A stretch of DNA of 64,000 bases from Candidatus Thiodiazotropha sp. (ex Epidulcina cf. delphinae) (GTDB lineage Bacteria; Pseudomonadota; Gammaproteobacteria; Chromatiales; Chromatiaceae): positions 1 through 64,000 of the forward strand of contig JAHXHS010000002.1 in NCBI GenBank assembly GCA_025656455.1, read 5' to 3'. Below are positions 1 to 64,000 of the stretch, in pieces. The first letter of the stretch is position 1. Every line of letters starts with the position of its first letter. Below the pieces are notes generated by a model, which was not told where the DNA came from, did not search any database, and saw only the letters and a list, made by a program, of their open reading frames with translations. The translations under genes were made by a program, and so were the position numbers.

Positions 1-56
1 TGGCACCCCAAGGGCACTTCCTGCGGGGCGTCTTGAGGCATTGACGGGCCTCTGAT

Positions 57-105
57 TGGTACAGTTTATACGTTACACCACACTAGTGTGGAGTCCTACA
101 CTAGC
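57..105. repeat. End of a CTAG-type dispersed repeat
   Basis: Bases 57-89 recur at 63364-63396 in the same orientation with one mismatch. The sequence runs on through CTAGTGT into the 3' end of kdsB, so the kdsB stop codon (96-98 on the minus strand) lies inside it. Bases 1-56 also resemble the reverse complement of part of the 34.35-34.64 kb element (both contain a 'ccccaagggcacttcctgcgg'-like core), so the left edge of the window probably lies inside a longer copy of that element. Confidence 0.6.
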
Positions 106-851
106 AGAGCGGCCACTTTGTGCAGATCATCGCGGGTATCCACCCCGTGACCGGGTTCCTCGAGGGCCTCGCTGACATGTATCTTGCCGCCGTGCCACAA
201 CACCCTGAGTTGCTCCAGCGATTCAGCCCGTTCGATGGGCGCGTGGTCCCAGGCTACGAAGCGGGAGAGATAGCCCGCGCGATAGGCGTATAGACCGATA
301 TGCCGGGCAAATCCGATATCCCTGGGGAGGGGACTGTCAGCGTCGATAAACTCGTCTCTATGCCATGGGATGGGCGCCCGGCTGAAATAGAGGGCATAGC
401 CCTGGGCATCGGTGACGACCTTCACCACATGCGGGTCGAACAGGGTCTTGCGATCGCTGATCCTGCCCGAAAGGGTGGTTACCGCGGCAGTCTCGTGCCT
501 GCTCATGTCCTCTGCGACCTGATTCAGCAGACCGGCCGGCATGCAGGGTTCGTCACCCTGCAGGTTGACCACGATCTCGTCCTCATCCCAGCCCCGTTGC
601 GCAACCACCTCGGCGATTCGGTCCGAGCCGCTGCGATGACGATCCGAGGTCATGCAGACATCAGCGGAAAATTCGCTGCAGATATCGGCAACCTGTTGAC
701 TGTCCGTGGCAATCACCACTTCGCCGGCGCCGCTCTCCAAGGCACGCTCAAAGACATGCCGAATTAACGGCTTTCCGGCAATCTCCAGCAGAGGCTTGCC
801 GGGCAGGCGCACAGAGGCGTACCGGGCAGGTATCACGACTTTAAAATGCAT
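96..851 (-). CDS. kdsB: 3-deoxy-manno-octulosonate cytidylyltransferase
   Basis: Activates Kdo with CTP to give CMP-Kdo, the donor for the inner core of lipopolysaccharide; a cytoplasmic enzyme. The 251-residue product has the family length. It opens with the nucleotide-binding VVIPARYASVRLPGKPL segment (about residues 5-21) and has the NLQGDEP loop (about 96-102) and the RHIGLYAYR segment. It is the last gene of the minus-strand set exbB-exbD-lpxK-trm112-kdsB, 5 bases after the Trm112-like gene. Its final codons (Leu-Val-stop, ctagtgtag) are formed by the end of a dispersed repeat, so the natural C-terminus may have been trimmed or replaced by a few residues. Confidence 0.96.
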   Translation of the reverse strand: MHFKVVIPARYASVRLPGKPLLEIAGKPLIRHVFERALESGAGEVVIATDSQQVADICSEFSADVCMTSDRHRSGSDRIAEVVAQRGWDEDEIVVNLQGDEPCMPAGLLNQVAEDMSRHETAAVTTLSGRISDRKTLFDPHVVKVVTDAQGYALYFSRAPIPWHRDEFIDADSPLPRDIGFARHIGLYAYRAGYLSRFVAWDHAPIERAESLEQLRVLWHGGKIHVSEALEEPGHGVDTRDDLHKVAALLV

Positions 852-856
852 GGCTA

Positions 857-1045
857 TCAGCCTTCGCCAATCGCTTCGTCAGCCTCGAGCTTTCTGGCCT
901 CTTCTTCCAGCATGACAGGGATATCGTCACGGATGGGATAGGCCAGCCGATCGACCCGGCAGATGAGTTCGCTCGCTTTTTTTGCATAATGGAGTTTCCC
1001 CTTGCACAGGGGGCAAACCAGAATATCAAGTAGTTTTCTATCCAT
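857..1045 (-). CDS. Trm112/YcaR family small protein
   Basis: A 62-residue Trm112-family protein. The family includes small zinc-binding activators of methyltransferases, and bacterial members (YcaR) are typically encoded between lpxK and kdsB, as here. The N-terminal [16 protein letters not shown] segment carries a CxxC pair (Cys11, Cys14); only one further cysteine (Cys29) follows, so a complete four-cysteine zinc site is not present. The start overlaps the lpxK end by 8 bases, indicating translational coupling. The partner of the bacterial protein is not shown by the sequence. Confidence 0.9.
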
Positions 1046-2024
1046 CTGTCAGCCTTTTGATCAGTGCCTCGAGTTGTCGTTCGAAACCGGCCTCCACTTC
1101 AACCATGGCGGGCACATACCAATGGCTGGGCCGAGCGAATGCCATGCACTTTACCGCATCTTTCTCGGTCATGAGAACCGTCTGCGAGGAAAAAGCCTGT
1201 AAATCATCGGCGCGATAGGCGTGATGATCCGCAAAGGGATGGCGCTCTACCTCCAGCCCCGCCGCTTCCAGCATGGAAAAGAAACGCTCCGGGTGACCGA
1301 TGCCCGCTATCGCATGGACTTGCGAATCCGTAAACCGGGCCAGAGGGCGTGAAGCGTCCTGGCCATCGAGCGCGACTGCCTCGCTCCCCGTCACCCGCAT
1401 CAGATATTCCCCCTGCCCCGCTTCGCCGTTACTGATCACCAGATCGACCTTTGCCAGGCGCTTTGGGGTCTCACGCAGCGGTCCCGCCGGCAGGCAAAGA
1501 CCATTGCCGAAGCGGCGCGCTCCGTCGATTACGGCAATCTCCAGATCCCGATGCAAGCCATAGTGCTGCAGGCCGTCATCGGCGATGATCAGGTTGCAGT
1601 CGCTGGCGGACAACAGCCGTTTACCTGTCTCGACCCGGTCCGGTCCGGCAAACACCGGACAGCCTGTGCGGCGCTTGAGCAGAACCGCCTCGTCACCCAC
1701 CTCTCGCGCCTGGCTGGCGGTCGTCACTTCACAGGGCCAGCAGTCGGATTTCCCACCATAGCCACGGGTTATGATACCGGGTCTGAATCCCATTGCCTTG
1801 AGCTTGTCGGCCAGCCATATCACCAGCGGCGTCTTTCCCGTACCTCCCACGGAAATATTGCCGACAACGATGACGGGTACGCCAAGGGTCCGGGTCGGCA
1901 GCCAGCCGATACGGTAGAACAGACGGCGTATGCCGCTGACAAGGCAGAACAGACCGGACAGCGGCAGCAACAACAGGGTCAGGAGGTACCAGCCGTCCCA
2001 GGATGCTTCGATAGTGGACCTCAA
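1038..2024 (-). CDS. lpxK: Tetraacyldisaccharide 4'-kinase
   Basis: Phosphorylates the 4' position of the lipid A disaccharide precursor at the inner face of the cytoplasmic membrane. The 328-residue product has a hydrophobic N-terminal anchor (about residues 12-32), then the family's P-loop region [19 protein letters not shown] (about 53-71), and the [17 protein letters not shown] segment characteristic of LpxK. It lies between exbD (13 bases upstream) and the trm112-like gene (8-base overlap). With kdsB this makes the operon a lipid A/Kdo assembly unit preceded by a proton-channel pair. Confidence 0.96.
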
Positions 2025-2037
2025 ACGGGAACCATCC

Positions 2038-2457
2038 TCACTCAGGGACTGGACGGTGGGCGGAAAAGGTCATTTTCGTCAGTCCCATCTGGCTCGCCGC
2101 ATCCATCACGGTCATCACCGACTGATGGGGGGTTCTGGCATCCGCATTGATGATCACCGGCAGGTTACGTTGATCACCGATCGCCTTGCCGATGGCCTGC
2201 TTGAGGGTTTCGAGTTCAGTATTGACGACCTCCCGCTGATTGACGAAGAAGGTACCGGACGCATTGACGGTGATATCCAGCTCCCGCTCTTCCCGGGCCA
2301 TCTCTTCCCCCGTGGCCTCGGGTAATTCGATCAGGATCTGGCTTTCACGTTCGAAGGTGGTGGAGACCATGAAGAAGATCAGCAACAGAAAGACCACATC
2401 GATAAGCGGGGTGATATCCACGCCGGGCGAGTTGCGGGGATTCGGCCTGAGATTCAT
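2038..2457 (-). CDS. exbD: ExbD/TolR-type biopolymer transport protein
   Basis: Small single-pass inner-membrane protein (139 residues) that works with an ExbB/TolQ-type channel to couple the proton gradient to envelope work. The membrane helix DITPLIDVVFLLLIFFMVST (about residues 14-33) contains the conserved Asp20 that serves as the proton-relay acid in the family; a periplasmic TonB-system-like domain follows. The start overlaps the end of the exbB-like gene by 4 bases (ATGA). No tonB or receptor lies nearby; the pairing with lpxK is a common gammaproteobacterial arrangement, so its partner energised system is unclear. Confidence 0.93.
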   Translation of the reverse strand: MNLRPNPRNSPGVDITPLIDVVFLLLIFFMVSTTFERESQILIELPEATGEEMAREERELDITVNASGTFFVNQREVVNTELETLKQAIGKAIGDQRNLPVIINADARTPHQSVMTVMDAASQMGLTKMTFSAHRPVPE

Positions 2458-3068
2458 CTTAGCTCCCTTTCGCCATGGATCACCTCGACAAGTTTCAGCG
2501 CCTGCTCTTCCATGCCTATCACCAGTCGATCGATCGATCCACTGAAGTAGCGGTGAAACATCAAGGTCGGAATTGCCACGGAGAGGCCAGCGGCGGTAGT
2601 GATCAGGGCCTCCGAGATACCACCGGCCAACACCCCGGGATCGCCCACCCCGGCAGTCACAATGACACTGAAGACCTTGATCATGCCGATAACGGTGCCC
2701 AACAGACCGAGCAACGGAGAGATCGAGGCGATGGTGCCCAGGGTATTGAGATAGCGCTCGAGATCATGCACCACTTGGCGCCCGACCTCCTCAATCGCCT
2801 CCTTCATCACCTCTTTGTTGTGATCCCTGTTGATCATTCCAGCGGCCAGAATCCGCCCCAGGGGGGAACTGGTCCTGAGTTTGTTGAGATCCGCAAGCTC
2901 CAGTTTGCCCTCCGTGTGAAGCTGCACTATCTGTTTCATCAAATAGTCGGGCATGACCCGCTTACGCTGCAGGGACCAGAACCGCTCAAAGACGATACCC
3001 AAAGCAACAATCGAGCAGGCAATGATGGGCAACATCAGCCATCCGCCGGACTTTACCAGTTCAAACAC
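2454..3068 (-). CDS. exbB: MotA/TolQ/ExbB proton channel family protein
   Basis: Three-helix inner-membrane channel subunit, 204 residues. Hydrophobic segments are visible near residues 8-26, 105-130 and 145-170; the SPLLGLLGTVIGMIKVF stretch and the following glycine-rich GISEALITTAAGLSVAIPT segment are hallmarks of the family. It is translationally coupled to exbD by a 4-base overlap. Upstream at 3069-3212 is a 144-base gap with a palindromic repeat, so the operon may start here rather than at comEC. ExbB, rather than TolQ, is chosen because of the exbD partner and the lpxK neighbour. Confidence 0.92.
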   Translation of the reverse strand: MFELVKSGGWLMLPIIACSIVALGIVFERFWSLQRKRVMPDYLMKQIVQLHTEGKLELADLNKLRTSSPLGRILAAGMINRDHNKEVMKEAIEEVGRQVVHDLERYLNTLGTIASISPLLGLLGTVIGMIKVFSVIVTAGVGDPGVLAGGISEALITTAAGLSVAIPTLMFHRYFSGSIDRLVIGMEEQALKLVEVIHGERELR

Positions 3069-3185
3069 TTTATCTGCATCCTTTGTTCAGTTCGTGAAAA
3101 AATACCATCCAATCGATCAATCATACTTTATGCGGGCATCCCTCTGAAAGTAACGTTTACCCATCAGAGCGGGATCGGCAGGAGA

Positions 3186-3209
3186 AAGGTGCGGCAGGGC
3201 CGCACCCTT
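3186..3209 (-). terminator. GC-rich hairpin after comEC; member of a dispersed palindrome family
   Basis: Read on the minus strand just after the comEC stop, GGTGCGGC and GCCGCACC pair around a CCT loop and are followed by TTTCT, so this can act as a weak factor-independent terminator. The same palindrome recurs at 22647-22671, 22685-22707 and 41624-41646, so it is also a dispersed repeat. Confidence 0.5.
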
Positions 3210-3212
3210 CTA

Positions 3213-5498
3213 TCACCGATCGCTCCAGTAACGCCGGTTGAGTTCCCGGTAGAGCCGGGGTTCAAGCTCGACCTGCCCGGGCTTCAGTCGAAACTGTATG
3301 GCGCCTGTCTTCGCCGTGTTCAGCGTTTCCGCACCCTGCGCCCGCCAGCGTTGGACCACTTCGTGTTTCGGAAAACCGTAGCTGTTTTTGTAGCCGCTGG
3401 AGAAAAGGGTCCACTCGGGATCAACGGCAGCGACGAAAGGCGCTGAGGACGAGGTGGCGGAGCCATGATGCGGCGCCACCAGAATCCGTGACTTCAAATC
3501 CCCTCCGTGTCGCTCCAGCAGCAGTTTTTCCGCCTCCTTCTCGATATCGCCCGGCAGCAGTATGGTCCAATCGCCGGTGACGATGCGCATGACACAGGAG
3601 CGGTCGTTGGCATGCTTGAAGCGATCCTCCGCCGAAGGGTGCAACAGCTGAAAGGTCACACCGTCCCAGGACCAGCGCTCACCGGCGCGGCAAGGTCTGG
3701 CGCGCTGTGTGCGCTCAGGCTCCCCCGCCAGGACCTCCTTGATGGTGATCTGCTCGCGCAACCGGGAGAGTCCCCCGGCATGGTCAAGGTCGCCGTTGCT
3801 GAGGACCACCCGGTCAACCACCTTGTGCCCCTGGGCACGCAGGTAGGGCAGTATCGCCGTCTCCGCGGCGCTGTAACCCGAAGCATGCCCAGGCCCCGTA
3901 TCGTAGAGCAGAAGACGATGGCGGGTTTCGATCACGCATGCCAGCCCTTGCCCTACATCCAATAGGGTGAGCCACAATTCTCCTTCGTCAGGTCGCTGCG
4001 GCGGTGTGAGCAGGACCGGGACGAACAGCCAGGCGCCCAACAAACGTCCCGGCATACCGCCTGGCATCAGCAACAACAGACAACCGGCGATGGCCGATGC
4101 CCACAACCAGGTGGCGGCCTCGGGCAATACCATCAAGGCAAACGGCAAGGAGGAAAACCATGCCAGCAACTCGTAACTATAGCCGGCGATCAACCCGAGG
4201 AGCCCGAACCACCCACTTGCCAGGGTCGGGATCAGCAATATCGGCAACCCCACCAGCACCAAGGGCACAAGCACCAGGGTGAACCAGGGGACCATGATCA
4301 AATTCACCACCGGCGCCACCAGCGACGCCTGACCGAAAAAGAGCAACAGGATCGGCAACAACCCGACAGTAACGAACCACTGGACACGCACACCCTGACG
4401 CCAGCCACGCCAGGGAGCGACCCGCCCGCCCACGCTCCACAGGATCACCGCCACCGCGCCAAAGGAGAGCCAAAAGCCAGCGGACAACGGGGCAAAGGGA
4501 TCGAACAACACCACCAGAAACAGCGCCAGCAACAGACCTCGACCCAACGCTAGCCGACGCCCGAGAAGGATACTGCCAAGGGTGGCCAGCAACATCAACA
4601 GCGCACGCTGTGTGGGCAGGGAAAATCCCGCGAGGGCCGCATAAGTCAACGCCCCTAGCAATGCCAGCACCGAACCGGCCTTGAGCGCTGGCAGCCTGAG
4701 TGTGAGGCGTTCGCTCCGGCGCCAGGCCCACTGACCGACCCACAGCAGCCATCCCGCGACTATGCCCACATGCAGCCCTGAGATGGCAATCAGATGATTG
4801 GTGCCGGTCAGGGTAAAGACCCGCCACTCTGCGCGACCGATGCCCCGCTTATCGCCAACCGCCAGGGCCTTCAGCAGTGCAGCGGCAACCGGTTGAGCGG
4901 TGTGCCGGTCGATCTGTGCGGCAATCGACTGCCGTACCCGGCCCATCCAGGCGCTAGCGGGTTGGGCGTTCAGGCGCCTGTTGCCCGACCACTTCCGGAC
5001 ATACCCCTTGGCCTGTACACCCTGGCCGAACAGCCAACGCTCATAGTCGTGCCCTTGCGGATTTTGCATCCCCCTCGGCCGCTTCAGCCTGACCTTCAGT
5101 CGCCAGGCATCCCCGACACGGAGGGTCTGCCCGGCGCCGAACCAACTGAGTTGCAGGCGCGACAGATCGAGCGCTCCACCATCACTATCAAGCAAGCGAT
5201 CGACACGTATTTGAAATCGGGTAAGCCCGCCCTGTCGGACGGGCAGTGATTCGATGACCCCGTCCAGGATCATGTCCTGCCGCTCCCTATCCACGGGTAG
5301 CTGCTGCTGCAGCATGTAGGTGGCGAACAGAAGACTCCATCCCGCACCGGCGAAAAGCGCCATCCAGGGGCGCAACCAGGCATGGCGCCAAAGGGGCATC
5401 ATCGGTAGCAGCAGCGCCAGCCACCAGAGCCCGGGCAACGCTTTCAAGGCGTGGAAAAGCGTTGCGCCAATGACAAAAAAAATAAGCATTACATTCAT
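3213..5498 (-). CDS. comEC: DNA internalization-related competence protein ComEC/Rec2
   Basis: Inner-membrane channel for single-stranded DNA uptake during natural transformation. The 761-residue product has the full three-part layout: an N-terminal soluble domain between hydrophobic segments (about 1-190), a polytopic competence domain beginning near GTNHLIAISGLHVGIVAGWLL (split across residues 232-252), and a C-terminal metallo-beta-lactamase-like domain from LLDVGQGLACVIE onward. In the metal motif the sequence reads SNGDLDHAGG, so the first ligand position is Asn where family members usually have His; the DxDH part is intact. No other competence genes are in the window. It precedes exbB by 144 bases. 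Confidence 0.94.
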   Translation of the reverse strand: MNVMLIFFVIGATLFHALKALPGLWWLALLLPMMPLWRHAWLRPWMALFAGAGWSLLFATYMLQQQLPVDRERQDMILDGVIESLPVRQGGLTRFQIRVDRLLDSDGGALDLSRLQLSWFGAGQTLRVGDAWRLKVRLKRPRGMQNPQGHDYERWLFGQGVQAKGYVRKWSGNRRLNAQPASAWMGRVRQSIAAQIDRHTAQPVAAALLKALAVGDKRGIGRAEWRVFTLTGTNHLIAISGLHVGIVAGWLLWVGQWAWRRSERLTLRLPALKAGSVLALLGALTYAALAGFSLPTQRALLMLLATLGSILLGRRLALGRGLLLALFLVVLFDPFAPLSAGFWLSFGAVAVILWSVGGRVAPWRGWRQGVRVQWFVTVGLLPILLLFFGQASLVAPVVNLIMVPWFTLVLVPLVLVGLPILLIPTLASGWFGLLGLIAGYSYELLAWFSSLPFALMVLPEAATWLWASAIAGCLLLLMPGGMPGRLLGAWLFVPVLLTPPQRPDEGELWLTLLDVGQGLACVIETRHRLLLYDTGPGHASGYSAAETAILPYLRAQGHKVVDRVVLSNGDLDHAGGLSRLREQITIKEVLAGEPERTQRARPCRAGERWSWDGVTFQLLHPSAEDRFKHANDRSCVMRIVTGDWTILLPGDIEKEAEKLLLERHGGDLKSRILVAPHHGSATSSSAPFVAAVDPEWTLFSSGYKNSYGFPKHEVVQRWRAQGAETLNTAKTGAIQFRLKPGQVELEPRLYRELNRRYWSDR

Positions 5499-5694
5499 GA
5501 CATCTCCCTGTCCTCATCCAACTCATCTCCTTCAGGTATACTAACGCCTATACAAGTCCTATTCAGCACCCACGGACGGCCCCCCTGAATCTGGCTTTGT
5601 CAGAATTAATGGCCCGTTGCTGGCGTGCTAGCCTTGCTCATGCTTCAATAGAGCGCTCGCAGTTGCCCCTCGAGATAGATTATTCGCATAGCTG

Positions 5695-6234
5695 ATGCCC
5701 AAGAGACTCATCAAGCGCCTGCTGCCACACCATGACACGGTGCGAAACCATAAACACCTACAACTCTTCGGCAGCCGTCTCCACGACGCGAATCTCTGGC
5801 ATTTAAACAGGCACTCCGCTTCTGGCGCCTTCGCGGTCGGCCTGTTCATGGCCTTTATACCGCTGCCCTTCCAGATGGTTCTCGCTGCCGCGGCCGCCAT
5901 TTTTTTTCGCGTAAACCTGCCCCTCTCGGTCTGTCTGGTGTGGATCACCAATCCGATCACCATTCCGCCGATGTTCTTCTTTGCCTATCTGGTCGGCACC
6001 TGGGTGATCGGCGCGCCGGCTCAGGCGGAGCCTTTTCAATTCAGCCTGGAGTGGTTGCGCAACGGTGGACTGGAGGAGATCTGGACGCCTCTTCTGGTCG
6101 GCAGCCTGATCTGCGCCAGCATCTCCGCGCTGCTGGGCTATAGCCTGATTCTGTGGATTTGGCGCTGGCGCGCCATCGAGAAATGGAAGATGCGGCGCTT
6201 GAGAAAAAAAAATCCTAGTACTCCGTCAACATGA
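5695..6234 (+). CDS. DUF2062 domain-containing membrane protein
   Basis: A 179-residue inner-membrane protein of the DUF2062 family, whose molecular function is unknown. Hydrophobic stretches near residues 45-62, 63-82, 85-108 and 145-165 surround the conserved polar/proline pattern WITNPITIPPMFFFAY. The C-terminal PSTPST and stop codon are encoded by the end of a dispersed repeat (6213-6253), so the last residues are probably not ancestral. It is convergent with lolD, 22 bases away, and divergent from comEC. Confidence 0.85.
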   Translation: MPKRLIKRLLPHHDTVRNHKHLQLFGSRLHDANLWHLNRHSASGAFAVGLFMAFIPLPFQMVLAAAAAIFFRVNLPLSVCLVWITNPITIPPMFFFAYLVGTWVIGAPAQAEPFQFSLEWLRNGGLEEIWTPLLVGSLICASISALLGYSLILWIWRWRAIEKWKMRRLRKKNPSTPST

Positions 6235-6253
6235 TAACTTAGGATGCACAGCC
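6213..6253. repeat. CTAGTACTC-type repeat end inside the 3' end of the DUF2062 gene
   Basis: The sequence from ctagtactccgtcaac through to ggatgca is nearly the reverse complement of 34600-34634 (one mismatch in the first part). Related ends occur at 18053 and 47051. The element fills the short gap between the convergent DUF2062 gene and lolD and encodes the last residues of the former. Confidence 0.6.
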
Positions 6254-6256
6254 CCG

Positions 6257-6943
6257 TCAGGTCCCGGAGAGCTTGCCGTCCACCAACTGCCAGACATGAT
6301 CCATGCGGGCCGCCAGTTCAGCATCATGGGTAACGACCACAAAGCTGGTGCCGCTCTCTTTGTTGAGTTGCAGCATCAACTGGTAGACCTGTTCCGCTGT
6401 CTTCCGATCCAGGTTCCCGGTGGGTTCGTCAGCCAGCACGCAAGCCGGGTGATGGACCATCGCCCGCGCCAGCGCCGCACGCTGTCGCTCACCGCCGGAG
6501 AGTTCATTCGGCTTATGTCCAATCCTCTCCCCCAAACCAACCTGCCGCAACATCTCCTTTGCCTGGCTTTTCGCCCGCATCGCTGATTGACCCCCGATCA
6601 ACAACGGCATCGCCACATTCTCCAGGGCGGTGAATTCTGGCAATAGATGATGAAACTGATAGACAAAACCCATGCTGCGATTCCTCAGCCTGCCCTTTTC
6701 CCGTTCGTTGAGACTGAGTAGATCTCTGCCGTTCAGCAGTACCTTGCCCGCATCGGGCCGGTCGAGTCCGCCGAGACAGTGCAGCAGGGTGCTCTTCCCG
6801 GACCCGGATGCGCCGATGATTGCGACCCGCTCGCCCTGACGGATCTGCATATCCACCCCCCGCAACACCTCTACATGGAGATTGCCTTGGGCGAAAGTCC
6901 TTGCCAGGTTACAGCTCTGCAGCACGAGTTCCCGATCACTCAT
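6257..6943 (-). CDS. lolD: Lipoprotein-releasing system ATP-binding protein
   Basis: ATPase of the LolCDE complex, which extracts outer-membrane-destined lipoproteins from the inner membrane and hands them to LolA. The start is set at the ATG at 6941-6943 (MSDREL), giving 228 residues, the usual length; the longer open frame upstream is the shadow of lolC in another frame. Walker [13 protein letters not shown], signature [14 protein letters not shown] and Walker [11 protein letters not shown] are all present. The start overlaps the lolC stop by 8 bases, so the two are translationally coupled. Confidence 0.95.
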
Positions 6944-8183
6944 ATCGCAACGCCTCGGCCGGGTGGGTGCGTGAGGCCTTCCAGGCCGGATAGAGCGTTG
7001 CCGCCAGGGTGATGAGAAAAGCGGCGATGCCGATGAACAGGACATCGGACAGGTGCGGGTCCGAAGGGAGTTTGGTGATGTAATAGATACTGGGATCGAG
7101 AAAATCGATACTGAAGGTCTGTTCGATCCAACTGACGATCTCCTCCACATGCAACGCCAGCGCCACACCGCCGACCATGCCCAGGATATTGCCGATAATA
7201 CCGATCGTCGCTCCCTGCACCATAAAGATGCCCATGATTGAGAGAGGCGACGCCCCAAGCGTGCGAAGAATCGCGATGTCGGACTGTTTATCCGTCACTA
7301 CCATGACCATGGTCGAGACGATATTGAAAGCGGCGACCGCTACGATCAGGGAGAGAATGATGGTCATCATGCGTTTCTCCGTCCGCAGGGCGGCGAAAAA
7401 ATTGCGGTGTTGCATGGTCCAGTCACTGATTCGATAGTACCCACCCATCTCCATCGCCAACTCCCGGGAAACCTGAGGGGCCAGATAGAGATCGTCCAGC
7501 TTCAGCCGCACCCCGCTCACCCCTGCTTCGAGACGCATCAGTTTGGCTGCGTCTTGGATATGCAGCATGGCCACACCCCGATCATACTCACCCATCCCCA
7601 CTTGAAAGACCGCAACCACGGTAAAGCGCTTCAAGCGTGGCATGATGCCAGCCGGCGTGACATTGACCTGAGGCGTCACCAGGGTCACCCGGTCGCCGAC
7701 CCCGACGCCCAGCACTTGCGCCAGTTCACGCCCGAGGATGATGCCGTACCCGCCGGGCTGCAACGCCTCTATCGAACCTTGGGAGATGGCCGAGATCACG
7801 TCTGAGACCCGTCCCTCCTGCGCCGGCAGTATGCCCCTGAGCAATACCCCGCTGACCTTTTGGCCGCTGATCAGCATGCCCTGCCCCTCCACGTAGGGCG
7901 CCTCCCCGATCACATGGGGATGGTTCGAAGCTGCGGCCTGGACATCCCGCCAGTCCGTCAACTCCCCGCCGACGCCGGAAATGGTGGCATGGGAGGCCAT
8001 ACCGAGAATTCGTTCACGGACTTCCTTGTGAAACCCGTTCATAACTGAAAGCACCACGATCAAGGCCACCACACCCAGCATGATCCCGACCATGGAGATC
8101 AATGAGATGAAGGAGATAAAGTGATTTCGCCGCTTGGCGCGGGTATATCGCAGGCCGATATAGAATTCGATCGGTTTGAACAT
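6936..8183 (-). CDS. lolC: Lipoprotein-releasing ABC transporter permease LolC/LolE
   Basis: Membrane subunit of the Lol lipoprotein exporter, 415 residues. It has an N-terminal membrane helix (about residues 25-50, [20 protein letters not shown]), a large periplasmic domain, and three C-terminal helices of the FtsX-like permease domain (about 270-300, 318-350, 375-405). Only one permease gene precedes lolD, so the transporter may be the homodimeric form (often called LolF) rather than separate LolC and LolE; no second permease lies in the window. The first gene of a two-gene operon with lolD. Confidence 0.93.
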
Positions 8184-8451
8184 CGCTGAGTATAAATCCT
8201 AAAGTGGCGCCTAAATCCGTAGGTTCACGGCGGATGCGGCTTGCAGACGCCTGAACCGGCTAGCCTAACAAAAATGTGGAGAAATAGCGGCCTCTATCGC
8301 TGCACATTTTTGGATTGCCCGCCGGATCAATGAGTTGTCCGGTTCACCGTCACAAGCCTTCGGGTTAGGGTGAAAGAAAAACTCATAGTTTTCTATAGTT
8401 AGACAAGAGTGCTATATTCCTTCTTGAAGAGACAAATTCGGAGTTGCTCAG
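8184..8451. other. Divergent intergenic region between lolC and the 8452 gene
   Basis: Promoter-bearing spacer. An extended -10-like TGCTATATT (8410-8418) lies 34 bases before the downstream start codon, without a good -35 hexamer. No gene is seen. Confidence 0.3.
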
Positions 8452-8742
8452 ATGACCCTTCGCTTCACCATCCCATCCGCTGTATTGCTATGCCTACTCA
8501 CGCAACCGGCCGCGGCCGATGTGCTACTCATCGAGTCGATACACACAGCGCCCATCAATAGCGAGGAAGGCGTACCACGACCAACCCGCAGCATGACCAT
8601 GGATCAGGTCGAACGGCGATTCGGTCAACCGACGAACGCCCACCCCAGTGTCGGCGAACCGCCGATCACCCGCTGGGACTACAGCAATTACTCGGTGTTT
8701 TTCGAATATGAGCATGTGCTGACCTCCGTGCTTCACCGATAA
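8452..8742 (+). CDS. Conserved small periplasmic protein, function unknown
   Basis: A 96-residue protein with a clear signal peptide (hydrophobic residues 8-18, likely cleavage after AAA at about residue 22). The mature part contains SMTMDQVERRFGQPTNAHP, then PPITRWDYSNYSVFFEYEHV, a pattern resembling the small SmpA/OmlA-like domain (MxxVxxxxGxPxxxxxxVG...W.Y......F) of envelope proteins, and seen in unnamed gammaproteobacterial proteins. A GGAG sequence lies about 10 bases before the ATG. It stands alone; the 409-bp inverted-repeat element begins 3 bases after its stop codon. Confidence 0.75.
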   Translation: MTLRFTIPSAVLLCLLTQPAAADVLLIESIHTAPINSEEGVPRPTRSMTMDQVERRFGQPTNAHPSVGEPPITRWDYSNYSVFFEYEHVLTSVLHR

Positions 8743-8745
8743 ATT

Positions 8746-9154
8746 TAATTTTGAATTATGAATGTTGAATTATGAATTGCGGTGCTCGCTTCGCTCGCCG
8801 ATTTGTTTTGATAAGCGAGTCTTTGATCTCGTGATGTATTTTTGGGACATCCAAGTCCCCAAAACGCACACGATTTAGTACCCCGGCCGCCCTGCGTCCG
8901 TGCCGCTTCGCCACACCATTGCTTCGCTCGGTACTGGCTATCCAGCACTCCCGCAAATGGCTGGACACCGCGCTCGGATGCTCGCTTTGCTTCCCCTCTG
9001 GCGCTGTGCGCACGGCGGGGAATCAGTCTCGCCTCGTGGCTACCGGGGACTACGCGCCTTCGTTTCGCTCGCGGATTTGTTTTGGTATCAGCAAAGACCG
9101 TGCGCGCAAGCGCACACATCTAATTCAAAATTCAACATTCATAATTCAAAATTA
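8746..9154. mobile_element. 409-bp MITE-like element with 33-bp terminal inverted repeats
   Basis: Bases 8746-8778 and 9122-9154 are inverted copies of one AT-rich 33-base sequence with one mismatch. The interior is GC-rich, has long frames on both strands but no recognisable protein, and contains an internal direct repeat: 'ttcgctcgccgatttgttttg' near 8787 and a close copy near 9062. No transposase is encoded, so if mobile it depends on an enzyme elsewhere. Confidence 0.6.
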
Positions 9155-9234
9155 AACTGGCTTGATGATTCTTGACAATTTTGCTAAGTTTTTTATACTG
9201 CACTGCACCATGTCAATCCCCCAGGTAGCACTTC

Positions 9235-10341
9235 ATGACTGACGGCATGACATCGCAAGGCTTGATGCACTCTATCATTCAACGTATCGCCACCGGACCG
9301 GAACTCAGTAAGGATATCTCTCTTGAAGAGGCCAGCGACGGCCTCTCCGCCATCCTTCGAGGTGAGATCGATGATGTTCAGGCGGCCATATTTCTCATCG
9401 CGCTGCGCATGAAACGGGAGACCGACGATGAAAACAAGGGGGCTTTGGATGCCATCCTTAAGATCTCGGAGAACCGCCAGGCCGATGTCGAGCAACTGAT
9501 CTCCCTGGCCGACCCCTACGACGGCTTCAATCGCAATCTGCCAGTCGCTCCAATGCTCCCGCCGGTGCTGGCTGCCTGCGGCATCCCCTGCGTCAGTCAT
9601 GGCCTGGATTCGGTGGGCCCGAAATTCGGCGTTACCCATCGTCACGTCCTGCAGGCCGCCGGTATCGACGTGGACATGGGCCTGAATGAGGCCGTCTCCC
9701 GCCTGGAAGACCCGGAACTGGGATGGACGTATGTGGACCAACGAACCTTTTGTCCCGGACTGCACAACCTGACTGCTTTACGGCAGCAGATCGTCAAGCG
9801 ACAAGTCCTGACCACGGTCGAGGTATTGGCAAAACCCATTGCGGGACGGAAAAAAACCCATCTCGTCACCGGCTATGTGCATAAGCCCTATCCGGCAAAG
9901 TACGCCTCTCTGGCCCGCTTCGGTGGATTCGAGGGGTGTTTGCTGATTCGAGGCACGGAGGGTGGCGTCATCCCCTCGCTCAGGCAACAAGGCATGATCT
10001 ACCGCTATGACGATCTGGGACGGGAAAAGCCGCTGGAAATCTCCCCCAAAACACTTGGCATTGATCAACCCTTGAGAGCCGTTCCCCTGCCCGACGATCC
10101 CGCGATCAAGACTGGCAGTGACGAAATTGCCCGCATCACTGACATCTCGGAAGCTGCAAGATTGGCTGCGGAAACCGCACTGAGAGCACTGCAGGGCGAA
10201 AAAGGTCCGGCCTATGATTCACTGGTCTATGCCTCCGCCCTGATCGTTTGGCATGCCGGTCGACAAGATACTCTCTCGGCAGCCGCCGCCCAAGTTCGTC
10301 AGGCGCTCGACTCAGGCGCCGCCTACCAGCGTGTGAGGTAG
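9235..10341 (+). CDS. Anthranilate phosphoribosyltransferase-like protein (TrpD2/YbiB type)
   Basis: A 368-residue protein of the glycosyltransferase family 3 fold. The N-terminal helical part (MHSIIQRI...DISLEEASDGLSAILRGEID...AAIFLIALRMKRET) matches the family's start. The PRPP site of true TrpD (GTGGD) is replaced by a divergent SHGLDSVGPKFGVTHRHVLQ region, as in TrpD2 paralogues, which bind nucleic acid or have unknown substrates. Neither trpC nor trpG is adjacent, which argues against a role in tryptophan synthesis. It could alternatively start at the ATG at 9247. It stands alone between the inverted-repeat element and a 620-base gap. Confidence 0.8.
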   Translation: MTDGMTSQGLMHSIIQRIATGPELSKDISLEEASDGLSAILRGEIDDVQAAIFLIALRMKRETDDENKGALDAILKISENRQADVEQLISLADPYDGFNRNLPVAPMLPPVLAACGIPCVSHGLDSVGPKFGVTHRHVLQAAGIDVDMGLNEAVSRLEDPELGWTYVDQRTFCPGLHNLTALRQQIVKRQVLTTVEVLAKPIAGRKKTHLVTGYVHKPYPAKYASLARFGGFEGCLLIRGTEGGVIPSLRQQGMIYRYDDLGREKPLEISPKTLGIDQPLRAVPLPDDPAIKTGSDEIARITDISEAARLAAETALRALQGEKGPAYDSLVYASALIVWHAGRQDTLSAAAAQVRQALDSGAAYQRVR

Positions 10342-10409
10342 GAACGATGGCTGAAGAGTGGGTGGAAGTAGCCAACCGGGATGAAATGTCACCGCAAGCC
10401 CTAATTTTG

Positions 10410-10423
10410 GTGATCTAGATCAA
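10410..10423. promoter_or_regulatory. FNR/Anr-like binding site
   Basis: GTGATCTAGATCAA matches the FNR consensus TTGAT-N4-ATCAA at 9 of 10 positions. A possible -10 (TACTAT, 10463-10468) lies about 40 bases downstream and the small gene at 10546 follows. The placement is compatible with an upstream activator site, but no expression evidence is available. Confidence 0.4.
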
Positions 10424-10545
10424 AAATCAGAACACTCCTACACTGGCGCACTCAGGGTAATTACTATATATTGCCCCACTAATAAAAAACGGTCCTAAAG
10501 GACTTGCCATTTCACCACCAAGCATGCTTCCGGGGGGAATATCCG

Positions 10546-10683
10546 GTGAAATATCTGTTAGTGTTGGTCATCGCATTCTGTGTAACACTCGTTTGGCAGA
10601 CGTCCAACATTGCCGAGAGAACCCCCAACCTTCAGAGTTTCGAGCAAGAGCAGGTCATTATCAGAACCCCCCAGGCAACTTGA
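10546..10683 (+). CDS. Putative 45-residue membrane-anchored small protein
   Basis: A GTG-initiated frame preceded by a strong purine-rich CGGGGGGA (10531-10538). The product begins VKYLLVLVIAFCVTLVW, one membrane helix or uncleaved signal, and ends with about 28 polar residues (SFEQEQVIIRTPQAT at the end). It lies 123 bases downstream of an FNR-like site, in a gap that otherwise holds nothing. No family was recognised. The overlapping 97-residue frame starting at 10524 looks like a shadow: it lacks the hydrophobic pattern and the spacing to the RBS. Confidence 0.45.
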   Translation: MKYLLVLVIAFCVTLVWQTSNIAERTPNLQSFEQEQVIIRTPQAT

Positions 10684-10961
10684 CCCAGCTATCGATCAAT
10701 GAACCTCCCTCTATAATTCAGAGAATTAAAGTCCTAAAAAAATATTTCCATCCTCGGGATAAATCCCGTAGTTTAACTGTCATTATTTGGGACCATTTTA
10801 CCCAGACCAGGACTTAGAAATTTACGGCCATCGAGATATCGGGCTTCATTTTTTGTTGAGGCCGCAGACCGAGATCGGGTATGGTTGGCGACTTTGCCAA
10901 ATATTGTCGATTCCGGATCTCTGGAAAATTTAAATAACGATTCAAACTAAACGGATGACTT
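10684..10961. other. Leader region of the ccm operon
   Basis: 278 bases without a convincing gene. It contains a short perfect hairpin, CGGGAT-AA-ATCCCG (about 10754-10767), and AT-rich stretches suited to a promoter, but no hexamer pair stands out. Confidence 0.3.
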
Positions 10962-11615
10962 GTGACTGCTGCTTCCTCCACCCGCACGACAACCACGTTC
11001 GAAGCTAAATCGCTAGCATGCATCCGCGACGATCGGGTGCTGTTCGAGGACCTTGGCTTCACGATTACATCCGGGCAGGCCCTGGTGCTGGAGGGGCGTA
11101 ACGGCAGTGGCAAGACCTCTCTGTTGCGGATACTCTGCGGCATCCGCCTGCCGGAGTCGGGCGAGTTGTTCTGGGAGGGAGACAGCATCTTCCGTCTCGG
11201 GCCTGAATTCCATGAACACATGGCCTATCTGGGACACAAGGACGGCTCCAAACTCGACCTGACCCCCTTAGAGAATCTTCGTATCGCCCGCGGACTCGGC
11301 AAGGCCCGCGCGGACATCGGTCTGGAGGAGGCGTTGGATCAAGTGGGGCTGTACGGTTTCGAGGATGTTCCGACGCGTAACCTCTCGGCAGGACAACAGC
11401 GCCGCTTGGCTATCGCCAGACTGCTGGTGACTGACGCAAAACTGTGGATCCTCGACGAACCCTTCACCTCTCTCGACAGGAAAGGCATCGAACATATGGA
11501 GCGCCTGTTCGAGGGACATCTCAACCGGGGAGGCATGGCTGCCATGACGACCCATCACCGGATCGGCTTCAAGGATGATGTCCAACTGGTGCGTATCAAC
11601 CTATCCGAACGATGA
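10962..11615 (+). CDS. ccmA: Heme exporter ATP-binding protein CcmA
   Basis: ATPase of the CcmAB(CD) complex; its ATP hydrolysis releases holo-CcmE (heme chaperone) during System I cytochrome c maturation. 217 residues from a GTG start. Walker A is LEGRNGSGKTSLLRILCG (about residues 45-62), the signature LSAGQQRRLAIARL and Walker B KLWILDEPF. It opens the nine-gene ccm operon (10962-17987); the stop overlaps the ccmB start by 4 bases. Confidence 0.96.
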   Translation: MTAASSTRTTTTFEAKSLACIRDDRVLFEDLGFTITSGQALVLEGRNGSGKTSLLRILCGIRLPESGELFWEGDSIFRLGPEFHEHMAYLGHKDGSKLDLTPLENLRIARGLGKARADIGLEEALDQVGLYGFEDVPTRNLSAGQQRRLAIARLLVTDAKLWILDEPFTSLDRKGIEHMERLFEGHLNRGGMAAMTTHHRIGFKDDVQLVRINLSER

Positions 11616-12295
11616 GTACTCTTTCCCTCACCAGCGCCTTCTCCATGCTCCTGAAACGGGATCTGGTCCTGGCCTATCGTCGCCGGGCGGAAATGGTCAA
11701 CCCGATGCTGTTTTTTGTCCTGGTCACCGCCATGTTTCCCCTGGGAATAGGTAATGACCCGAAACTGATAGAAGCGGTGGGACCCGGGGTGATCTGGGTG
11801 GCCGCCCTGCTTGCCGCCCTGCTCTCCCTTGACAGCATGTTCCGTTCCGACTTCGATGACGGCTCCCTGGAGCAGTTCATGCTGAGCGCCCATCCGGTCT
11901 CCATCCTGGTGCTGGCGAAGGTGCTGGCCCACTGGCTGGTCACCGGACTGCCGTTGTTCATCGTCGCTCCCCTGTTGGCGGTGTTGCTGAACATCCCTGC
12001 TTCCGCCATTCCCACCCTGATGCTGACCCTGGTGCTGGGTACGCCGGTGCTCAGCCTGATCGGATCGGTGGGCGTGGCCCTGACGGTCGGTTTAAGGCGC
12101 GGCGGGGTAATACTTTCGTTGCTGGTGCTGCCCCTCTATGTACCGGTGCTGATTTTTGCCACCGACGCAGTGAAAACTGCTATTGTCGGAATTCCGACGA
12201 CAGCGCAACTGTCGATTTTATCCGCCATGCTGGTGGGCTCCCTGGTGCTGGCACCAGTGGCCACCGCCGCTTCATTGAGAATCAGTCTAAGTTGA
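11612..12295 (+). CDS. ccmB: Heme exporter protein CcmB
   Basis: Six-helix inner-membrane partner of CcmA, 227 residues. The N-terminal LLKRDLVLAYRRRAEMVNPMLFFVLV and the later motif RSDFDDGSLEQFMLS are typical of CcmB; hydrophobic segments fill the rest. It is coupled to ccmA by an ATGA overlap and overlaps or abuts ccmC, depending on which ccmC start is used. Confidence 0.96.
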   Translation: MSTLSLTSAFSMLLKRDLVLAYRRRAEMVNPMLFFVLVTAMFPLGIGNDPKLIEAVGPGVIWVAALLAALLSLDSMFRSDFDDGSLEQFMLSAHPVSILVLAKVLAHWLVTGLPLFIVAPLLAVLLNIPASAIPTLMLTLVLGTPVLSLIGSVGVALTVGLRRGGVILSLLVLPLYVPVLIFATDAVKTAIVGIPTTAQLSILSAMLVGSLVLAPVATAASLRISLS

Positions 12296-13044
12296 ATATG
12301 ATCATACGCTTCTTTCATCAAATGGGCTCTCCCCGCTATTTCTACGGCGTGGCGGGCAAACTGATCCCCTGGTTCATGATCAGTTTCTTGGTTACCCTGG
12401 TGGTGGGGCTCTATTACGGCCTATTCGTGGCCCCGACCGACTATCAGCAGGGTGAAAGCTATCGCATCATGTACATCCATGTGCCGGCGGCCTGGATGTC
12501 GATGTTCATCTATGTGGTGATGGCCGTCTCCGGACTCATCAGCCTGGTCTGGCGCATCAAGATGACCGAGGTGGTCGTCATCAGCAGCGCCACCGTGGGC
12601 GCCTGGTTCACCTTCCTGGCCCTGGCCACCGGTTCCTTGTGGGGCAAGCCGATGTGGGGGACCTGGTGGGTCTGGGACGCACGCCTGACAGCCGAACTGC
12701 TGCTGCTGTTTCTCTATCTGGGGATCATCGCCCTGCACAGCGCCATCGAGGATAAACGGGTGGCGGCGCGCGCCGTCTCGATCCTGGCGCTGGTGGGGGT
12801 GGTCAACATTCCCATCATTCACTACTCGGTGGAGTGGTGGAATACCTTGCACCAGCCAGCCTCGGTCACTAAATTCGATAAACCCTCCATGGACGTGAGC
12901 ATGCTGATACCCCTGCTGACAATGGCCATCTCCTTTAAACTTTATTATGGCGCCGTGGTCTTAATGCGCGCCCGGGCGGAAATCATCGAACGCGAACGTA
13001 ACTCCCGCTGGGTGATGGAAATGGTTGAACAGGAGGCAAAATGA
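12292..13044 (+). CDS. ccmC: Heme exporter/handling protein CcmC
   Basis: Membrane protein that loads heme onto CcmE. The 250-residue product has six hydrophobic segments and the tryptophan-rich heme-handling motif WGTWWVWDARLTAELLL (about residues 121-137), flanked by conserved periplasmic histidines (YIHVPAAWM near residue 62 and IIHYSVEWWNTLHQP near 183-197). The frame can begin at TTG 12292 (4-base overlap with ccmB) or ATG 12298; the ATG is the likelier start. The stop overlaps the ccmD start. Confidence 0.96.
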   Translation: MNMIIRFFHQMGSPRYFYGVAGKLIPWFMISFLVTLVVGLYYGLFVAPTDYQQGESYRIMYIHVPAAWMSMFIYVVMAVSGLISLVWRIKMTEVVVISSATVGAWFTFLALATGSLWGKPMWGTWWVWDARLTAELLLLFLYLGIIALHSAIEDKRVAARAVSILALVGVVNIPIIHYSVEWWNTLHQPASVTKFDKPSMDVSMLIPLLTMAISFKLYYGAVVLMRARAEIIERERNSRWVMEMVEQEAK

Positions 13045-13208
13045 GCGAGTTTTTCGCCATGGGCGGTTATGCGGTCTACGTCTGGCCCTCCTTTTTGTTG
13101 GCGCTGATTGTCCTGGTGGTCAATATCGTAGCGCCTATGCGTCAACGTAAACGTGTTTTAACTGACATTGCCCGCAAAATCCGTCGGGCCAGGAAAGAGC
13201 CTACATGA
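13041..13208 (+). CDS. ccmD: Heme exporter protein CcmD
   Basis: Small single-pass membrane protein of 55 residues needed for release of holo-CcmE from the CcmABCD complex. It begins MSEFFAMGGYAVYVWPSF, with the conserved FFxMGGYAxYVWxS motif of CcmD, then a membrane helix (about residues 17-32) and a strongly basic tail (MRQRKRVLTDIARKIRRAR). An AGGAGG sequence lies 6-12 bases before the ATG. The start overlaps ccmC by 4 bases and the stop overlaps ccmE by 4 bases, so all three are coupled. Confidence 0.93.
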   Translation: MSEFFAMGGYAVYVWPSFLLALIVLVVNIVAPMRQRKRVLTDIARKIRRARKEPT

Positions 13209-13672
13209 ACCCCATTCGCAAGAAACGACTGACACTCATCGGCCTGATGGTCGCGGGCATCGGTGTCGCCGCTTGGCTGGCCCTAAACGCCTTCGATGAA
13301 AATCTGATGTTCTTTTTCTCCCCCTCTGAAGTGGCCGAAGGCAAGGCGCCGGCCGACCACCCCTTCCGCATCGGCGGTCTGGTTGAGGCGGATAGCGTCA
13401 AACGCAAACCCGACGGCCTCACCACCGCCTTCTCGGTGACCGACAACGCCGAGGCGGTTACCGTGGAATACACCGGCATCCTGCCTGATCTGTTTCGTGA
13501 AGGTCAGGGTATCGTCGCCATGGGGCAGCTCAATCAGGAGGGGATCTTCGTTGCCAGTGAAGTGCTTGCCAAGCATGACGAGAACTACATGCCGCCGGAA
13601 GTGGCCGCTTCCCTGAAGACTGCTCACGAAGAGGGGGTGAATAAAATCCAATCGCAGGCCAACGTCCAATGA
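13205..13672 (+). CDS. ccmE: Cytochrome c maturation heme chaperone CcmE
   Basis: Periplasmic, membrane-anchored chaperone that carries heme covalently to the ligation complex. 155 residues: an N-terminal anchor (about 8-28) after a basic KKR, an OB-fold domain, and the heme-attachment motif VLAKHDENYMPPE with His124 as the expected covalent ligand and Tyr128 nearby. Lies between ccmD (4-base overlap) and ccmF (4-base overlap). Confidence 0.96.
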   Translation: MNPIRKKRLTLIGLMVAGIGVAAWLALNAFDENLMFFFSPSEVAEGKAPADHPFRIGGLVEADSVKRKPDGLTTAFSVTDNAEAVTVEYTGILPDLFREGQGIVAMGQLNQEGIFVASEVLAKHDENYMPPEVAASLKTAHEEGVNKIQSQANVQ

Positions 13673-15669
13673 TTCCCGAATTAGGCCATTTCGCACTCAT
13701 TCTCGCGCTCTGCCTGGCGGTCACCCAGGCCGTGGTGCCACTCGCCGGCTCCTACACCCGTACAACATCCTGGATGGCGGCATCCCGAAGCTTGGCTTGG
13801 GGGCAATTCGTTTTTCTCGCCATCTCCCTCGCCATCCTGACCGATGCCTTCCTGGGCAACGACTTTTCGGTCGTCTATGTCGCTCAGCACGGCAATACCA
13901 AACTGCCCGACATGTATAAGATCTCAGCGGTTTGGGGCGCTCATGAGGGCTCTCTGCTGTTGTGGGCATTTATGCTCGCCGCTTGGAGCGTTGCAATCGC
14001 CGCCTTCAGCCGCAACCTGCCGCTGGAGATGGTGTCGCGGGTGCTCTCGGTGATGGGCATGGTCAGTATCGGTTTCCTGCTCTTTATGCTGCTGACCTCC
14101 AATCCCTTTGACAGGACCTTTCCCGTACCCTTTGAAGGCGGCGAACTGAACCCCATGCTCCAGGATCCGGGCCTGGCGATCCATCCGCCCCTGCTCTACA
14201 TGGGTTATGTCGGCTTCTCCGTCGCCTTTGCCTTCGCCATCGCGGCCCTGCTGGGTGGGCGACTGGATGCCTCCTGGGCGCGCTGGTCACGCCCCTGGAC
14301 CACGATAGCCTGGGTCTTTCTCACTTTAGGCATCGCCCTGGGCAGTTGGTGGGCCTACTATGAGTTGGGTTGGGGCGGCTGGTGGTTCTGGGATCCGGTG
14401 GAAAACGCCTCCTTCATGCCCTGGTTGGTCGGCACCGCTTTGATCCACTCCCTGGCGGTGACTGAAAAACGCGGTGCCTTCAAGAGCTGGACCGTGTTGC
14501 TCGCCATCTCGGCCTTTTCCCTGAGCCTGCTGGGCACCTTCCTGGTCCGTTCCGGCGTGCTGACATCGGTGCACTCGTTCGCCTCGGACCCCGCGCGCGG
14601 CATCTTCATCCTGATGTTTTTGCTGGTGGTGATCGGCGGGTCGCTCCTGCTTTACACTTGGCGCGCGCCCTATATTTCAGGCGGAGGACGATTCGATCTG
14701 GTCTCCCGCGAAACCTTCCTGCTGGGCAATAACCTGCTGCTCTCAGTGTTCGCCGCGCTGGTGCTGTTAGGCACCCTCGCCCCGCTGATCTACGATGCGC
14801 TTGAACTCGGCAAGATCTCCGTGGGTTTTCCCTGGTTCAACAAGATGTTTCTGCTCACCACACCCTTTCTCGCCCTGCTCATGGGCATCGGCTCCCTCTC
14901 CCGCTGGAAACATGCAGAACCCTCTCAGTTGGTGACACAGCTACGCATCGCCTTCATCATCAGCCTGTTGTTCGGTCTGCTGAGCCTGCTGCCGCTGTTT
15001 TCAGGGGGTAACTGGTTGGTTGGGCTGGGCATGGGGCTGGCGATGTGGATCGCCACCGCCCATATCGTCAATGTCAAGGACCGGCTGAAGAACAAACAGG
15101 GCTTTTCCGGCTTTTGGCTCGACTTCAAGACCGGCGGGCGCAGCTATTACGGCATGATTCTCGCGCACATCGGGGTTGCGGTATTCATTGTCGGCGTCAC
15201 CCTGGTCAGCAATTTCGGCAAAGAGAACGATGTCCGCATGAGTCCGGGGGATGAGAGCGATATCGCCGGATATACGTTCAAGTTCGAAGGCGTCACGCAA
15301 ACGCCGGGGCCAAACTACAATGCCAATCGCGGCCGTTTCCTGGTCTTCAAGGATGGTGAGCACTTCACCACCCTGGAGCCTGAAAAGCGCACCTACTTCG
15401 TCCAAACCAGACCGATGACCGAGGCGGCCATTGATTGGGGCCTGAGTCGGGATCTCTATGTCTCACTCGGCGAACCGCTGGGTAACGGCGATTGGAGCCT
15501 ACGCCTCTACTACAAGCCCTATGTCCGCTGGATATGGTTGGGCAGCTTACTGATGAGCCTGGGCGGCATTCTCGCTATCACCGACCGGCGTTACCGCACG
15601 GCCAGAATGCGCTCCAGCGAAGCCGCCAATACCGCTGGCGCGGCGGCCCCCGCGATCTCAGGGAGATGA
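13669..15669 (+). CDS. ccmF: Cytochrome c heme lyase subunit CcmF
   Basis: Large membrane component that, with CcmH, attaches heme to apocytochrome CxxCH motifs. The 666-residue product has many hydrophobic segments and the WWD heme-handling motif GWGGWWFWDPVENASFMPW at about residues 230-248. The upstream segment VWGAHEGSLLLW and the following NPMLQDPGLAIHPPLLYMGY are also diagnostic. A periplasmic domain sits near the C-terminus before the last helix (about 620-640). ccmG starts 7 bases after the stop. Confidence 0.97.
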   Translation: MIPELGHFALILALCLAVTQAVVPLAGSYTRTTSWMAASRSLAWGQFVFLAISLAILTDAFLGNDFSVVYVAQHGNTKLPDMYKISAVWGAHEGSLLLWAFMLAAWSVAIAAFSRNLPLEMVSRVLSVMGMVSIGFLLFMLLTSNPFDRTFPVPFEGGELNPMLQDPGLAIHPPLLYMGYVGFSVAFAFAIAALLGGRLDASWARWSRPWTTIAWVFLTLGIALGSWWAYYELGWGGWWFWDPVENASFMPWLVGTALIHSLAVTEKRGAFKSWTVLLAISAFSLSLLGTFLVRSGVLTSVHSFASDPARGIFILMFLLVVIGGSLLLYTWRAPYISGGGRFDLVSRETFLLGNNLLLSVFAALVLLGTLAPLIYDALELGKISVGFPWFNKMFLLTTPFLALLMGIGSLSRWKHAEPSQLVTQLRIAFIISLLFGLLSLLPLFSGGNWLVGLGMGLAMWIATAHIVNVKDRLKNKQGFSGFWLDFKTGGRSYYGMILAHIGVAVFIVGVTLVSNFGKENDVRMSPGDESDIAGYTFKFEGVTQTPGPNYNANRGRFLVFKDGEHFTTLEPEKRTYFVQTRPMTEAAIDWGLSRDLYVSLGEPLGNGDWSLRLYYKPYVRWIWLGSLLMSLGGILAITDRRYRTARMRSSEAANTAGAAAPAISGR

Positions 15670-15676
15670 TCCAGCG

Positions 15677-16213
15677 ATGAATCGATATTTGCGTTACTCA
15701 ATACCCTTACTCATTTTCGCGGTCATCGCCGCCTTTCTCTACAAGGGATTGGGGATGAATCCAAGGGAGATACCCTCCCCCCTGATCGGCAAGTCAATTC
15801 CCGAATTTTCCCTGCCGACCGTGGAAAACGCCGCAACCATGGTCAACAGCGAGAACCTGCTCGGCAAGGTCTATTTGTTGAATGTCTGGGCGACCTGGTG
15901 TGTCTCGTGCCGGGCCGAGCATGAGACATTGGTGCATCTATCCCGCAGCGGCGTGGAGATCGTCGGCCTCAATTGGAAAGACGACAGGGACAAGGCCCTG
16001 GCCTGGCTGAACCGCTTGGGAGATCCCTACATCATCAATATCTTCGACCAAAAGGGTCGCACCGCCATCGATCTCGGCGTGTATGGCGCGCCGGAGACAT
16101 TTCTTGTGGACAGTAAGGGTGTCATCCACTATAAACACGCTGGCCCTATCTCCATGGAGCTGTTCAATAAAACACTCCTGCCCATGATTGAAGATTTGAA
16201 ACGTAAAGGATAA
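15677..16213 (+). CDS. ccmG: Thiol:disulfide interchange protein CcmG/DsbE
   Basis: Periplasmic thioredoxin-like reductant that keeps apocytochrome cysteines reduced before heme attachment. 178 residues with an N-terminal anchor (about 8-24). The active site is WATWCVSCRAEH (Cys75, Cys78) and the GVYGAPETFLVDSKG segment supplies the cis-proline loop and the CcmG-type acidic environment. The CVSC pair differs slightly from the common CxxC of DsbE (WCPSC/WCPTC). Followed 5 bases later by ccmH. Confidence 0.95.
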   Translation: MNRYLRYSIPLLIFAVIAAFLYKGLGMNPREIPSPLIGKSIPEFSLPTVENAATMVNSENLLGKVYLLNVWATWCVSCRAEHETLVHLSRSGVEIVGLNWKDDRDKALAWLNRLGDPYIINIFDQKGRTAIDLGVYGAPETFLVDSKGVIHYKHAGPISMELFNKTLLPMIEDLKRKG

Positions 16214-16218
16214 GACTC

Positions 16219-16698
16219 GTGCGCGCCTTTTTTCTCACCCTGCTGTTTCTCCTCATCCTGCCGTCATCGCATGCCTCCACCCTGGCTGATTACACCTTTG
16301 ACGAACCCGGCAAGGAAGAGGATTTCCGCGCCATTATCGAAGAGATGCGGTGTCTGGTGTGCCAAAATGAGTCCTTGGCCGGGTCCAATGCGGAGCTTGC
16401 GGTCGACCTGCGTAACGAAATCTACGACATGATGAAGACCGGCCAGAGCAAGGACGAGGTTATCGACTTCATGGTCTCCCGTTACGGTGATTTCGTACTC
16501 TACAGCCCGCCGCTCAAACCGACCACCTACCCGATCTGGTTCGGTCCGTTGCTCGTCTTTGTTATCGGCGGCGTGGTTCTCTTCCGTATCCTGAAGCGCA
16601 AGAGTCTTACCCAGGAGACCAAACTCTCGACCGATGAGCAACATCGACTCGATGATCTGTTGAAACAGTCCACTGACACCAGAGACGATACTCAATGA
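16219..16698 (+). CDS. ccmH: Cytochrome c biogenesis protein CcmH (CcmL-type)
   Basis: Periplasm-facing thiol-oxidoreductase subunit of the heme ligation complex. 159 residues: signal peptide (1-19), the redox motif MRCLVCQNESLAGSNA with Cys45 and Cys48, and one membrane helix near residues 103-122 (IWFGPLLVFVIGGVVLFRIL). The GTG start sits 5 bases after the ccmG stop. The short length fits the split arrangement in which the TPR part is a separate gene, here ccmI, overlapping by 4 bases. Confidence 0.95.
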   Translation: MRAFFLTLLFLLILPSSHASTLADYTFDEPGKEEDFRAIIEEMRCLVCQNESLAGSNAELAVDLRNEIYDMMKTGQSKDEVIDFMVSRYGDFVLYSPPLKPTTYPIWFGPLLVFVIGGVVLFRILKRKSLTQETKLSTDEQHRLDDLLKQSTDTRDDTQ

Positions 16699-17987
16699 CC
16701 CAATTTTGGATAATACTCGCCGGGCTGATTGTCCTGGCCATGGCATTTGTCGCGCTGCCGTTAATGCGCAAACGCACCGAGGCCAGCGTTAGCTCCGATG
16801 AACTCAATCTTGCCGTCTTCAAACAGCAACTGGCTGAGCTGGATAGCGATCTGGATAGCGGCATCCTGGACCAGACCCGCTATGACGCCGCACGCAAGGA
16901 CCTGGAAAAAGAACTCCTCACCGATGTATCCGGCAAATCCAACAAACCCGAATCAACGGCTTCCGGACGCGCCATGGCGCTGGCGGCCCTGCTGATTCCG
17001 CTGATGGCCATGCTCCTCTATCAAAATCTCGGTTCACCGGAGATTATTCAACGTCTGGCTGAGCAGCCTACCGCCATGCCGGCCACGGCCTCACATGCAC
17101 AGCAGGGCCAGGGCAGTACCCAAAATCTGCCGCCGATGGAGGACCTGGTCAACCGGCTTGCCAAAAAACTGGAAGACCAGCCGGACAACCTGGATGGCTG
17201 GGTGATGCTGGGACGCAGCTACATGGCCATGAACAATCAGACGGCGGCGATCAATGCCTATGAGCGGGCCCTGCAGATCGACGACGGAAATGTCGGACTG
17301 CTGATCGCCTATGCCGAAGCCGTCGCTGCCACCACCGGCAACGACTTCACCGGCAGATCGGCGCCGATGATAGAAAAGGCCTACCGGCTGGAGCCGAAAA
17401 ACCCCAATGTGCTTTGGCTATCCGGAATTGTCGCCTATCAGCAGAACCAGTTTCAGACCGCGCTGGACCGCTGGCAGCTCCTCCAGGGCATGCTCAAGCC
17501 TCAAACAGCGGAACTCGAATCGGTCACCAAAGCCATTGACGATACCCGCTCAAAGCTGGGCCTTTCCCCAATTGAAGCGCCTTTGCCCAACATAGCCCAG
17601 GCGAAACAACCCGCATCCGCCAAAACCGTTGCCGAAAAATCCAACTCCCTGCTGGTTGAGATCACCCTCTCTCCCGAGTTGCAGGCCAAGGCAAAACCCG
17701 ACGACCTGTTGTTCGTCTACGCCAAGGCCCTCAGCGGTCCTCCCATGCCTCTGGCGGCCGCGAGAAAAAAGGTCAGCGACCTGCCCCTCTCCATCCAGTT
17801 GGATGACAGCATGGCAATGATGCCGCAGATGAAGCTCTCCGCCTTTCCCAAGGTGATCGTTGGCGCTAGGATATCCCTCTCGGGTAATCCAACCGCGCAG
17901 AGCGGGGACCTTGAAGGGGAGTTCAAACCTGTCACTCCCGGCCAACCGGAACCGGTTCGTGTCATCATCAATTCGGTCCATCCATAG
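16695..17987 (+). CDS. ccmI: Cytochrome c biogenesis protein CcmI
   Basis: Membrane-anchored chaperone that presents apocytochrome c to the CcmF/CcmH ligase. 430 residues: an N-terminal helix (about 5-22), a leucine-zipper-like cytoplasmic stretch, a second helix (about 95-112, MALAALLIPLMAMLLYQNLG), then periplasmic TPR units (about 150-290, e.g. GWVMLGRSYMAMNNQTAAINAY split over residues 173-194) and a C-terminal beta-type domain (about 315-430). Last gene of the ccm operon. Confidence 0.94.
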   Translation: MTQFWIILAGLIVLAMAFVALPLMRKRTEASVSSDELNLAVFKQQLAELDSDLDSGILDQTRYDAARKDLEKELLTDVSGKSNKPESTASGRAMALAALLIPLMAMLLYQNLGSPEIIQRLAEQPTAMPATASHAQQGQGSTQNLPPMEDLVNRLAKKLEDQPDNLDGWVMLGRSYMAMNNQTAAINAYERALQIDDGNVGLLIAYAEAVAATTGNDFTGRSAPMIEKAYRLEPKNPNVLWLSGIVAYQQNQFQTALDRWQLLQGMLKPQTAELESVTKAIDDTRSKLGLSPIEAPLPNIAQAKQPASAKTVAEKSNSLLVEITLSPELQAKAKPDDLLFVYAKALSGPPMPLAAARKKVSDLPLSIQLDDSMAMMPQMKLSAFPKVIVGARISLSGNPTAQSGDLEGEFKPVTPGQPEPVRVIINSVHP

Positions 17988-18381
17988 GCCGGCAAGCATC
18001 CGTCCGAATCACCAATGGCTTCATAAGGCGTAGTACAGGACGGGTGATTCGCACTAGTACTCTTTCAATCTGATATTGTCGGGTTCAGTCGTAGGTCAGG
18101 TTGACGCGGAGCGGCTACCTGACTCAAGGGGGGTGCCACGTAGCTGCGCAACGTGACCTACGGGTTTCTAAAATAGACAGAAGAGTACTACGTAAATTTA
18201 CGTTTATTCACGGACAATCAACCCTGACACTGACCGCAAGCGGCTTTATACTGCCAAAATCCAACACTTGTCCCCTCAGATTGGTATACTTATCCGGCCA
18301 AAAGAGAACAAAATATCCTTTTGCCGATACCTTCCATCCATATAGGTAGTAAACCGGAACTTTCTGCTGATAGGAGTCGAA
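17988..18381. other. Gap after ccmI containing a decayed CTAG-type repeat
   Basis: 394 bases without a gene. A long-range inverted pair (CGAATCACC near 18005 and GGGTGATTCG near 18041) could form a terminator-like fold after ccmI. The interval 18053-18192 begins ctagtactctttcaat and ends agagtactac, so it is a degraded copy of the 47-kb element. The last 130 bases are the leader of the EF-G-like gene. Confidence 0.4.
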
Positions 18382-20418
18382 ATGGCCAGTTATTCAACTC
18401 ACGACATTCGTAATATCGCCCTGGTCGGACATGCCGGCGCCGGCAAAACCAGTCTGATCGAATCGCTGCTGCAATACAGTGGCGCAATAGATAGCGCCGG
18501 CGGTATCAGCCGTGGTGACACTGTCTGTGACTATGATGATCTGGAGAAGGAGCTGCAGCACTCCCTGGATATCGCGATTACCCACCTGAGTCACGAAGCC
18601 AAACAGGTGAATATTATCGATACTCCCGGTTACGCCGATTTCCTCGGGCGCAGCATCAGCATTCTACCGGCCGTGGAGACCGCAGTGGTGGTCGTCAACG
18701 CCTCAACCGGCATCGAACCGGTAACCCTGCGCATGATGGATGCGGCAAAGCGGCGAAACCTCTGCCGCTTCATCATTGTCAATAAGATCGATAACCCCGG
18801 CACCGATTATGCCGACCTGCTGGAGAGCCTGCGGGAGGCATTCGGTAAAGAGTGCCTGCCGATCAATCTACCGGCCGACAACGGGCAGCGGGTAATCGAC
18901 TGTTTCTTTCAACCGGGGGGCGATCCGACCGATTTCTCCTCTGTCACACAGGCCCATGACAACATGATCGACCAGGTTGTGGAGGTCGATGAAGCGCTGA
19001 TGGAGCTCTATCTCGAACAAGGTGAGGCCCTGCAACCGGAGCAACTCCACGACCCGTTTGAAAAGGCCCTGCGCGAAGGACACCTGATCCCGGTCTGTTT
19101 CACTTCCGTGGAAAACGGTGCCGGCATCAACGAACTGCTGAACCTCTTCTCACGCCTCATGCCCGATCCCACTGAAGGCAATCCCCCTCCCTTTATGAAG
19201 GGCGAAGGGTCCGATATGAAACCCGTGGACGTCTCACCCGACCCGGAGAAGCACGTCATCGGTCATGTGTTCAAGGTCATAAACGATCCTTACCGCGGCA
19301 AGCTGGGTATCTTCCGCATACATCAAGGGACACTGGAGACAAATGCCCAACTGTTCATCGGCGATGCCCGCAAACCCTTCAAGGTCAACCATCTGTTCAG
19401 ACTCCAGGGCAAGGAGCAGGATGAGATAACCCAGGCCGTTCCCGGCGATATCTGCGCCGTGGCGCGGGTGGACGATATCCATTTCGATGCGGTCCTACAC
19501 GACTCCCACGACGAAGACCACCACCACCTGCGAAGCATCGAGTGCCCGCTTCCCCTGTTCGGACTCGCCATCAACACCAGTAAACGGGGTGATGAACAGA
19601 AACTGAGTGACGCCCTGCATAAACTCGAGGATGAAGACCCCTGTTTTCATGTCGAGCACAATGTCAGCCTCAATGAGACCGTGATGCGGGGCCTCGGCGA
19701 ACTGCATCTGGAGGTCCTGCTCCAGCAAATAAAAAACAAATACAGCGTGGAGGTGGAGACCCATCCGCCAAGCATCGCCTATCGGGAGACCATTACCCGC
19801 AAGGCGGAGGCTCACTACCGGCATAAAAAGCAGACCGGTGGAGCCGGCCAGTTCGGCGAGGTCTATCTCCGCATCGAACCCCTGAATCGTGGGGAAGGCT
19901 TTGAGTATGTCAACCAGGTTGTCGGCGGCGCCATCCCGGGGCAGTTTATCCCCGCCATCGAAAAGGGCATCCGTCAGGCCATGGGCGAAGGTGCGATTGC
20001 CGGTTTTTCCATGCAGGATATCCGGGTAACCGTCTATGACGGCAAATACCATTCGGTGGATTCCAAGGAGATTGCCTTTGTCACGGCTGGAAAGAAAGCC
20101 TTCCTGGAGGCGGTGGAGAACGCCGGCCCGGTGGTGCTCGAACCCATCGTGGATATCGCAATCACCACCCCGGACAGCTTCATGGGAGACTTGACCGGCG
20201 ATCTGGCTGGACGGCGCGGTCAAATCAACGGCACCGAATCGGGCCGAAACAACATGCTGATCATCAAGGGTCAGGCGCCTTTGGCGGAACTGGAAGGCTA
20301 TGCGACCCAACTCAAGGCGATCACCGGCGGTGAAGGCAGTTACGCCATCGACTTCAGCCACTACGAGGCAGTACCCGGCAACATTCAAAAGCAATTGGCG
20401 GAAAGAGGTCAGGCATAG
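18382..20418 (+). CDS. Elongation factor G-like GTPase (EF-G2 type)
   Basis: A 678-residue translation-factor-family GTPase, shorter and more divergent than canonical EF-G (about 700). G1 is GHAGAGKT (16-23), G3 DTPG (80-83) and G4 NKID (134-137); domain II begins near residue 295 (HVIGHVFKVINDPYRGKLG) and domain IV-V follow (GGAGQFGEVYLRIEPL, and GRRGQINGTE near the end). The str operon partners rpsL, rpsG and tuf are absent, so this is a paralogue rather than the housekeeping fusA. Family members of this kind act in ribosome recycling or have no assigned role. An AGGAG sequence sits 8 bases before the ATG. Confidence 0.88.
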   Translation: MASYSTHDIRNIALVGHAGAGKTSLIESLLQYSGAIDSAGGISRGDTVCDYDDLEKELQHSLDIAITHLSHEAKQVNIIDTPGYADFLGRSISILPAVETAVVVVNASTGIEPVTLRMMDAAKRRNLCRFIIVNKIDNPGTDYADLLESLREAFGKECLPINLPADNGQRVIDCFFQPGGDPTDFSSVTQAHDNMIDQVVEVDEALMELYLEQGEALQPEQLHDPFEKALREGHLIPVCFTSVENGAGINELLNLFSRLMPDPTEGNPPPFMKGEGSDMKPVDVSPDPEKHVIGHVFKVINDPYRGKLGIFRIHQGTLETNAQLFIGDARKPFKVNHLFRLQGKEQDEITQAVPGDICAVARVDDIHFDAVLHDSHDEDHHHLRSIECPLPLFGLAINTSKRGDEQKLSDALHKLEDEDPCFHVEHNVSLNETVMRGLGELHLEVLLQQIKNKYSVEVETHPPSIAYRETITRKAEAHYRHKKQTGGAGQFGEVYLRIEPLNRGEGFEYVNQVVGGAIPGQFIPAIEKGIRQAMGEGAIAGFSMQDIRVTVYDGKYHSVDSKEIAFVTAGKKAFLEAVENAGPVVLEPIVDIAITTPDSFMGDLTGDLAGRRGQINGTESGRNNMLIIKGQAPLAELEGYATQLKAITGGEGSYAIDFSHYEAVPGNIQKQLAERGQA

Positions 20419-20512
20419 ATTTTGAGTTCCCTGGGGAGACGCCGAGTCTGACCCACACCGGCTTGAAGATAGAAAACCCCTATTTTATAAATCACTCGGC
20501 TTTCATATTCCA

Positions 20513-21094
20513 TTACTGACCTAAGGTGATATTGATGGGTTCATGCTCCCGGCAGATGAGTTGTATGTCACTGAGTGACAGCGGCTCCTGAGTCAAGCCG
20601 CATAAATACCCGCCTGCTTCGAGCTTCTGGTTGTATCGACAGGTGCGACATACGCCAAACGACTTCATCGCATTCGCTCTTTGAATCCCGCGCAACAGAT
20701 CCTTCAGCGCATCGATTATCCTTGCTTGATCGTCAGCGGCTAAATGTTCACAGGCGCGGCTGAAAAGTGCTGCTGGAATGATCTCTTCCAGAGAGGTCCT
20801 GCCCGCCTCGGTTATTCTCAGATGGATGATCCGCTTATCATTATCATCCGCGTTTTTTGATAAAAATCCTTTTTTTTCCAGTACTTTCAAGCTCTGTGAG
20901 ACCGTACCCTTGGTCTGTCCCAGGTACTCAGTCACACCCATCGGAGTGTCGGAATAGCGGTTGCACAGGGACAAATAGTGCAATGCCTCTATCTGGATGG
21001 GTTGCAGGCCATGCTCTGAGCCGGATCTACGGAACTCATTGCGTAACAGGTTGGATAGGCGCTCGATATAGGCATGTATCTGCTGGGCACTCAT
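20513..21094 (-). CDS. MarR-family transcriptional regulator with a four-cysteine C-terminal tail
   Basis: A 193-residue winged-helix repressor. The DNA-binding helix region is about residues 35-95 (YLGQTKGTVSQSLKVLEKKG, then the wing DDNDKRIIHLRITEAG). Beyond the usual MarR length of about 145 it carries a tail with Cys149, Cys152, Cys165 and Cys181 (CRTC at 149-152), spaced like a metal or Fe-S site; an additional Cys44 and Cys115 lie in the core. It is divergent from the cytochrome P460-like gene, and two near-identical 15-base palindromes lie in the shared promoter region. It may sense redox, NO or metal; that is inference. Confidence 0.88.
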   Translation of the reverse strand: MSAQQIHAYIERLSNLLRNEFRRSGSEHGLQPIQIEALHYLSLCNRYSDTPMGVTEYLGQTKGTVSQSLKVLEKKGFLSKNADDNDKRIIHLRITEAGRTSLEEIIPAALFSRACEHLAADDQARIIDALKDLLRGIQRANAMKSFGVCRTCRYNQKLEAGGYLCGLTQEPLSLSDIQLICREHEPINITLGQ

Positions 21095-21104
21095 GAATCA
21101 TATA

Positions 21105-21119
21105 GTATCGATTCAATAC
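21105..21119. promoter_or_regulatory. Palindromic operator 1 (MarR-type)
   Basis: GTATCGATTCAATAC, an imperfect palindrome around the centre base, 11 bases upstream of the MarR-gene start and just ahead of the -35 of the divergent promoter. It matches operator 2 at 13 of 15 positions. Placement suggests autoregulation plus control of the P460-like gene. Confidence 0.6.
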
Positions 21120-21123
21120 TTAC

Positions 21124-21152
21124 TTGACAAGCACTAAAAGCCAGGCTAGATT
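21124..21152 (+). promoter_or_regulatory. Sigma-70 promoter for the P460-like gene
   Basis: TTGACA (21124-21129) and TAGATT (21147-21152) are separated by 17 bases. The predicted transcription start near 21159-21160 falls at the edge of operator 2, so repressor bound there would block initiation. Confidence 0.6.
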
Positions 21153-21159
21153 AGTTTAC

Positions 21160-21174
21160 GTATCGACTCGATAC
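21160..21174. promoter_or_regulatory. Palindromic operator 2 (MarR-type)
   Basis: GTATCGACTCGATAC is a perfect palindrome around its central base. Its centre is 55 bases from that of operator 1, about five helical turns. It overlaps the expected start of transcription of the P460-like gene, whose ATG is 22 bases further on. Confidence 0.65.
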
Positions 21175-21195
21175 TTTTATTTTGGAGACCTGAAT

Positions 21196-21678
21196 ATGAA
21201 ACTGATCCATAAAGTCTTGATTGGATCTCTACCCCTGATCTTCTTCGGTTCAGCGGGTGCTGGGGAGTCCGCTGTGCCCTTCCCTGAGAACTATCGCAAC
21301 TGGCTACATGTTAAAAGCATGCTGATACTACCCGGTCACCCGCTGGAGCAGCCATTTCAGGGTATCCATCACATCTATGCCAATGAAGCTGCAACACGAG
21401 GGATGATGAATGGAGACTATGCCGACGGCGCAGAGATCGTCTTCGATCTCCTCAACACGCTGGAAAAAGAGAATGCCATCCAGGAAGAAAGCAGAAAACT
21501 CATCGGCGTCATGCTGCGAAATAAGAGCCGATATGCCGAAACCGGGGGATGGGGATTCGAGGCGTTTTCCGGTGACAGCAAGACTGAAAGGTTGGTGAAA
21601 GACGGGGGTCATGCCTGTTTTGGCTGCCATGCCACGGAAGAAAAGAGCCATTTTGTTTTTTCAAAGCTGAGGAATTAG
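21196..21678 (+). CDS. Cytochrome P460-like periplasmic c-type cytochrome
   Basis: 160 residues from the ATG at 21196, which follows TGGAGAC; the longer open frame upstream would run through the promoter and is rejected. The signal peptide covers residues 1-22 (hydrophobic 7-20, then AGAGES). The body (NYRNWLHVKSMLI, GIHHIYANEAA, GDYADGAEIVFDLL, and EAFSGD) matches the cytochrome P460 / cytochrome c'-beta family, and a single heme site CFGCH lies at residues 141-145, as usual near the C-terminus. Family members handle hydroxylamine or nitric oxide. No other nitrogen-oxide gene is near. Divergent from the MarR-type regulator. Confidence 0.85.
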   Translation: MKLIHKVLIGSLPLIFFGSAGAGESAVPFPENYRNWLHVKSMLILPGHPLEQPFQGIHHIYANEAATRGMMNGDYADGAEIVFDLLNTLEKENAIQEESRKLIGVMLRNKSRYAETGGWGFEAFSGDSKTERLVKDGGHACFGCHATEEKSHFVFSKLRN

Positions 21679-21825
21679 GGCGGGTTAAACGGCCGACCAC
21701 TCCAAAAGGGAAGAGCGCTCTATTTCCCAGTCGCCTTGTAAGTTTTGTGTAGTAGTTCTCATCTAAATGGTAGGACATCTTCATATACTCAACGTTTATT
21801 GCCATCCAGCGCCAGGGGCAGACAC

Positions 21826-22593
21826 ATGGAAAGCTATGCATTGATTGCAATCATATTGGCAGTACTCATTATCCTATTCCGACAGATACGATTGAGATCT
21901 TCTCGAAAGAGCCATCACAGTGATATGGATATAATCGAAGCCGCGATAAATCTCCCCCAGCAACCTGGCGATGATCGACATGACGAACCTGCCACGGAGA
22001 GCATGTTGCGAGCGCTGGAAAAAAAGGGTGTCAGGCTCGACAGACCCCTGACAAGAGGACAGGCCATGAATGTGCTGGGTCTTCACCTTCCACCAGACGG
22101 CCGCCAAGTGGATATTCTGAAGCATTTTAATATTCCCTACTCCTTCGGCATGAACCGCACATTGGCCAACAGCCTTATTCAGGAGATTTTTCATAACCCT
22201 GATAATGTCAAGGAGTGGAGTAACCGGCCACCCACCACCAGAGTAAGGCAGGGGCTGCTATTCATGGGAGGCCAATTGGTCAACGGAGTGACCCAGGTGG
22301 AGGCGCAGGCAAGACTTGTTCACCTGGGTATGGAAGATCCATACAGATATCACGAATGGAAGCAGATCGATCGGTTATTTCTGGAGACCAACAGCCCGGA
22401 TATTCGCGCGAAATACGGAGCCCGTAAAATTACCTGGAAACGTTTCTTTGAGATTTATGAAGCGCTGAAAAGTGATGGCCTTCAATCACAAGAGATGAAC
22501 GGCGGGCAAATTATAGAATACACGTTTAGTCGAGAGTTGGATGGCGTTGGTCAAGCCGATGGGCCTCATACCATGGAGCCGGCTACTGTCTAG
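21826..22593 (+). CDS. Membrane-anchored protein of unknown function
   Basis: 255 residues from the ATG at 21826, preceded by CAGGGGCA. One N-terminal helix (ALIAIILAVLIILF, about residues 5-18) followed by a basic stretch (RQIRLRSSRKSHH) indicates an inner-membrane anchor with the body in the cytoplasm. No known domain was recognised; the body is mixed and soluble-looking, with charged helices. The stop codon (TAG, 22591-22593) is part of CTAGTGTGG, the end of a dispersed repeat, so the true C-terminus may differ. Longer frames starting at 21745 lack an RBS. Confidence 0.65.
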   Translation: MESYALIAIILAVLIILFRQIRLRSSRKSHHSDMDIIEAAINLPQQPGDDRHDEPATESMLRALEKKGVRLDRPLTRGQAMNVLGLHLPPDGRQVDILKHFNIPYSFGMNRTLANSLIQEIFHNPDNVKEWSNRPPTTRVRQGLLFMGGQLVNGVTQVEAQARLVHLGMEDPYRYHEWKQIDRLFLETNSPDIRAKYGARKITWKRFFEIYEALKSDGLQSQEMNGGQIIEYTFSRELDGVGQADGPHTMEPATV

Positions 22594-22720
22594 TGTGGTG
22601 TCCTACACTAAATCAATCAACGGGGTCGGTAACGAAAACCACTGACAAGGTGCGGCAGGGCCGCACCCTACAACGACTCAGCCCGTAGGGTGCGGCCTTG
22701 CCGCACCATTGCATCGCATC
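22590..22720. repeat. CTAG-type repeat end followed by an inverted pair of GTGCGGC palindromes
   Basis: Bases 22590-22611 read ctagtgtggtgtcctacacta, which folds on itself and resembles 84-105. Then 22647-22671 and 22685-22707 are inverted copies of the palindrome also found at 3186 and 41624. Together they could form a large hairpin after the 21826 gene. Confidence 0.6.
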
Positions 22721-22949
22721 CGCGCACTGCAACATCGCAGACCGGGATACTCAAGATTTAGCGCAATTATCATCAATGCTTGCCAAATCAGGATCGGATG
22801 GCTGCATCGTTGCACAGCCTGTTAGTATAGAGAGAACAGTGAGCAGCGAAATAAGGTGTAAGATGACGATCTTCATTCTATTAACCCGGCACCCCAATAG
22901 GCCATGAAAACACCAATCTCACTCGATTGATGGTAAGAGTGAGAGGTTA

Positions 22950-23191
22950 CACCGGACGTCAGACAATTACCTGTGGACAGGCTTTTCCACGAGATATCAC
23001 CCCTCGACGAAATATCGGATCGGGCCATGTCCACCTCTCGCGGAAACTGAAAGCGATTTGTCGAATTCCATTTTCGGCCACATCTCATGCGACCACAGCA
23101 GATCGTCTTCCGGTGAGAGCGTATCCAGCAATCTCCCGACGTCTGATGACGGTACCGGATATTCACGACTATGGATATTGATTACTTGCAT
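22950..23191 (-). pseudogene. SRPBCC-family protein remnant (N-terminal third)
   Basis: Minus-strand frame from ATG 23191: MQVINIHSREYPVP..., SSDVGRLLDTLSPEDDLLWS, then WPKMEFDKSLSVSARGGHGP and IRYFVEG, which is the N-terminal pattern of an SRPBCC (START-like) family. A TGA interrupts at about 22997-22999, after which the same frame continues YLVEKPVHR before another stop, matching the expected continuation of the domain. The remaining two thirds of the domain are missing. The plus-strand 84-residue frame over the same bases is a shadow. Confidence 0.6.
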
Positions 23192-23241
23192 GCATTTTTA
23201 ATCTTGCTTTTTTATTAACCCAGCAACCAAATATATCTTGT

Positions 23242-24309
23242 TCACTCTTGGCCAAGGCCGATAACCCCTTCCAACAGGTTTCCGCTCAGATCAACGCCGT
23301 CGAAGACTGTCTCCCGTAGATTCGCTTTACGTAAATTACATCTGTGCATGACAGCATCAGTAAAATCCGCCGCATAGAGGTTGGCATCTTCCAGATCCGT
23401 GAACTCAAGCCTGGCTTGACGGAAGCTCGCACCTTCGAGATTGGCGCCGCTGAATACGGATCGGGAAATCTGCGCATTGGAAAAGTCGATATCGATTAAG
23501 TTGCCACTGATTTCCACTGCCTCCAGTATGGCGCCCTGCAGTTTAGCTCCCTTGAGTCTGACGCCGTTCATCCGGGCGCCCCTGAAATTCGCCTGCCGGA
23601 GATCGGCATCGATAAACCGGGCCTTTTTCAGCTCGGTATCGGTGAACACAGCATGTGTCAACAGGCTGTTGGAGAGGTCGGCTTTAAGCATCCTAGCCTC
23701 ACTGAAATCAATATACTCCAACTCAAGACCGGAAAGCTTGGCAAGCCGCAAATTCGCACCCTTGAAACTTACTCCAGCCATTGAGGCTACCTCGGTAAGA
23801 TCAAGTCCGCGAAGATCTGCCTTGTCGAGAATCGCATCTGTCAGAATAGCGCCGTGGAGCTTGCTACCCGATAACAGAGCTGAGCTGAGATTCGTTCCGC
23901 TCAGATCTGCGCCACTCAGGTCTGCGCCTTGAAAGTTCGCTTCCTGCAGATTCGCCTGACGGAGATCCGCGCCGGTAAGGTTGGTGCGACTGAACTTACC
24001 ACGTTGCAAGGTCTGGCCTTGTAGATTGACTCCGCTGAGATCGGCCCGGGCAAAACTCGCCCCCTTGAGGCTGGCCCCTTCCAACCGTGCGCCGCTGAGA
24101 TCTGTGTTGTAGAGAATAGCATGATCGAGCAGCGCTCCGCGCAGATCGGCTTGGCGGAGGTCCATCATTCGCAAGTCCGCGCCTTTCAGATCACACCTTT
24201 GACAGACGCCATGCTCCTTCAACTGAACCAATGCCGATTCGTTTGCCGATAGCGAAAAGGTTAACGGCAACTGTAGCAGCACCATGACGAATACAAGGGT
24301 AGTTTTCAT
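23242..24309 (-). CDS. Secreted pentapeptide-repeat protein
   Basis: 355 residues with a signal peptide (about 1-22) and a mature chain built almost entirely of A(D/N)LXX pentapeptides from residue 40 to the end, which fold as a right-handed quadrilateral beta-helix (about 60 repeats). A CxxC pair (Cys36, Cys39; VCQRCDL) lies just ahead of the first repeat. Cytoplasmic relatives include gyrase-protecting proteins, but the export signal makes that role unlikely here; the mature protein probably acts in the periplasm or at the envelope. No operon partner; divergent from the pseudogene block on the right. Confidence 0.85.
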   Translation of the reverse strand: MKTTLVFVMVLLQLPLTFSLSANESALVQLKEHGVCQRCDLKGADLRMMDLRQADLRGALLDHAILYNTDLSGARLEGASLKGASFARADLSGVNLQGQTLQRGKFSRTNLTGADLRQANLQEANFQGADLSGADLSGTNLSSALLSGSKLHGAILTDAILDKADLRGLDLTEVASMAGVSFKGANLRLAKLSGLELEYIDFSEARMLKADLSNSLLTHAVFTDTELKKARFIDADLRQANFRGARMNGVRLKGAKLQGAILEAVEISGNLIDIDFSNAQISRSVFSGANLEGASFRQARLEFTDLEDANLYAADFTDAVMHRCNLRKANLRETVFDGVDLSGNLLEGVIGLGQE

Positions 24310-24627
24310 CCTTTACACCCTGTACCTCTTGTAGTGGAAGAGGTATCGATCTGAACCTGTGAATACTGACTCTAGCAAATTCCCAACATTACGCCTACCC
24401 CCGACTCTCGCAACAGATATGGGGCAATAGGCCAATTACCATAAAAACCGGGCGTCACAGGGCTGCGGAGCATTGATCTGTGGCTCTACAGCAGGGGGCT
24501 CCGACCTAGCGAAATGCCGCTTAGCCGTTGCTTCACTTGTTCTTGAACGACTATTGCTGAATACTGAGACAGTCGGTCATACAACAGGCGCGCGCGTTCT
24601 TTTTTCGTCAAGAGAGGAGATACCACA
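24310..24627. other. Gap between the pentapeptide-repeat gene and the decayed ABC locus
   Basis: 318 bases. The left part is the promoter region of the minus-strand pentapeptide-repeat gene. The right part precedes the truncated solute-binding gene and probably contains the deletion point that removed its 5' end. A minus-strand frame (24486-24701) overlaps the fragment and has no recognised homology. Confidence 0.3.
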
Positions 24628-24894
24628 GTGAAACGCTTCATCATCAACGGCCTCATGTGGAATACGCGATATGTGAAGGCGAAAAAACTACCGCTCGCCA
24701 AAGAGTGGGCGGAGCTGAAGAAACCGGCGTTTCACGGCCATGTAGGCATGAGCGCCCCTTCCCGTTCCGGCACCACGCACCTGACTGTTGAAACCGTCTT
24801 GCAAGGCATGGGTTGGGAGGCCGGTTGGGCCGAGTGGAAGGCGATCGCCGGCAACTTCAAAACCGTAACCGAACGCAGTCCCCAATCCCTTTAA
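24628..24894 (+). pseudogene. Solute-binding protein of an iron/phosphonate-type ABC importer, central fragment
   Basis: The frame encodes WNTRYVKAKKLPLAKEWAEL, KKPAFHGHVGMSAPSRSGTT, HLTVETVLQGMGW and NFKTVTERS, the central core of periplasmic binding proteins of the FbpA/AfuA and aminoethylphosphonate type. The signal peptide and first lobe are absent, and the frame shifts and stops at 24892-24894. The second fragment follows directly in another frame. Confidence 0.7.
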
Positions 24895-25297
24895 GGATCA
24901 TTCCATCGGAGCCGCGGTTAAGTTTGATCTGGGACTCTCCAAGAGTCGTTATAACGTAGTCAATTCACTGTTCGATGCCATGATCACTTACCGTCTGGAT
25001 GACCTACGTGCCGCCACCAAGGCGATTCAGGATGCGGAAGCGGCAATGGCCGGAAAGCGCAACGCCGAGGCGGCAGCAATGATCGCCGAGGCCAAAGTGC
25101 TGGTTGCGAAAGTACCGGTGGATGAGGCTACTGCCGGAAAGGAGACCTTCAACGCCATTTTCAAGAAGAAGCGTAAGAAAGCCACTACCAAAGTGAAAGG
25201 CCGCCAAGCCGAGGTGGAACAAGCGTGGGATGCCATGATCAAGGCCAATTATGCCAAGGCCAAATCGCTGGCGGAAAAAGCCCGGTCACGCCTGTAA
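24876..25297 (+). pseudogene. Solute-binding protein, C-terminal fragment
   Basis: Reading frame +1 relative to the first fragment. It runs through PNPFKDHSIGAAVKFDLGLS, KSRYNVVNSLFDAMITYRLD and into a lysine/alanine-rich helical tail ending KSLAEKARSRL. The join after TERS skips the residues expected between the two parts, so there is an internal deletion as well as a frame change. The longest ATG-started frame begins at 24980, inside the domain. Confidence 0.65.
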
Positions 25298-25324
25298 CGG
25301 AATAGCAGGGACCTTGTGTGATGA

Positions 25325-25896
25325 GAAAATTCTCTCGTCAAGACCGCAAACACGCTACATGAAATTGTCAGTAGCCCCTTGGCGGTCCTGGTAGCTTCGA
25401 TCATCTCCTTGCCGCTGGCCTATTTCACCACCCGCTTTAATTTCGGCGGTGCGGTGCTGATCCAGACCCTGGGTGTTATCCCCCTGATCATGCCACCCTT
25501 CGTCGGCGCCGTGGCTATGCAACTGCTATTCGGCGATAACGGTTCGGTCAACCTGCTGCTGGATGAGCATTTCGGCTTTACCGTCCCCTTCATGAGCGGG
25601 TTGAATGGGGTCATCCTGGTGGAGAGCATCCACTATTTCCCCTTCATCCTGATCAACCTGTCGGCCGCTCTGAACAACATTGACCGCTCGATGGAAGAGT
25701 CTGCGCAAAACCTGGGCGCCAGCGGCATGCGCCTGTTTCGCCGGATTGTCTTTCCCCTGGCGATGCCGGGCTTTGTCGTCGGCGCCGCGCTTGGGGTCAT
25801 AGCGGTGTTGTTCGTCGGTCTCGGTACCTACATATCGAACGCGGCAAGCGCTCCCGCGAGACCATCTCCATTGTTGCTGAGGAGACAACGGCGTGA
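25325..25896 (+). pseudogene. ABC importer permease fragment
   Basis: Starts without an initiation region, right after a TGA at 25322, with TANTLHEIVSSPLAVLVASI and continues through LGVIPLIMPPFVGAVAMQLL and the cytoplasmic EAA loop EESAQNLGASGMRLFRRIVF. It is an FbpB-type permease lacking its N-terminus and, after about residue 170, its second half: the sequence jumps to IERGKRSRETISIVAEETTA in another frame, ending TGA at 25894. That ancestral stop overlaps the GTG start of the ATPase, preserving the original operon coupling. Confidence 0.7.
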
Positions 25897-26249
25897 ATTC
25901 GAACCCATCATCCACGCGTGGCGTAGTCATTGAAAATCTGAGTCTTGCCTTCGGCGAAACCGAGGTGCTCAAAGGCGTCAATCTGAGCATCAGCGAAGGT
26001 GAGTTTTTCGCCTTTCTCGGTCCATCCGGCTCGGGTAAGTCGACCCTGCTACGCGCCATTGCTGGCTTTGGTCCAAAACCCAAGGGACGGATTCTGATTC
26101 AGAACAATGACATCGCCGATCAGCCTCCCTGGAAACGCGATGTCGGCATGGTATTTCAGAGTTATGCCCTGTGGCCGCACATGACGGTGCGAAAAAACGT
26201 CGCCTTCGGCCTGGAGGAGCGAAAAACACCAAGCAGATTATTCTACTGA
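25893..26249 (+). pseudogene. ABC importer ATP-binding protein, truncated
   Basis: Starts at GTG 25893 with MNSNPSSTRGVVIENLSLAF. Walker A ([17 protein letters not shown]) and Q-loop (MVFQSYALWPHMTV) are intact, but the frame ends at about residue 110 (GLEER) and continues with nine foreign residues to a stop at 26247-26249. Signature motif, Walker B and switch histidine are missing, so it cannot be an active ATPase. A dispersed-repeat block begins right at the break. Confidence 0.75.
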
Positions 26250-26345
26250 ATGGTTAGACTACGGTGTTTACGAACCAAAGGATGGAATCCAGTAAGTCGT
26301 TGAATTCCCTGGATCCCGGCATACGCCGGGATGACGTGGCTTTAA
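26225..26345. repeat. Dispersed-repeat block at the ATPase break point
   Basis: Bases 26266-26288 match 47148-47170 inside the 47-kb element with one mismatch. They are followed by a REP-like hairpin, ATCCCGGC (26313-26320) and GCCGGGAT (26325-26332) around a four-base loop. The position suggests that repeat insertion or recombination cut off the ATP-binding gene. Confidence 0.6.
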
Positions 26346-26454
26346 AAAATGTGCGTTTCCGGATGGAGACTAAGTAACAATTTCCCATTCGGCCTGACCT
26401 CCCGCCCCAGTTATGAGACAATCGCCTGCTTTTATTTTCAGCCCCCTCTTACCC

Positions 26455-29400
26455 ATGAGTAAACGACCGGAAAATACGCACTCTCCTTTTGCACCCAGGC
26501 TGCCTCAGGCGGTCGATGAGCGGCTGCAATGGGGTGGACTGTATGGATGCGGCGCCTCCCTGGCGATCGCCAATGCGGCCTGCGATTTTCCGGGACTGCT
26601 GCTGGTCGTCACCCCGGATATGCTCTCGGCTACCCGGCTGGAGCGCGAACTGGGCTTCTTTCTCGATAACGCGGATGTGCCGGTGGTCAACTTCCCAGAC
26701 TGGGAGACCCTGCCCTACGACCTCTTCGCGCCTTTGCCGGAACTGATCTCCCAACGTCTGCAGACCCTCTATCGGTTGCCACGGATACGTCGCGGCATCC
26801 TCGTCGCGCCGGTCTCCACCCTGATGCAGCGACTGCCACCCCAGCGCTTCCTGGAAGCCCATTGCCTGGTGGTGGAGACCGGACAACGGCTCAACATCGA
26901 CGATACCCGCAAACGCCTTGAACACAGCGGCTATCAATGTGTCTCGCAGGTGCTCTCCCATGGGGAGTTCGCGGTCAGAGGCTCGTTGCTCGATATCTTT
27001 CCGATGGGCTGTCAGACCCCTTATCGCATCGACCTGTTCGACGATGAGGTCGATACCATTCGCACCTTCGATCCCGAGACCCAGCGCTCCGCGGAGAAGA
27101 TCGAGCGCATCGACATGCTGCCGGCAAGGGAGTTTCCCCTGGACCAGGCCAGCATCACCCTGTTTCGCCGCAACTATCGCATCCGCTTCGAGGGTAACCT
27201 GCAACGGAGCCTGATCTATCAGGATGTCTCTGACGGCAAGATCCCGAGCGGTCTGGAATACTACCTGCCGTTGTTCTTTGAGGAGACCGCGACACTCTTC
27301 GACTATCTGCCCGAACAACGGCTGCTGGTCGAACTGGAGGAGGTCAGGGAACAGGCAGCCGCCTTCATCGCAACCGTGGAAGCGCGTTTCGAGGAGCGTC
27401 GCCATGACATCGAACGTCCCCTGCTGCTGCCGACCAGCCTATATCTAGCGGCGGACGAACTGGCCGCCAAACTAAAACGGGGTAACTCGATCAGTCTCAG
27501 CCATCACGAAGTGGCGACTCGCAACAAAGGCTATGCCGGGGTTGTCAATTTCCACACCCGGCTGCCCCCGCCGGTCGCTTTTCAGGCACGTAGCAAAGCG
27601 CCCGCCGGGACGTTAAGGCGCTTTCTCGACAGCCAACCGATGCGGGTGCTGTTCATCGCCGAGGGCGCAGGCAGGCGGGAGATGCTGCTGGGGACCCTGC
27701 GGGATCTTGCCATCCACCCCAAGGTAGTGGATAGCTGGCGCGCCTTTCTCGACAGTGATATCGAGATCGGCCTCTGTGTAGCCCCCATGGAGCAAGGGCT
27801 GTGGCTGGAGGATCAGGGCATCGCCCTGATCACCGAGACCCAGCTCTATGGCGAACGGGTGCGACAGGAACGGCGGCGTCGCAAAGTCAGCCAGGATCCT
27901 GATCAGATCGTGCGCAACCTCACTGAGCTGCACATCGGTGCGCCGGTGGTGCACGAGGATCATGGCGTAGGCCGCTATCTAGGACTCCAGGTCCTGGAAG
28001 TGGGGGGGATGCATACCGAGTTCCTGACCCTGGAGTATGCCCGTGGCGACAAGCTCTATGTACCGGTCGCCTCCCTGCATCTGATCAGCCGTTATGCCGG
28101 CGCCTCACCGGAGCACGCCCCGCTCCACCGCCTCGGCGGCGACCAGTGGGAGAAGACCAAGCGTAAGGCGGCCAAGCAGATCCGCGATGTGGCGGCGGAG
28201 TTGCTGGAGATCTATGCCCGTCGCGCGGCCCGTCAGGGTGTGGCCTTCCCGGCCCCCGACGCTGAGTATCAGGCCTTTGCCGCCTCATTCGAGTTCGAGG
28301 AGACACCAGACCAGCAACAGACCATCAGCGCCGTGCTGCAAGACATGGTATCGTCCCACCCCATGGACCGGGTGGTCTGCGGCGATGTGGGCTTCGGTAA
28401 GACCGAGGTAGCCATGCGCGCCTGCTTCATGGCGACCCAGGGCAACAGACAGGTGGCGGTGCTGGTGCCTACCACCCTGCTCGCCCAGCAGCACTATCAA
28501 AACTTCGCGGACCGGTTTGCCGACTGGCCGGTGAAGGTCGAAAGCCTGTCGCGTTTTCGCACCGGCAAGCAACAACAGCAGGTGATCGACGGCTTGCGGG
28601 ACGGCACGATCGATATCGTCGTCGGCACCCACAAACTTCTCTCAGAAGGCATCAAGTTCAAAAACCTCGGCCTGGTGATCATCGATGAAGAGCACCGCTT
28701 TGGTGTGCGCCACAAAGAGAGGCTGAAGGCCTTGCGCAGTGAGGTGGACCTGCTGACCCTGACGGCGACGCCGATTCCACGGACCCTCAATATGGCCATG
28801 TCCGGGATGCGCGATCTCTCCATCATCGCCACGCCGCCGGCCCTGCGCCACCCGGTGAAGACCTTTGTCAGCCAATGGAACGACAGTCTGATCAGCGAGG
28901 CCTGTCAGCGGGAACTGAAACGAGGCGGCCAGATCTATTTCCTGCACAACGAGGTCAGTACCATCGAGAACATGGCGAAACGGCTTGACTCCCTGCTGCC
29001 CGGTATCCGCCTGCAGGTGGCCCATGGCCAGATGCGCGAGCGAAAACTGGAGGGGATCATGCGCGATTTCTACCATCAACGCTTCAGCCTGTTGGTCTGC
29101 ACCACGATTGTCGAGAGCGGTATCGATGTACCCACCGCGAATACCATGATCATCAACCGGGCTGACAAACTAGGCCTGGCCCAACTCCACCAGATCCGCG
29201 GACGGGTCGGACGCTCCCATCATCGCGCCTATGCCTATCTGCTGACACCCCCACCCACCAGCATGACAGATGACGCAAAGAAGCGGCTTGAAGCCATTGA
29301 ATCCCTTGAAGATCTTGGCGCCGGCTTTACCCTGTCAACACATGATCTCGAGATACGGGGGGCAGGGGAGTTACTGGGAGAGGAGCAGAGCGGCCAAATC

Positions 29401-29934
29401 CAGGAGATCGGCTTCTCGCTCTACACCGAGTTGCTGGAGCGGGCCGTGTCCGCCCTGAAGGCAGGCTTGCAGCCAGAGCTGGACCGGCCGCTGGACCACG
29501 GCACGGAGATCGAACTCAATATACCCGCCCTGCTGCCCGAGGACTACCTGCCTGACATCCATTCCCGCCTGGTGCTCTACAAACGCATTGCCAGCGCTAA
29601 AGACAAGATCGAATTACGCGACCTGCAGGTGGAGATGATCGATCGTTTCGGTCTATTACCGGCAGCGACAAAAAATCTTTTTGAAATCACAGAACTGAAA
29701 CTGCGCGCCCATCCGCTGGGAATCCGCAAGATTGAGGCCGGACCCAAGGCCGCCCGATTGCTGTTCGACGAGAACCCAAAACTCGATCCCGCAAAACTGA
29801 TCAGCCTGATCCAGAGCCGGCCAAACACATACCGCATGGATGGCAGCGACAAACTGCGCTATATCGCTGACCTGGAAATGGCCGATGACCGGGTCAGAAA
29901 AATGCACGGTCTGCTCGACAGCCTGATAGACTGA
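26455..29934 (+). CDS. mfd: Transcription-repair coupling factor Mfd
   Basis: Superfamily 2 translocase that removes stalled RNA polymerase and recruits UvrA. From ATG 26455 the product is 1159 residues, close to the family length; ATG 26413 would add 14 residues, and neither start has an obvious RBS. In order: UvrB-homology region (about 20-350), RNA polymerase-interacting domain (about 480-545), translocase motor with CGDVGFGKTEVAMRA (Walker A) and DEEHRFG (Walker B), the TRG segment after QLHQIRGRVGRS (motif VI), and a C-terminal domain of about 150 residues. CsiV follows 36 bases later. Confidence 0.97.
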   Translation: MSKRPENTHSPFAPRLPQAVDERLQWGGLYGCGASLAIANAACDFPGLLLVVTPDMLSATRLERELGFFLDNADVPVVNFPDWETLPYDLFAPLPELISQRLQTLYRLPRIRRGILVAPVSTLMQRLPPQRFLEAHCLVVETGQRLNIDDTRKRLEHSGYQCVSQVLSHGEFAVRGSLLDIFPMGCQTPYRIDLFDDEVDTIRTFDPETQRSAEKIERIDMLPAREFPLDQASITLFRRNYRIRFEGNLQRSLIYQDVSDGKIPSGLEYYLPLFFEETATLFDYLPEQRLLVELEEVREQAAAFIATVEARFEERRHDIERPLLLPTSLYLAADELAAKLKRGNSISLSHHEVATRNKGYAGVVNFHTRLPPPVAFQARSKAPAGTLRRFLDSQPMRVLFIAEGAGRREMLLGTLRDLAIHPKVVDSWRAFLDSDIEIGLCVAPMEQGLWLEDQGIALITETQLYGERVRQERRRRKVSQDPDQIVRNLTELHIGAPVVHEDHGVGRYLGLQVLEVGGMHTEFLTLEYARGDKLYVPVASLHLISRYAGASPEHAPLHRLGGDQWEKTKRKAAKQIRDVAAELLEIYARRAARQGVAFPAPDAEYQAFAASFEFEETPDQQQTISAVLQDMVSSHPMDRVVCGDVGFGKTEVAMRACFMATQGNRQVAVLVPTTLLAQQHYQNFADRFADWPVKVESLSRFRTGKQQQQVIDGLRDGTIDIVVGTHKLLSEGIKFKNLGLVIIDEEHRFGVRHKERLKALRSEVDLLTLTATPIPRTLNMAMSGMRDLSIIATPPALRHPVKTFVSQWNDSLISEACQRELKRGGQIYFLHNEVSTIENMAKRLDSLLPGIRLQVAHGQMRERKLEGIMRDFYHQRFSLLVCTTIVESGIDVPTANTMIINRADKLGLAQLHQIRGRVGRSHHRAYAYLLTPPPTSMTDDAKKRLEAIESLEDLGAGFTLSTHDLEIRGAGELLGEEQSGQIQEIGFSLYTELLERAVSALKAGLQPELDRPLDHGTEIELNIPALLPEDYLPDIHSRLVLYKRIASAKDKIELRDLQVEMIDRFGLLPAATKNLFEITELKLRAHPLGIRKIEAGPKAARLLFDENPKLDPAKLISLIQSRPNTYRMDGSDKLRYIADLEMADDRVRKMHGLLDSLID

Positions 29935-29970
29935 GGCCGAGCCGGACTGAAACCATCAAAGAGCTGTTAG

Positions 29971-30747
29971 ATGAGAGAGATTTTGGACAAGTTTGCCGCC
30001 CTGCTGCTCTGCATGCTCCTCGCGTACCCCTTGGCGCTGCATGCCGAGAAGCGTCAATCGGAAACCTCGCCCAACTGGTATCAGTTCGAGGTGCTGATCT
30101 TCGAACGCATCGCCGCGGGAGCAGGCTCCACCGAGGGCTGGCCCAGCAATCCGGGAAGACCTGAACCGCAGCATGCAACCCGTCTCTCCCGGGGCAACCC
30201 CATGCAGGAAAGCAAGCCGGTTGCCTTTCGCGTATTGCCCGCCGAGGAGAGATCCCTGAATGGGGCATGGGGCGAAATGCGCAGATCGCGGGACTATCGC
30301 CCCCTGTACCACATCGCCTGGCGACAACCGGCGACACACCCAGATCAGGCGCAACAGATCTATTTCTCGCTGCTGCCGGAAAATGGCGATCAGGCCTCCG
30401 AGATGAATCCGCCAAAACTGGAAGGCACTTTGAAATTCGGCGTCAAACGCTATCTGCATATCGAAACGGACATTCTGCTGCATAAGGCTGTGGACGGAAT
30501 CACCCAGCATTCGGAGGGTGACAGCATCAGCTTCGGCCCCCGGTTCAACAGCTATCGACTGCAGACCAGTCGGCGCATGCGCAGCGGCAAGCTTCACTAT
30601 CTCGATCATCCCGTTATCGGCGTGCTGGCGATCGCCAAACACTACAAAATAGTCGAACCTGAAATCGTTGAGCCCCCGCCGCTACCCTCTCCTCAGCCGG
30701 CTGAGGAGACCAAGGAGCCAGCACAGGCACCACCTCCGGGTGGATGA
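29971..30747 (+). CDS. CsiV-family periplasmic peptidoglycan-binding protein
   Basis: 258 residues with a signal peptide (about 1-26, ending ALHAEK). The mature start NWYQFEVLIFER and the later LEGTLKFGVKRYLHIETDIL and RRMRSGKLHYLDHPVIGVL match CsiV, the protein that in Vibrio cholerae binds peptidoglycan precursors when cells meet non-canonical D-amino acids. csiV commonly follows mfd, as here. The proline-rich C-terminus (PPPLPSPQPAEETKEP) is a flexible tail. Convergent with the MCE operon. Confidence 0.8.
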   Translation: MREILDKFAALLLCMLLAYPLALHAEKRQSETSPNWYQFEVLIFERIAAGAGSTEGWPSNPGRPEPQHATRLSRGNPMQESKPVAFRVLPAEERSLNGAWGEMRRSRDYRPLYHIAWRQPATHPDQAQQIYFSLLPENGDQASEMNPPKLEGTLKFGVKRYLHIETDILLHKAVDGITQHSEGDSISFGPRFNSYRLQTSRRMRSGKLHYLDHPVIGVLAIAKHYKIVEPEIVEPPPLPSPQPAEETKEPAQAPPPGG

Positions 30748-30782
30748 GTCATGCCCTCTGCCTGTTTACAGCAATCGTCGCA

Positions 30783-31400
30783 TCAAGTTTTAGTCTGAGT
30801 ACGGATGCCGGCGGCAATTCGCCTTGCCAGCCTGGCCATGGCGCGATTGGCCGCCGCCACGCCAGCCTCGACATCGTCGCCGGTGACGTTCTCCTCGATC
30901 GCCACCTGTTGCATCTCAGCGAGTCTGTTGCCCTGTGCCTCGATCAGACTCCAACGCGCCTGCAGCCGTATCTTGCCATTCTCCTGGTCAAGACGCCTGA
31001 CCAGCAGATGCACCTCATAGTCAGGGCGCACACTGCCGTGCCAGGGATGCGTCACCAACTGCATCTCCTCTAGCTGCCGGCGCAGGCTATCGCTCACCAC
31101 CTGTTGGATATTCTCCTGCAGGGAACCGGCCCATTGGTCGAACTCCCGCAACGCCAGCCGATGGGGGGAGAGACGCATCACGATCTGCGGCCGATCCAGA
31201 TAGCCGGCCAGCCGGACCGGCCCCAGGCCTATCAGGGGCACGCCTGTCCGTGGCTTCAGACTGATGGTTTCCGGGACCGGCAATTGGCCGTCCAAACGAT
31301 AAAAGCGGGTCGGTTGAGAAGGCGTGGCGCACCCTGCGAGGAGCAACGCCGAACTCACGACCAAGATCAGAAGAGGTGGGTTGGTTTTCAGGATTGTCAC
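30783..31400 (-). CDS. ABC-type transport auxiliary lipoprotein (PqiC-like)
   Basis: 205-residue lipoprotein: signal with lipobox LLLAGC, so Cys24 is the lipidated residue. After it comes TPSQPTRFYRLDG and the ABC-type transport auxiliary domain found with MCE/PqiB-type systems. Probably sits in the outer membrane or periplasm as the partner of the MCE protein encoded upstream, with a 4-base overlap. Last gene of the four-gene lipid-transport operon. Confidence 0.85.
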   Translation of the reverse strand: MTILKTNPPLLILVVSSALLLAGCATPSQPTRFYRLDGQLPVPETISLKPRTGVPLIGLGPVRLAGYLDRPQIVMRLSPHRLALREFDQWAGSLQENIQQVVSDSLRRQLEEMQLVTHPWHGSVRPDYEVHLLVRRLDQENGKIRLQARWSLIEAQGNRLAEMQQVAIEENVTGDDVEAGVAAANRAMARLARRIAAGIRTQTKT

Positions 31401-32407
31401 TGTTTCCCCCGCAGCAGCGCCTCTGGATGGCGCTCTAGATATTCCGACATGATCCGAATCGAGCGAGCTGCAGCCCCGAGCTCACGCAGGGCTGCTGTCA
31501 TTTCGCGCATCAGCGGTGAATCCCGCTGCATGATTTCATCTGCGGAGACCCCCGCTTGTCCCAGTTTTGCGAAAGCCTCGTCTCCACTGGCCATGGTCCG
31601 CTCCCAACTGGCGAACGCCTTCTCCAACCGCACCTCGGTTGACGCAATTATCGCCTGGGAGTGAATTGCCGCCTGGGTGAGTTCGTCGAGTAATCTCTGG
31701 GTATCCACCAGGGTATCCGCACTGCGCTTGAGCAGATTCGGCGTCGCCTGCAGCAGTTGCTGGCTGACGCGTTCGAGCCGCCCTGTCGACTGGATGAGCG
31801 ACGCCATCAACTGCTTCGGCTCACCGTTCGCCATCATCTTATCGATTCCGTCCAGAATCTCCGAGAGACGCTGGGTGATGCGTTCGATCGGTATGGCTTC
31901 GATAGCCGTGGCGATTTTCTCCATGCTCGATTGGGTTGTGGGTATCTCCGGATAGTCTTGGTTGGTGCTCACCAGCCTGATCGGTGTTTGCGGATGGAAA
32001 TCAAGCTCTATCTCCAACTTGCCGGTGACCAGGCTCTGCAGATTGAGACGCGCCCTGAGACCTTGCCGGATCAGCTCATCCAGCCCGATCAAGCCTCCAC
32101 TGCTGGTCTGCACCCCGTCGATACCGACCCGGGAGTCATCGATGCCGATAATCACCGGGATTCTGAACGCCTGACTCTCTTGGAAATAGGTGATGGACAT
32201 AGACTCGACCTGACCGATCTTGACCCCGCGGAAATTCACTGGAGACCCGACCTGGAGACCCTTTACATCACTCTCGAAGAAGAGGATGAAACGAGTGGCC
32301 TGATGCGACAAAGCGCCGTTCGACAACAGAAAAACCGCGCTCAATCCCAGCACCAGACTGGCCAATACGAAGCCGCCGATGAGGGTTGGGTTGACCTTTG
32401 ACAGCAT
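31397..32407 (-). CDS. MCE/MlaD-domain substrate-binding protein
   Basis: 336 residues: one N-terminal membrane helix (about 10-30), one MCE domain (about 38-118; FFESDVKGLQVGSPVNFRGV then KIGQVESMSI), and a long helical C-terminal region (about 170-330) expected to form a tunnel or needle with the other subunits. MlaD proteins of this length resemble those of the non-canonical (YrbD/PqiB-like) MCE transporters rather than short MlaD. It binds phospholipids in the periplasm. Overlaps the lipoprotein gene by 4 bases and lies 5 bases after the ATPase gene. Confidence 0.9.
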   Translation of the reverse strand: MLSKVNPTLIGGFVLASLVLGLSAVFLLSNGALSHQATRFILFFESDVKGLQVGSPVNFRGVKIGQVESMSITYFQESQAFRIPVIIGIDDSRVGIDGVQTSSGGLIGLDELIRQGLRARLNLQSLVTGKLEIELDFHPQTPIRLVSTNQDYPEIPTTQSSMEKIATAIEAIPIERITQRLSEILDGIDKMMANGEPKQLMASLIQSTGRLERVSQQLLQATPNLLKRSADTLVDTQRLLDELTQAAIHSQAIIASTEVRLEKAFASWERTMASGDEAFAKLGQAGVSADEIMQRDSPLMREMTAALRELGAAARSIRIMSEYLERHPEALLRGKQ

Positions 32408-32412
32408 GGTGC

Positions 32413-33213
32413 TCAGTTTCCCTTCACTTGCAGGGCCTCGTCACCCCGGGTGAGGAATTCCCGGACCCTGGAATCCCGGGAACCGCGCAACAGCTCGCCG
32501 GGATCCCCCTGAGCGATGATGGTCTTGCTCAGGGGATCGAGGAAGACCGAATTGTTGCCAATCGCAAATATACTCGCCAGTTCATGGGTGACCACTACAA
32601 TGGTGGTGCCCAGGCTCTCGCTCAACTCGATAATCAGATCATCGAGCCGTTTTGCGCTGACCGGGTCCAGCCCGGCGGAAGGCTCGTCAAAAAACAGCAA
32701 TTCCGGATCAAGGGCCATGGCGCGGGCCAATCCGGCACGTTTCTGCATCCCACCGCTGATCTCCGACGGATAGTAGTCCTCGAAGCCCTTCAGCCCGACC
32801 AGCGAGAGCTTGAAGGAGGCCAGCTCCCTGATCTGGGCGGCGGACAAAGGGGTATAGGTCTGTAACGGCAAGGCGATATTCTCTGCCAGGGTCATATTTG
32901 TCCATAACGCGCCATTCTGATAGAGCACCCCCATCCGCCGCATCAAAGCTTGGCGTTTTGTCGCCTCCAGATCCCAAAGCGATGCGCCCTCATAGACGAT
33001 TTCACCCGCAGCCGGCCTTTTGAGTCCGATCAGATGTCTCAGCAAAGTGCTCTTTCCACAGCCGCTCCCCCCCATGATAATAAAGATGTCGCCACGCCGA
33101 ATAGTGAAGTTAAGTTCGCGCTGGATCACAAACTCGCCATAGGCCATGGTCAGGTCCCTGACCTCGATATGGGTTGCTGCTGCAGAACGGATTGTAGATT
33201 CCATAGGCTGCAT
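32413..33213 (-). CDS. MCE-type lipid transporter ATP-binding protein (MlaF-like)
   Basis: 266 residues from ATG 33213 (MQPMESTIRS); the open frame extends 15 residues further but into the 3' end of the permease gene, and ATG 33204 is also possible. Walker A GGSGCGKSTLLRHLIG, signature SGGMQKRAGLARAMALDPEL (SGGMQKR is diagnostic of the MlaF branch) and Walker B LLFFDEPSAGLDPV are present. It energises the MlaE-like permease encoded 4 bases upstream. Confidence 0.92.
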   Translation of the reverse strand: MQPMESTIRSAAATHIEVRDLTMAYGEFVIQRELNFTIRRGDIFIIMGGSGCGKSTLLRHLIGLKRPAAGEIVYEGASLWDLEATKRQALMRRMGVLYQNGALWTNMTLAENIALPLQTYTPLSAAQIRELASFKLSLVGLKGFEDYYPSEISGGMQKRAGLARAMALDPELLFFDEPSAGLDPVSAKRLDDLIIELSESLGTTIVVVTHELASIFAIGNNSVFLDPLSKTIIAQGDPGELLRGSRDSRVREFLTRGDEALQVKGN

Positions 33214-33217
33214 TGCT

Positions 33218-34348
33218 TCAAATACCCAGTTGATTGAAGAGTATAGTGGTGAGCGCATCCCATATCACGATCAGCAGGATCGACGTGACCATTGCCGAGG
33301 TGGTGGCCTGGCCCACGGCAGAGGAATTTTTGCCGCACTGCAGTCCCCGCAGACAGCCCGACATGGCAATCACGATGGCGAACAGGATACTCTTCACCAT
33401 CCCCACCAGCAGGTCGTCCCAGCCTATCGAATCCCGGGTCTGAACCATATACTCCAGCAACGAGATATCCAACACCAGCACGCCGACCAACACCCCGCCG
33501 AGGATCCCCAGGGCGTTTGCCCACAGGGTAAGCAACGGCAACATCACAAGCAGCGCCAGGGTGCGGGGCAACACCAGAAAATCCACCACCGAAATACCGA
33601 AGGTCCTTAGGGCGTCGATCTCATCGTTCACCTGCATGGCGCCGAGTTGCGCGGCATAGGCCGAACCGGTGCGACCGGCCATGATGATGGCGGTCATCAT
33701 CGCGCCCATTTCACGTAACGACCCCAGACCCACCAGATTCGCCACATAGATCTCGGCTCCGAACATCTGCAACTGCACCGCACCCACGAAGGCCAGCACA
33801 GCGCCGACCAGCACAGCGATCAGACTGACGATGGGCAGCGCCTCCGGCCCGGCCGCTTGCAGGAAACGCAAAAAATCGATACCTCGGAAGCCGGCCTTGC
33901 CGGTCAGCAGACGCAGCAGGGAGAGGAGCAACTCTCCCGCAAATTCAGTAAAGCGCAGCGCCTCCCGCCAGCCAGCCAGCGTCAGCGCCCCGATACGATA
34001 AAGCATGGAAAACCCCGGCTTTCGCCGCCGGGCCCCCTCTCGTTCCGCAACCGCCTGCCCCAGGTTTAGCAACCGATTGACGCCCTCCGGCAAGGATCCG
34101 GTATCGAGTTGAAAACCGTTTTCCCGGGCGAAATCAGTCAAGTGTTGCAGCAGGTTCAGGAACTGGCTGTCCCAACGGCCTAATCGGCGGGTATCGAGCA
34201 TAATCGCCTTCAGTCCGGCATGGGACAACAACTCATGTTGCAGCTGCTTCCGGTCACACTTGATACTGTGAAGCGTCCAATCGCCACTGAAGGCCAGCAC
34301 CGCAGTGGTGTCTGTCGGATATGAGATAATCAGCGAATCTTCCAGCAC
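33218..34348 (-). CDS. MlaE-family lipid ABC permease with N-terminal STAS-like domain
   Basis: 376 residues. The C-terminal 250 form the MlaE permease: hydrophobic segments and the conserved motif GREMGAMMTAIIMAGRTGSA (split around residue 245), then DEIDALRTFGISVVDFLVLP. The N-terminal 110 residues (LSGDWTLHSIKCDRKQLQH, ALMLDTRRLGRWDSQFL) look like a STAS domain. STAS is normally the separate MlaB protein; here it is fused. The GTG start is at 34346-34348, immediately next to a CTAG repeat end, with no RBS visible in the repeat, so the N-terminus is uncertain. Confidence 0.85.
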   Translation of the reverse strand: MLEDSLIISYPTDTTAVLAFSGDWTLHSIKCDRKQLQHELLSHAGLKAIMLDTRRLGRWDSQFLNLLQHLTDFARENGFQLDTGSLPEGVNRLLNLGQAVAEREGARRRKPGFSMLYRIGALTLAGWREALRFTEFAGELLLSLLRLLTGKAGFRGIDFLRFLQAAGPEALPIVSLIAVLVGAVLAFVGAVQLQMFGAEIYVANLVGLGSLREMGAMMTAIIMAGRTGSAYAAQLGAMQVNDEIDALRTFGISVVDFLVLPRTLALLVMLPLLTLWANALGILGGVLVGVLVLDISLLEYMVQTRDSIGWDDLLVGMVKSILFAIVIAMSGCLRGLQCGKNSSAVGQATTSAMVTSILLIVIWDALTTILFNQLGI

Positions 34349-34640
34349 CTAGTGTACTGTCCTATACTGTTTGACGTTTTCAGAGGCCCACAAATGACTC
34401 GAGTCGCCCGCAGGAAGTGCCCTTGGGGTGCAAGGCGCAGTCCGCCGTCAATGGTTGCTGGGCTGCAACGCGGGATCGAGTCATTTGTGGGCCTCCCTTC
34501 GGGCGCGACGAGAAGCCATCATCCGCGTTGTTGCGTTGCTTGGAAAGGGCGCGCCATTCCCTGCGGACTACACCTTGCCTTGGATGACGTGGGGCACACT
34601 GCATCCTAAGTTATCAGGTTGACGGAGTACTGGCACTCTT
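34349..34640. mobile_element. About 290-bp repeat element with a perfect 20-bp inner inverted repeat
   Basis: Begins ctagtgtactgtcc directly at the permease start codon and ends acggagtactgg. Bases 34383-34402 and 34476-34495 are perfect inverted copies (20 of 20). The right end (34600-34634) matches 6213-6250 in reverse. Bases 34406-34430 resemble the start of the window. No protein of the element is recognisable. Confidence 0.7.
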
Positions 34641-34766
34641 TCAAGGTGATATCGAATGCGTAGTGTACACCGGGCCGCCGAAGACGGTATAAAACTAAGC
34701 TTTCCCGCCGCAAAGCCGCTATTGGACTCAAAGGAAGAATAACTGCCTTAATATCGGGTAGAGACC

Positions 34767-36500
34767 ATGTCAAAGATTGCACATCTCCCTCAAGATCAAA
34801 GACTTGCACTCATTGTCGAGGATGAGGTCACAAACCGTTTGATTCTCAAGGGATTGCTGAAAAAACATGGCTACCAAGTCATCGATGCGGAAAACGGCGC
34901 CGATGCCGTCAAACAGTTTGAGGCGCGCAGCCCCGACATCATTTTCATGGATGTGATGATGCCTGTCATGGATGGCTACGAAGCGGCGACACGCATCAAA
35001 CAGTTGGCCGGCAGCCATTTCGTGCCGATAATTTTTTTGACCGCAATGTCTGATGAACAGGCGCTGGCGCGATGCGTCGAGGTAGGAGGGGACGATTTTC
35101 TCTCAAAGCCATACAGCTTCACGGTGCTCTCGGCAAAGGTAAAAGCGATGGAGCGTATCCGCACCCTGCATCAGGATACCCGCCTGCTCTACAACCGCAT
35201 GCAGCGGGATGAGGAGATTGCGGAACAGGTCTTCAGCGGCGCGGTGGTCGCCGGAAACGTCGCCCTCGAGCATATTCACAGCCTGCTCAGGCCGGCCAAC
35301 GTTTTCAGCGGCGACTTAATGCTGACCGCTTTCGCACCGTCTCATGATCTGCATGTGCTGCTGGGGGACTTCACCGGTCACGGTCTGGCGGCGGCCTTGG
35401 GCGCCCTGCCCACCTCGGAGGTCTTCCGCTCCATGACGGCCAAAGGTTTCGCTCCGCAGCAGATCCTCTATGCCATCAACAACAAGCTGCACGGTCTCTT
35501 GCCAACCGGCATGTTCCTGGCCGCACAATTCGTCAAGGTCGATTACCATCTCGATCATATTATGATCATCAATTGCGGCATGCCCGACTGCTATCTCATC
35601 GAAAACGACAGCAGGCGCATCAAAGAACGCATCAGTTCCCAATCCCTGCCGCTCGGCATTGCCCCCGACATCAATTTCAAGGATGAATTTCACCATCTGC
35701 GCATCGAAGAGGGGGATCGGGTGATCCTCGCCACTGACGGGGTCACCGAGGCGCGCAATGGGGAGGGCGAGTATTTTGGTCAGCAGCGGTTCATCCAGGT
35801 CATCGGTAGCAGCGCCTCTCACCCCTACATCCTCGACAGACTTGCCCTGGATCTCGAATCCTTCTGTCAGAATGCGCCGCAAGATGACGATATCAGCGTG
35901 GTCGAGGTACCGCTGATCCGTGAGTTGTTACCAGGATGGGAGACCACCACAGGTCATCTCGAAACCGGCAAGGATCTACCGGAAACCCTGTTGATGCAGA
36001 GTCATCCCGACTGCATCGAGTTCCAACTCATCCTGCATGGCTCCCAATTGCGACAAGCCGACCCGGTGCCGATCCTGATCAACTATATCCAGGAAACCGC
36101 TGGGCTCCATGAACACCGACGCCCGCTATTCACTATCCTTACCGAACTCTATATCAACGCCCTGGATCATGGCGTGCTGCGTCTGGATTCCGCTATCAAA
36201 CAGGGTGAGGATGGCTTCACCAACTATTTTCAACAGCGAGAACAACGCCTCCATGCCTTAACCGAGGGCCGGATTCGGGTCGGTTTGAGAATCCATCAGC
36301 TGATTGATGGGGGCTATATCCTGATATCGATCGAAGACAGCGGCAGCGGATTCGACTTCAAGGCCCTGAAGCAGGCTGAGGTGAATGAAGCGATCTATAG
36401 CGGCCGGGGCCTGATGTTAGTGGAATCGCTCTGTAAACAGCTTCACTTTTACGAGCCGGGCAACAAGGCCGAGGTGATTTACGTTTGGAAGAATCACTAA
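34767..36500 (+). CDS. Fused response regulator, PP2C/SpoIIE phosphatase and anti-sigma-type kinase domain
   Basis: 577 residues in three parts: REC domain (about 10-130; Asp62 in FMDVMMPVMDG, with LSKPYS), a PP2C/SpoIIE phosphatase (about 185-395; GDFTGHGLAAALGALP, TDGVTEARN), and a C-terminal HATPase domain (about 430-575; LYINALDHGVL and GRGLMLVESL) of the anti-sigma-factor/serine kinase type. Same arrangement as Shewanella CrsR and Pseudomonas HsbR, which partner-switch with an anti-sigma-factor antagonist. No antagonist or sigma gene lies adjacent, so the partner must be elsewhere. Confidence 0.88.
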   Translation: MSKIAHLPQDQRLALIVEDEVTNRLILKGLLKKHGYQVIDAENGADAVKQFEARSPDIIFMDVMMPVMDGYEAATRIKQLAGSHFVPIIFLTAMSDEQALARCVEVGGDDFLSKPYSFTVLSAKVKAMERIRTLHQDTRLLYNRMQRDEEIAEQVFSGAVVAGNVALEHIHSLLRPANVFSGDLMLTAFAPSHDLHVLLGDFTGHGLAAALGALPTSEVFRSMTAKGFAPQQILYAINNKLHGLLPTGMFLAAQFVKVDYHLDHIMIINCGMPDCYLIENDSRRIKERISSQSLPLGIAPDINFKDEFHHLRIEEGDRVILATDGVTEARNGEGEYFGQQRFIQVIGSSASHPYILDRLALDLESFCQNAPQDDDISVVEVPLIRELLPGWETTTGHLETGKDLPETLLMQSHPDCIEFQLILHGSQLRQADPVPILINYIQETAGLHEHRRPLFTILTELYINALDHGVLRLDSAIKQGEDGFTNYFQQREQRLHALTEGRIRVGLRIHQLIDGGYILISIEDSGSGFDFKALKQAEVNEAIYSGRGLMLVESLCKQLHFYEPGNKAEVIYVWKNH

Positions 36501-36608
36501 CCGCCTGGGAAATGCAAATGAAATTCGAGTGTGATGGAATACACTTTCAGTAAACATTGAAAAGCCTCATACTGTCGTAGACGTGAATACCATCACTCCG
36601 ATCATGAT

Positions 36609-37802
36609 ATGGCAAAGACACTCATAATCGACCCCGCCGACGAGACGCGCACCCCCTTTCTCAGGGGTATCCTGACCCGCTCCCTGACCGATGCCGGACT
36701 CTCTTTTGAAACGGGCTATCGGCTCTCTTCCGAAATACGGCAGAAGATCAGCGGAAAGGAGGAGATCACCACCCAGGAGTTGCGCCGTCTGGTGTTGCAC
36801 GAGCTGCAGCAGTTGGATGAGAAAGAGGTGATCGAAAATTACGAGAGCGTCAGCCCGTCATCGACCCATATCATCGTGCGTGACCGCAAGGGTGCGACGC
36901 TCCCATTTTCCATCACCGAACACCGACGCATGCTTGAATCCACCGGTCTCAGCTCGGACATGGCAGCTTATATTTCACAGAATGTATACCTTGAATTGGC
37001 AGAATCCCATCAGGAGGAGATAGACAGCAACGCCATCGGCAGATTGACTTATGAGAAGCTCAGGCAGCACTACGGGAAGGAGGCCGCGAAACGCTATCTG
37101 GTCTGGATCGACTATAAACACAGCCAGCGGCCGCTGATCCTGTTGATCGGGGGCACCACCGGCTGCGGCAAGAGCACCATCGCCACGGAGGTGGCTCACC
37201 GTCTGAATATCATTCGAACCCAATCCACCGACATGCTGCGTGAAGTGATGCGCATGATGGTGCCGGAGCGACTGATACCGGAACTGCACACCTCTTCTTT
37301 TAATGCCTGGCGCAAAATTCCTGGTTCGAGCGATACCAAAGAGACGCCGGAAGAGATGATGATCCACGGCTATATCCATCAGTCCGAATTGGTTTCAGTT
37401 CCCTGCGAAGCGGTCGTGCAGCGCGCCTTGAGTGAACAGGTCTCGCTAATCCTGGAAGGCGTCCACATCTCGCCTGCCCTGGTCAATCGCTTTCGGGAGA
37501 CGGAGAATGCCGTCATCGTGCCCATCATGCTGGCGGTGCTCAAACCGGACAGACTCAAGCATCACTTAAAGGGCCGTGGCATCTCGGCGCCTGAGCGAAA
37601 CGCTCACAGCGACTACCTTTCCAATTTCGAGTCGATCTGGATACTTCAATCTCATCTCCTGTCGGAGGCCGACAACAACGCCATTCCCATCATCGCCAAT
37701 GATGAAAAGGACAAGACCACGGACCGAGTCATGCGCTCGATCATAGAGGTATTGGGAAAGGATTTTCATGCTACGGTGGAAAATGTGTTCGGTATTGACT
37801 GA
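36609..37802 (+). CDS. 2-phosphoglycerate kinase with ATP-cone domain
   Basis: 397 residues. Residues 1-80 look like a first, degenerate ATP-cone (FLRGILTRSLTDAGLSFE), residues 88-180 a second, fuller ATP-cone (VRDRKGATLPFSITEHRRML), then a P-loop kinase domain: LILLIGGTTGCGKSTIATEV (P-loop 181-191), QSTDMLREVMRMMV, and ISPALVNRFRETENAVIVP. Family kinases make 2,3-bisphosphoglycerate from 2-phosphoglycerate; in methanogens this leads to cyclic 2,3-diphosphoglycerate. The role in this bacterium is not established. Next gene is an ApgM-like mutase, then ppk1. Confidence 0.85.
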   Translation: MAKTLIIDPADETRTPFLRGILTRSLTDAGLSFETGYRLSSEIRQKISGKEEITTQELRRLVLHELQQLDEKEVIENYESVSPSSTHIIVRDRKGATLPFSITEHRRMLESTGLSSDMAAYISQNVYLELAESHQEEIDSNAIGRLTYEKLRQHYGKEAAKRYLVWIDYKHSQRPLILLIGGTTGCGKSTIATEVAHRLNIIRTQSTDMLREVMRMMVPERLIPELHTSSFNAWRKIPGSSDTKETPEEMMIHGYIHQSELVSVPCEAVVQRALSEQVSLILEGVHISPALVNRFRETENAVIVPIMLAVLKPDRLKHHLKGRGISAPERNAHSDYLSNFESIWILQSHLLSEADNNAIPIIANDEKDKTTDRVMRSIIEVLGKDFHATVENVFGID

Positions 37803-37838
37803 CAACCGGGTCTGGTTCTTTTTGTAGCTCTTCCCCTG

Positions 37839-37917
37839 ATCGAGTGGGCAACAGAAAGGCCGCAAATGAACGCCAATGACCGGAATAGCCGTATTTGGTT
37901 TTTCCCACCCACTCGAT
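37839..37917. repeat. Inverted repeat between the kinase and mutase genes
   Basis: ATCGAGTGGG (37839-37848) and CCCACTCGAT (37908-37917) are perfect 10-base inverted copies, and GGTTCTT (37814-37820) with AAGAACC (near 37926) extends the pairing. In RNA this would be a long hairpin between the two genes, possibly a processing site or attenuator. Confidence 0.35.
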
Positions 37918-37975
37918 GCGGCGAAGAACCCTTTTTATTAACCCGTCTAATAAACATAGCAGGAGTACTTAAGCC

Positions 37976-39250
37976 GTGCTGACCACACACAAAGGGCTGA
38001 TGATCATACTGGACGGCCTGGGAGACCGGGGGATTCCCGCTTTCGGCGGCAAGACCCCGTTGGAAGTTGCCGAGATTCCGAATATGGACAGTCTCGCAAG
38101 CGCAGGGCAATGCGGTTTAGTCGACCCGCTCTTTCCCGGCATGCCTGTCGGCACGCATACCGGAACCTGCCTGTTGCTGGGACTCTCGAAACAACAAGCC
38201 ATGCTGCTTGCGCGGGGGCCTGTGGAAGCCTCTGGCGTTGGTCTGAATAATGACAACAAAGCGCTGTTTTTTCGCTGTAACTTCGCCACTCTCGAAAAAA
38301 ACGACAAGGGATTTCACATCCTCGATCGTAGAGCAGGCCGGATCAACCTGGGAACCGACACCCTGGCAGCCGAGATCGGCAACCTTGACCTGGGTGGGGG
38401 TATCACGGCCAGCCTGCATCCGGCGACTCAGCATCGGGTGGTCCTGCAACTTAACGGTGAAGGACTGTCTCATGACATCAGTAACACAGACCCTGGCAAT
38501 CACTACCGAAGCAAAGGGGTGCTGAACTGTCATGCACATAACCCGCAGGACAGTTCAGCCGTCAGAACCTCCGAGGTTGTCAACCGTCTGATGGATAAGA
38601 TCCATGACAAGCTACGCCATCACCCCCTGAACCTCGAAAGAATCGAAAAAGGCCTCCCCCCCGCCAACGGCATTATCTGCCGAAGTCCCGGCAGACTGCC
38701 GAAACTGAAGCCCTTGCTGAAAAACCTCAAGCTCAAAACGGCCGTGATTTCAGGTGAGCGAACCGTTCTAGGGCTGGGGAAACTACTGGGCTACACCCTT
38801 TTCAAGAATGCCCGTTTCACCGCCATGCAGAATACCGACCTGAACTGCAAGGTTAAGACAGCGATCCAGGCGCTGGCTGACCATGACATGGTCTATCTTC
38901 ACATCAAGGCAACGGATATCTACTCCCACGACAGGGATCCGGTAGGAAAACGAGGGATGCTGGCTAAGATCGATGATGCCATCGCACCGCTGATCAGCGA
39001 CGCTCTAGTCATCGCAATTACCGCCGACCACTCCACCGATACCAATACAGGCCGGCACACAGGAGACCCGATTCCCAGCCTGATCTACAGTCCGCTCGGC
39101 AGAACGGATAGATGCCAGGATTTTTCCGAGTCGGCATGCGCAACGGGCGGCCTGGGCCGCATCAACAGCAGCGGTTTCCTCTTGACCATGCTGGATCAGA
39201 TGAACCAACTGGAAACCTTTCGGCCTAAAGACAGTGCCTTTCTCTTCTGA
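37976..39250 (+). CDS. ApgM-like phosphoglycerate mutase (alkaline-phosphatase superfamily)
   Basis: 424 residues from GTG 37976, preceded by AGGAG at 37961-37965. The metal-binding start GLMIILDGLGDRGIPAFGGK and the ADHSTDTNTGRH segment are of the archaeal-type, cofactor-independent phosphoglycerate mutase family. In the position of the nucleophilic Ser of that family the sequence reads VGTHTGTCLLLGL, so the phosphorylatable residue is probably a Thr or the enzyme has changed chemistry. Neighbour genes act on phosphoglycerate and polyphosphate, so it may act on 2,3-bisphosphoglycerate or a related phosphomonoester. Confidence 0.8.
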   Translation: MLTTHKGLMIILDGLGDRGIPAFGGKTPLEVAEIPNMDSLASAGQCGLVDPLFPGMPVGTHTGTCLLLGLSKQQAMLLARGPVEASGVGLNNDNKALFFRCNFATLEKNDKGFHILDRRAGRINLGTDTLAAEIGNLDLGGGITASLHPATQHRVVLQLNGEGLSHDISNTDPGNHYRSKGVLNCHAHNPQDSSAVRTSEVVNRLMDKIHDKLRHHPLNLERIEKGLPPANGIICRSPGRLPKLKPLLKNLKLKTAVISGERTVLGLGKLLGYTLFKNARFTAMQNTDLNCKVKTAIQALADHDMVYLHIKATDIYSHDRDPVGKRGMLAKIDDAIAPLISDALVIAITADHSTDTNTGRHTGDPIPSLIYSPLGRTDRCQDFSESACATGGLGRINSSGFLLTMLDQMNQLETFRPKDSAFLF

Positions 39251-39322
39251 CACCCGATCCAATGTTGGGCCTATAATTAGAAATACCGTTGATAAGTCCA
39301 CCCCAGATTCGATATCGATGCC

Positions 39323-41560
39323 ATGTCACAGCCTGAACAACTACTACCGAACAACGAAGCCCCGGCCGATGATCGTCACCACTTGTCTGCCGGGTTCGAC
39401 CTGGATGACCCGAACCTCTACCTGAACCGGGAGCTCACCTGGCTCTCATTCAACCGCCGGGTCCTCAATGAGGCGGAACAGGAGAAAAACCCCTTGCTGG
39501 AAAGGGTCAAGTTTCTCGCCATTGTCAGCAATAACCTCGATGAGTTTTTCATGAAGCGCATCGGCGGTCTGAAGCAGCAAGTCGCCGCCGGCCTTACCTC
39601 ACCCACCGTTGATGGCAGAACACCCACCCAACAGCTTTCCGAATGCCATCAGGTCACCCGCGACATGCAGCAGGTGCAGCAACGCATCTATAACGACCTG
39701 CTGGAGCGACTGGCTGAATCCGATATTCTCATCACCGAATTTCAGGCATTGGAGATGTCTCAGCAACAACAGCTGCGTGACCATTTCCAGCTGAATATCT
39801 TCCCCATGCTGACTCCCCTGGCAATGGACCCCAGCCATCCCTTCCCCTTCATCTCCAACCAGACCCTCAACCTGCTGGTCACACTACGGTTTCCCGGTGG
39901 ACACGACCTACACATGGCGAGGGTTAAAGTGCCTGTCAGCAAGGAGGTTTCACCACGCTTGATCCAGGTGGGCGACAGCTACACCTATGTCACCCTCGAC
40001 GACTTGATCGCCAACAATCTCGATATGCTGTTTCCGGGGATGGAGATCGAATCCTGCGAGCTGTTCCGAGTCACCCGCAACGCCAATGTGGAGCTCGACC
40101 AGGAATCGGCCAGCGACCTGTTGGAGACCATCGAGACCGAACTGCGAGAGCGCCATTTCGCGCCGATCGTCCGCCTGGAGGTTTCCAAGGGCATGAACCC
40201 CACCCATCGCGGCATGCTGGCTGCCGAACTGGGCCTCAACGAAGAGCGGGACGTGTTCGAGATCGACTGCATGATGGCCCTGCGCGACCTGTTTGAACTG
40301 GCCATGCTGAATATCCCTGAGCTGCGCGACCCCCCCCACCATCCCGTCGATCACCCGCAACTGGCCCATGATCGGCGAAACATCTTCCATATCATCCGCG
40401 ACCAGGGTTCGCTGTTATTGCAACACCCTTACGAGTCCTTCAATACCACTGTCGAGCGTTTCCTGCGCACCGCGGCTGAAGACCCAAAGGTGCTGGCTAT
40501 CAAGATGACCCTCTATCGCACATCCGCCGACGGCAATGTGCTTGACTCGTTGACCAAGGCCGCCCGCAACGGCAAACAGGTCGCCGTGCTGGTGGAGCTC
40601 AAGGCCCGTTTCGATGAGGCGGCGAACATCCGCTGGGCGAGACGCCTGGAGCAGGCCGGCATTCATGTCACCTATGGTGTCATCGGGTTGAAGACCCATA
40701 GCAAACTCATCATGGTGGTGCGTAAAGACTACTCGCAACTGCGCCGCTACTACCATGTCGGCACCGGCAATTATCATGCGGGCACCGCCCGGCTCTATAC
40801 CGATCTGGGACTGCTCGGCTGTGATGAGGAGATCGGCAAGGATTTGACCGAACTGTTCAACTACCTGACCGGCTATTCACCGCCGCCCAGTTATCGCAAG
40901 ATCCTCGCGGCCCCGTATACCCTGAAGCAGGCCCTGCTGAACAAGATCGAGCGTGAGATCAGGATTCATACCCAAGGCAAGCCCGCCCATATCCAGATGA
41001 AGATGAACGCCTTGGAGGATCACGACATCGTCAAGGCCCTCTACAAAGCCACCCAGGCCGGGGTCAAGGTGGAGCTGATCGTACGCGATACCTGTCGCTT
41101 CCGACCGGGTATCCCCGGACTGAGCGAAAGCGGCAGCGTGGTCAGCGTTGTCGGACGTTTCCTCGAACATGCACGCATCACCTATTTTCTTAACGGCGGC
41201 GATGAGGAGTATTTCATCGGCTCGGCCGATTTTATGCAGCGCAATCTCATGATGCGGGTGGAAGTGCTGGCCCCCGTGGAATCGCCGGCCTTGCGCCAGG
41301 AGCTGCGATTGATTCTCGATGTTCAACTCGGCGACAAACATAACACCTGGGATATGCGTTCCGACGGCACCTATCTGCGGCGAACCCCCGCCGAAGACGA
41401 TAAATCCCTCAACTGTCAAGAGACCCTCGTCGGCGTCGTGGAGCGACGTCTGGAAGCAGCGAAGAAACACCGGGAGAAACGCATGCGGGAAAAACTGATG
41501 TATCACTTCAAGCACCGTCTCAAGAACAATCACCAGAATGGCAGCGCAGATGCCGGATGA
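39323..41560 (+). CDS. ppk1: Polyphosphate kinase 1
   Basis: Reversibly polymerises ATP gamma-phosphate into polyphosphate; 745 residues, four-domain family. The N-terminal start DPNLYLNRELTWLSFNRRVL and the two catalytic histidine regions HSKLIMVVRKDYSQLRRYYH and HARITYFLNGGDEEYFIGSA are evident; the autophosphorylated His lies in the first. Encoded after the mutase gene with 72 bases between; no phosphate-specific transporter or ppx is adjacent. It is followed by the dispersed GTGCGGC palindrome. Confidence 0.97.
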   Translation: MSQPEQLLPNNEAPADDRHHLSAGFDLDDPNLYLNRELTWLSFNRRVLNEAEQEKNPLLERVKFLAIVSNNLDEFFMKRIGGLKQQVAAGLTSPTVDGRTPTQQLSECHQVTRDMQQVQQRIYNDLLERLAESDILITEFQALEMSQQQQLRDHFQLNIFPMLTPLAMDPSHPFPFISNQTLNLLVTLRFPGGHDLHMARVKVPVSKEVSPRLIQVGDSYTYVTLDDLIANNLDMLFPGMEIESCELFRVTRNANVELDQESASDLLETIETELRERHFAPIVRLEVSKGMNPTHRGMLAAELGLNEERDVFEIDCMMALRDLFELAMLNIPELRDPPHHPVDHPQLAHDRRNIFHIIRDQGSLLLQHPYESFNTTVERFLRTAAEDPKVLAIKMTLYRTSADGNVLDSLTKAARNGKQVAVLVELKARFDEAANIRWARRLEQAGIHVTYGVIGLKTHSKLIMVVRKDYSQLRRYYHVGTGNYHAGTARLYTDLGLLGCDEEIGKDLTELFNYLTGYSPPPSYRKILAAPYTLKQALLNKIEREIRIHTQGKPAHIQMKMNALEDHDIVKALYKATQAGVKVELIVRDTCRFRPGIPGLSESGSVVSVVGRFLEHARITYFLNGGDEEYFIGSADFMQRNLMMRVEVLAPVESPALRQELRLILDVQLGDKHNTWDMRSDGTYLRRTPAEDDKSLNCQETLVGVVERRLEAAKKHREKRMREKLMYHFKHRLKNNHQNGSADAG

Positions 41561-41623
41561 GCCTGAGAAGAGACGGAAGCAGTACTTAATCCACGCTTTT
41601 CCCCTGGGCATGGGATTCAAGGC

Positions 41624-41646
41624 GTAGGGTGCGGCCCTGCCGCACC
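41624..41646. repeat. GTGCGGC palindrome after ppk1
   Basis: GTAGGGTGCGGCCCTGCCGCACC, again the element of 3186 and 22.65 kb. It folds on itself and lies between two convergent genes, so it may double as a terminator. Confidence 0.55.
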
Positions 41647-41716
41647 GTGCCAAACAGGATGGCAGTGTACGGGCGCAAAAAAGTGAAAGCCAGCGAAATC
41701 AATTTCTGCCTACATT

Positions 41717-42301
41717 TTACTGGGTAGCAAGATATAGTGTGATAGCTTCAATTTCACCAGAAGTTAACTGCAATAAACTCCTTTGCATCAATCCAAAACG
41801 ATCTGTGGGACGTGTTCCATCCCGTAATTCCAGCAACGTTTTGTATAGGTATTCACTATTCTGTCCACCGATTACAGGCGCCCCTTGTAAAAATAAATTA
41901 CCCTTAACCTTGCCGCGTACACCATGGCAGAACTCACAGTGTCTATTGATATATAACGACTCTCCTTTCTTGACCAGTGGATTGTTGCTCGGATTTCCAG
42001 CCATCACGGGCTGTGAGGAATAATAATCTATTATTTCCAGCAACAGTTTATCATCCGTAATACTGTTTGCTATATCGATCATTGTGGTATCTGCGCGCTT
42101 ACCAGTTTTAAAAGAGTTTATCTCTTTTAACAAATAGGCCTTTTTCTGCCCAATAAGCTTGGGGATAATGGGATCCGGATTATTGTTATCAGCCGTATGG
42201 CACTCAAAACACAACTCCGCTACCTCATCTTTTGCGAATGACTCAGAAATGGAAATTCCTGTAAAAAAAATGATCAGCAGATTATATGCTATCCTGATCA
42301 C
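41717..42301 (-). CDS. Diheme c-type cytochrome (c4-like)
   Basis: 194 residues with a signal peptide (about 1-23). Two heme sites, CFECH (31-35) and CEFCH (122-126), each start a half of about 90 residues with a similar plan (second half: GESLYINRHCEFCHGVRGKV, GAPVIGGQNSEYLYKTLLEL), which fits cytochrome c4 or a related diheme soluble carrier. Last gene of a four-gene minus-strand set, 20 bases after the helical protein. Codon usage is AT-rich compared with flanking genes. Confidence 0.85.
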   Translation of the reverse strand: MIRIAYNLLIIFFTGISISESFAKDEVAELCFECHTADNNNPDPIIPKLIGQKKAYLLKEINSFKTGKRADTTMIDIANSITDDKLLLEIIDYYSSQPVMAGNPSNNPLVKKGESLYINRHCEFCHGVRGKVKGNLFLQGAPVIGGQNSEYLYKTLLELRDGTRPTDRFGLMQRSLLQLTSGEIEAITLYLATQ

Positions 42302-42321
42302 TGTTTATCCCTGAGAAATAT

Positions 42322-43173
42322 TTACCCCGGTATTTTCAAGCCTGTCATCCTAATGACTCTTATCAGAATTTGCGTGGATTTCTCTAATGTCGAGATAGCG
42401 TTTTCGTAGTCTTTGCTTTTTGCGAATATTTCCGCTTTTTTACGAAGCTGATGTGCTAATTGTTTATCTTCCAAGTAAGCGTTGCCGCCATCAGCACTTT
42501 CGACAAATGTCCTAAGCAGCATGAAGTGCGCATCATTTCTATCGACCTCATATCTATACTCTTCTTTTGGATTGGCAAATGAGAGCGTTCTAACCAACGT
42601 GTCACCCATTTTCAATTCTATAATGTTACCCCTTATCAACGCTAATATTTGTTCCATTTCCTGTATGGCTTTACTGTACATATTTTTGGAAGCATGATCC
42701 TGAGCCTGTTGATTTAGTGTATTTATTTTGTCAAGCATCTCCTTGCTTTCATCTACCCCTTTTTCCTTGGCAACCCTGTGAACGGCCAGTAAAAGCGCAT
42801 CAACACTCTCTTTTGTCTCCTCATAAAGGTGGCGATCGGCATCCACATTGACGTTGCCCTTGTCCATGTTGGCGAACATGGTGGCATCAGACAATGCGTC
42901 TGTTGCTTTTTTAATGAATAAATTAGATTTGTTGATGTCGCCTTTCTCGAATTCAATGACGGCAGACTTATATGCGACTTTGGCTAAGTTATAGTATTGA
43001 ATTGCAACATCATTGCCGCTATTCAATATATTTTTACTAACCGATGATGCGTTGATTAGCTTTGTAATTGTGTCTAGTTTTAATTGATGCTTTGGGTTCT
43101 CATTAGCGACAGAAATGCCGATATTCACAGAAAGCAAAATCACCAAAACCATTTTGACGGTATATGATCGCAT
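42322..43173 (-). CDS. Helical periplasmic protein of unknown function in the cytochrome island
   Basis: 283 residues from ATG 43173, which follows a near-perfect AAGGAGGT; the open frame extends 17 codons further, to 43224. Signal peptide about 1-25. The mature chain is almost all amphipathic helix with lysine- and glutamate-rich repeats (LAKVAYKSAVIEFEKGDINK, IQEMEQILALIRGNIIELKM, YENAISTLEKSTQILIRVIR), resembling TPR-like solenoids but without a clear consensus. No heme motif or other cysteine site. Its place between the triheme cytochromes and the diheme cytochrome suggests a scaffold or assembly role. Confidence 0.7.
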   Translation of the reverse strand: MRSYTVKMVLVILLSVNIGISVANENPKHQLKLDTITKLINASSVSKNILNSGNDVAIQYYNLAKVAYKSAVIEFEKGDINKSNLFIKKATDALSDATMFANMDKGNVNVDADRHLYEETKESVDALLLAVHRVAKEKGVDESKEMLDKINTLNQQAQDHASKNMYSKAIQEMEQILALIRGNIIELKMGDTLVRTLSFANPKEEYRYEVDRNDAHFMLLRTFVESADGGNAYLEDKQLAHQLRKKAEIFAKSKDYENAISTLEKSTQILIRVIRMTGLKIPG

Positions 43174-43227
43174 AACCACCTCCTTACACATCTTGTTACA
43201 AAATATCGTTAGATAATCATTCATCGA

Positions 43228-44031
43228 TTACTTCTTCTCTTTAACAACAACTTTTTTATTCGAATGGCACTTAGTGCAGCTTGACAACGGAAAGGCTACC
43301 TTACCATGGCATACACCGCATCTTTTTCCTAGCAGGTTGTCAGCCATGGACATTTTGTTGGCGCCACTTTGCGGGATGAAAATAGCTGGGTGACAGTTTG
43401 AGCAGTCAAGCCAGCGGGTATGCGCTTTATGTGGAAACACAACATCTGGCATTGAACCCTTTACCTGCATGACAATATTCAAATCCATCACCATGGGTTG
43501 AACACTTGGATCAAGTATATCATGACGAGGCTTTATTTTACCTGCATCGATGGCTTTCACCCAATCGACCTTGTTTCCTGTTTTTGCCTTGGGCAGATCA
43601 CGAAAAGCTTCTGAGGGTTTTTGTAAGTATACTAATAATGGATTATCGGGATCATGGAGATCTCTATTCACCATGGATCTTCGTTCCAAGAGCCGGTTAA
43701 ATCTGTTTGGATTCACATTAGCACTCTTGACTGACGCAACGTTAGTTTGCATTGCTTTCTGTTCTGTAGCTTCGGTTTGAGTCGCTTGCTGCCCCGTAGC
43801 GCTGACTTGGGTCACTTGCTGCGCTGTAGTGTTGGTCTGGGCCGCTTTCTGCTCTATATTCATAGCTTGTTTTACGTCCGATTCCACCTGCTTTGTTTGC
43901 TTGATATCCTGTTTTGTTTCATCACTCTTTCGTTCATCTGTCGTCACTGTGTTAGGTGCTGAGGAACAGGCATAACCGGCTATCATGACACTACAAATGA
44001 ATAGCGCATTCTGTACCATGTATTTTTTCAT
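43228..44031 (-). CDS. Triheme c(7)-type cytochrome with a long linker
   Basis: 267 residues. The N-terminus has a hydrophobic signal with Cys22 (IAGYAC), possibly a lipoprotein anchor. Residues 23-60 are charged and Gln/Lys/Thr-rich; 61-100 are four 10-residue repeats (e.g. QQVTQVSATG, QQATQTEATE). The C-terminus (about 195-267) is a c7-type triheme domain: VVFPHKAHTRWLDCSNCHPAIF is split over 197-218, with heme sites CSNCH (210-214), CGVCH (238-242) and CTKCH (252-256), and likely axial histidines at 201 and 204. The layout suggests a tethered electron carrier reaching across the periplasm. Confidence 0.85.
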   Translation of the reverse strand: MKKYMVQNALFICSVMIAGYACSSAPNTVTTDERKSDETKQDIKQTKQVESDVKQAMNIEQKAAQTNTTAQQVTQVSATGQQATQTEATEQKAMQTNVASVKSANVNPNRFNRLLERRSMVNRDLHDPDNPLLVYLQKPSEAFRDLPKAKTGNKVDWVKAIDAGKIKPRHDILDPSVQPMVMDLNIVMQVKGSMPDVVFPHKAHTRWLDCSNCHPAIFIPQSGANKMSMADNLLGKRCGVCHGKVAFPLSSCTKCHSNKKVVVKEKK

Positions 44032-44049
44032 GCTAACCCCACTTTCCGC

Positions 44050-44442
44050 TCATTGAGTTTTCTGGCTTTTTTTCATATTCTGGATTTTTTCCTGCGTACC
44101 GATATTGCCACGGGTTTTTATCTCTTTTTCACCCGTATGGCATAGATCGCACTGATCAATACCCCAGGCAATATCTCCATTATGACAGCCACCACAAAAC
44201 CGCCCGTTCATAATATCAAGCATTTTTATTTTGTTTTCACCAGCTTTGAAATGCATGCCAAGATCATGATGGCAGACCTTACAGGTGAAGCGAATGCGGT
44301 GAAACCAGTGAGGGAATACGACTGGGTTGATGCCCGCTTCACTCGAGTAATTATTTATTACAACATCACCATATTCAGCACTTGAATAATTGCTGGGGAT
44401 ATACAACAACAATGCAATTATTAAACTACTTATCATCTTCAT
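44050..44442 (-). CDS. Triheme c(7)-type cytochrome, short form
   Basis: 130 residues from ATG 44442, preceded by GGGTGG; the frame itself could begin at TTG 44457. Signal peptide about 1-22. The mature part is almost only the c7-type triheme domain: VVFPHWFHRIRFTCKVCHHD, heme sites CKVCH (54-58), CGGCH (83-87) and CDLCH (98-102). The VFPHWFHR...MLDIMNGRFCGGCHNGDIAW pattern matches the periplasmic triheme domain called nanowire-type in multiheme conduits. First gene of the operon; the long triheme gene starts 18 bases later. Confidence 0.87.
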   Translation of the reverse strand: MKMISSLIIALLLYIPSNYSSAEYGDVVINNYSSEAGINPVVFPHWFHRIRFTCKVCHHDLGMHFKAGENKIKMLDIMNGRFCGGCHNGDIAWGIDQCDLCHTGEKEIKTRGNIGTQEKIQNMKKSQKTQ

Positions 44443-44479
44443 AATAACGCCACCCAATTTATATCGTGTAAATAACGCG

Positions 44480-44924
44480 GAATCGGCTCGCTAGTACTAC
44501 CGTTGGGTTGATGCCGAAAAACACTTGATTCAGTCTTTTCATACCAAAGCATTTCCTTGGTCAGCTTTCGAGCTTAATTCATAATGGGGATTTTGGTCGG
44601 GGCCTGCCCACAACACTCGTAGCCTTGGTCTCTTCTTGTATTGCTTCTGGCACCACACTGTGCTTGTCCTGGAGAATGGTATCCGCTCATGGCTGACAGT
44701 AAAGTGTCCGCCACCGTCAGCCAGAGGTTGATTTGCTCAGGGCTCCAGTCTTCCTGGGTGATGCGACTGCGGGCTTTGAGCCGAGGATGGTTGGTAGCCA
44801 ATTGACGGGCCTGCTTAGGCCGATAGTCTTTCAGGCCGCAGTTATGACGTAATTCATTACTAATAGTGAGGTTATAAATTCCCACTATCTTGGCGACCTC
44901 AATCTGGTTATGGCCTGCTTTCAT
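44480..44924 (-). pseudogene. IS30-family transposase remnant
   Basis: The frame 44924-44574 has the N-terminal helix-turn-helix core (KAGHNQIEVAKIVGIYNLTI, SNELRHNCGLKDYRPKQARQ) and RSRITQEDWSPEQINLWL of IS30-type transposases, then loses homology. A second frame downstream continues with SHERI..., TVWCQKQYKKRPRL, matching the next part, so there is a frameshift, and the DDE catalytic domain is missing. Terminal repeats were not found. Confidence 0.7.
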
Positions 44925-45423
44925 CAGGACGTGTATCCGTCTATGAACTCATTGACGCCTCTCATTCTTTTGCCGGAGCGAAAGGCCAAATTTCCCCTCT
45001 ATTCCGACTCTGCGAACGGCACTAACGAGTTAAATCCGAGTAATATAAAAACGGATGATTGTATAAGAATCACAATCTGTCAACATATTTTATGCGAATA
45101 TTAGTATATTTTATGAAGATTTCCTGAATTTCCGGGCCATCCATTTTGAAAAAAGCTAAGTATCCGCGTTCTTAGAACGCGGAGTTGCCTCAAGCCCTCT
45201 AAACCGAAGCCCTTTGTTTGCTAAACCAGCATAGAAATCATGTATAATATATTGAATTTATGCGCAATATTATTCTTTACATAGTGGAAAAGTGGCTCGT
45301 TCAGGAGGATGAAACATAACCTGTCTGGAGACACGGCAAAACGCTTAAGGTGTCTGCTGCAGTCAGCACATCAGGCGACATTTGAAGACAGCAAGCAAAG
45401 TAATCGAAGAGAATCCCCTACAA
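44925..45423. other. AT-rich gap between the IS30 remnant and the transporter gene
   Basis: About 500 bases with no convincing gene. It holds a perfect 21-base palindrome, TCCGCGTTCT-T-AGAACGCGGA (45163-45183), followed by GTTGCCTCAAG, and a TATAAT hexamer at 45243. A possible ATG frame at 45309 has AGGAGG only one base upstream and runs into the antisense of the next gene; it is not called. Confidence 0.4.
45163..45183. repeat. Perfect 21-bp palindrome, possible IS200/IS605 end hairpin
   Basis: 10-base arms around one central T. IS200/IS605-type elements end in such subterminal hairpins followed by a cleavage tetra- or pentanucleotide, and the TCAAG that follows is compatible. No TnpA or TnpB is present in the window, so this would be a solo or relic end. 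Confidence 0.35.
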
Positions 45424-46692
45424 TCAGGACTCGGCTTGCAGATCGTCGCCGCTCTCTTGGTCGACCGAAACCCGCTGCAAAACCACCTGATGGATGCGCC
45501 GGGACGAGGCATCCTGAACACGCACTATCAAGCCGTCCAGTTCGAACCGTTCATCCTTCACCGGAATGCGTTCGGTGTGCTCCAGCAGCCAGCGGTTGAT
45601 GGTGTCGGTGGGTTTGCCGGGAATATCCATGTCATAGTACTCTTCTACGACACGCAGCTCGGCCGTGCCTTTGACAAGCACCTTACCCTCGCCCAGGACC
45701 ATCAGGTCATTCGGTTTTTCGTCGCTCTCGTCGTAGATCTCGCCCACCAGCTCTTCCAGCATATCCTCCAGCGAAACCACGCCGACCATCGCGCCATGTT
45801 CATCGACCACCACAGCGAGATGAATACTCTTTGTCTTCAAGGTGCGTATCAACTCGTCAATGGTTGTATTCGACGGGGTATAGAGCGGCTCATGCCCCAA
45901 ATCCGAGATCGGCACATCCAGTTCGCCGGCGGCGATATTGCGGATCAGGTCGCGCAGGATCACCAGACTGACGATCTCATCCGGGTCCTCTTTGTAAAGG
46001 GGAATGCGTGAATAGCCCGCCTTGAGAATCTCCGGCAGGACATCCCGCAACATTCGGCGGCCATCCAGACGTAATACCTGCCTCCTAGGGGTCATCACGT
46101 CCTCGGCCTTCAGGTCATTGAAATTGAAGATGCGCTCGATCATTTCCCGCTCGCCGGTATCAATCACACCTTCTTCTTCGCCATGTTCGATTAGCGTGAT
46201 GACCTCTGATTCCGTCACCAACGGATCATCCATTGCATTGGTCGAGGATTGCACCCAGTTGGTGAACTGCAGGAACAGCCACACCAGAGGATAGATCAGG
46301 CGCATGAAGCCGAAGATGACAGGCGAGATAAACAGCGAGATCCGTTCCGAAAAACGGGTGGCGAGACTCTTGGGGGTGATCTCTCCGAATACCAGGATCA
46401 GGATGGTCAAGACACCGACGGCAATTCCCGGCCCGCTGTCACCGAAATAGTCGGTTGCGATAACCGTCGCCATCGCAGAGGCGGCGATATTGACCACATT
46501 GTTGCCGATCAGAATGGTAATCAGCATCCGACTGGGGTCTTTCTTTAGCAGATAGAGGGCATGGGAGCCTCGCCGGCCTTCCTTGTACAACGACTCGGCG
46601 CGAGCCATTGATAGGGTTACCAGAGCTGTCTCTGAACCGGAAAAAACGCCGGACAGCACCAGAAGCACTGCCAAAATCAGGTAACTTTCCAC
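45424..46692 (-). CDS. CNNM/CorC (HlyC)-family transporter
   Basis: 422 residues: an N-terminal DUF21 (CNNM) membrane domain (about 1-180; GVFSGSETALVTLSMARAES, ILIGNNVVNIAASAMATVIA), a CBS pair (about 200-325; VMTPRRQVLRLDG, HLAVVVDEHGAMVGVVSLED) and a C-terminal CorC_HlyC domain (about 335-415). Family members are divalent cation (magnesium, cobalt) efflux or resistance proteins; the old hemolysin label is not supported by function. Monocistronic, read toward the cytochrome island. Confidence 0.92.
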   Translation of the reverse strand: MESYLILAVLLVLSGVFSGSETALVTLSMARAESLYKEGRRGSHALYLLKKDPSRMLITILIGNNVVNIAASAMATVIATDYFGDSGPGIAVGVLTILILVFGEITPKSLATRFSERISLFISPVIFGFMRLIYPLVWLFLQFTNWVQSSTNAMDDPLVTESEVITLIEHGEEEGVIDTGEREMIERIFNFNDLKAEDVMTPRRQVLRLDGRRMLRDVLPEILKAGYSRIPLYKEDPDEIVSLVILRDLIRNIAAGELDVPISDLGHEPLYTPSNTTIDELIRTLKTKSIHLAVVVDEHGAMVGVVSLEDMLEELVGEIYDESDEKPNDLMVLGEGKVLVKGTAELRVVEEYYDMDIPGKPTDTINRWLLEHTERIPVKDERFELDGLIVRVQDASSRRIHQVVLQRVSVDQESGDDLQAES

Positions 46693-47051
46693 GAAGTGTC
46701 TTTAATGATCTCGCCAAATATGGCCCAATTACGAATTATCACTGCTAAGACATTGAATCACAAGCAGTCCACCCATTTTATTTTTTAAACATCCCAATTT
46801 TCGTTTACATTTTGGCACACGGAATACCCGAATACCTCCTGTCTGGTATATTTCCTTTATATTACACATAATAATAGCCGATAATTAATGTAGTCTGTTA
46901 GACAAAAAATTTCTATCCCCATACGATTGATCTCATGGCCTGAGGGGAACCCTTGACCACCGACATCGCGTGGCGAATAAGGAAAGCCTCTAATGAGAGA
47001 GGTGCCCGAAGAATCAATCACAATCCCGGTGAGAAACCGGCTCTGATTCCC
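46693..47051. other. Gap upstream of the repeat element with hairpins
   Basis: No gene seen. It contains the likely promoter of the minus-strand transporter gene. Further right are two adjacent small hairpins, CCTCT/AGAGG (46987-47002) and a GAATCA/TGATTC stem (47011-47016 with 47044-47049) enclosing CCGGT/ACCGG. The pattern suggests a structured RNA or leader, but it matches no class recognised here. Confidence 0.3.
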
Positions 47052-47257
47052 TAGTACTCCTTCAACATGATAATGATGGGTTCAGCACTCCTGTGGTGTT
47101 TCGCGGCAAGGCGCAGTGCGCAGGCAGGAGTGGCACATGGATGTGCCGTTTACGGACCAAAGGATGGAATGGCCTGAGTCCTTTACAAGAGGCGCAACGC
47201 GGTCATGGACGCTGACAGACCAACTGAACCCATCATTATCATGTTGAAGGAGTACTA
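47052..47257. mobile_element. 206-bp MITE-like element with perfect 34-bp terminal inverted repeats
   Basis: Left end 47052-47085 and right end 47224-47257 are exact inverted copies over 34 bases, beginning TAGTACTCC. The interior includes 47148-47170, almost identical to 26266-26288. Related ends are at 6213 and 18053. No coding capacity, so transposition in trans is the likely origin. Confidence 0.8.
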
Positions 47258-47402
47258 AACGACCTATTCCGATCCTCCCCGGCTATATTCACTTGCTCCA
47301 AGTATAGCCTTTCGCGGATGGAGCTGAATTTTTTCAACGCTCACCGGCAGAATTGGGGTGGTTTACATCAATCCCAATTAGATGTCATATTGCCACTATT
47401 TA

Positions 47403-47537
47403 GTGCCTGTCCAGAAACAAGACAATTTCTCTCGCAAAGATGCAAAGATCGCCAAGAAAAAATAAATACAATAAAAACAATATGTTATAACTTTGCGATC
47501 TTGGCGTCTTAGCGAGAGTTTTCTTTCCAGACGAACG
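47403..47537. repeat. 135-bp palindromic repeat, copy 1
   Basis: Nearly the same as 52588-52736. A long stem forms between tctctcgcaaagatgcaaag (near 47428) and the reverse complement of ctttgcgatcttggcgtctt (near 47492). It lies in the phoB leader, 33 bases before the gene, and so may affect phoB transcription or mRNA folding. Confidence 0.7.
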
Positions 47538-47569
47538 CTATCTTAGGTGTAGAACCGATACACAATCCG

Positions 47570-48280
47570 ATGCATAGGATATTGATCATTGAGGATGAAC
47601 CCGAAATCCGGGAGATGCTGCGCTTCATATTGGAGCCTAAGGGTTTCCACATCAGTGAGGCCGACAATGCCCAGGATGCCCGCAGGCTTCTGTCCCGGCA
47701 GACCTATGATCTGATACTGATGGACTGGATGCTGCCCGGTCGATCAGGACTCGAATTGACACGTGAACTGAAACGAAAAACCTCGTTGAATTCACCGCCC
47801 ATTATCATGTTGACGGCCAAGGCGGCTGAGTCGGACAAGGTCATGGGGCTCGACAGTGGCGCGGATGATTACATCACCAAACCCTTCTCACCACGAGAGA
47901 TGCTGGCGCGGATCAAGGCCGTAATCCGCCGAAGCGCTGGAGATAACCTTGAAACCGCTGTCGAATTTGCCGGATTGGGCATAGATCCGGCGGATCATAC
48001 CGCCAACATCAACGGCGCCCCGCTTCACATCTCGCCGGCAGAATATCGTTTGCTGCATTTTTTCATGACTCACCCTAACCGCGCCTATACCAGATCGCAA
48101 ATCCTCGATCATGTATGGGGGGATGAAGTCTATGTGGATGAGCGAACCGTGGATGTGCATATCCGGCGCCTCAGGAAACTACTGACCCCATCCGGACACG
48201 CCCCGTCCATCCAAACGGTGAGAGGCGTAGGTTATCGCTTCACCCCCTCGCCACTGAATCATGAAAAGTCATCTCCATGA
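47570..48280 (+). CDS. phoB: Phosphate regulon response regulator PhoB
   Basis: 236 residues: REC domain (about 1-120; IEDEPEIREMLRFIL, phospho-Asp in ILMDWMLPGRSG, TKPFSPREM) and a C-terminal OmpR-type winged helix (about 130-230; LHISPAEYRLLHFFMTHPNR, YVDERTVDVHIRRLRKLL, and the wing IQTVRGVGYRF). PhoB assignment rests on sequence and on the phoR partner, whose start overlaps by 4 bases. No pst or phoU genes are in the window. A palindromic repeat occupies the leader. Confidence 0.94.
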   Translation: MHRILIIEDEPEIREMLRFILEPKGFHISEADNAQDARRLLSRQTYDLILMDWMLPGRSGLELTRELKRKTSLNSPPIIMLTAKAAESDKVMGLDSGADDYITKPFSPREMLARIKAVIRRSAGDNLETAVEFAGLGIDPADHTANINGAPLHISPAEYRLLHFFMTHPNRAYTRSQILDHVWGDEVYVDERTVDVHIRRLRKLLTPSGHAPSIQTVRGVGYRFTPSPLNHEKSSP

Positions 48281-49578
48281 GACAGTATCTCAAAATAGAA
48301 ATCAGCCAACTGCTGGGCAGTTTGCTGATATTCATCACAATCGGTTACCTGCTCCAGCAGATAACCGCATCGATACTGCTTGCCGCTGCGGCCTATCTGG
48401 CCAAACACGGCTATTATCTGATCAGGCTCGCCTACCTGATCAACAGCGGGACCCAAATCAACCCACCCTATCCAGCGGATATCTGGGGACTGATCTATAA
48501 AGAACTTTCGCGATACCGATCTCGCAGTCGAAAGCGTAAACGCACCCTCAGCCGCTTCGCCTCACGCTTCAGAAAAGTCACCAGCTCGATCCCTGACGGT
48601 TTGATACTGCTAAACAAGTCAGGCTGTATCGAATGGGCAAATCCGGCAGCCAACCAACTCCTGAGCATCAGTTGGCCACGGGATGAAAGCATCCCTCTCA
48701 TCGATCGGGTCAAGCAGGAGAGGCTTGCTGACTATCTAAAGACACCAGACTATTCCAAGCCTCTCGAATTTCCCTCTCCAGCAAACAAGGCCATTATCGT
48801 CTCGCTACGGGTAACGCCATTTGGCGGTAAAAAAGCGCAGCGTCTGGTGGTCGTTCGCAATATCACTGAAGTCTATAAACTGAATCAGACCAGGCGTGAC
48901 TTCGTATCGAATGTCTCCCATGAGTTGCGCACGCCGCTTACCGTAATCTCGGGATTTCTGGAAAACCTTAACGATAACGAAAAACTACCCTTCCAAGAAC
49001 GCCCCTTCACCTTGATGCATCAGCAAGCTGAACGGATGAACTCAATCATCAATGATCTGCTCACCTTGTCACGGCTGGAAATGGGTGAGGCGCCGTCAGC
49101 CGAAAAGCCGGTTGCGATACCTGACATGCTACGCAGGATCGTGGAGCAGGCGCGATTACTCGGTGATCAGAAAGGCGGATATGAAATTGAACTACTACTG
49201 GATGAAAAGCTATGGTTGCTAGGAGAAGAGAGCGAATTATTGAGCGCCTTTTCCAATCTGATATTCAATGCCGTCATCCACACCCCGCCGCAAACAGCGA
49301 TACGGGTAAGCTGGAGACGTGAAGATGCGAGGGCCTGCCTGACCGTCTCGGATAGCGGACCAGGGATAGAGCTGCGGCACATTCCCAGATTGACGGAGAG
49401 GTTCTATCGCGTGGACAAGGCCCGCTCTCGCCAATCGGGTGGCACAGGCCTGGGACTGGCCATCGTTAAACATATCATAGGCCGACACGACGGCGAGCTG
49501 AGAATATCGAGTCAGTTGGAAGTAGGCAGCCGGTTCGTCTGCTGCTTTCCAGAAGGGTTGGCATTGCAAAAAAAGTAA
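48277..49578 (+). CDS. phoR: Phosphate regulon sensor histidine kinase PhoR
   Basis: 433 residues: an N-terminal membrane segment (about 10-45; ISQLLGSLLIFITIGYLLQQ), a PAS-like region (about 100-200), the HisKA motif DFVSNVSHELRTPLTVISGF with the phosphorylated His, and an HATPase domain ending GGTGLGLAIVKHIIG. As in PhoR, no large periplasmic domain is present, consistent with sensing through the Pst system rather than directly. Coupled to phoB by ATGA. Confidence 0.94.
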   Translation: MRQYLKIEISQLLGSLLIFITIGYLLQQITASILLAAAAYLAKHGYYLIRLAYLINSGTQINPPYPADIWGLIYKELSRYRSRSRKRKRTLSRFASRFRKVTSSIPDGLILLNKSGCIEWANPAANQLLSISWPRDESIPLIDRVKQERLADYLKTPDYSKPLEFPSPANKAIIVSLRVTPFGGKKAQRLVVVRNITEVYKLNQTRRDFVSNVSHELRTPLTVISGFLENLNDNEKLPFQERPFTLMHQQAERMNSIINDLLTLSRLEMGEAPSAEKPVAIPDMLRRIVEQARLLGDQKGGYEIELLLDEKLWLLGEESELLSAFSNLIFNAVIHTPPQTAIRVSWRREDARACLTVSDSGPGIELRHIPRLTERFYRVDKARSRQSGGTGLGLAIVKHIIGRHDGELRISSQLEVGSRFVCCFPEGLALQKK

Positions 49579-49633
49579 GCTGCTAATAGACGCGAATCGT
49601 TGAATACGACACTACACTACTGACTGCCGTATC

Positions 49634-49945
49634 CTAATCTTCGTCGTTGTTTATGACCGCGTAAACATGCTGATTGACCCGATCTCTCAACTCTTTTCCA
49701 GGTTTGAAATGCGGCACATACTTGCCTGACAGCGCAACGGTTTTACCGGTCTTGGGATTGCGTCCCATTCTTGGCGGCCTGTAATGGAGCGAAAAGCTAC
49801 CGAAACCGCGGATCTCGATCCTCTCTCCGGATGCCAGTGATTGGCTCATGTGTTCGATCATGCACTTCACCGCCAACTCGACATCCCGATAGGCAAGATG
49901 GCTCTGCTCCTTGGCAATAATCTCAATCAATTCGGATTTTGTCAT
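49634..49945 (-). CDS. ihfB: Integration host factor subunit beta
   Basis: 103 residues from the ATG at 49943-49945 ([10 protein letters not shown]), preceded by TGGAGAAC; the open frame upstream covers a terminator-like hairpin and is rejected. The HU/IHF fold is evident: [20 protein letters not shown] (arm start), the DNA-inserting loop [12 protein letters not shown] with the conserved proline, and [15 protein letters not shown]. It works as a heterodimer with IhfA to bend DNA. It follows rpsA, the usual arrangement. Confidence 0.95.
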
Positions 49946-49975
49946 TCTTGTGAGTTCTCCAATTTGCCGTCTCTT

Positions 49976-50006
49976 AAAGGGGCTGCGCATGATCGCACAG
50001 CCCCTT
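49976..50006 (-). terminator. Hairpin between rpsA and ihfB
   Basis: AAGGGGCTGCGC and GCACAGCCCCTT form a 12-base stem (one mismatch) around a short loop. On the minus strand it follows the rpsA stop by about 40 bases and is followed by only a short TTTAAG tail, so partial termination before ihfB is plausible. Confidence 0.55.
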
Positions 50007-50047
50007 ATTCTCCGGTTTCGGAATCTATCGCTTGCAAACTCAGGGAG

Positions 50048-51724
50048 TTAGTCGCCCTGATTATCCATTTGTTCCTTCAACAGATCACCCAACGTCGGCG
50101 CACTGGTTGCCGCTTCACGGGCATAGCCCTTGATGGCCGCAGCTTCTTCATCGGCATCCTTGGCCTTGATTGAGAGGGTAATGGTGCGATTTTTACGATC
50201 CACCCCGATGAATTTCGCCTCGATTTCATTCCCCTCTTTGAGCACGGTGCGCGCATCCTCCACCCGGTCCCTCGACAGTTCGGAGGCTCGCAGATAACCC
50301 TCGACACCTTCAGCCAGGACAATCACTGCACCCTTGGCATCGACCTCGGCAACCGTTCCCTTGACGAAACTACCCTTCTCATTGGCAGCCACGAATGTCG
50401 AGAACGGATCCTGTGCAAGTTGTTTGATGCCGAGCGAGATACGTTCGCGCTCCGGATCGACGGAGAGCACAACGGTTTCCACTTCATCACCCTTCTTGAA
50501 ATTGCGAATGGCCCCTTCGCCCTCGTCATCCCAAGAGATATCGGAGAGGTGAATCAACCCGTCGATACCACCGTCCAGGCCGATGAAGATACCGAAATCG
50601 GTGATCGACTTGATATTCCCCGAAACGTGGTCGCCCTTTTTATGGGTGGCGGCAAACTCATCCCAGGGATTGGCCTTGCACTGTTTGATGCCGAGCGAGA
50701 CGCGACGACGCTCCTCATCGATATCCAACACCATGACTTCGACCTCGTCGCCGAGGGAGACGATTTTGGAGGGATGAACGTTCTTGTTGGTCCAATCCAT
50801 TTCAGAGACATGGACCAAACCTTCGACACCCTCTTCGATCTCGACGAAACAGCCATAGTCGGCAATGTTGGTGACCTTACCGAACAGGCGTGTACTCTCG
50901 GGATAACGGCGCGCCAGCGCGACCCAGGGATCGTCTCCCATCTGCTTGAGGCCCAGGGAGACGCGATTGCGTTCACGATCGAATTTTAAGATCTTGACAC
51001 TGATCTCATCACCGATCTCGACCACTTCGGAGGGATGTTTGACCCGCTTCCAGGCCATGTCAGTGATATGCAACAGACCATCGATACCGCCGAGATCGAC
51101 GAAAGCGCCATAATCGGTGAGGTTCTTCACCACACCCTTGATCTCCTGACCTTCCTGCAGATTCTCGAGTAATTTATCACGCTCTTCGCTGTACTCCTGT
51201 TCGACCACGGCTCGGCGTGAAACCACAACGTTGTTGCGACGGCGATCGAGCTTGATCACCTTGAATTCCAGATCCTTCCCTTCCAGGTAGGCGGTATCGC
51301 GCACTGGGCGCACATCAACCAGCGATCCCGGCAGGAAGGCGCGGATATCGTTGAGCTCGACGGTAAAGCCGCCTTTGACTTTACCGTTGATGCGGCCGAT
51401 CACGGTCTCTTCAGCCTCATGCGCCTTCTCAAGCACTTTCCAGGCCTGATCACGCTTGGCCTTTTCGCGGGAGAGCCGGGTTGCGCCAAAGCCGTCCTCG
51501 ACGGCATCCAGGGCAACTTCGACCTGATCGCCGATCTCGACTTCGATTTCGCCGTCGTGATTAAGGAACTGTGAACGGGGAATAACGCCTTCGGATTTCA
51601 GGCCGGCGTTGACGATGACGGCTTCGGAGGTGATGTCCAGGACAGTGCCGATGATAATGGCGCCGCTGCGAAGCTGGGTGCTGGAGAGGCTCTCCTCGAA
51701 TAATTCTGCAAAACTTTCGGTCAT
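50048..51724 (-). CDS. rpsA: 30S ribosomal protein S1
   Basis: 558 residues from the ATG at 51722-51724 ([13 protein letters not shown]); 36 more codons are open upstream but lie in the leader. Six S1/OB repeats are visible; for example [60 protein letters not shown] and [20 protein letters not shown]. It delivers mRNA to the 30S subunit. The leader to cmk (134 bases) contains GC-rich palindromic stretches consistent with the autoregulation known for S1, though no specific element can be defined here. Confidence 0.97.
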
Positions 51725-51858
51725 GGGTTTGGGTTTCCTGCAACACCAGGGTTGCACAGGCGAAACCGGATTCCAGGGAATCTGATCCGCCAAATTGTCT
51801 AGAGTTAATGCCAAAGCCGGCTTGCCGGCCACCAGTCTTAACTGTCGAGAAAGGTAGA

Positions 51859-52533
51859 CTATCCCAGAAGATCCGGTAAGGTTTGATACACCTTCTGCAT
51901 GACCTTTTGGAAGACTTCGTCGATAGTCAGCGACGTCGAATCCAACTGCAGCGCCGATGCCGACGCCTTGAGCGGCGCCACTGAACGGTTACTGTCGCGT
52001 TCATCGCGTTCTCTGATCTCTTCAGTAAGACGGGCGAGATTAACACCCAATCCCTTTCCTTTCAACTGTTTATAGCGTCTTAACGCCCTCTCCTCAGCAC
52101 TTGCCGTGAGAAAGATCTTGACCTCGGCAGCCGGGAAAACCACCGTTCCCATATCCCGCCCATCGGCCACCAACCCAGGTGGTTCGGCATACCCCCGCTG
52201 CCAATCCAGCAGCGCCCGCCGGACATCGGGGATCGCTGCCACTTTTGACGCCGCATTTCCGACCGTTTCCGTGCGGATGGCATCCGAGACATCCTCTCCG
52301 TCCAACAAAGTGCTGCCTTGGCTGAACGATAACGGCATTTTTTTTGCCATATCGACAACTTTACCAACATGGTCGGAGCTTATGCCTGCACGTTCCACCA
52401 TCAATCCAAGCACGCGATAGATCGCGCCACTATCGAGAAAGCGCCAACCCAGGGTCTGCGCAACCCGAAGCGCCAGGGTTCCCTTACCGGAACCCGAGGG
52501 TCCATCGATGGTAACCACCCGAATTTTATCCAC
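51859..52533 (-). CDS. cmk: Cytidylate kinase
   Basis: Converts CMP and dCMP to diphosphates; 224 residues. P-loop [17 protein letters not shown], then [37 protein letters not shown] and [20 protein letters not shown] are the standard motifs. The GTG start (52531-52533) is built from the end of a CTAG repeat, which also provides the GAGGG seven bases upstream that probably serves as RBS. Lies between aroA and rpsA, as in the gammaproteobacterial supraoperon. Confidence 0.94.
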
Positions 52534-52587
52534 TAGTGTCCCTCGTCATAAATTCTGCAACATTCAGCAACTCAGGAAGGGCACTAG
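52533..52587. repeat. Short CTAG-bounded palindromic repeat at the cmk start
   Basis: Begins ctagtgtccct and ends agggcactag, so the two ends are inverted copies. It overlaps the cmk start codon and carries the apparent RBS for that gene. It abuts the larger repeat beginning at 52588. Confidence 0.5.
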
Positions 52588-52736
52588 CTAGTACCCGTCT
52601 GGAAATCAAAACAATTTCTCTCGCAAAGACGCAAAGCGCGCCAAGGAAAAAATATGCGATAAAAAAACAATAAGTGATAGCTTTGCGATCTTGGCGTCTT
52701 AGCGAGAGGTTTTCTTTCCGGATGGACACTGCACTA
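52588..52736. repeat. 135-150-bp palindromic repeat, copy 2
   Basis: Near-identical to 47403-47537: both contain tctctcgcaaag(a)-gcaaag and ctttgcgatcttggcgtctt arms. It begins CTAGTACCC and ends at CACTA, so its last bases form the aroA stop codon (52734-52736, TAG on the minus strand). Confidence 0.7.
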
Positions 52737-54050
52737 AATCTCACTAATGCCCAAACCCGCCTCTGCAGCCAACGCGACAAACCCGGGGAAGGATGTGTTG
52801 ACATTCGCGCAATCGATGATTTCGATCGAAGCGGACGCCCGTAAGGCCGCGATGGCGAATGACATGGCGATGCGATGGTCGCCATGGCTCTCGATTTGAC
52901 CACCGCCTATCGTCCCGCCTCTGATCAGGATGCCATCCGGGGCCGGCTCCGCCCGGATACCAAGACAGCCGAGCCCGTCCGCCATCACCTGTATCCTATC
53001 GCTCTCTTTCACCCGCAACTCCTCCGCGCCGCTGAGCCGTGTCTCGCCTTCGGCGCAAGCGGCAGCGATAAACAGCGCAGGGAATTCGTCAATCGCCAAC
53101 GGCACCAGGGATCGGGGAATCTCTATCCCATGCAGCGGCGCTGAACGAACACGGATATCGGCCACCGGTTCACCGCCGATCACTCTCTCGCGCAAGCGTT
53201 CGATATCGGCGCCCATCAACCGCAGAATGGCGATGATGCCATCACGAGTGGGATTGACGCCGACATGTTCCAGCACGATTTCGGATGCCTCCGCGATACA
53301 GGCGCCGACGAGGAAGAATGCCGCCGAAGAGATATCCGCCGGAACATCGATTTCACAGGCTTGCAGGCGCCCGCCTCCGTCCAGGCAGACCCGGTCGCCG
53401 TTGCGGCGGACTCGGTAGCCGAACCCCTGCAACATGCGCTCCGTATGATCCCGTGTCGGTGCGGGCTCCGTGACACAGGTCTCGCCTTCGGCGTAGAGGC
53501 CCGCCAAGAGGACGGCTGACTTGACCTGCGCACTGGCCATGGGCAGTCGATAATCGATGCCCTTCAAGGGGGCATTTGCAGCGATCGTAAGCGGTGACGT
53601 TCCACCCTCCGCCGAAGCTATTTCAGCGCCCATCCGGGCCAATGGGTCGATCACCCTTTTCATCGGACGGCCCGATAAGGAGCTGTCGCCCGTCAGGGTA
53701 ACCGCAACTCCCTGCCCGGCAAGCAGGCCTGAGAGCAACCGCATGGAAGTACCCGAGTTACCCAGGTCCAAAGGCGCTGCAGGTGCTTGCAGGCCCTGCA
53801 TGCCAACACCATGGATTGTCACCCTGCCAGCCGTCGGCCCTTCGATCACGACCCCCATCTGACGAAAGGCGTTCAATGTGGCAAGGCTGTCCTCGCCCTC
53901 CAGAAAACCATTCACGACGGTGATGCCATCGGCCAGTGAACCGAGCATCACGGACCGGTGGGATATCGATTTGTCACCCGGCACACGCAGGCTGCCGCTA
54001 AGCCTGCCACCGGGTTTCACTTGGTAGCCTAGTTTTTCTCGTACTTGCAA
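52734..54050 (-). CDS. aroA: 3-phosphoshikimate 1-carboxyvinyltransferase
   Basis: EPSP synthase, 438 residues, joining shikimate-3-phosphate and phosphoenolpyruvate in aromatic amino-acid synthesis. Motifs: LRVPGDKSISHRSVMLGSLA, LDLGNSGTSMRLLSGLLAGQ, GDSSLSGRPMKRVIDPL, and DEFPALFIAAACAEGETRL. The N-terminal NSGT and the GDxSLSGRPM segment suggest a class I, non-resistant type. Its stop codon comes from a repeat that begins there. 18 bases after tyrA. Confidence 0.96.
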   Translation of the reverse strand: MQVREKLGYQVKPGGRLSGSLRVPGDKSISHRSVMLGSLADGITVVNGFLEGEDSLATLNAFRQMGVVIEGPTAGRVTIHGVGMQGLQAPAAPLDLGNSGTSMRLLSGLLAGQGVAVTLTGDSSLSGRPMKRVIDPLARMGAEIASAEGGTSPLTIAANAPLKGIDYRLPMASAQVKSAVLLAGLYAEGETCVTEPAPTRDHTERMLQGFGYRVRRNGDRVCLDGGGRLQACEIDVPADISSAAFFLVGACIAEASEIVLEHVGVNPTRDGIIAILRLMGADIERLRERVIGGEPVADIRVRSAPLHGIEIPRSLVPLAIDEFPALFIAAACAEGETRLSGAEELRVKESDRIQVMADGLGCLGIRAEPAPDGILIRGGTIGGGQIESHGDHRIAMSFAIAALRASASIEIIDCANVNTSFPGFVALAAEAGLGISEI

Positions 54051-54068
54051 AATCTGTTTCTCATTATA

Positions 54069-54938
54069 TCAGTCGTGAACGCCATCGATATATTTGTCTC
54101 GAGCACGCTTGGCATACTCGAATATCGTCAACAACCCCTCCCCGTCACCGCGTTCCAGGATGGCCGCCAATTCATGCAACTCATCGGCAAACCGGGTTAA
54201 CATGCCACTCAGGGGCTGTTGATTGGCGATGCAGATATCCCGCCACATCACAGGATTGCTCGAGGCAATCCGAGTAAAGTCCCTGAAACCGCCAGCGGCA
54301 AAGCGGAATATCTCGTCGTTCTCTTTCATCCTCGCCAGGCTGTCGACCAGGGTGAAGGCGAGCATGTGCGGCAGATGACTGGTAGCAGCCAACACCTCAT
54401 CATGGTGCTCCACCGACATCCGGATCACTTCAGCGCCGCACTGCCGCCACATCCTGCTGACCCGCTCAACCGCATCTTCATTCGTCTCGGGTAAAGGGGT
54501 CAGGATCACTCGGCGGTTGCGGTACAACTCGGCAAAGGCGGCTTCCGCGCCGCTGCGTTCGGTCCCTGCGATCGGGTGGCCCGGCACAAAAAAACCCGGC
54601 ATGCCCTGATAGACCGCCATGACATCCTTCACGACACTGCCTTTGACGCTGCCGGCATCGGTCACCACCGCATCATCCGCCAGGTGGCCATGCATGGCCC
54701 GGAGGGTATCGTGCATCGCGCCCAGGGGCACGGAGAGGAGTACCATATCGGCGCCCTTGACCGCCTCGGCAACGTCATGGGTGAAGTGGTCGATCACACC
54801 CAGAGCGATCGCCTTCTCCAGGTTCGCCCTGCCTCGGCCGCAGCCGACCACCTCTTTCACCACGCCCTCTTCCCGCAGCGCCATGGCAACAGAGCCACCG
54901 ATCAAACCGACACCGATAATAGCCAGCTTTTCAATCAC
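54069..54938 (-). CDS. tyrA: Prephenate dehydrogenase
   Basis: Oxidative decarboxylation of prephenate in the tyrosine branch; 289 residues from GTG 54938. NAD-binding GVGLIGGSVAMAL at the N-terminus; then VVTDAGSVKGSV, HPIAGTERSGAEAA and HLPHMLAFTLVDSL, the substrate-binding core. No chorismate mutase or ACT domain, so this is the short, monofunctional (NAD-linked) type. The start directly follows the hisC stop. Confidence 0.94.
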   Translation of the reverse strand: MIEKLAIIGVGLIGGSVAMALREEGVVKEVVGCGRGRANLEKAIALGVIDHFTHDVAEAVKGADMVLLSVPLGAMHDTLRAMHGHLADDAVVTDAGSVKGSVVKDVMAVYQGMPGFFVPGHPIAGTERSGAEAAFAELYRNRRVILTPLPETNEDAVERVSRMWRQCGAEVIRMSVEHHDEVLAATSHLPHMLAFTLVDSLARMKENDEIFRFAAGGFRDFTRIASSNPVMWRDICIANQQPLSGMLTRFADELHELAAILERGDGEGLLTIFEYAKRARDKYIDGVHD

Positions 54939-56045
54939 TTATATCACCTTCTTTAGAGTTTCCAATAGACGCTTGTTTTCCTCTTCCAATCCGATGGATA
55001 CACGTAAGTGATTCGGCAGACCGTAGTTGTCAACCGGCCTGGTGATACACCCTCGTTGCAGCAGCGCCTGATGCACCGGCGCCGCGTCCCGGGCCAGGTC
55101 GATGCATATAAAATTTCCGACTGAAGGGATATAGCCAAGCCCCAGCGCTTCAAGGCCACTGACATACTGCTGCATGCCGTTGTCGTTGAGCGCGACCGAA
55201 CGTCGGATAAACGCCTGATCCTCCAACGCCGCGAGGGCGGCGGTTTGCGCCAGGCTGTTAACATTGAAGGGCTGGCGGACCCGATTCAGCAGATCGGCAA
55301 TCGTCGAACCGGACAAGCCGTAACCGATACGCAACGATGCAAGACCGTAGGCCTTTGAAAAGGTGCGGGTGACAATCAGGTTCGGAAACGCATCCAACCA
55401 CTGACTGCCGTCGGGATAGTCGGGCTCTTGTACATATTCGACATACGCTTCATCCAGGACCACGATAATCTCACTCGGCACTTTGCCCAGAAAGGCGTAA
55501 AGCGCATCCTCAGAGAGCCAGGTGCCGGTGGGATTGTTAGGGTTGGCAATCCAAATCACCCGGGTTCGGGAGGTGATATTCCCTAGCATGGCGTCAAGAT
55601 CATGCCCATACGCCTTGGCGGGAACGAACACCGGCTCAGACCCGACAGCCTGGCTGCTGATGGGATAGACGGCGAAGGCATATTGGGAGATCAGGGATTC
55701 GGCGCCCGGATAGAGGAACACCCTCGCCACCATATCCAGGACATCGTTGGAACCATTGCCCAGGGTGATGCGCGAGGGGTCGATATCATGCTTTTCGGCC
55801 AGCGCCTCACGCAACTGAAAAGCACTGCCATCCGGGTAGCGGGCCAGTTCGCCGCAGGCGCGGGTTATCGCCTCGGCCACAGTGGCGCTCGCCCCCAGGG
55901 GATTTTCGTTCGACGCCAGTTTGATGGAGTGGCTGATCCCCAGTTCACGCTCCAACTCGGCAAGCGGTTTTCCCGGCACATAGGGCTTCAACTCCCTGAC
56001 ACCCGGAGCGGCAAGATCGGAAAATGGTGGTGTCGGACTCGTCAT
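54939..56045 (-). CDS. hisC: Histidinol-phosphate/aromatic aminotransferase
   Basis: PLP enzyme of 368 residues. Binding lysine lies in TRTFSKAYGLASLRIGYGL; the N-terminus has SIKLASNENPLGAS and the domain GNGSNDVLDMVARVFLYPG. In this genomic setting (between pheA and tyrA) the enzyme in related bacteria transaminates aromatic substrates as well as histidinol phosphate, so it may serve phenylalanine/tyrosine rather than histidine synthesis. 18 bases after pheA. Confidence 0.92.
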   Translation of the reverse strand: MTSPTPPFSDLAAPGVRELKPYVPGKPLAELERELGISHSIKLASNENPLGASATVAEAITRACGELARYPDGSAFQLREALAEKHDIDPSRITLGNGSNDVLDMVARVFLYPGAESLISQYAFAVYPISSQAVGSEPVFVPAKAYGHDLDAMLGNITSRTRVIWIANPNNPTGTWLSEDALYAFLGKVPSEIIVVLDEAYVEYVQEPDYPDGSQWLDAFPNLIVTRTFSKAYGLASLRIGYGLSGSTIADLLNRVRQPFNVNSLAQTAALAALEDQAFIRRSVALNDNGMQQYVSGLEALGLGYIPSVGNFICIDLARDAAPVHQALLQRGCITRPVDNYGLPNHLRVSIGLEEENKRLLETLKKVI

Positions 56046-56063
56046 CGGCGGTTGATCGACTAT

Positions 56064-57149
56064 TCAAAGTACTGCTTTGGGATAGGAGCCGAGCACTTTG
56101 AATTGTGTGGCGGCCTGCTCGATCTGCTGCAGGGCTTTTGCGAGATTGGCATCGCTTCTGTGCCCCTCCACATCGATGAAGAAGACGTAGTCCCAACGCC
56201 CGCGGCGCGAGGGCCTGGATTCAATACGCGTCATGCTGATGCCGTGCTCGGCAAAAGGTGTCAGCATGGTGTGCAGACCACCAGCCTTATTATGGGTCGA
56301 GAACATCATGCTGGTCTTGTCGTCTCCACTGGCGGGGGCATCCTGTCTGCCGATCACGAGAAACCGCGTCGTATTGCCTGGTTCGTCTTCAATATTCGAG
56401 GCCAGCCGGTTGAGTCGGTAGATTTCACCGGCCGCCTCGCCGGCAATGGCGCCCGTCTCCGGCAACTCCGCGGCGAGCTTGGCCGCCTCGGCATTGCTGC
56501 CGACGCTGATTCGCTCTGCATGGGGGAGGTGCTGATCGAGCCAACCACGACACTGAGCCAGGGACTGGGCATGGGAATAGACCGCCTTGATCTGCTGGCT
56601 GAGCGTCTCGCGGCTGAGCAGTTGATGATTGATGCGCAGAGAGACCTCGCCGCAGATACGCAACGGCGAATTGAGAAAGGTATCCAGGGTATGGCTGATA
56701 ACCCCTTCCGTGGAATTTTCCACCGGCACCACGCCGTACTGGCAGGCGCCGGCCTCCACTTCACGAAAGATATCCGGTATGGAACCCATGGAATGGGTTC
56801 GCACCGAATGGCCGAAATGCTTTAATACGGCCGCCTGGGTGAAAGTCCCGTCCGGTCCCAGGAAGGCAACGCGCAAGGGCTGCTCCAAGGCCAGGCAGGC
56901 TGACATGATCTCCCGGAACAGACGCGCGATCTCTTCAGCCTCGAGGGGTCCCTGATTTCGCTCCTTGACCCGGCGCAACACCTCGGCCTCGCGCTCGGGA
57001 CGATAGAACTCAGCCTGTGGATCTTCGCACAGTTTGATCTGCGCCACCTCCTGCGCCGCCTCCGCCCGTTCGTTGATCAACTGTTGCAGGCGCAGATCGA
57101 TTTCGTCTATCCGCGCGCGAATGGCTTTCAGTTTTGCGTCATCACTCAT
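56064..57149 (-). CDS. pheA: Bifunctional chorismate mutase/prephenate dehydratase
   Basis: 361 residues in three domains: chorismate mutase (about 1-85; RARIDEIDLRLQQLINERAE), prephenate dehydratase (about 92-270; VAFLGPDGTFTQAAVLKHFG, PVENSTEGVISHTLD), and a C-terminal ACT regulatory domain (about 280-360; ESRPSRRGRWDYVFFIDVEG) for phenylalanine feedback. Catalyses chorismate to phenylpyruvate. Lies 29 bases after the serA coding region and before hisC. Confidence 0.95.
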   Translation of the reverse strand: MSDDAKLKAIRARIDEIDLRLQQLINERAEAAQEVAQIKLCEDPQAEFYRPEREAEVLRRVKERNQGPLEAEEIARLFREIMSACLALEQPLRVAFLGPDGTFTQAAVLKHFGHSVRTHSMGSIPDIFREVEAGACQYGVVPVENSTEGVISHTLDTFLNSPLRICGEVSLRINHQLLSRETLSQQIKAVYSHAQSLAQCRGWLDQHLPHAERISVGSNAEAAKLAAELPETGAIAGEAAGEIYRLNRLASNIEDEPGNTTRFLVIGRQDAPASGDDKTSMMFSTHNKAGGLHTMLTPFAEHGISMTRIESRPSRRGRWDYVFFIDVEGHRSDANLAKALQQIEQAATQFKVLGSYPKAVL

Positions 57150-57178
57150 GGGTTGAGCCTAGGAGAATTTCATGGCAT

Positions 57179-58360
57179 TCAAACCGTCTTTGCACACCCC
57201 AGGCAACGCACCGACAAGACCCCCTTGATGGCGGCCAGGGTCTCCAACAGTTCGTCTGTGGGCCGTTGGTCAACATCGAGCAGCGTGACCGCCACATCGT
57301 CACGGGACTTGTTGAGCATATCCAGGATATTCAAGCCCTCGTTACCCAGGTCGGTGGAGATCTGTCCCACCATATTGGGCACATTGCTGTTCACCACGGC
57401 GATTCGATAGCCGCCGTTGCGCGGCAGGTTGATCGAGGGGAAGTTGACCGAATGGGTGACGTTGCCGTTTTCCAGGTAGTCCCTGACCTCTTCGGCCACC
57501 ATCACGGCGCAGTTGTCTTCCGCCTCCTTGGTGGACGCACCGAGGTGCGGCAGAGTGATCGCCCGCGGGTGATCTTTGAGCTGATTGCTGGGAAAATCAC
57601 AGACATAGGCGTAGAGATGCCCCGCCTCCAGGGAGGCGACCACGGCCTTGTCATCAACGATGCCGTTGCGGGCAAAGTTGAGCAGCACCGAACCCGGCTT
57701 CATCAGTTTCAAGCGATCGGCGTTGATCATATTGGCCGTGGCGTCGGTCAAGGGGACATGAAAGGTGACGAAATCGGATCTGGAAAGCAAATCGTCGACG
57801 CTCAACGCCTGCTCAACCTCCGAAGCGAGCTTCCAGGCGCTCTGAACCGTAATGGTCGGGTCATAGCCGATGACCTTCATCCCCAACGCGCGACAGGCAT
57901 TGGCGACCTCGACACCAATCGCGCCCAACCCGATGACGCCCATGGTGCGGCCTGGCAGCTCGAAGCCGACAAAATGCTTTTTCCCGGCTTCCACGGACTT
58001 GGCAATGGCCGCGTCATCACCCGACAGTTGGTAGGCGAAGCGCCAGGCCTGTCCCAGATTCCTCGCCGCCATTAGGGCACCTGCAATAACAAGCTCTTTG
58101 ACCGCGTTGGCATTGGCGCCGGGGGCATTGAAAACCGGTATCCCCTTGGCCGTCATTGCCGATACCGGGATGTTGTTGACCCCCGCGCCGGCCCTGCCGA
58201 TGGCCTTCACCGTCTCCGGGAGCTGCATGTCGTGCATCTTATGGGAGCGTACCAAGACCGCGTCAGGATGGGTAAGCTCTGAAGCGACTTCATAACTGTC
58301 CCGCGGCAGGCGATCCAATCCGGCCACGGAGATGTTGTTCAGTGTCAGAATCTTATACAT
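57179..58360 (-). CDS. serA: D-3-phosphoglycerate dehydrogenase
   Basis: First step of serine synthesis from 3-phosphoglycerate; 393 residues from ATG 58360 (MYKILTLNNIS); the frame could also begin at TTG 58381, inside the serC end. NAD-binding GRTMGVIGLGAIGVEVANAC and the catalytic-site segment LPHLGASTKEAEDNCAV with the His are present, and a C-terminal ACT domain follows. In the best known form of this supraoperon serC is followed directly by pheA, so serA is an addition here, making serine synthesis adjacent genes. Confidence 0.93.
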   Translation of the reverse strand: MYKILTLNNISVAGLDRLPRDSYEVASELTHPDAVLVRSHKMHDMQLPETVKAIGRAGAGVNNIPVSAMTAKGIPVFNAPGANANAVKELVIAGALMAARNLGQAWRFAYQLSGDDAAIAKSVEAGKKHFVGFELPGRTMGVIGLGAIGVEVANACRALGMKVIGYDPTITVQSAWKLASEVEQALSVDDLLSRSDFVTFHVPLTDATANMINADRLKLMKPGSVLLNFARNGIVDDKAVVASLEAGHLYAYVCDFPSNQLKDHPRAITLPHLGASTKEAEDNCAVMVAEEVRDYLENGNVTHSVNFPSINLPRNGGYRIAVVNSNVPNMVGQISTDLGNEGLNILDMLNKSRDDVAVTLLDVDQRPTDELLETLAAIKGVLSVRCLGCAKTV

Positions 58361-58377
58361 GTCGGCACCCTGGATGA

Positions 58378-59460
58378 TCAACCGTTGATACGTTCGAACT
58401 CGGCCATGAAATCGATCAGGGCCTTGACCCCGGCTTCCGGCATGGCGTTATAGATACTGGCGCGCATGCCGCCGACCGAACGGTGTCCCTTGAGGGTCTT
58501 GAGTCCGGCCGCATCCGCCTCCTGCAGGAATTTACTATCCAACGATGGATCGGCCAGGGTAAACGGGATATTCATCCGCGAGCGGCTGGCGGGATCCACC
58601 GGATTGGCATAAAAATCAGAGGCGTCGATGGCGTCATAGAGCGCCTGCGCCTTACGCTGGTTGATGGCCGCCATTCCGACCAGCCCGCCTCTCTCCTGCA
58701 GCCACTTGAAGACCAGTCCGGCCAGATACCAGCCAAAGGTCGGCGGGGTATTGTACATCGACCCGCTTTCGCTGTGTGTCGCATATTGAAACATCGCTGG
58801 CGTACCCTCGACGGCATCACCGATCAAGTCTTCGCGCACGATCACCAGGGTCAACCCGGCGGGACCTATATTTTTTTGCGCGCCCGCATAAATGATACCG
58901 TATTCGGATACATCGACTGGCCGCGAAAGGATTGAGGATGAGAAATCGGCGACCAGCGGGACCGCTCCGGTCTCCGGGGTATAGGGAAACTCTACGCCCT
59001 GAATGGTCTCGTTCGGGGTGTAGTGGACATAGGCGGCGTCACCGCTGAGTTGCAGATCTGTCTGCCCGGGCGTTGTGGTGAATTTTGACCCTTCCGTGGT
59101 TGCTGCCAGGTTGACATCGGCATAGCGCCTGGCTTCGGCAATGGCCTTTTTCGACCAGGAGCCGGTATTGATGTAGTCGACCTTGCGCTTGTCACGGGTG
59201 AGATTCATCGGCACCATGGCAAACTGGCTCGAGGCGCCGCCCTGCAGAAACAGCACCTTGTAGTTATCGGGCACATCCATCAAGGCACGGAGATCGGCCT
59301 CGGCCTGTTCGGCGATGGACATGAACGCCTTGCCACGGTGGCTCATCTCCATCACCGACATCCCGCTGCCGCGCCAGTCAAGCAACTCCTCCTTGGCCTG
59401 CTGCAGCACCGCTTCCGGCAACATCGCCGGACCTGCGCTGAAGTTAAAGACTCGTGACAT
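58378..59460 (-). CDS. serC: Phosphoserine aminotransferase
   Basis: 360 residues, PLP-dependent; converts 3-phosphohydroxypyruvate to phosphoserine (and supplies the pyridoxine pathway). Starts [20 protein letters not shown]; the cofactor lysine is in [20 protein letters not shown]; the C-terminal [20 protein letters not shown] is typical. Lies 127 bases after gyrA and is followed by serA. Confidence 0.96.
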
Positions 59461-59586
59461 CTACAGCCTCTCCGTCATAGCACTTGTTTGGATTAATACC
59501 TGAACCCGCTAGCGCACGACGCTGAAAGGCGCCATTCGGGGATTCAGCCGATATGATCCCGCGGCCGTCCCACGGGCTGGATGCAA

Positions 59587-62160
59587 TCAGTCGTTGTCGG
59601 TCGTCTGATCTACGTTCTCTTCATCCTCGTCGCTATCGAGATTCTCAATCCGTTCGATGCCGATCAATCTCTCCTGCTTATGCAGGCGAATCATGATCAC
59701 CCCCTGGGTATTGCGGCCCATCTGCGAGATCTCGGCAACACGGTTGCGCACCAGCGTGCCGCCATCGGTGATCATCATCACCTCGTCATCTTCGATCACT
59801 TGAACCGCGCCGACCACATTGCCGTTGCGCTCAGAGGTTTGAATCGAGATCACACCCTGGCCGCCCCGGCCATGCACAGGATACTCGCTGATGGCAGTGC
59901 GCTTGCCGTAACCGTTCTCCGTCACGGTCAGCACATCGCCTTCGGCGGCGACGATCAGGGAGATCACCTGATGCCCCGTTTCCAATCGAATGCCACGCAC
60001 ACCGCAGGCGGTGCGGCCCATCGCCCGGACATTGGATTCGGAAAAGCGCACCGCCTTTCCGCTGGTGCTGAAGAGGAGGATATCCTGCTCGCCGTCAGTG
60101 ACGGCGACACCGACCAGCTTATCGCCTTCGCGCAGATCCACGGCGATGATGCCGTTGGCGCGCGGGCGTGAGAAGGCCTCCAACGGCGTCTTCTTTACGG
60201 TCCCAGAACTGGTGGCCATGAAGACATAGCGATCCGCTTCATAGTCCCGCACCGGCAGGATGGCGTTGATCTGCTCGTCCTGTTCAAGGGGCAGCAGATT
60301 GACGATCGGCTTACCACGGGCGTTGCGGCCGGCCTGGGGTAGTTCATAAACCTTCAGCCAATAGACCTTGCCCTGGTTCGAGAAACAGAGAATGGTATCG
60401 TGAGTGCTGGCGACAAACAGTTTATCGACGAAATCCTCATCCTTGGTGGCGGTAGCCACCTTGCCTTTGCCGCCACGACGCTGGGCCTGGTAGGTACTGA
60501 TCGGTTGGGCCTTGGCATAACCCGCGTGGGAGAGCGTCACCACCACATCCTCTTCGGTGATCAGATCCTCCAGGGTCAGATCGAGTCGAGTCTGGATTAT
60601 CACGGTGCGGCGTTCGTCATCATACTGCCCCCGAATCTCCAGCAGTTCGTCACGAATTACCTGCATCAGTCGATCCGGACTGCCGAGAATATCAAGTAAA
60701 TCAGCAATTTTATCCAGTAACTCCACGTATTCCTTGATGATTTTATCTTGCTCAAGCCCGGTAAGCCGGTGTAGGCGCAAGTCGAGGATGGCCTGGGCCT
60801 GGACCTCGGTAAGTCGGTAGCCCTTTTCCGTAAGCCCGAAATCGTCGGACAAATCCTCCGGCCTGGTGCTGGCGGCACCGGTGCGCTCCAACATGGACTC
60901 GACCGTGCCTGACTGCCAGAAGCGCTCAAGGAGCCCCTTTTTCGCCTCCGCCGGACTGGCGGCCTGCTTGATCAGTTGAATCACTTCATCGATGTTGGCC
61001 AGGGCCACCGCCAGACCCTCCAGCACATGGGCGCGGTCTCTGGCCTTGCGCAGTTCGAAAAGGGTACGGCGAGTCACCACTTCGCGGCGGTGGCGAATGA
61101 AGAACTCCAACAGTTGCTTGAGGTTGAGCAGGCGCGGCCTGCCGTCCACCAGGGCCACCATATTGATGCCGAAAACACTCTGCATGGCGGTCTGCTGGAA
61201 GAGATTGTTGAGCACCACCTCAGCCACTTCGCCCCGGCGCAACTCGATAACGATGCGCATGCCGTCCTTATCGGATTCGTCACGCAGTTCGGTGATCCCC
61301 TCGATGCGCTTTTCCTTCACCAACTCGGCAATCTTTTCGATCAGGCGGGCCTTGTTGACCTGGTAGGGCAACTCATTGACGATAATGGTCTGCTTACCGC
61401 TGTTCTCATCGGTCTCCACCAACGTGCGGGCGCGCATATAGATCCTGCCGCGCCCGGTATGATAGGCCTCCTTGATGCCGCCGGCGCCATTGATCAAGCC
61501 GGCGGTGGGAAAATCGGGACCGGGAAGATGGGCCATCAGCTGATCGATGCCAATGGCCGGATCGTCGATCACCGCCACACAGGCGTCGATGACCTCGGTG
61601 AGATTGTGCGGCGGCACATTGGTCGCCATCCCCACCGCAATGCCCGCTGAACCGTTGATCAGCAGGTTGGGGATACGGGCCGGCAGGACAGAGGGTTCAC
61701 GTTCCGTTTCGTCGTAGTTGACGACGAAATCCACCGTATCTTTGTCCAGGTCGTCCAGCATGGAGTAGGCGATGCGCGCCATCCGCACTTCGGTATAACG
61801 CATGGCGGCTGGAGAGTCGCCGTCCACCGACCCGAAGTTACCCTGCCCGTCAATGAGCATATAACGCATGGAAAACGGCTGGGCCATGCGTACCATGGTA
61901 TCGTAGACCGCAGTGTCGCCGTGCGGATGGTATTTACCGATCACGTCACCGACGATGCGGGCGGACTTCTTGTAGGGCTTGTTCCAGTCGTTCCCCAACT
62001 CGTTCATGGCATACAGCACACGACGATGCACAGGCTTGAGTCCGTCACGGACATCCGGTAGCGCACGACCCACAATCACGCTCATGGCGTAAGCGAGATA
62101 GGATTGTTGCATCTCGTCTTCGAGATTGACGGGGAGTACTTCTTTGGCGAATTCTGTCAT
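59587..62160 (-). CDS. gyrA: DNA gyrase subunit A
   Basis: Type II topoisomerase breakage-reunion subunit, 857 residues from ATG 62160 ([10 protein letters not shown]), with 10 codons of extra frame upstream. Catalytic Tyr122 is in the [12 protein letters not shown] segment. In the quinolone-determining region the sequence is [17 protein letters not shown]: position 83 is Thr (as naturally in Pseudomonas) and 87 Asp. The GyrA box QRRGGKGK of the C-terminal wrapping domain is present, and the acidic tail ends [20 protein letters not shown], typical of true gyrase. Followed by serC. Confidence 0.97.
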
Positions 62161-62255
62161 AGGGGATTGCTGTCTTTCGCTACCGCCCAAGCCGATCCTC
62201 TAGGGCGTCAGAAAAAAAGAGTAGTGTACCATAGCCCCTTATCACTGTGTTGTAT

Positions 62256-62284
62256 AAAAAACGTCTGAAATCCCATTTCAGACG
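62256..62284 (-). terminator. Factor-independent terminator of mtnA
   Basis: On the minus strand: CGTCTGAAAT, loop GGG, ATTTCAGACG, then TTTTTT (six Ts, 62256-62261). The 10-base stem is perfect and begins 8 bases after the mtnA stop. gyrA therefore needs its own promoter in the 62161-62255 gap. Confidence 0.88.
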
Positions 62285-62292
62285 CTCTCAGA

Positions 62293-63357
62293 TCAACTTA
62301 TCATCAGTTTTTCCATCTTTTTCTCATCTGGCAAGCACACAACTCCCCTTTCCGTGACAATCGCGTCCACTAATTCGGCCGGGGTGACGTCAAACACCGG
62401 ATTCCATGCGTCCGCCCCCTGCGCGGCGACCTGCCGACCGCCGCAATAGCGCAGCTCGTCCGCATCTCTCACCTCGATGGGTATCTCCCTCCCGGAAGGG
62501 AGACTCATATCGATAGTGGACGTGGGCGCCACCACCATCACCTTGACTCCATGGTGTTTGGCTGCCACGGCCAGGCTGTAGGTGCCGATCTTATTGGCCA
62601 CGTCACCGTTGGCCGCAATCCGGTCGGATCCGACGATCACCCAACCCACGTCCCCTTGCGTCATGCGGCTTGCGGCCGCGCCGTCCGCCAACAGGGTGAC
62701 GGGAATCCCGTCCTGGAGCAGTTCCCAGGCGGTCAGGCGCGCCCCTTGCAGCCAGGGGCGGGTCTCGTCGGCAAGTACCTCCCGGATCATACCCTTTCCA
62801 TGCGCAGCGCGGATGACGCCCAAGGCGGTCCCATAGCCGCCCGTGGCTAGTGCGCCGGCGTTGCAGTGGGTGATGACCACGGTGTCGGCGTCGATCAGCG
62901 CCGCACCCGACTCTCCCATTCGCCGGTTAGCCATGACATCTTCACGATGGATAAGCATGGCTTCCTGCAACAGGGCGTCACCGGGGTCTCCCTCCCTTGA
63001 TAACTGCCCGATCAGCGCCTCCATTCTGCTCAAAGCCCAGAAGAGATTCACCGCCGTGGGTCTGGATTGACGCAACTTGTCGAGATCGGCCTGAATAGCG
63101 GATTGCCAACCATCGGTTGATCTCCGAGAGGCGGCGACTCCTGCCAACACCACGCCATAGGCAGCGGTAATACCGATGGCGGGCGCTCCTCGAACAACCA
63201 TGGCATGGATCGCCTGCGCCGTTTCAGAGGCGGTTTTCAATTCGAGATATTCGGCCCGTTCGGGCAGATATCGTTGGTCAAGCAGAAAAAGCCGGCCATC
63301 CCGCCAAACTATGGCGTCATCGGGACGGGCTTGGGTGGGTATATTTGATGCTTCCAT
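62293..63357 (-). CDS. mtnA: S-methyl-5-thioribose-1-phosphate isomerase
   Basis: Methionine-salvage enzyme (methylthioribose-1-P to methylthioribulose-1-P), 354 residues. eIF2B-like fold: [20 protein letters not shown] near the N-terminus, [20 protein letters not shown] (with the catalytic Cys), [20 protein letters not shown], and [18 protein letters not shown] at the C-terminus. The start region abuts a CTAG repeat (63361 on). Same location relative to gyrA as in Pseudomonas. Divergent from the mtaD-like gene. Confidence 0.95.
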
Positions 63358-63360
63358 CTC

Positions 63361-63420
63361 ATGTGGTACCGTTTATACGTTACACCACACTAGTGTCGCA
63401 TATTGTTTGACGATTTCAGA
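63361..63420. repeat. CTAG-type repeat in the mtnA-mtaD promoter region
   Basis: 63364-63396 equals 57-89 with one mismatch, same orientation; the following tattgtttgacgatttcagag resembles 34366-34385 in the 34-kb element. It fills most of the 120-base divergent promoter region. Confidence 0.6.
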
Positions 63421-63477
63421 GAGACTCACCCCGCCCTGAACCCACGGATTCGGGATAAACCGATAAAAAGGCCAGCG

Positions 63478-64000
63478 ATGCCAGAACAAGTCGATCAACT
63501 CATCCATGCCGAATGGATCATTCCAGTCGTCCCGGAAAACCAGGTCCTGGACAGCCATTCACTAGCCGTCAAAGGCGGACGTATCGAGGCAATCCTGCCA
63601 ACGGCGCAGGCAAAATCCAGATATCAGGCAGCTCATGAGACCGCTCTACCGGGCCAGGCGCTGCTGCCAGGACTGATCAATGCCCATACTCACGCGGCGA
63701 TGGCGCTGCTCAGGGGACTGGCCGACGACCTGCCCTTGATGACCTGGCTCAACGAACACATCTGGCCGGCCGAGGCGAAATGGGTCAGCGAGGAGTTCAT
63801 CCACGACGGCACCCAACTGGCGATCGCGGAGATGCTCCTTAGCGGCACCACCTGTTTCAACGATATGTATTTCTTTCCCGATATCACGGGCAGGGTCGCG
63901 GATAGCGCAGGCATCCGCGGCGTGCTCGGCCTGATCGCCATCGACTTCCCCTCCGCCTGGGCCAGTGACGGCGACGATTACCTGCACAAAGGCCTGCAGG
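63478..64000 (+). CDS. mtaD: MtaD-like methylthioadenosine/S-adenosylhomocysteine deaminase (partial, runs off the window)
   Basis: Amidohydrolase of the TRZ/ATZ group; the first 174 residues are in the window. It starts MPEQVDQLIHAEWIIPVVPE; the metal-binding motif LLPGLINAHTHAAMALLRGL has the HxH ligands (about residues 67-69), followed by TWLNEHIWPAE and SGTTCFNDMYFFPD, which match deaminases of methylthioadenosine and adenosylhomocysteine. In Pseudomonas the gene lies beside mtnA, as here, so salvage of methylthioadenosine is the likely role. No RBS stands out before the ATG. Confidence 0.85.
   Translation, partial: MPEQVDQLIHAEWIIPVVPENQVLDSHSLAVKGGRIEAILPTAQAKSRYQAAHETALPGQALLPGLINAHTHAAMALLRGLADDLPLMTWLNEHIWPAEAKWVSEEFIHDGTQLAIAEMLLSGTTCFNDMYFFPDITGRVADSAGIRGVLGLIAIDFPSAWASDGDDYLHKGLQ

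Follow-up and report, generated by a model that had tools for sequence, protein, structure and literature searches.

Organization of the four-gene island

The analyzed DNA, referred to here as the window, is a 64,000-nucleotide stretch of the genome of Candidatus Thiodiazotropha sp. (ex Epidulcina cf. delphinae). It carries an island of four genes, all on the minus strand, that spans 2.7 kb (41717-44442). In coordinate order, the genes encode a periplasmic diheme protein of the cytochrome c4 type with two class I cytochrome c domains (41717-42301; PF00034, 2.5e-11), an exported, heme-free, all-helical protein built of successive helical bundles (42322-43173) and two triheme c7-type cytochromes. 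The helical protein gave weak TPR matches and is designated UetF-like (TPR-like). The UetE-like triheme (43228-44031; PF14522, 9.1e-10) has a long Q/T/K-rich linker and is a possible lipoprotein, and the UetD-like triheme (44050-44442; PF14522, 1.7e-12) has a signal peptide and is predicted to be soluble and periplasmic. The genes are separated by 20, 54 and 18 bases. Three CxxCH motifs were counted in each triheme, two in the diheme and none in the helical protein.

The island is the most AT-rich stretch of the window, with 41% GC against a mean of 55.6% (s.d. 4.1). The GC content of its genes is 40-44% and their GC3 is 0.41-0.44, compared with 0.65-0.74 for the flanking ppk, corC-like and iPGM genes. 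The original prediction had described four genes with this spacing, these heme plans and a heme-less helical protein, in a setting richer in AT than its flanks and with no adjacent porin. The gene coordinates, the Pfam and NCBIfam matches and the base composition agree with this description, and no porin gene was found beside 41717-44442.

The island as an insertion

Comparison with congeneric genomes by blastn delimited a segment (41593-45471, no strand assigned) that is inserted between ppk and the corC-like gene. Similarity ends at about 41592 and restarts at about 45472; the final 48 bases of the segment belong to the corC-like gene, whose end is divergent. The spacing between ppk and the corC-like gene is 3.9 kb in the window and shorter in all eight congeneric genomes, being approximately 50-170 bases in seven and 2.4 kb, with other genes in between, in the eighth (G013). 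At this junction (L062:2201-4503; L054), G013 has UspA-like and Na/Pi cotransporter-like genes and a further genome, G017, is rearranged, so the site varies.

The nearest relative of the island was found in a metagenome-assembled genome (L063), where the first triheme is 84% identical and the genes have 75.5-84.6% DNA identity. The low GC3, the wide gap relative to the congeners and this nearest relative indicate that the island is an insertion acquired horizontally from another bacterium. The suggestion that it is a transferred module was thus borne out by the foreign GC3 and the congeneric ppk-corC junctions. A possible N-terminal remnant of an IS30-family transposase lies at 44574-44924 on the minus strand (NF033563, a weak match with E 0.042), and a DNA search found no full copy of the element in the genome. 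The remnant is a hint, not proof, of the vehicle of transfer.

Relation to the Uet cluster

The undecaheme electron transfer (Uet) cluster is known from Ca. Tenderia electrophaga and Gallionella (PMC5371394, PMC10734462). It consists of a tetraheme (UetA), a PPIase (UetB), a porin (UetC), trihemes (UetD, UetE and UetG), NHL proteins (UetH and UetI) and an undecaheme (UetJ) (PMC10734462). The Ca. Tenderia trihemes Tel_16515, 16520 and 16530 flank a TPR gene, Tel_16525; these genes are apparently cotranscribed and are among the most expressed on the cathode (PMC5371394). Relatives of the system are associated with cathode oxidation and with iron oxidizers (PMC5371394, PMC10734462). The UetF label used here is based on the gene order in these two papers.

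A scan of 84,980 species genomes for homologues yielded 449 stretches with relatives of the first triheme, of which the 80 ranked best by likeness to the window copy were mapped with home-made profiles. The conserved order begins with NHL, an OmcE-like tetraheme, PPIase, a porin of about 600 residues, triheme A and triheme B, and continues with one or two helical proteins, triheme B', triheme A', an NHL lipoprotein, the undecaheme and ResB/CcsA. Of 86 loci, 82 have triheme A next to triheme B, and in 79 the helical protein lies beside the trihemes; the porin is present in 71 and the undecaheme in 56. Loci in which the porin, tetraheme and undecaheme accompany homologues of the trihemes and the helical protein are spread across Proteobacteria, and two genomes of the same genus (G004 and G010) contain full clusters. 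The tetraheme of the mapped loci matches OmcE (7TFS, E 1.5e-24). This order fits the published description of Uet.

These comparisons indicate that the trihemes and the helical protein of the island are homologous to periplasmic components of the Uet cluster. The island has tandem c7 trihemes of the UetD/E type, with the strongly conserved core and in the same order as in Uet, followed by a TPR/helical protein that is nested in the tree among Uet-type helical proteins (Tel_16525 was compared by description). The genes for the tetraheme, PPIase, porin, NHL proteins and undecaheme are, in contrast, absent from the locus, and a cytochrome c4 is added. Because UetC, UetA and UetJ are missing, the island is not itself a Uet cluster; it derives from the periplasmic part of one. 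The original prediction of the periplasmic half of an uncharacterised outer-membrane pathway therefore held for the periplasmic role and failed for the word uncharacterised, since components of Uet make the pathway a familiar one in kind.

A complete Uet cluster elsewhere in the genome was rejected, as TIGR04257 matched only the two island genes. The OmcE-like loci were likewise rejected as the remainder of Uet; they are scattered and have no Uet-type porin alongside. Six further OmcE-like tetra- or pentaheme genes on contigs C32, C22, C36, C18 and C11 (L216-L220) sit apart from other cytochrome clusters and may encode nanowire cytochromes. In comparison with OmcE nanowire clusters, OmcE-like tetrahemes occur in the related and partner clusters and not in the island itself.

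Properties of the individual proteins

The UetD-like and UetE-like proteins scored 59.8 and 65.4 bits, respectively, against TIGR04257 (cut-off 40). The UetD-like triheme is 45-56% identical to homologues located in Uet-type loci, with strict conservation of three CxxCH motifs and of the core around a PxxFxHWFHR motif. The c7 triheme domain is shared by sequence with Geobacter PpcA/GSU1996 (3ov0, E 3.6e-42; 1rwj, 1.4e-13), whereas the gene neighbourhood and partners differ.

The UetE-like protein is possibly a lipoprotein with a lipobox-like Cys after the signal h-region; the call is tentative because residue -3 is Gly. A fourth heme motif is present in about 37 of the 152 UetE-like proteins. 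In three that were scanned, the additional motif lies in a class I cytochrome c domain at the N terminus, which a long, low-complexity linker connects to the triheme domain (L094:10384-11397, L067:10388-11416 and L133:6674-7645); the other 34 or so were counted as fusions by their four motifs. The fused domain suggests a tie between UetE and class I cytochromes.

The helical protein was modelled by AlphaFold as all helix, with good local and poor global confidence (pLDDT 86.7, pTM 0.52). A Foldseek search for a solved fold gave no match at E < 1, and the VIA matches were generic helical bundles, 4fzp and designed proteins, with no specific solved relative among them. The YfdX profile did not match the window protein at E 1 and matched the homologue in L028 below threshold (E 0.0097). 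Two UetF-like proteins (L028:7209-8552 and L112:11125-12720) have an N-terminal cupredoxin-like domain with a CxxHxxM-type motif (PF25489, 8e-7 in L028). Membership of a known unrelated family, which would have counted against the original prediction, was not found; the protein is a partner of the trihemes in 79 of the 86 loci. By analogy with the role proposed for the Tenderia TPR protein, it may act as a scaffold.

The diheme is an exported cytochrome c4-type protein with two class I heme c domains. A profile of the five copies described below matched the cytochrome c4 structure 6q2u over its full length (E 1.6e-32). It shares the two-domain plan with the c4/PdsA diheme shuttles; assignment as a PdsA equivalog was rejected, with 57.1 bits for NF049874 against a cut-off of 330.

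A satellite module in five genomes

The order triheme A, triheme B, helical protein and c4 was found in the window and in four other genomes, all gammaproteobacterial (L063, L065, L069 and L026, which is the same as L084). Recurrence of the four-gene order elsewhere had been proposed as a check, and these five loci answer it. Because the same order recurs in four other genomes, it is beyond chance. None of the five loci contains a porin, and they are referred to here as the satellite module. The proteins are approximately 31-75% identical across genomes, with gene order conserved. In the helical-protein tree, the five satellites form one group (support 100/99), with one change in all bootstrap trees; they also group together in the trees of triheme B (support 0.94) and triheme A (0.84). 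Most simply, a single origin of the module followed by its spread would account for this grouping. Taken together, the gene order and phylogeny indicate that the island is a conserved, cut-down and separately travelling derivative of the Uet periplasmic part, with cytochrome c4.

The possibility was considered that the island is a decaying Uet fragment, brought in by transposition and non-functional in this genome. The foreign composition, the IS30 remnant and the lack of both MtrB and other Uet trihemes in the genome are in its favor. However, none of the four reading frames is disrupted, the signal sequences and heme motifs are preserved, and decay does not explain an order kept in four other genomes at such protein identities. 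This explanation is considered very improbable.

The satellite UetE-like proteins have a lipobox-like Cys, by the strict motif in three of the five and by eye in the other two. They differ from many Uet relatives in having no fused class I domain; the Cys and a long linker occupy its position. Since the fused domain is missing and the module also encodes a class I cytochrome with two domains, we infer that the satellite c4 stands in for the domain fused to UetE in relatives.

Several neighbouring arrangements were also seen. In L089 (9974-19642) and L103, trihemes A and B are followed by a c4-like diheme and a 30-heme protein, and the helical protein is missing. In L063 (14150-17441), AioAB-like arsenite oxidase genes, identified by eye, lie about 4 kb from the module, with a MauG-like diheme protein and a second helical gene between them. 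A cytochrome c maturation (ccm) operon was identified by eye in the window at 10962-17987, and ccm genes also adjoin the module in L065.

A candidate outer-membrane partner

The genome was searched for porin-cytochrome genes, and a porin-multiheme cluster was found on a different contig from the island (contig C7, 93796-116272; L022/L023/L151). It encodes an OmcE-like tetraheme (7TFS, E 5.7e-28), NHL proteins, a probable porin, 11-, 8-, 7- and 6-heme proteins, cytochrome b561-like proteins, membrane trihemes and a 20-heme protein. A strand-counting script discriminated poorly, with the ppk control also scoring high, so the porin call rests on sequence character and a weak link to the UetC profile (probability 39.6%, E 3e-4). 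An Mtr/Mto conduit was rejected, as the MtrB/PioB porin profile (PF11854) had no match in the genome. No published description of a C7-type cluster was found in the literature searched.

In L065, the satellite module directly adjoins a homologous cluster. With an orthologue of one of the C7 hexahemes as the marker, the C7-type cluster was detected in four of the five satellite genomes and in none of 49 other triheme/Uet-type genomes (45 and 5 from two sets, one counted twice; p ~2e-5, ignoring phylogeny). Among 210 genomes of the order, 13 have the marker, and the satellite genome L069 has no clear orthologue. In the close relative G017, the C7 cluster is present and the island absent, so the link is an association and not a dependency. 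Moreover, membrane trihemes and cytochrome b proteins are encoded within the cluster itself, which therefore may not need the module.

The module could instead be a soluble periplasmic electron store or shuttle, independent of extracellular electron transfer, in which the trihemes buffer electrons and c4 feeds an oxidase when donors are scarce. All five loci are porin-free, and the PpcA/GSU1996-type c7 cytochromes, to which homology was computed here, are located in the periplasm. However, most relatives lie beside a porin and a surface cytochrome, and the module co-occurs with a C7-type conduit, which makes a store or shuttle a rather improbable explanation.

Proposed function of the module

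The four genes probably move electrons between the inner and outer membranes. On balance, we favor the satellite module as a periplasmic bridge that serves the C7 conduit and is connected to the respiratory chain by c4. The grounds are homology, gene order, a single lineage, the insertion and co-occurrence, from which the protein contacts, the identity of the partner and the direction of flow are extrapolated. The two trihemes would form a periplasmic heme chain, held or aligned by the UetF-like protein, and c4 would mediate electron exchange of the UetE-like triheme with class I cytochrome partners in the respiratory chain, a cbb3-type oxidase or bc1. As the island encodes no porin, the outer-membrane end would be supplied in trans, most likely by the OmcE-like, porin, 11-heme and cytochrome b components of C7.

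Inward uptake of electrons would be slightly favored. In the reverse direction, quinol-linked cytochrome b proteins of C7 would reduce the trihemes, and these would pass the electrons on to minerals or partner cells by way of the C7 porin. The cytochrome b561-like proteins and membrane trihemes of the cluster are consistent with such an outward flow; cytochrome c4 proteins, however, usually supply oxidases, and Uet relatives are tied to cathode oxidation and iron oxidizers. Outward flow is accordingly regarded as unlikely, although less so than a store or shuttle.

The kind of system, Uet, is known; what is new is the porin-less satellite form with c4, for which the C7 cluster is a proposed partner. 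In extracellular electron transfer, the passage of electrons across the periplasm is poorly understood, and a recurrent four-gene module, parted from the porin and joined to c4, offers a small testable set for it. More tentatively, and with the odds somewhat against it, the Uet periplasmic arm may be a portable adaptor between genomes that uses c4 to connect a second, apparently undescribed conduit with the respiratory chain, in which case such pathways would evolve by swaps of periplasmic modules. With 449 confirmed stretches, Uet-type trihemes range far wider than the few lineages named previously (PMC5371394, PMC10734462). Furthermore, the module is a hint of possible electron exchange between members of the Sedimenticolaceae and their surroundings.
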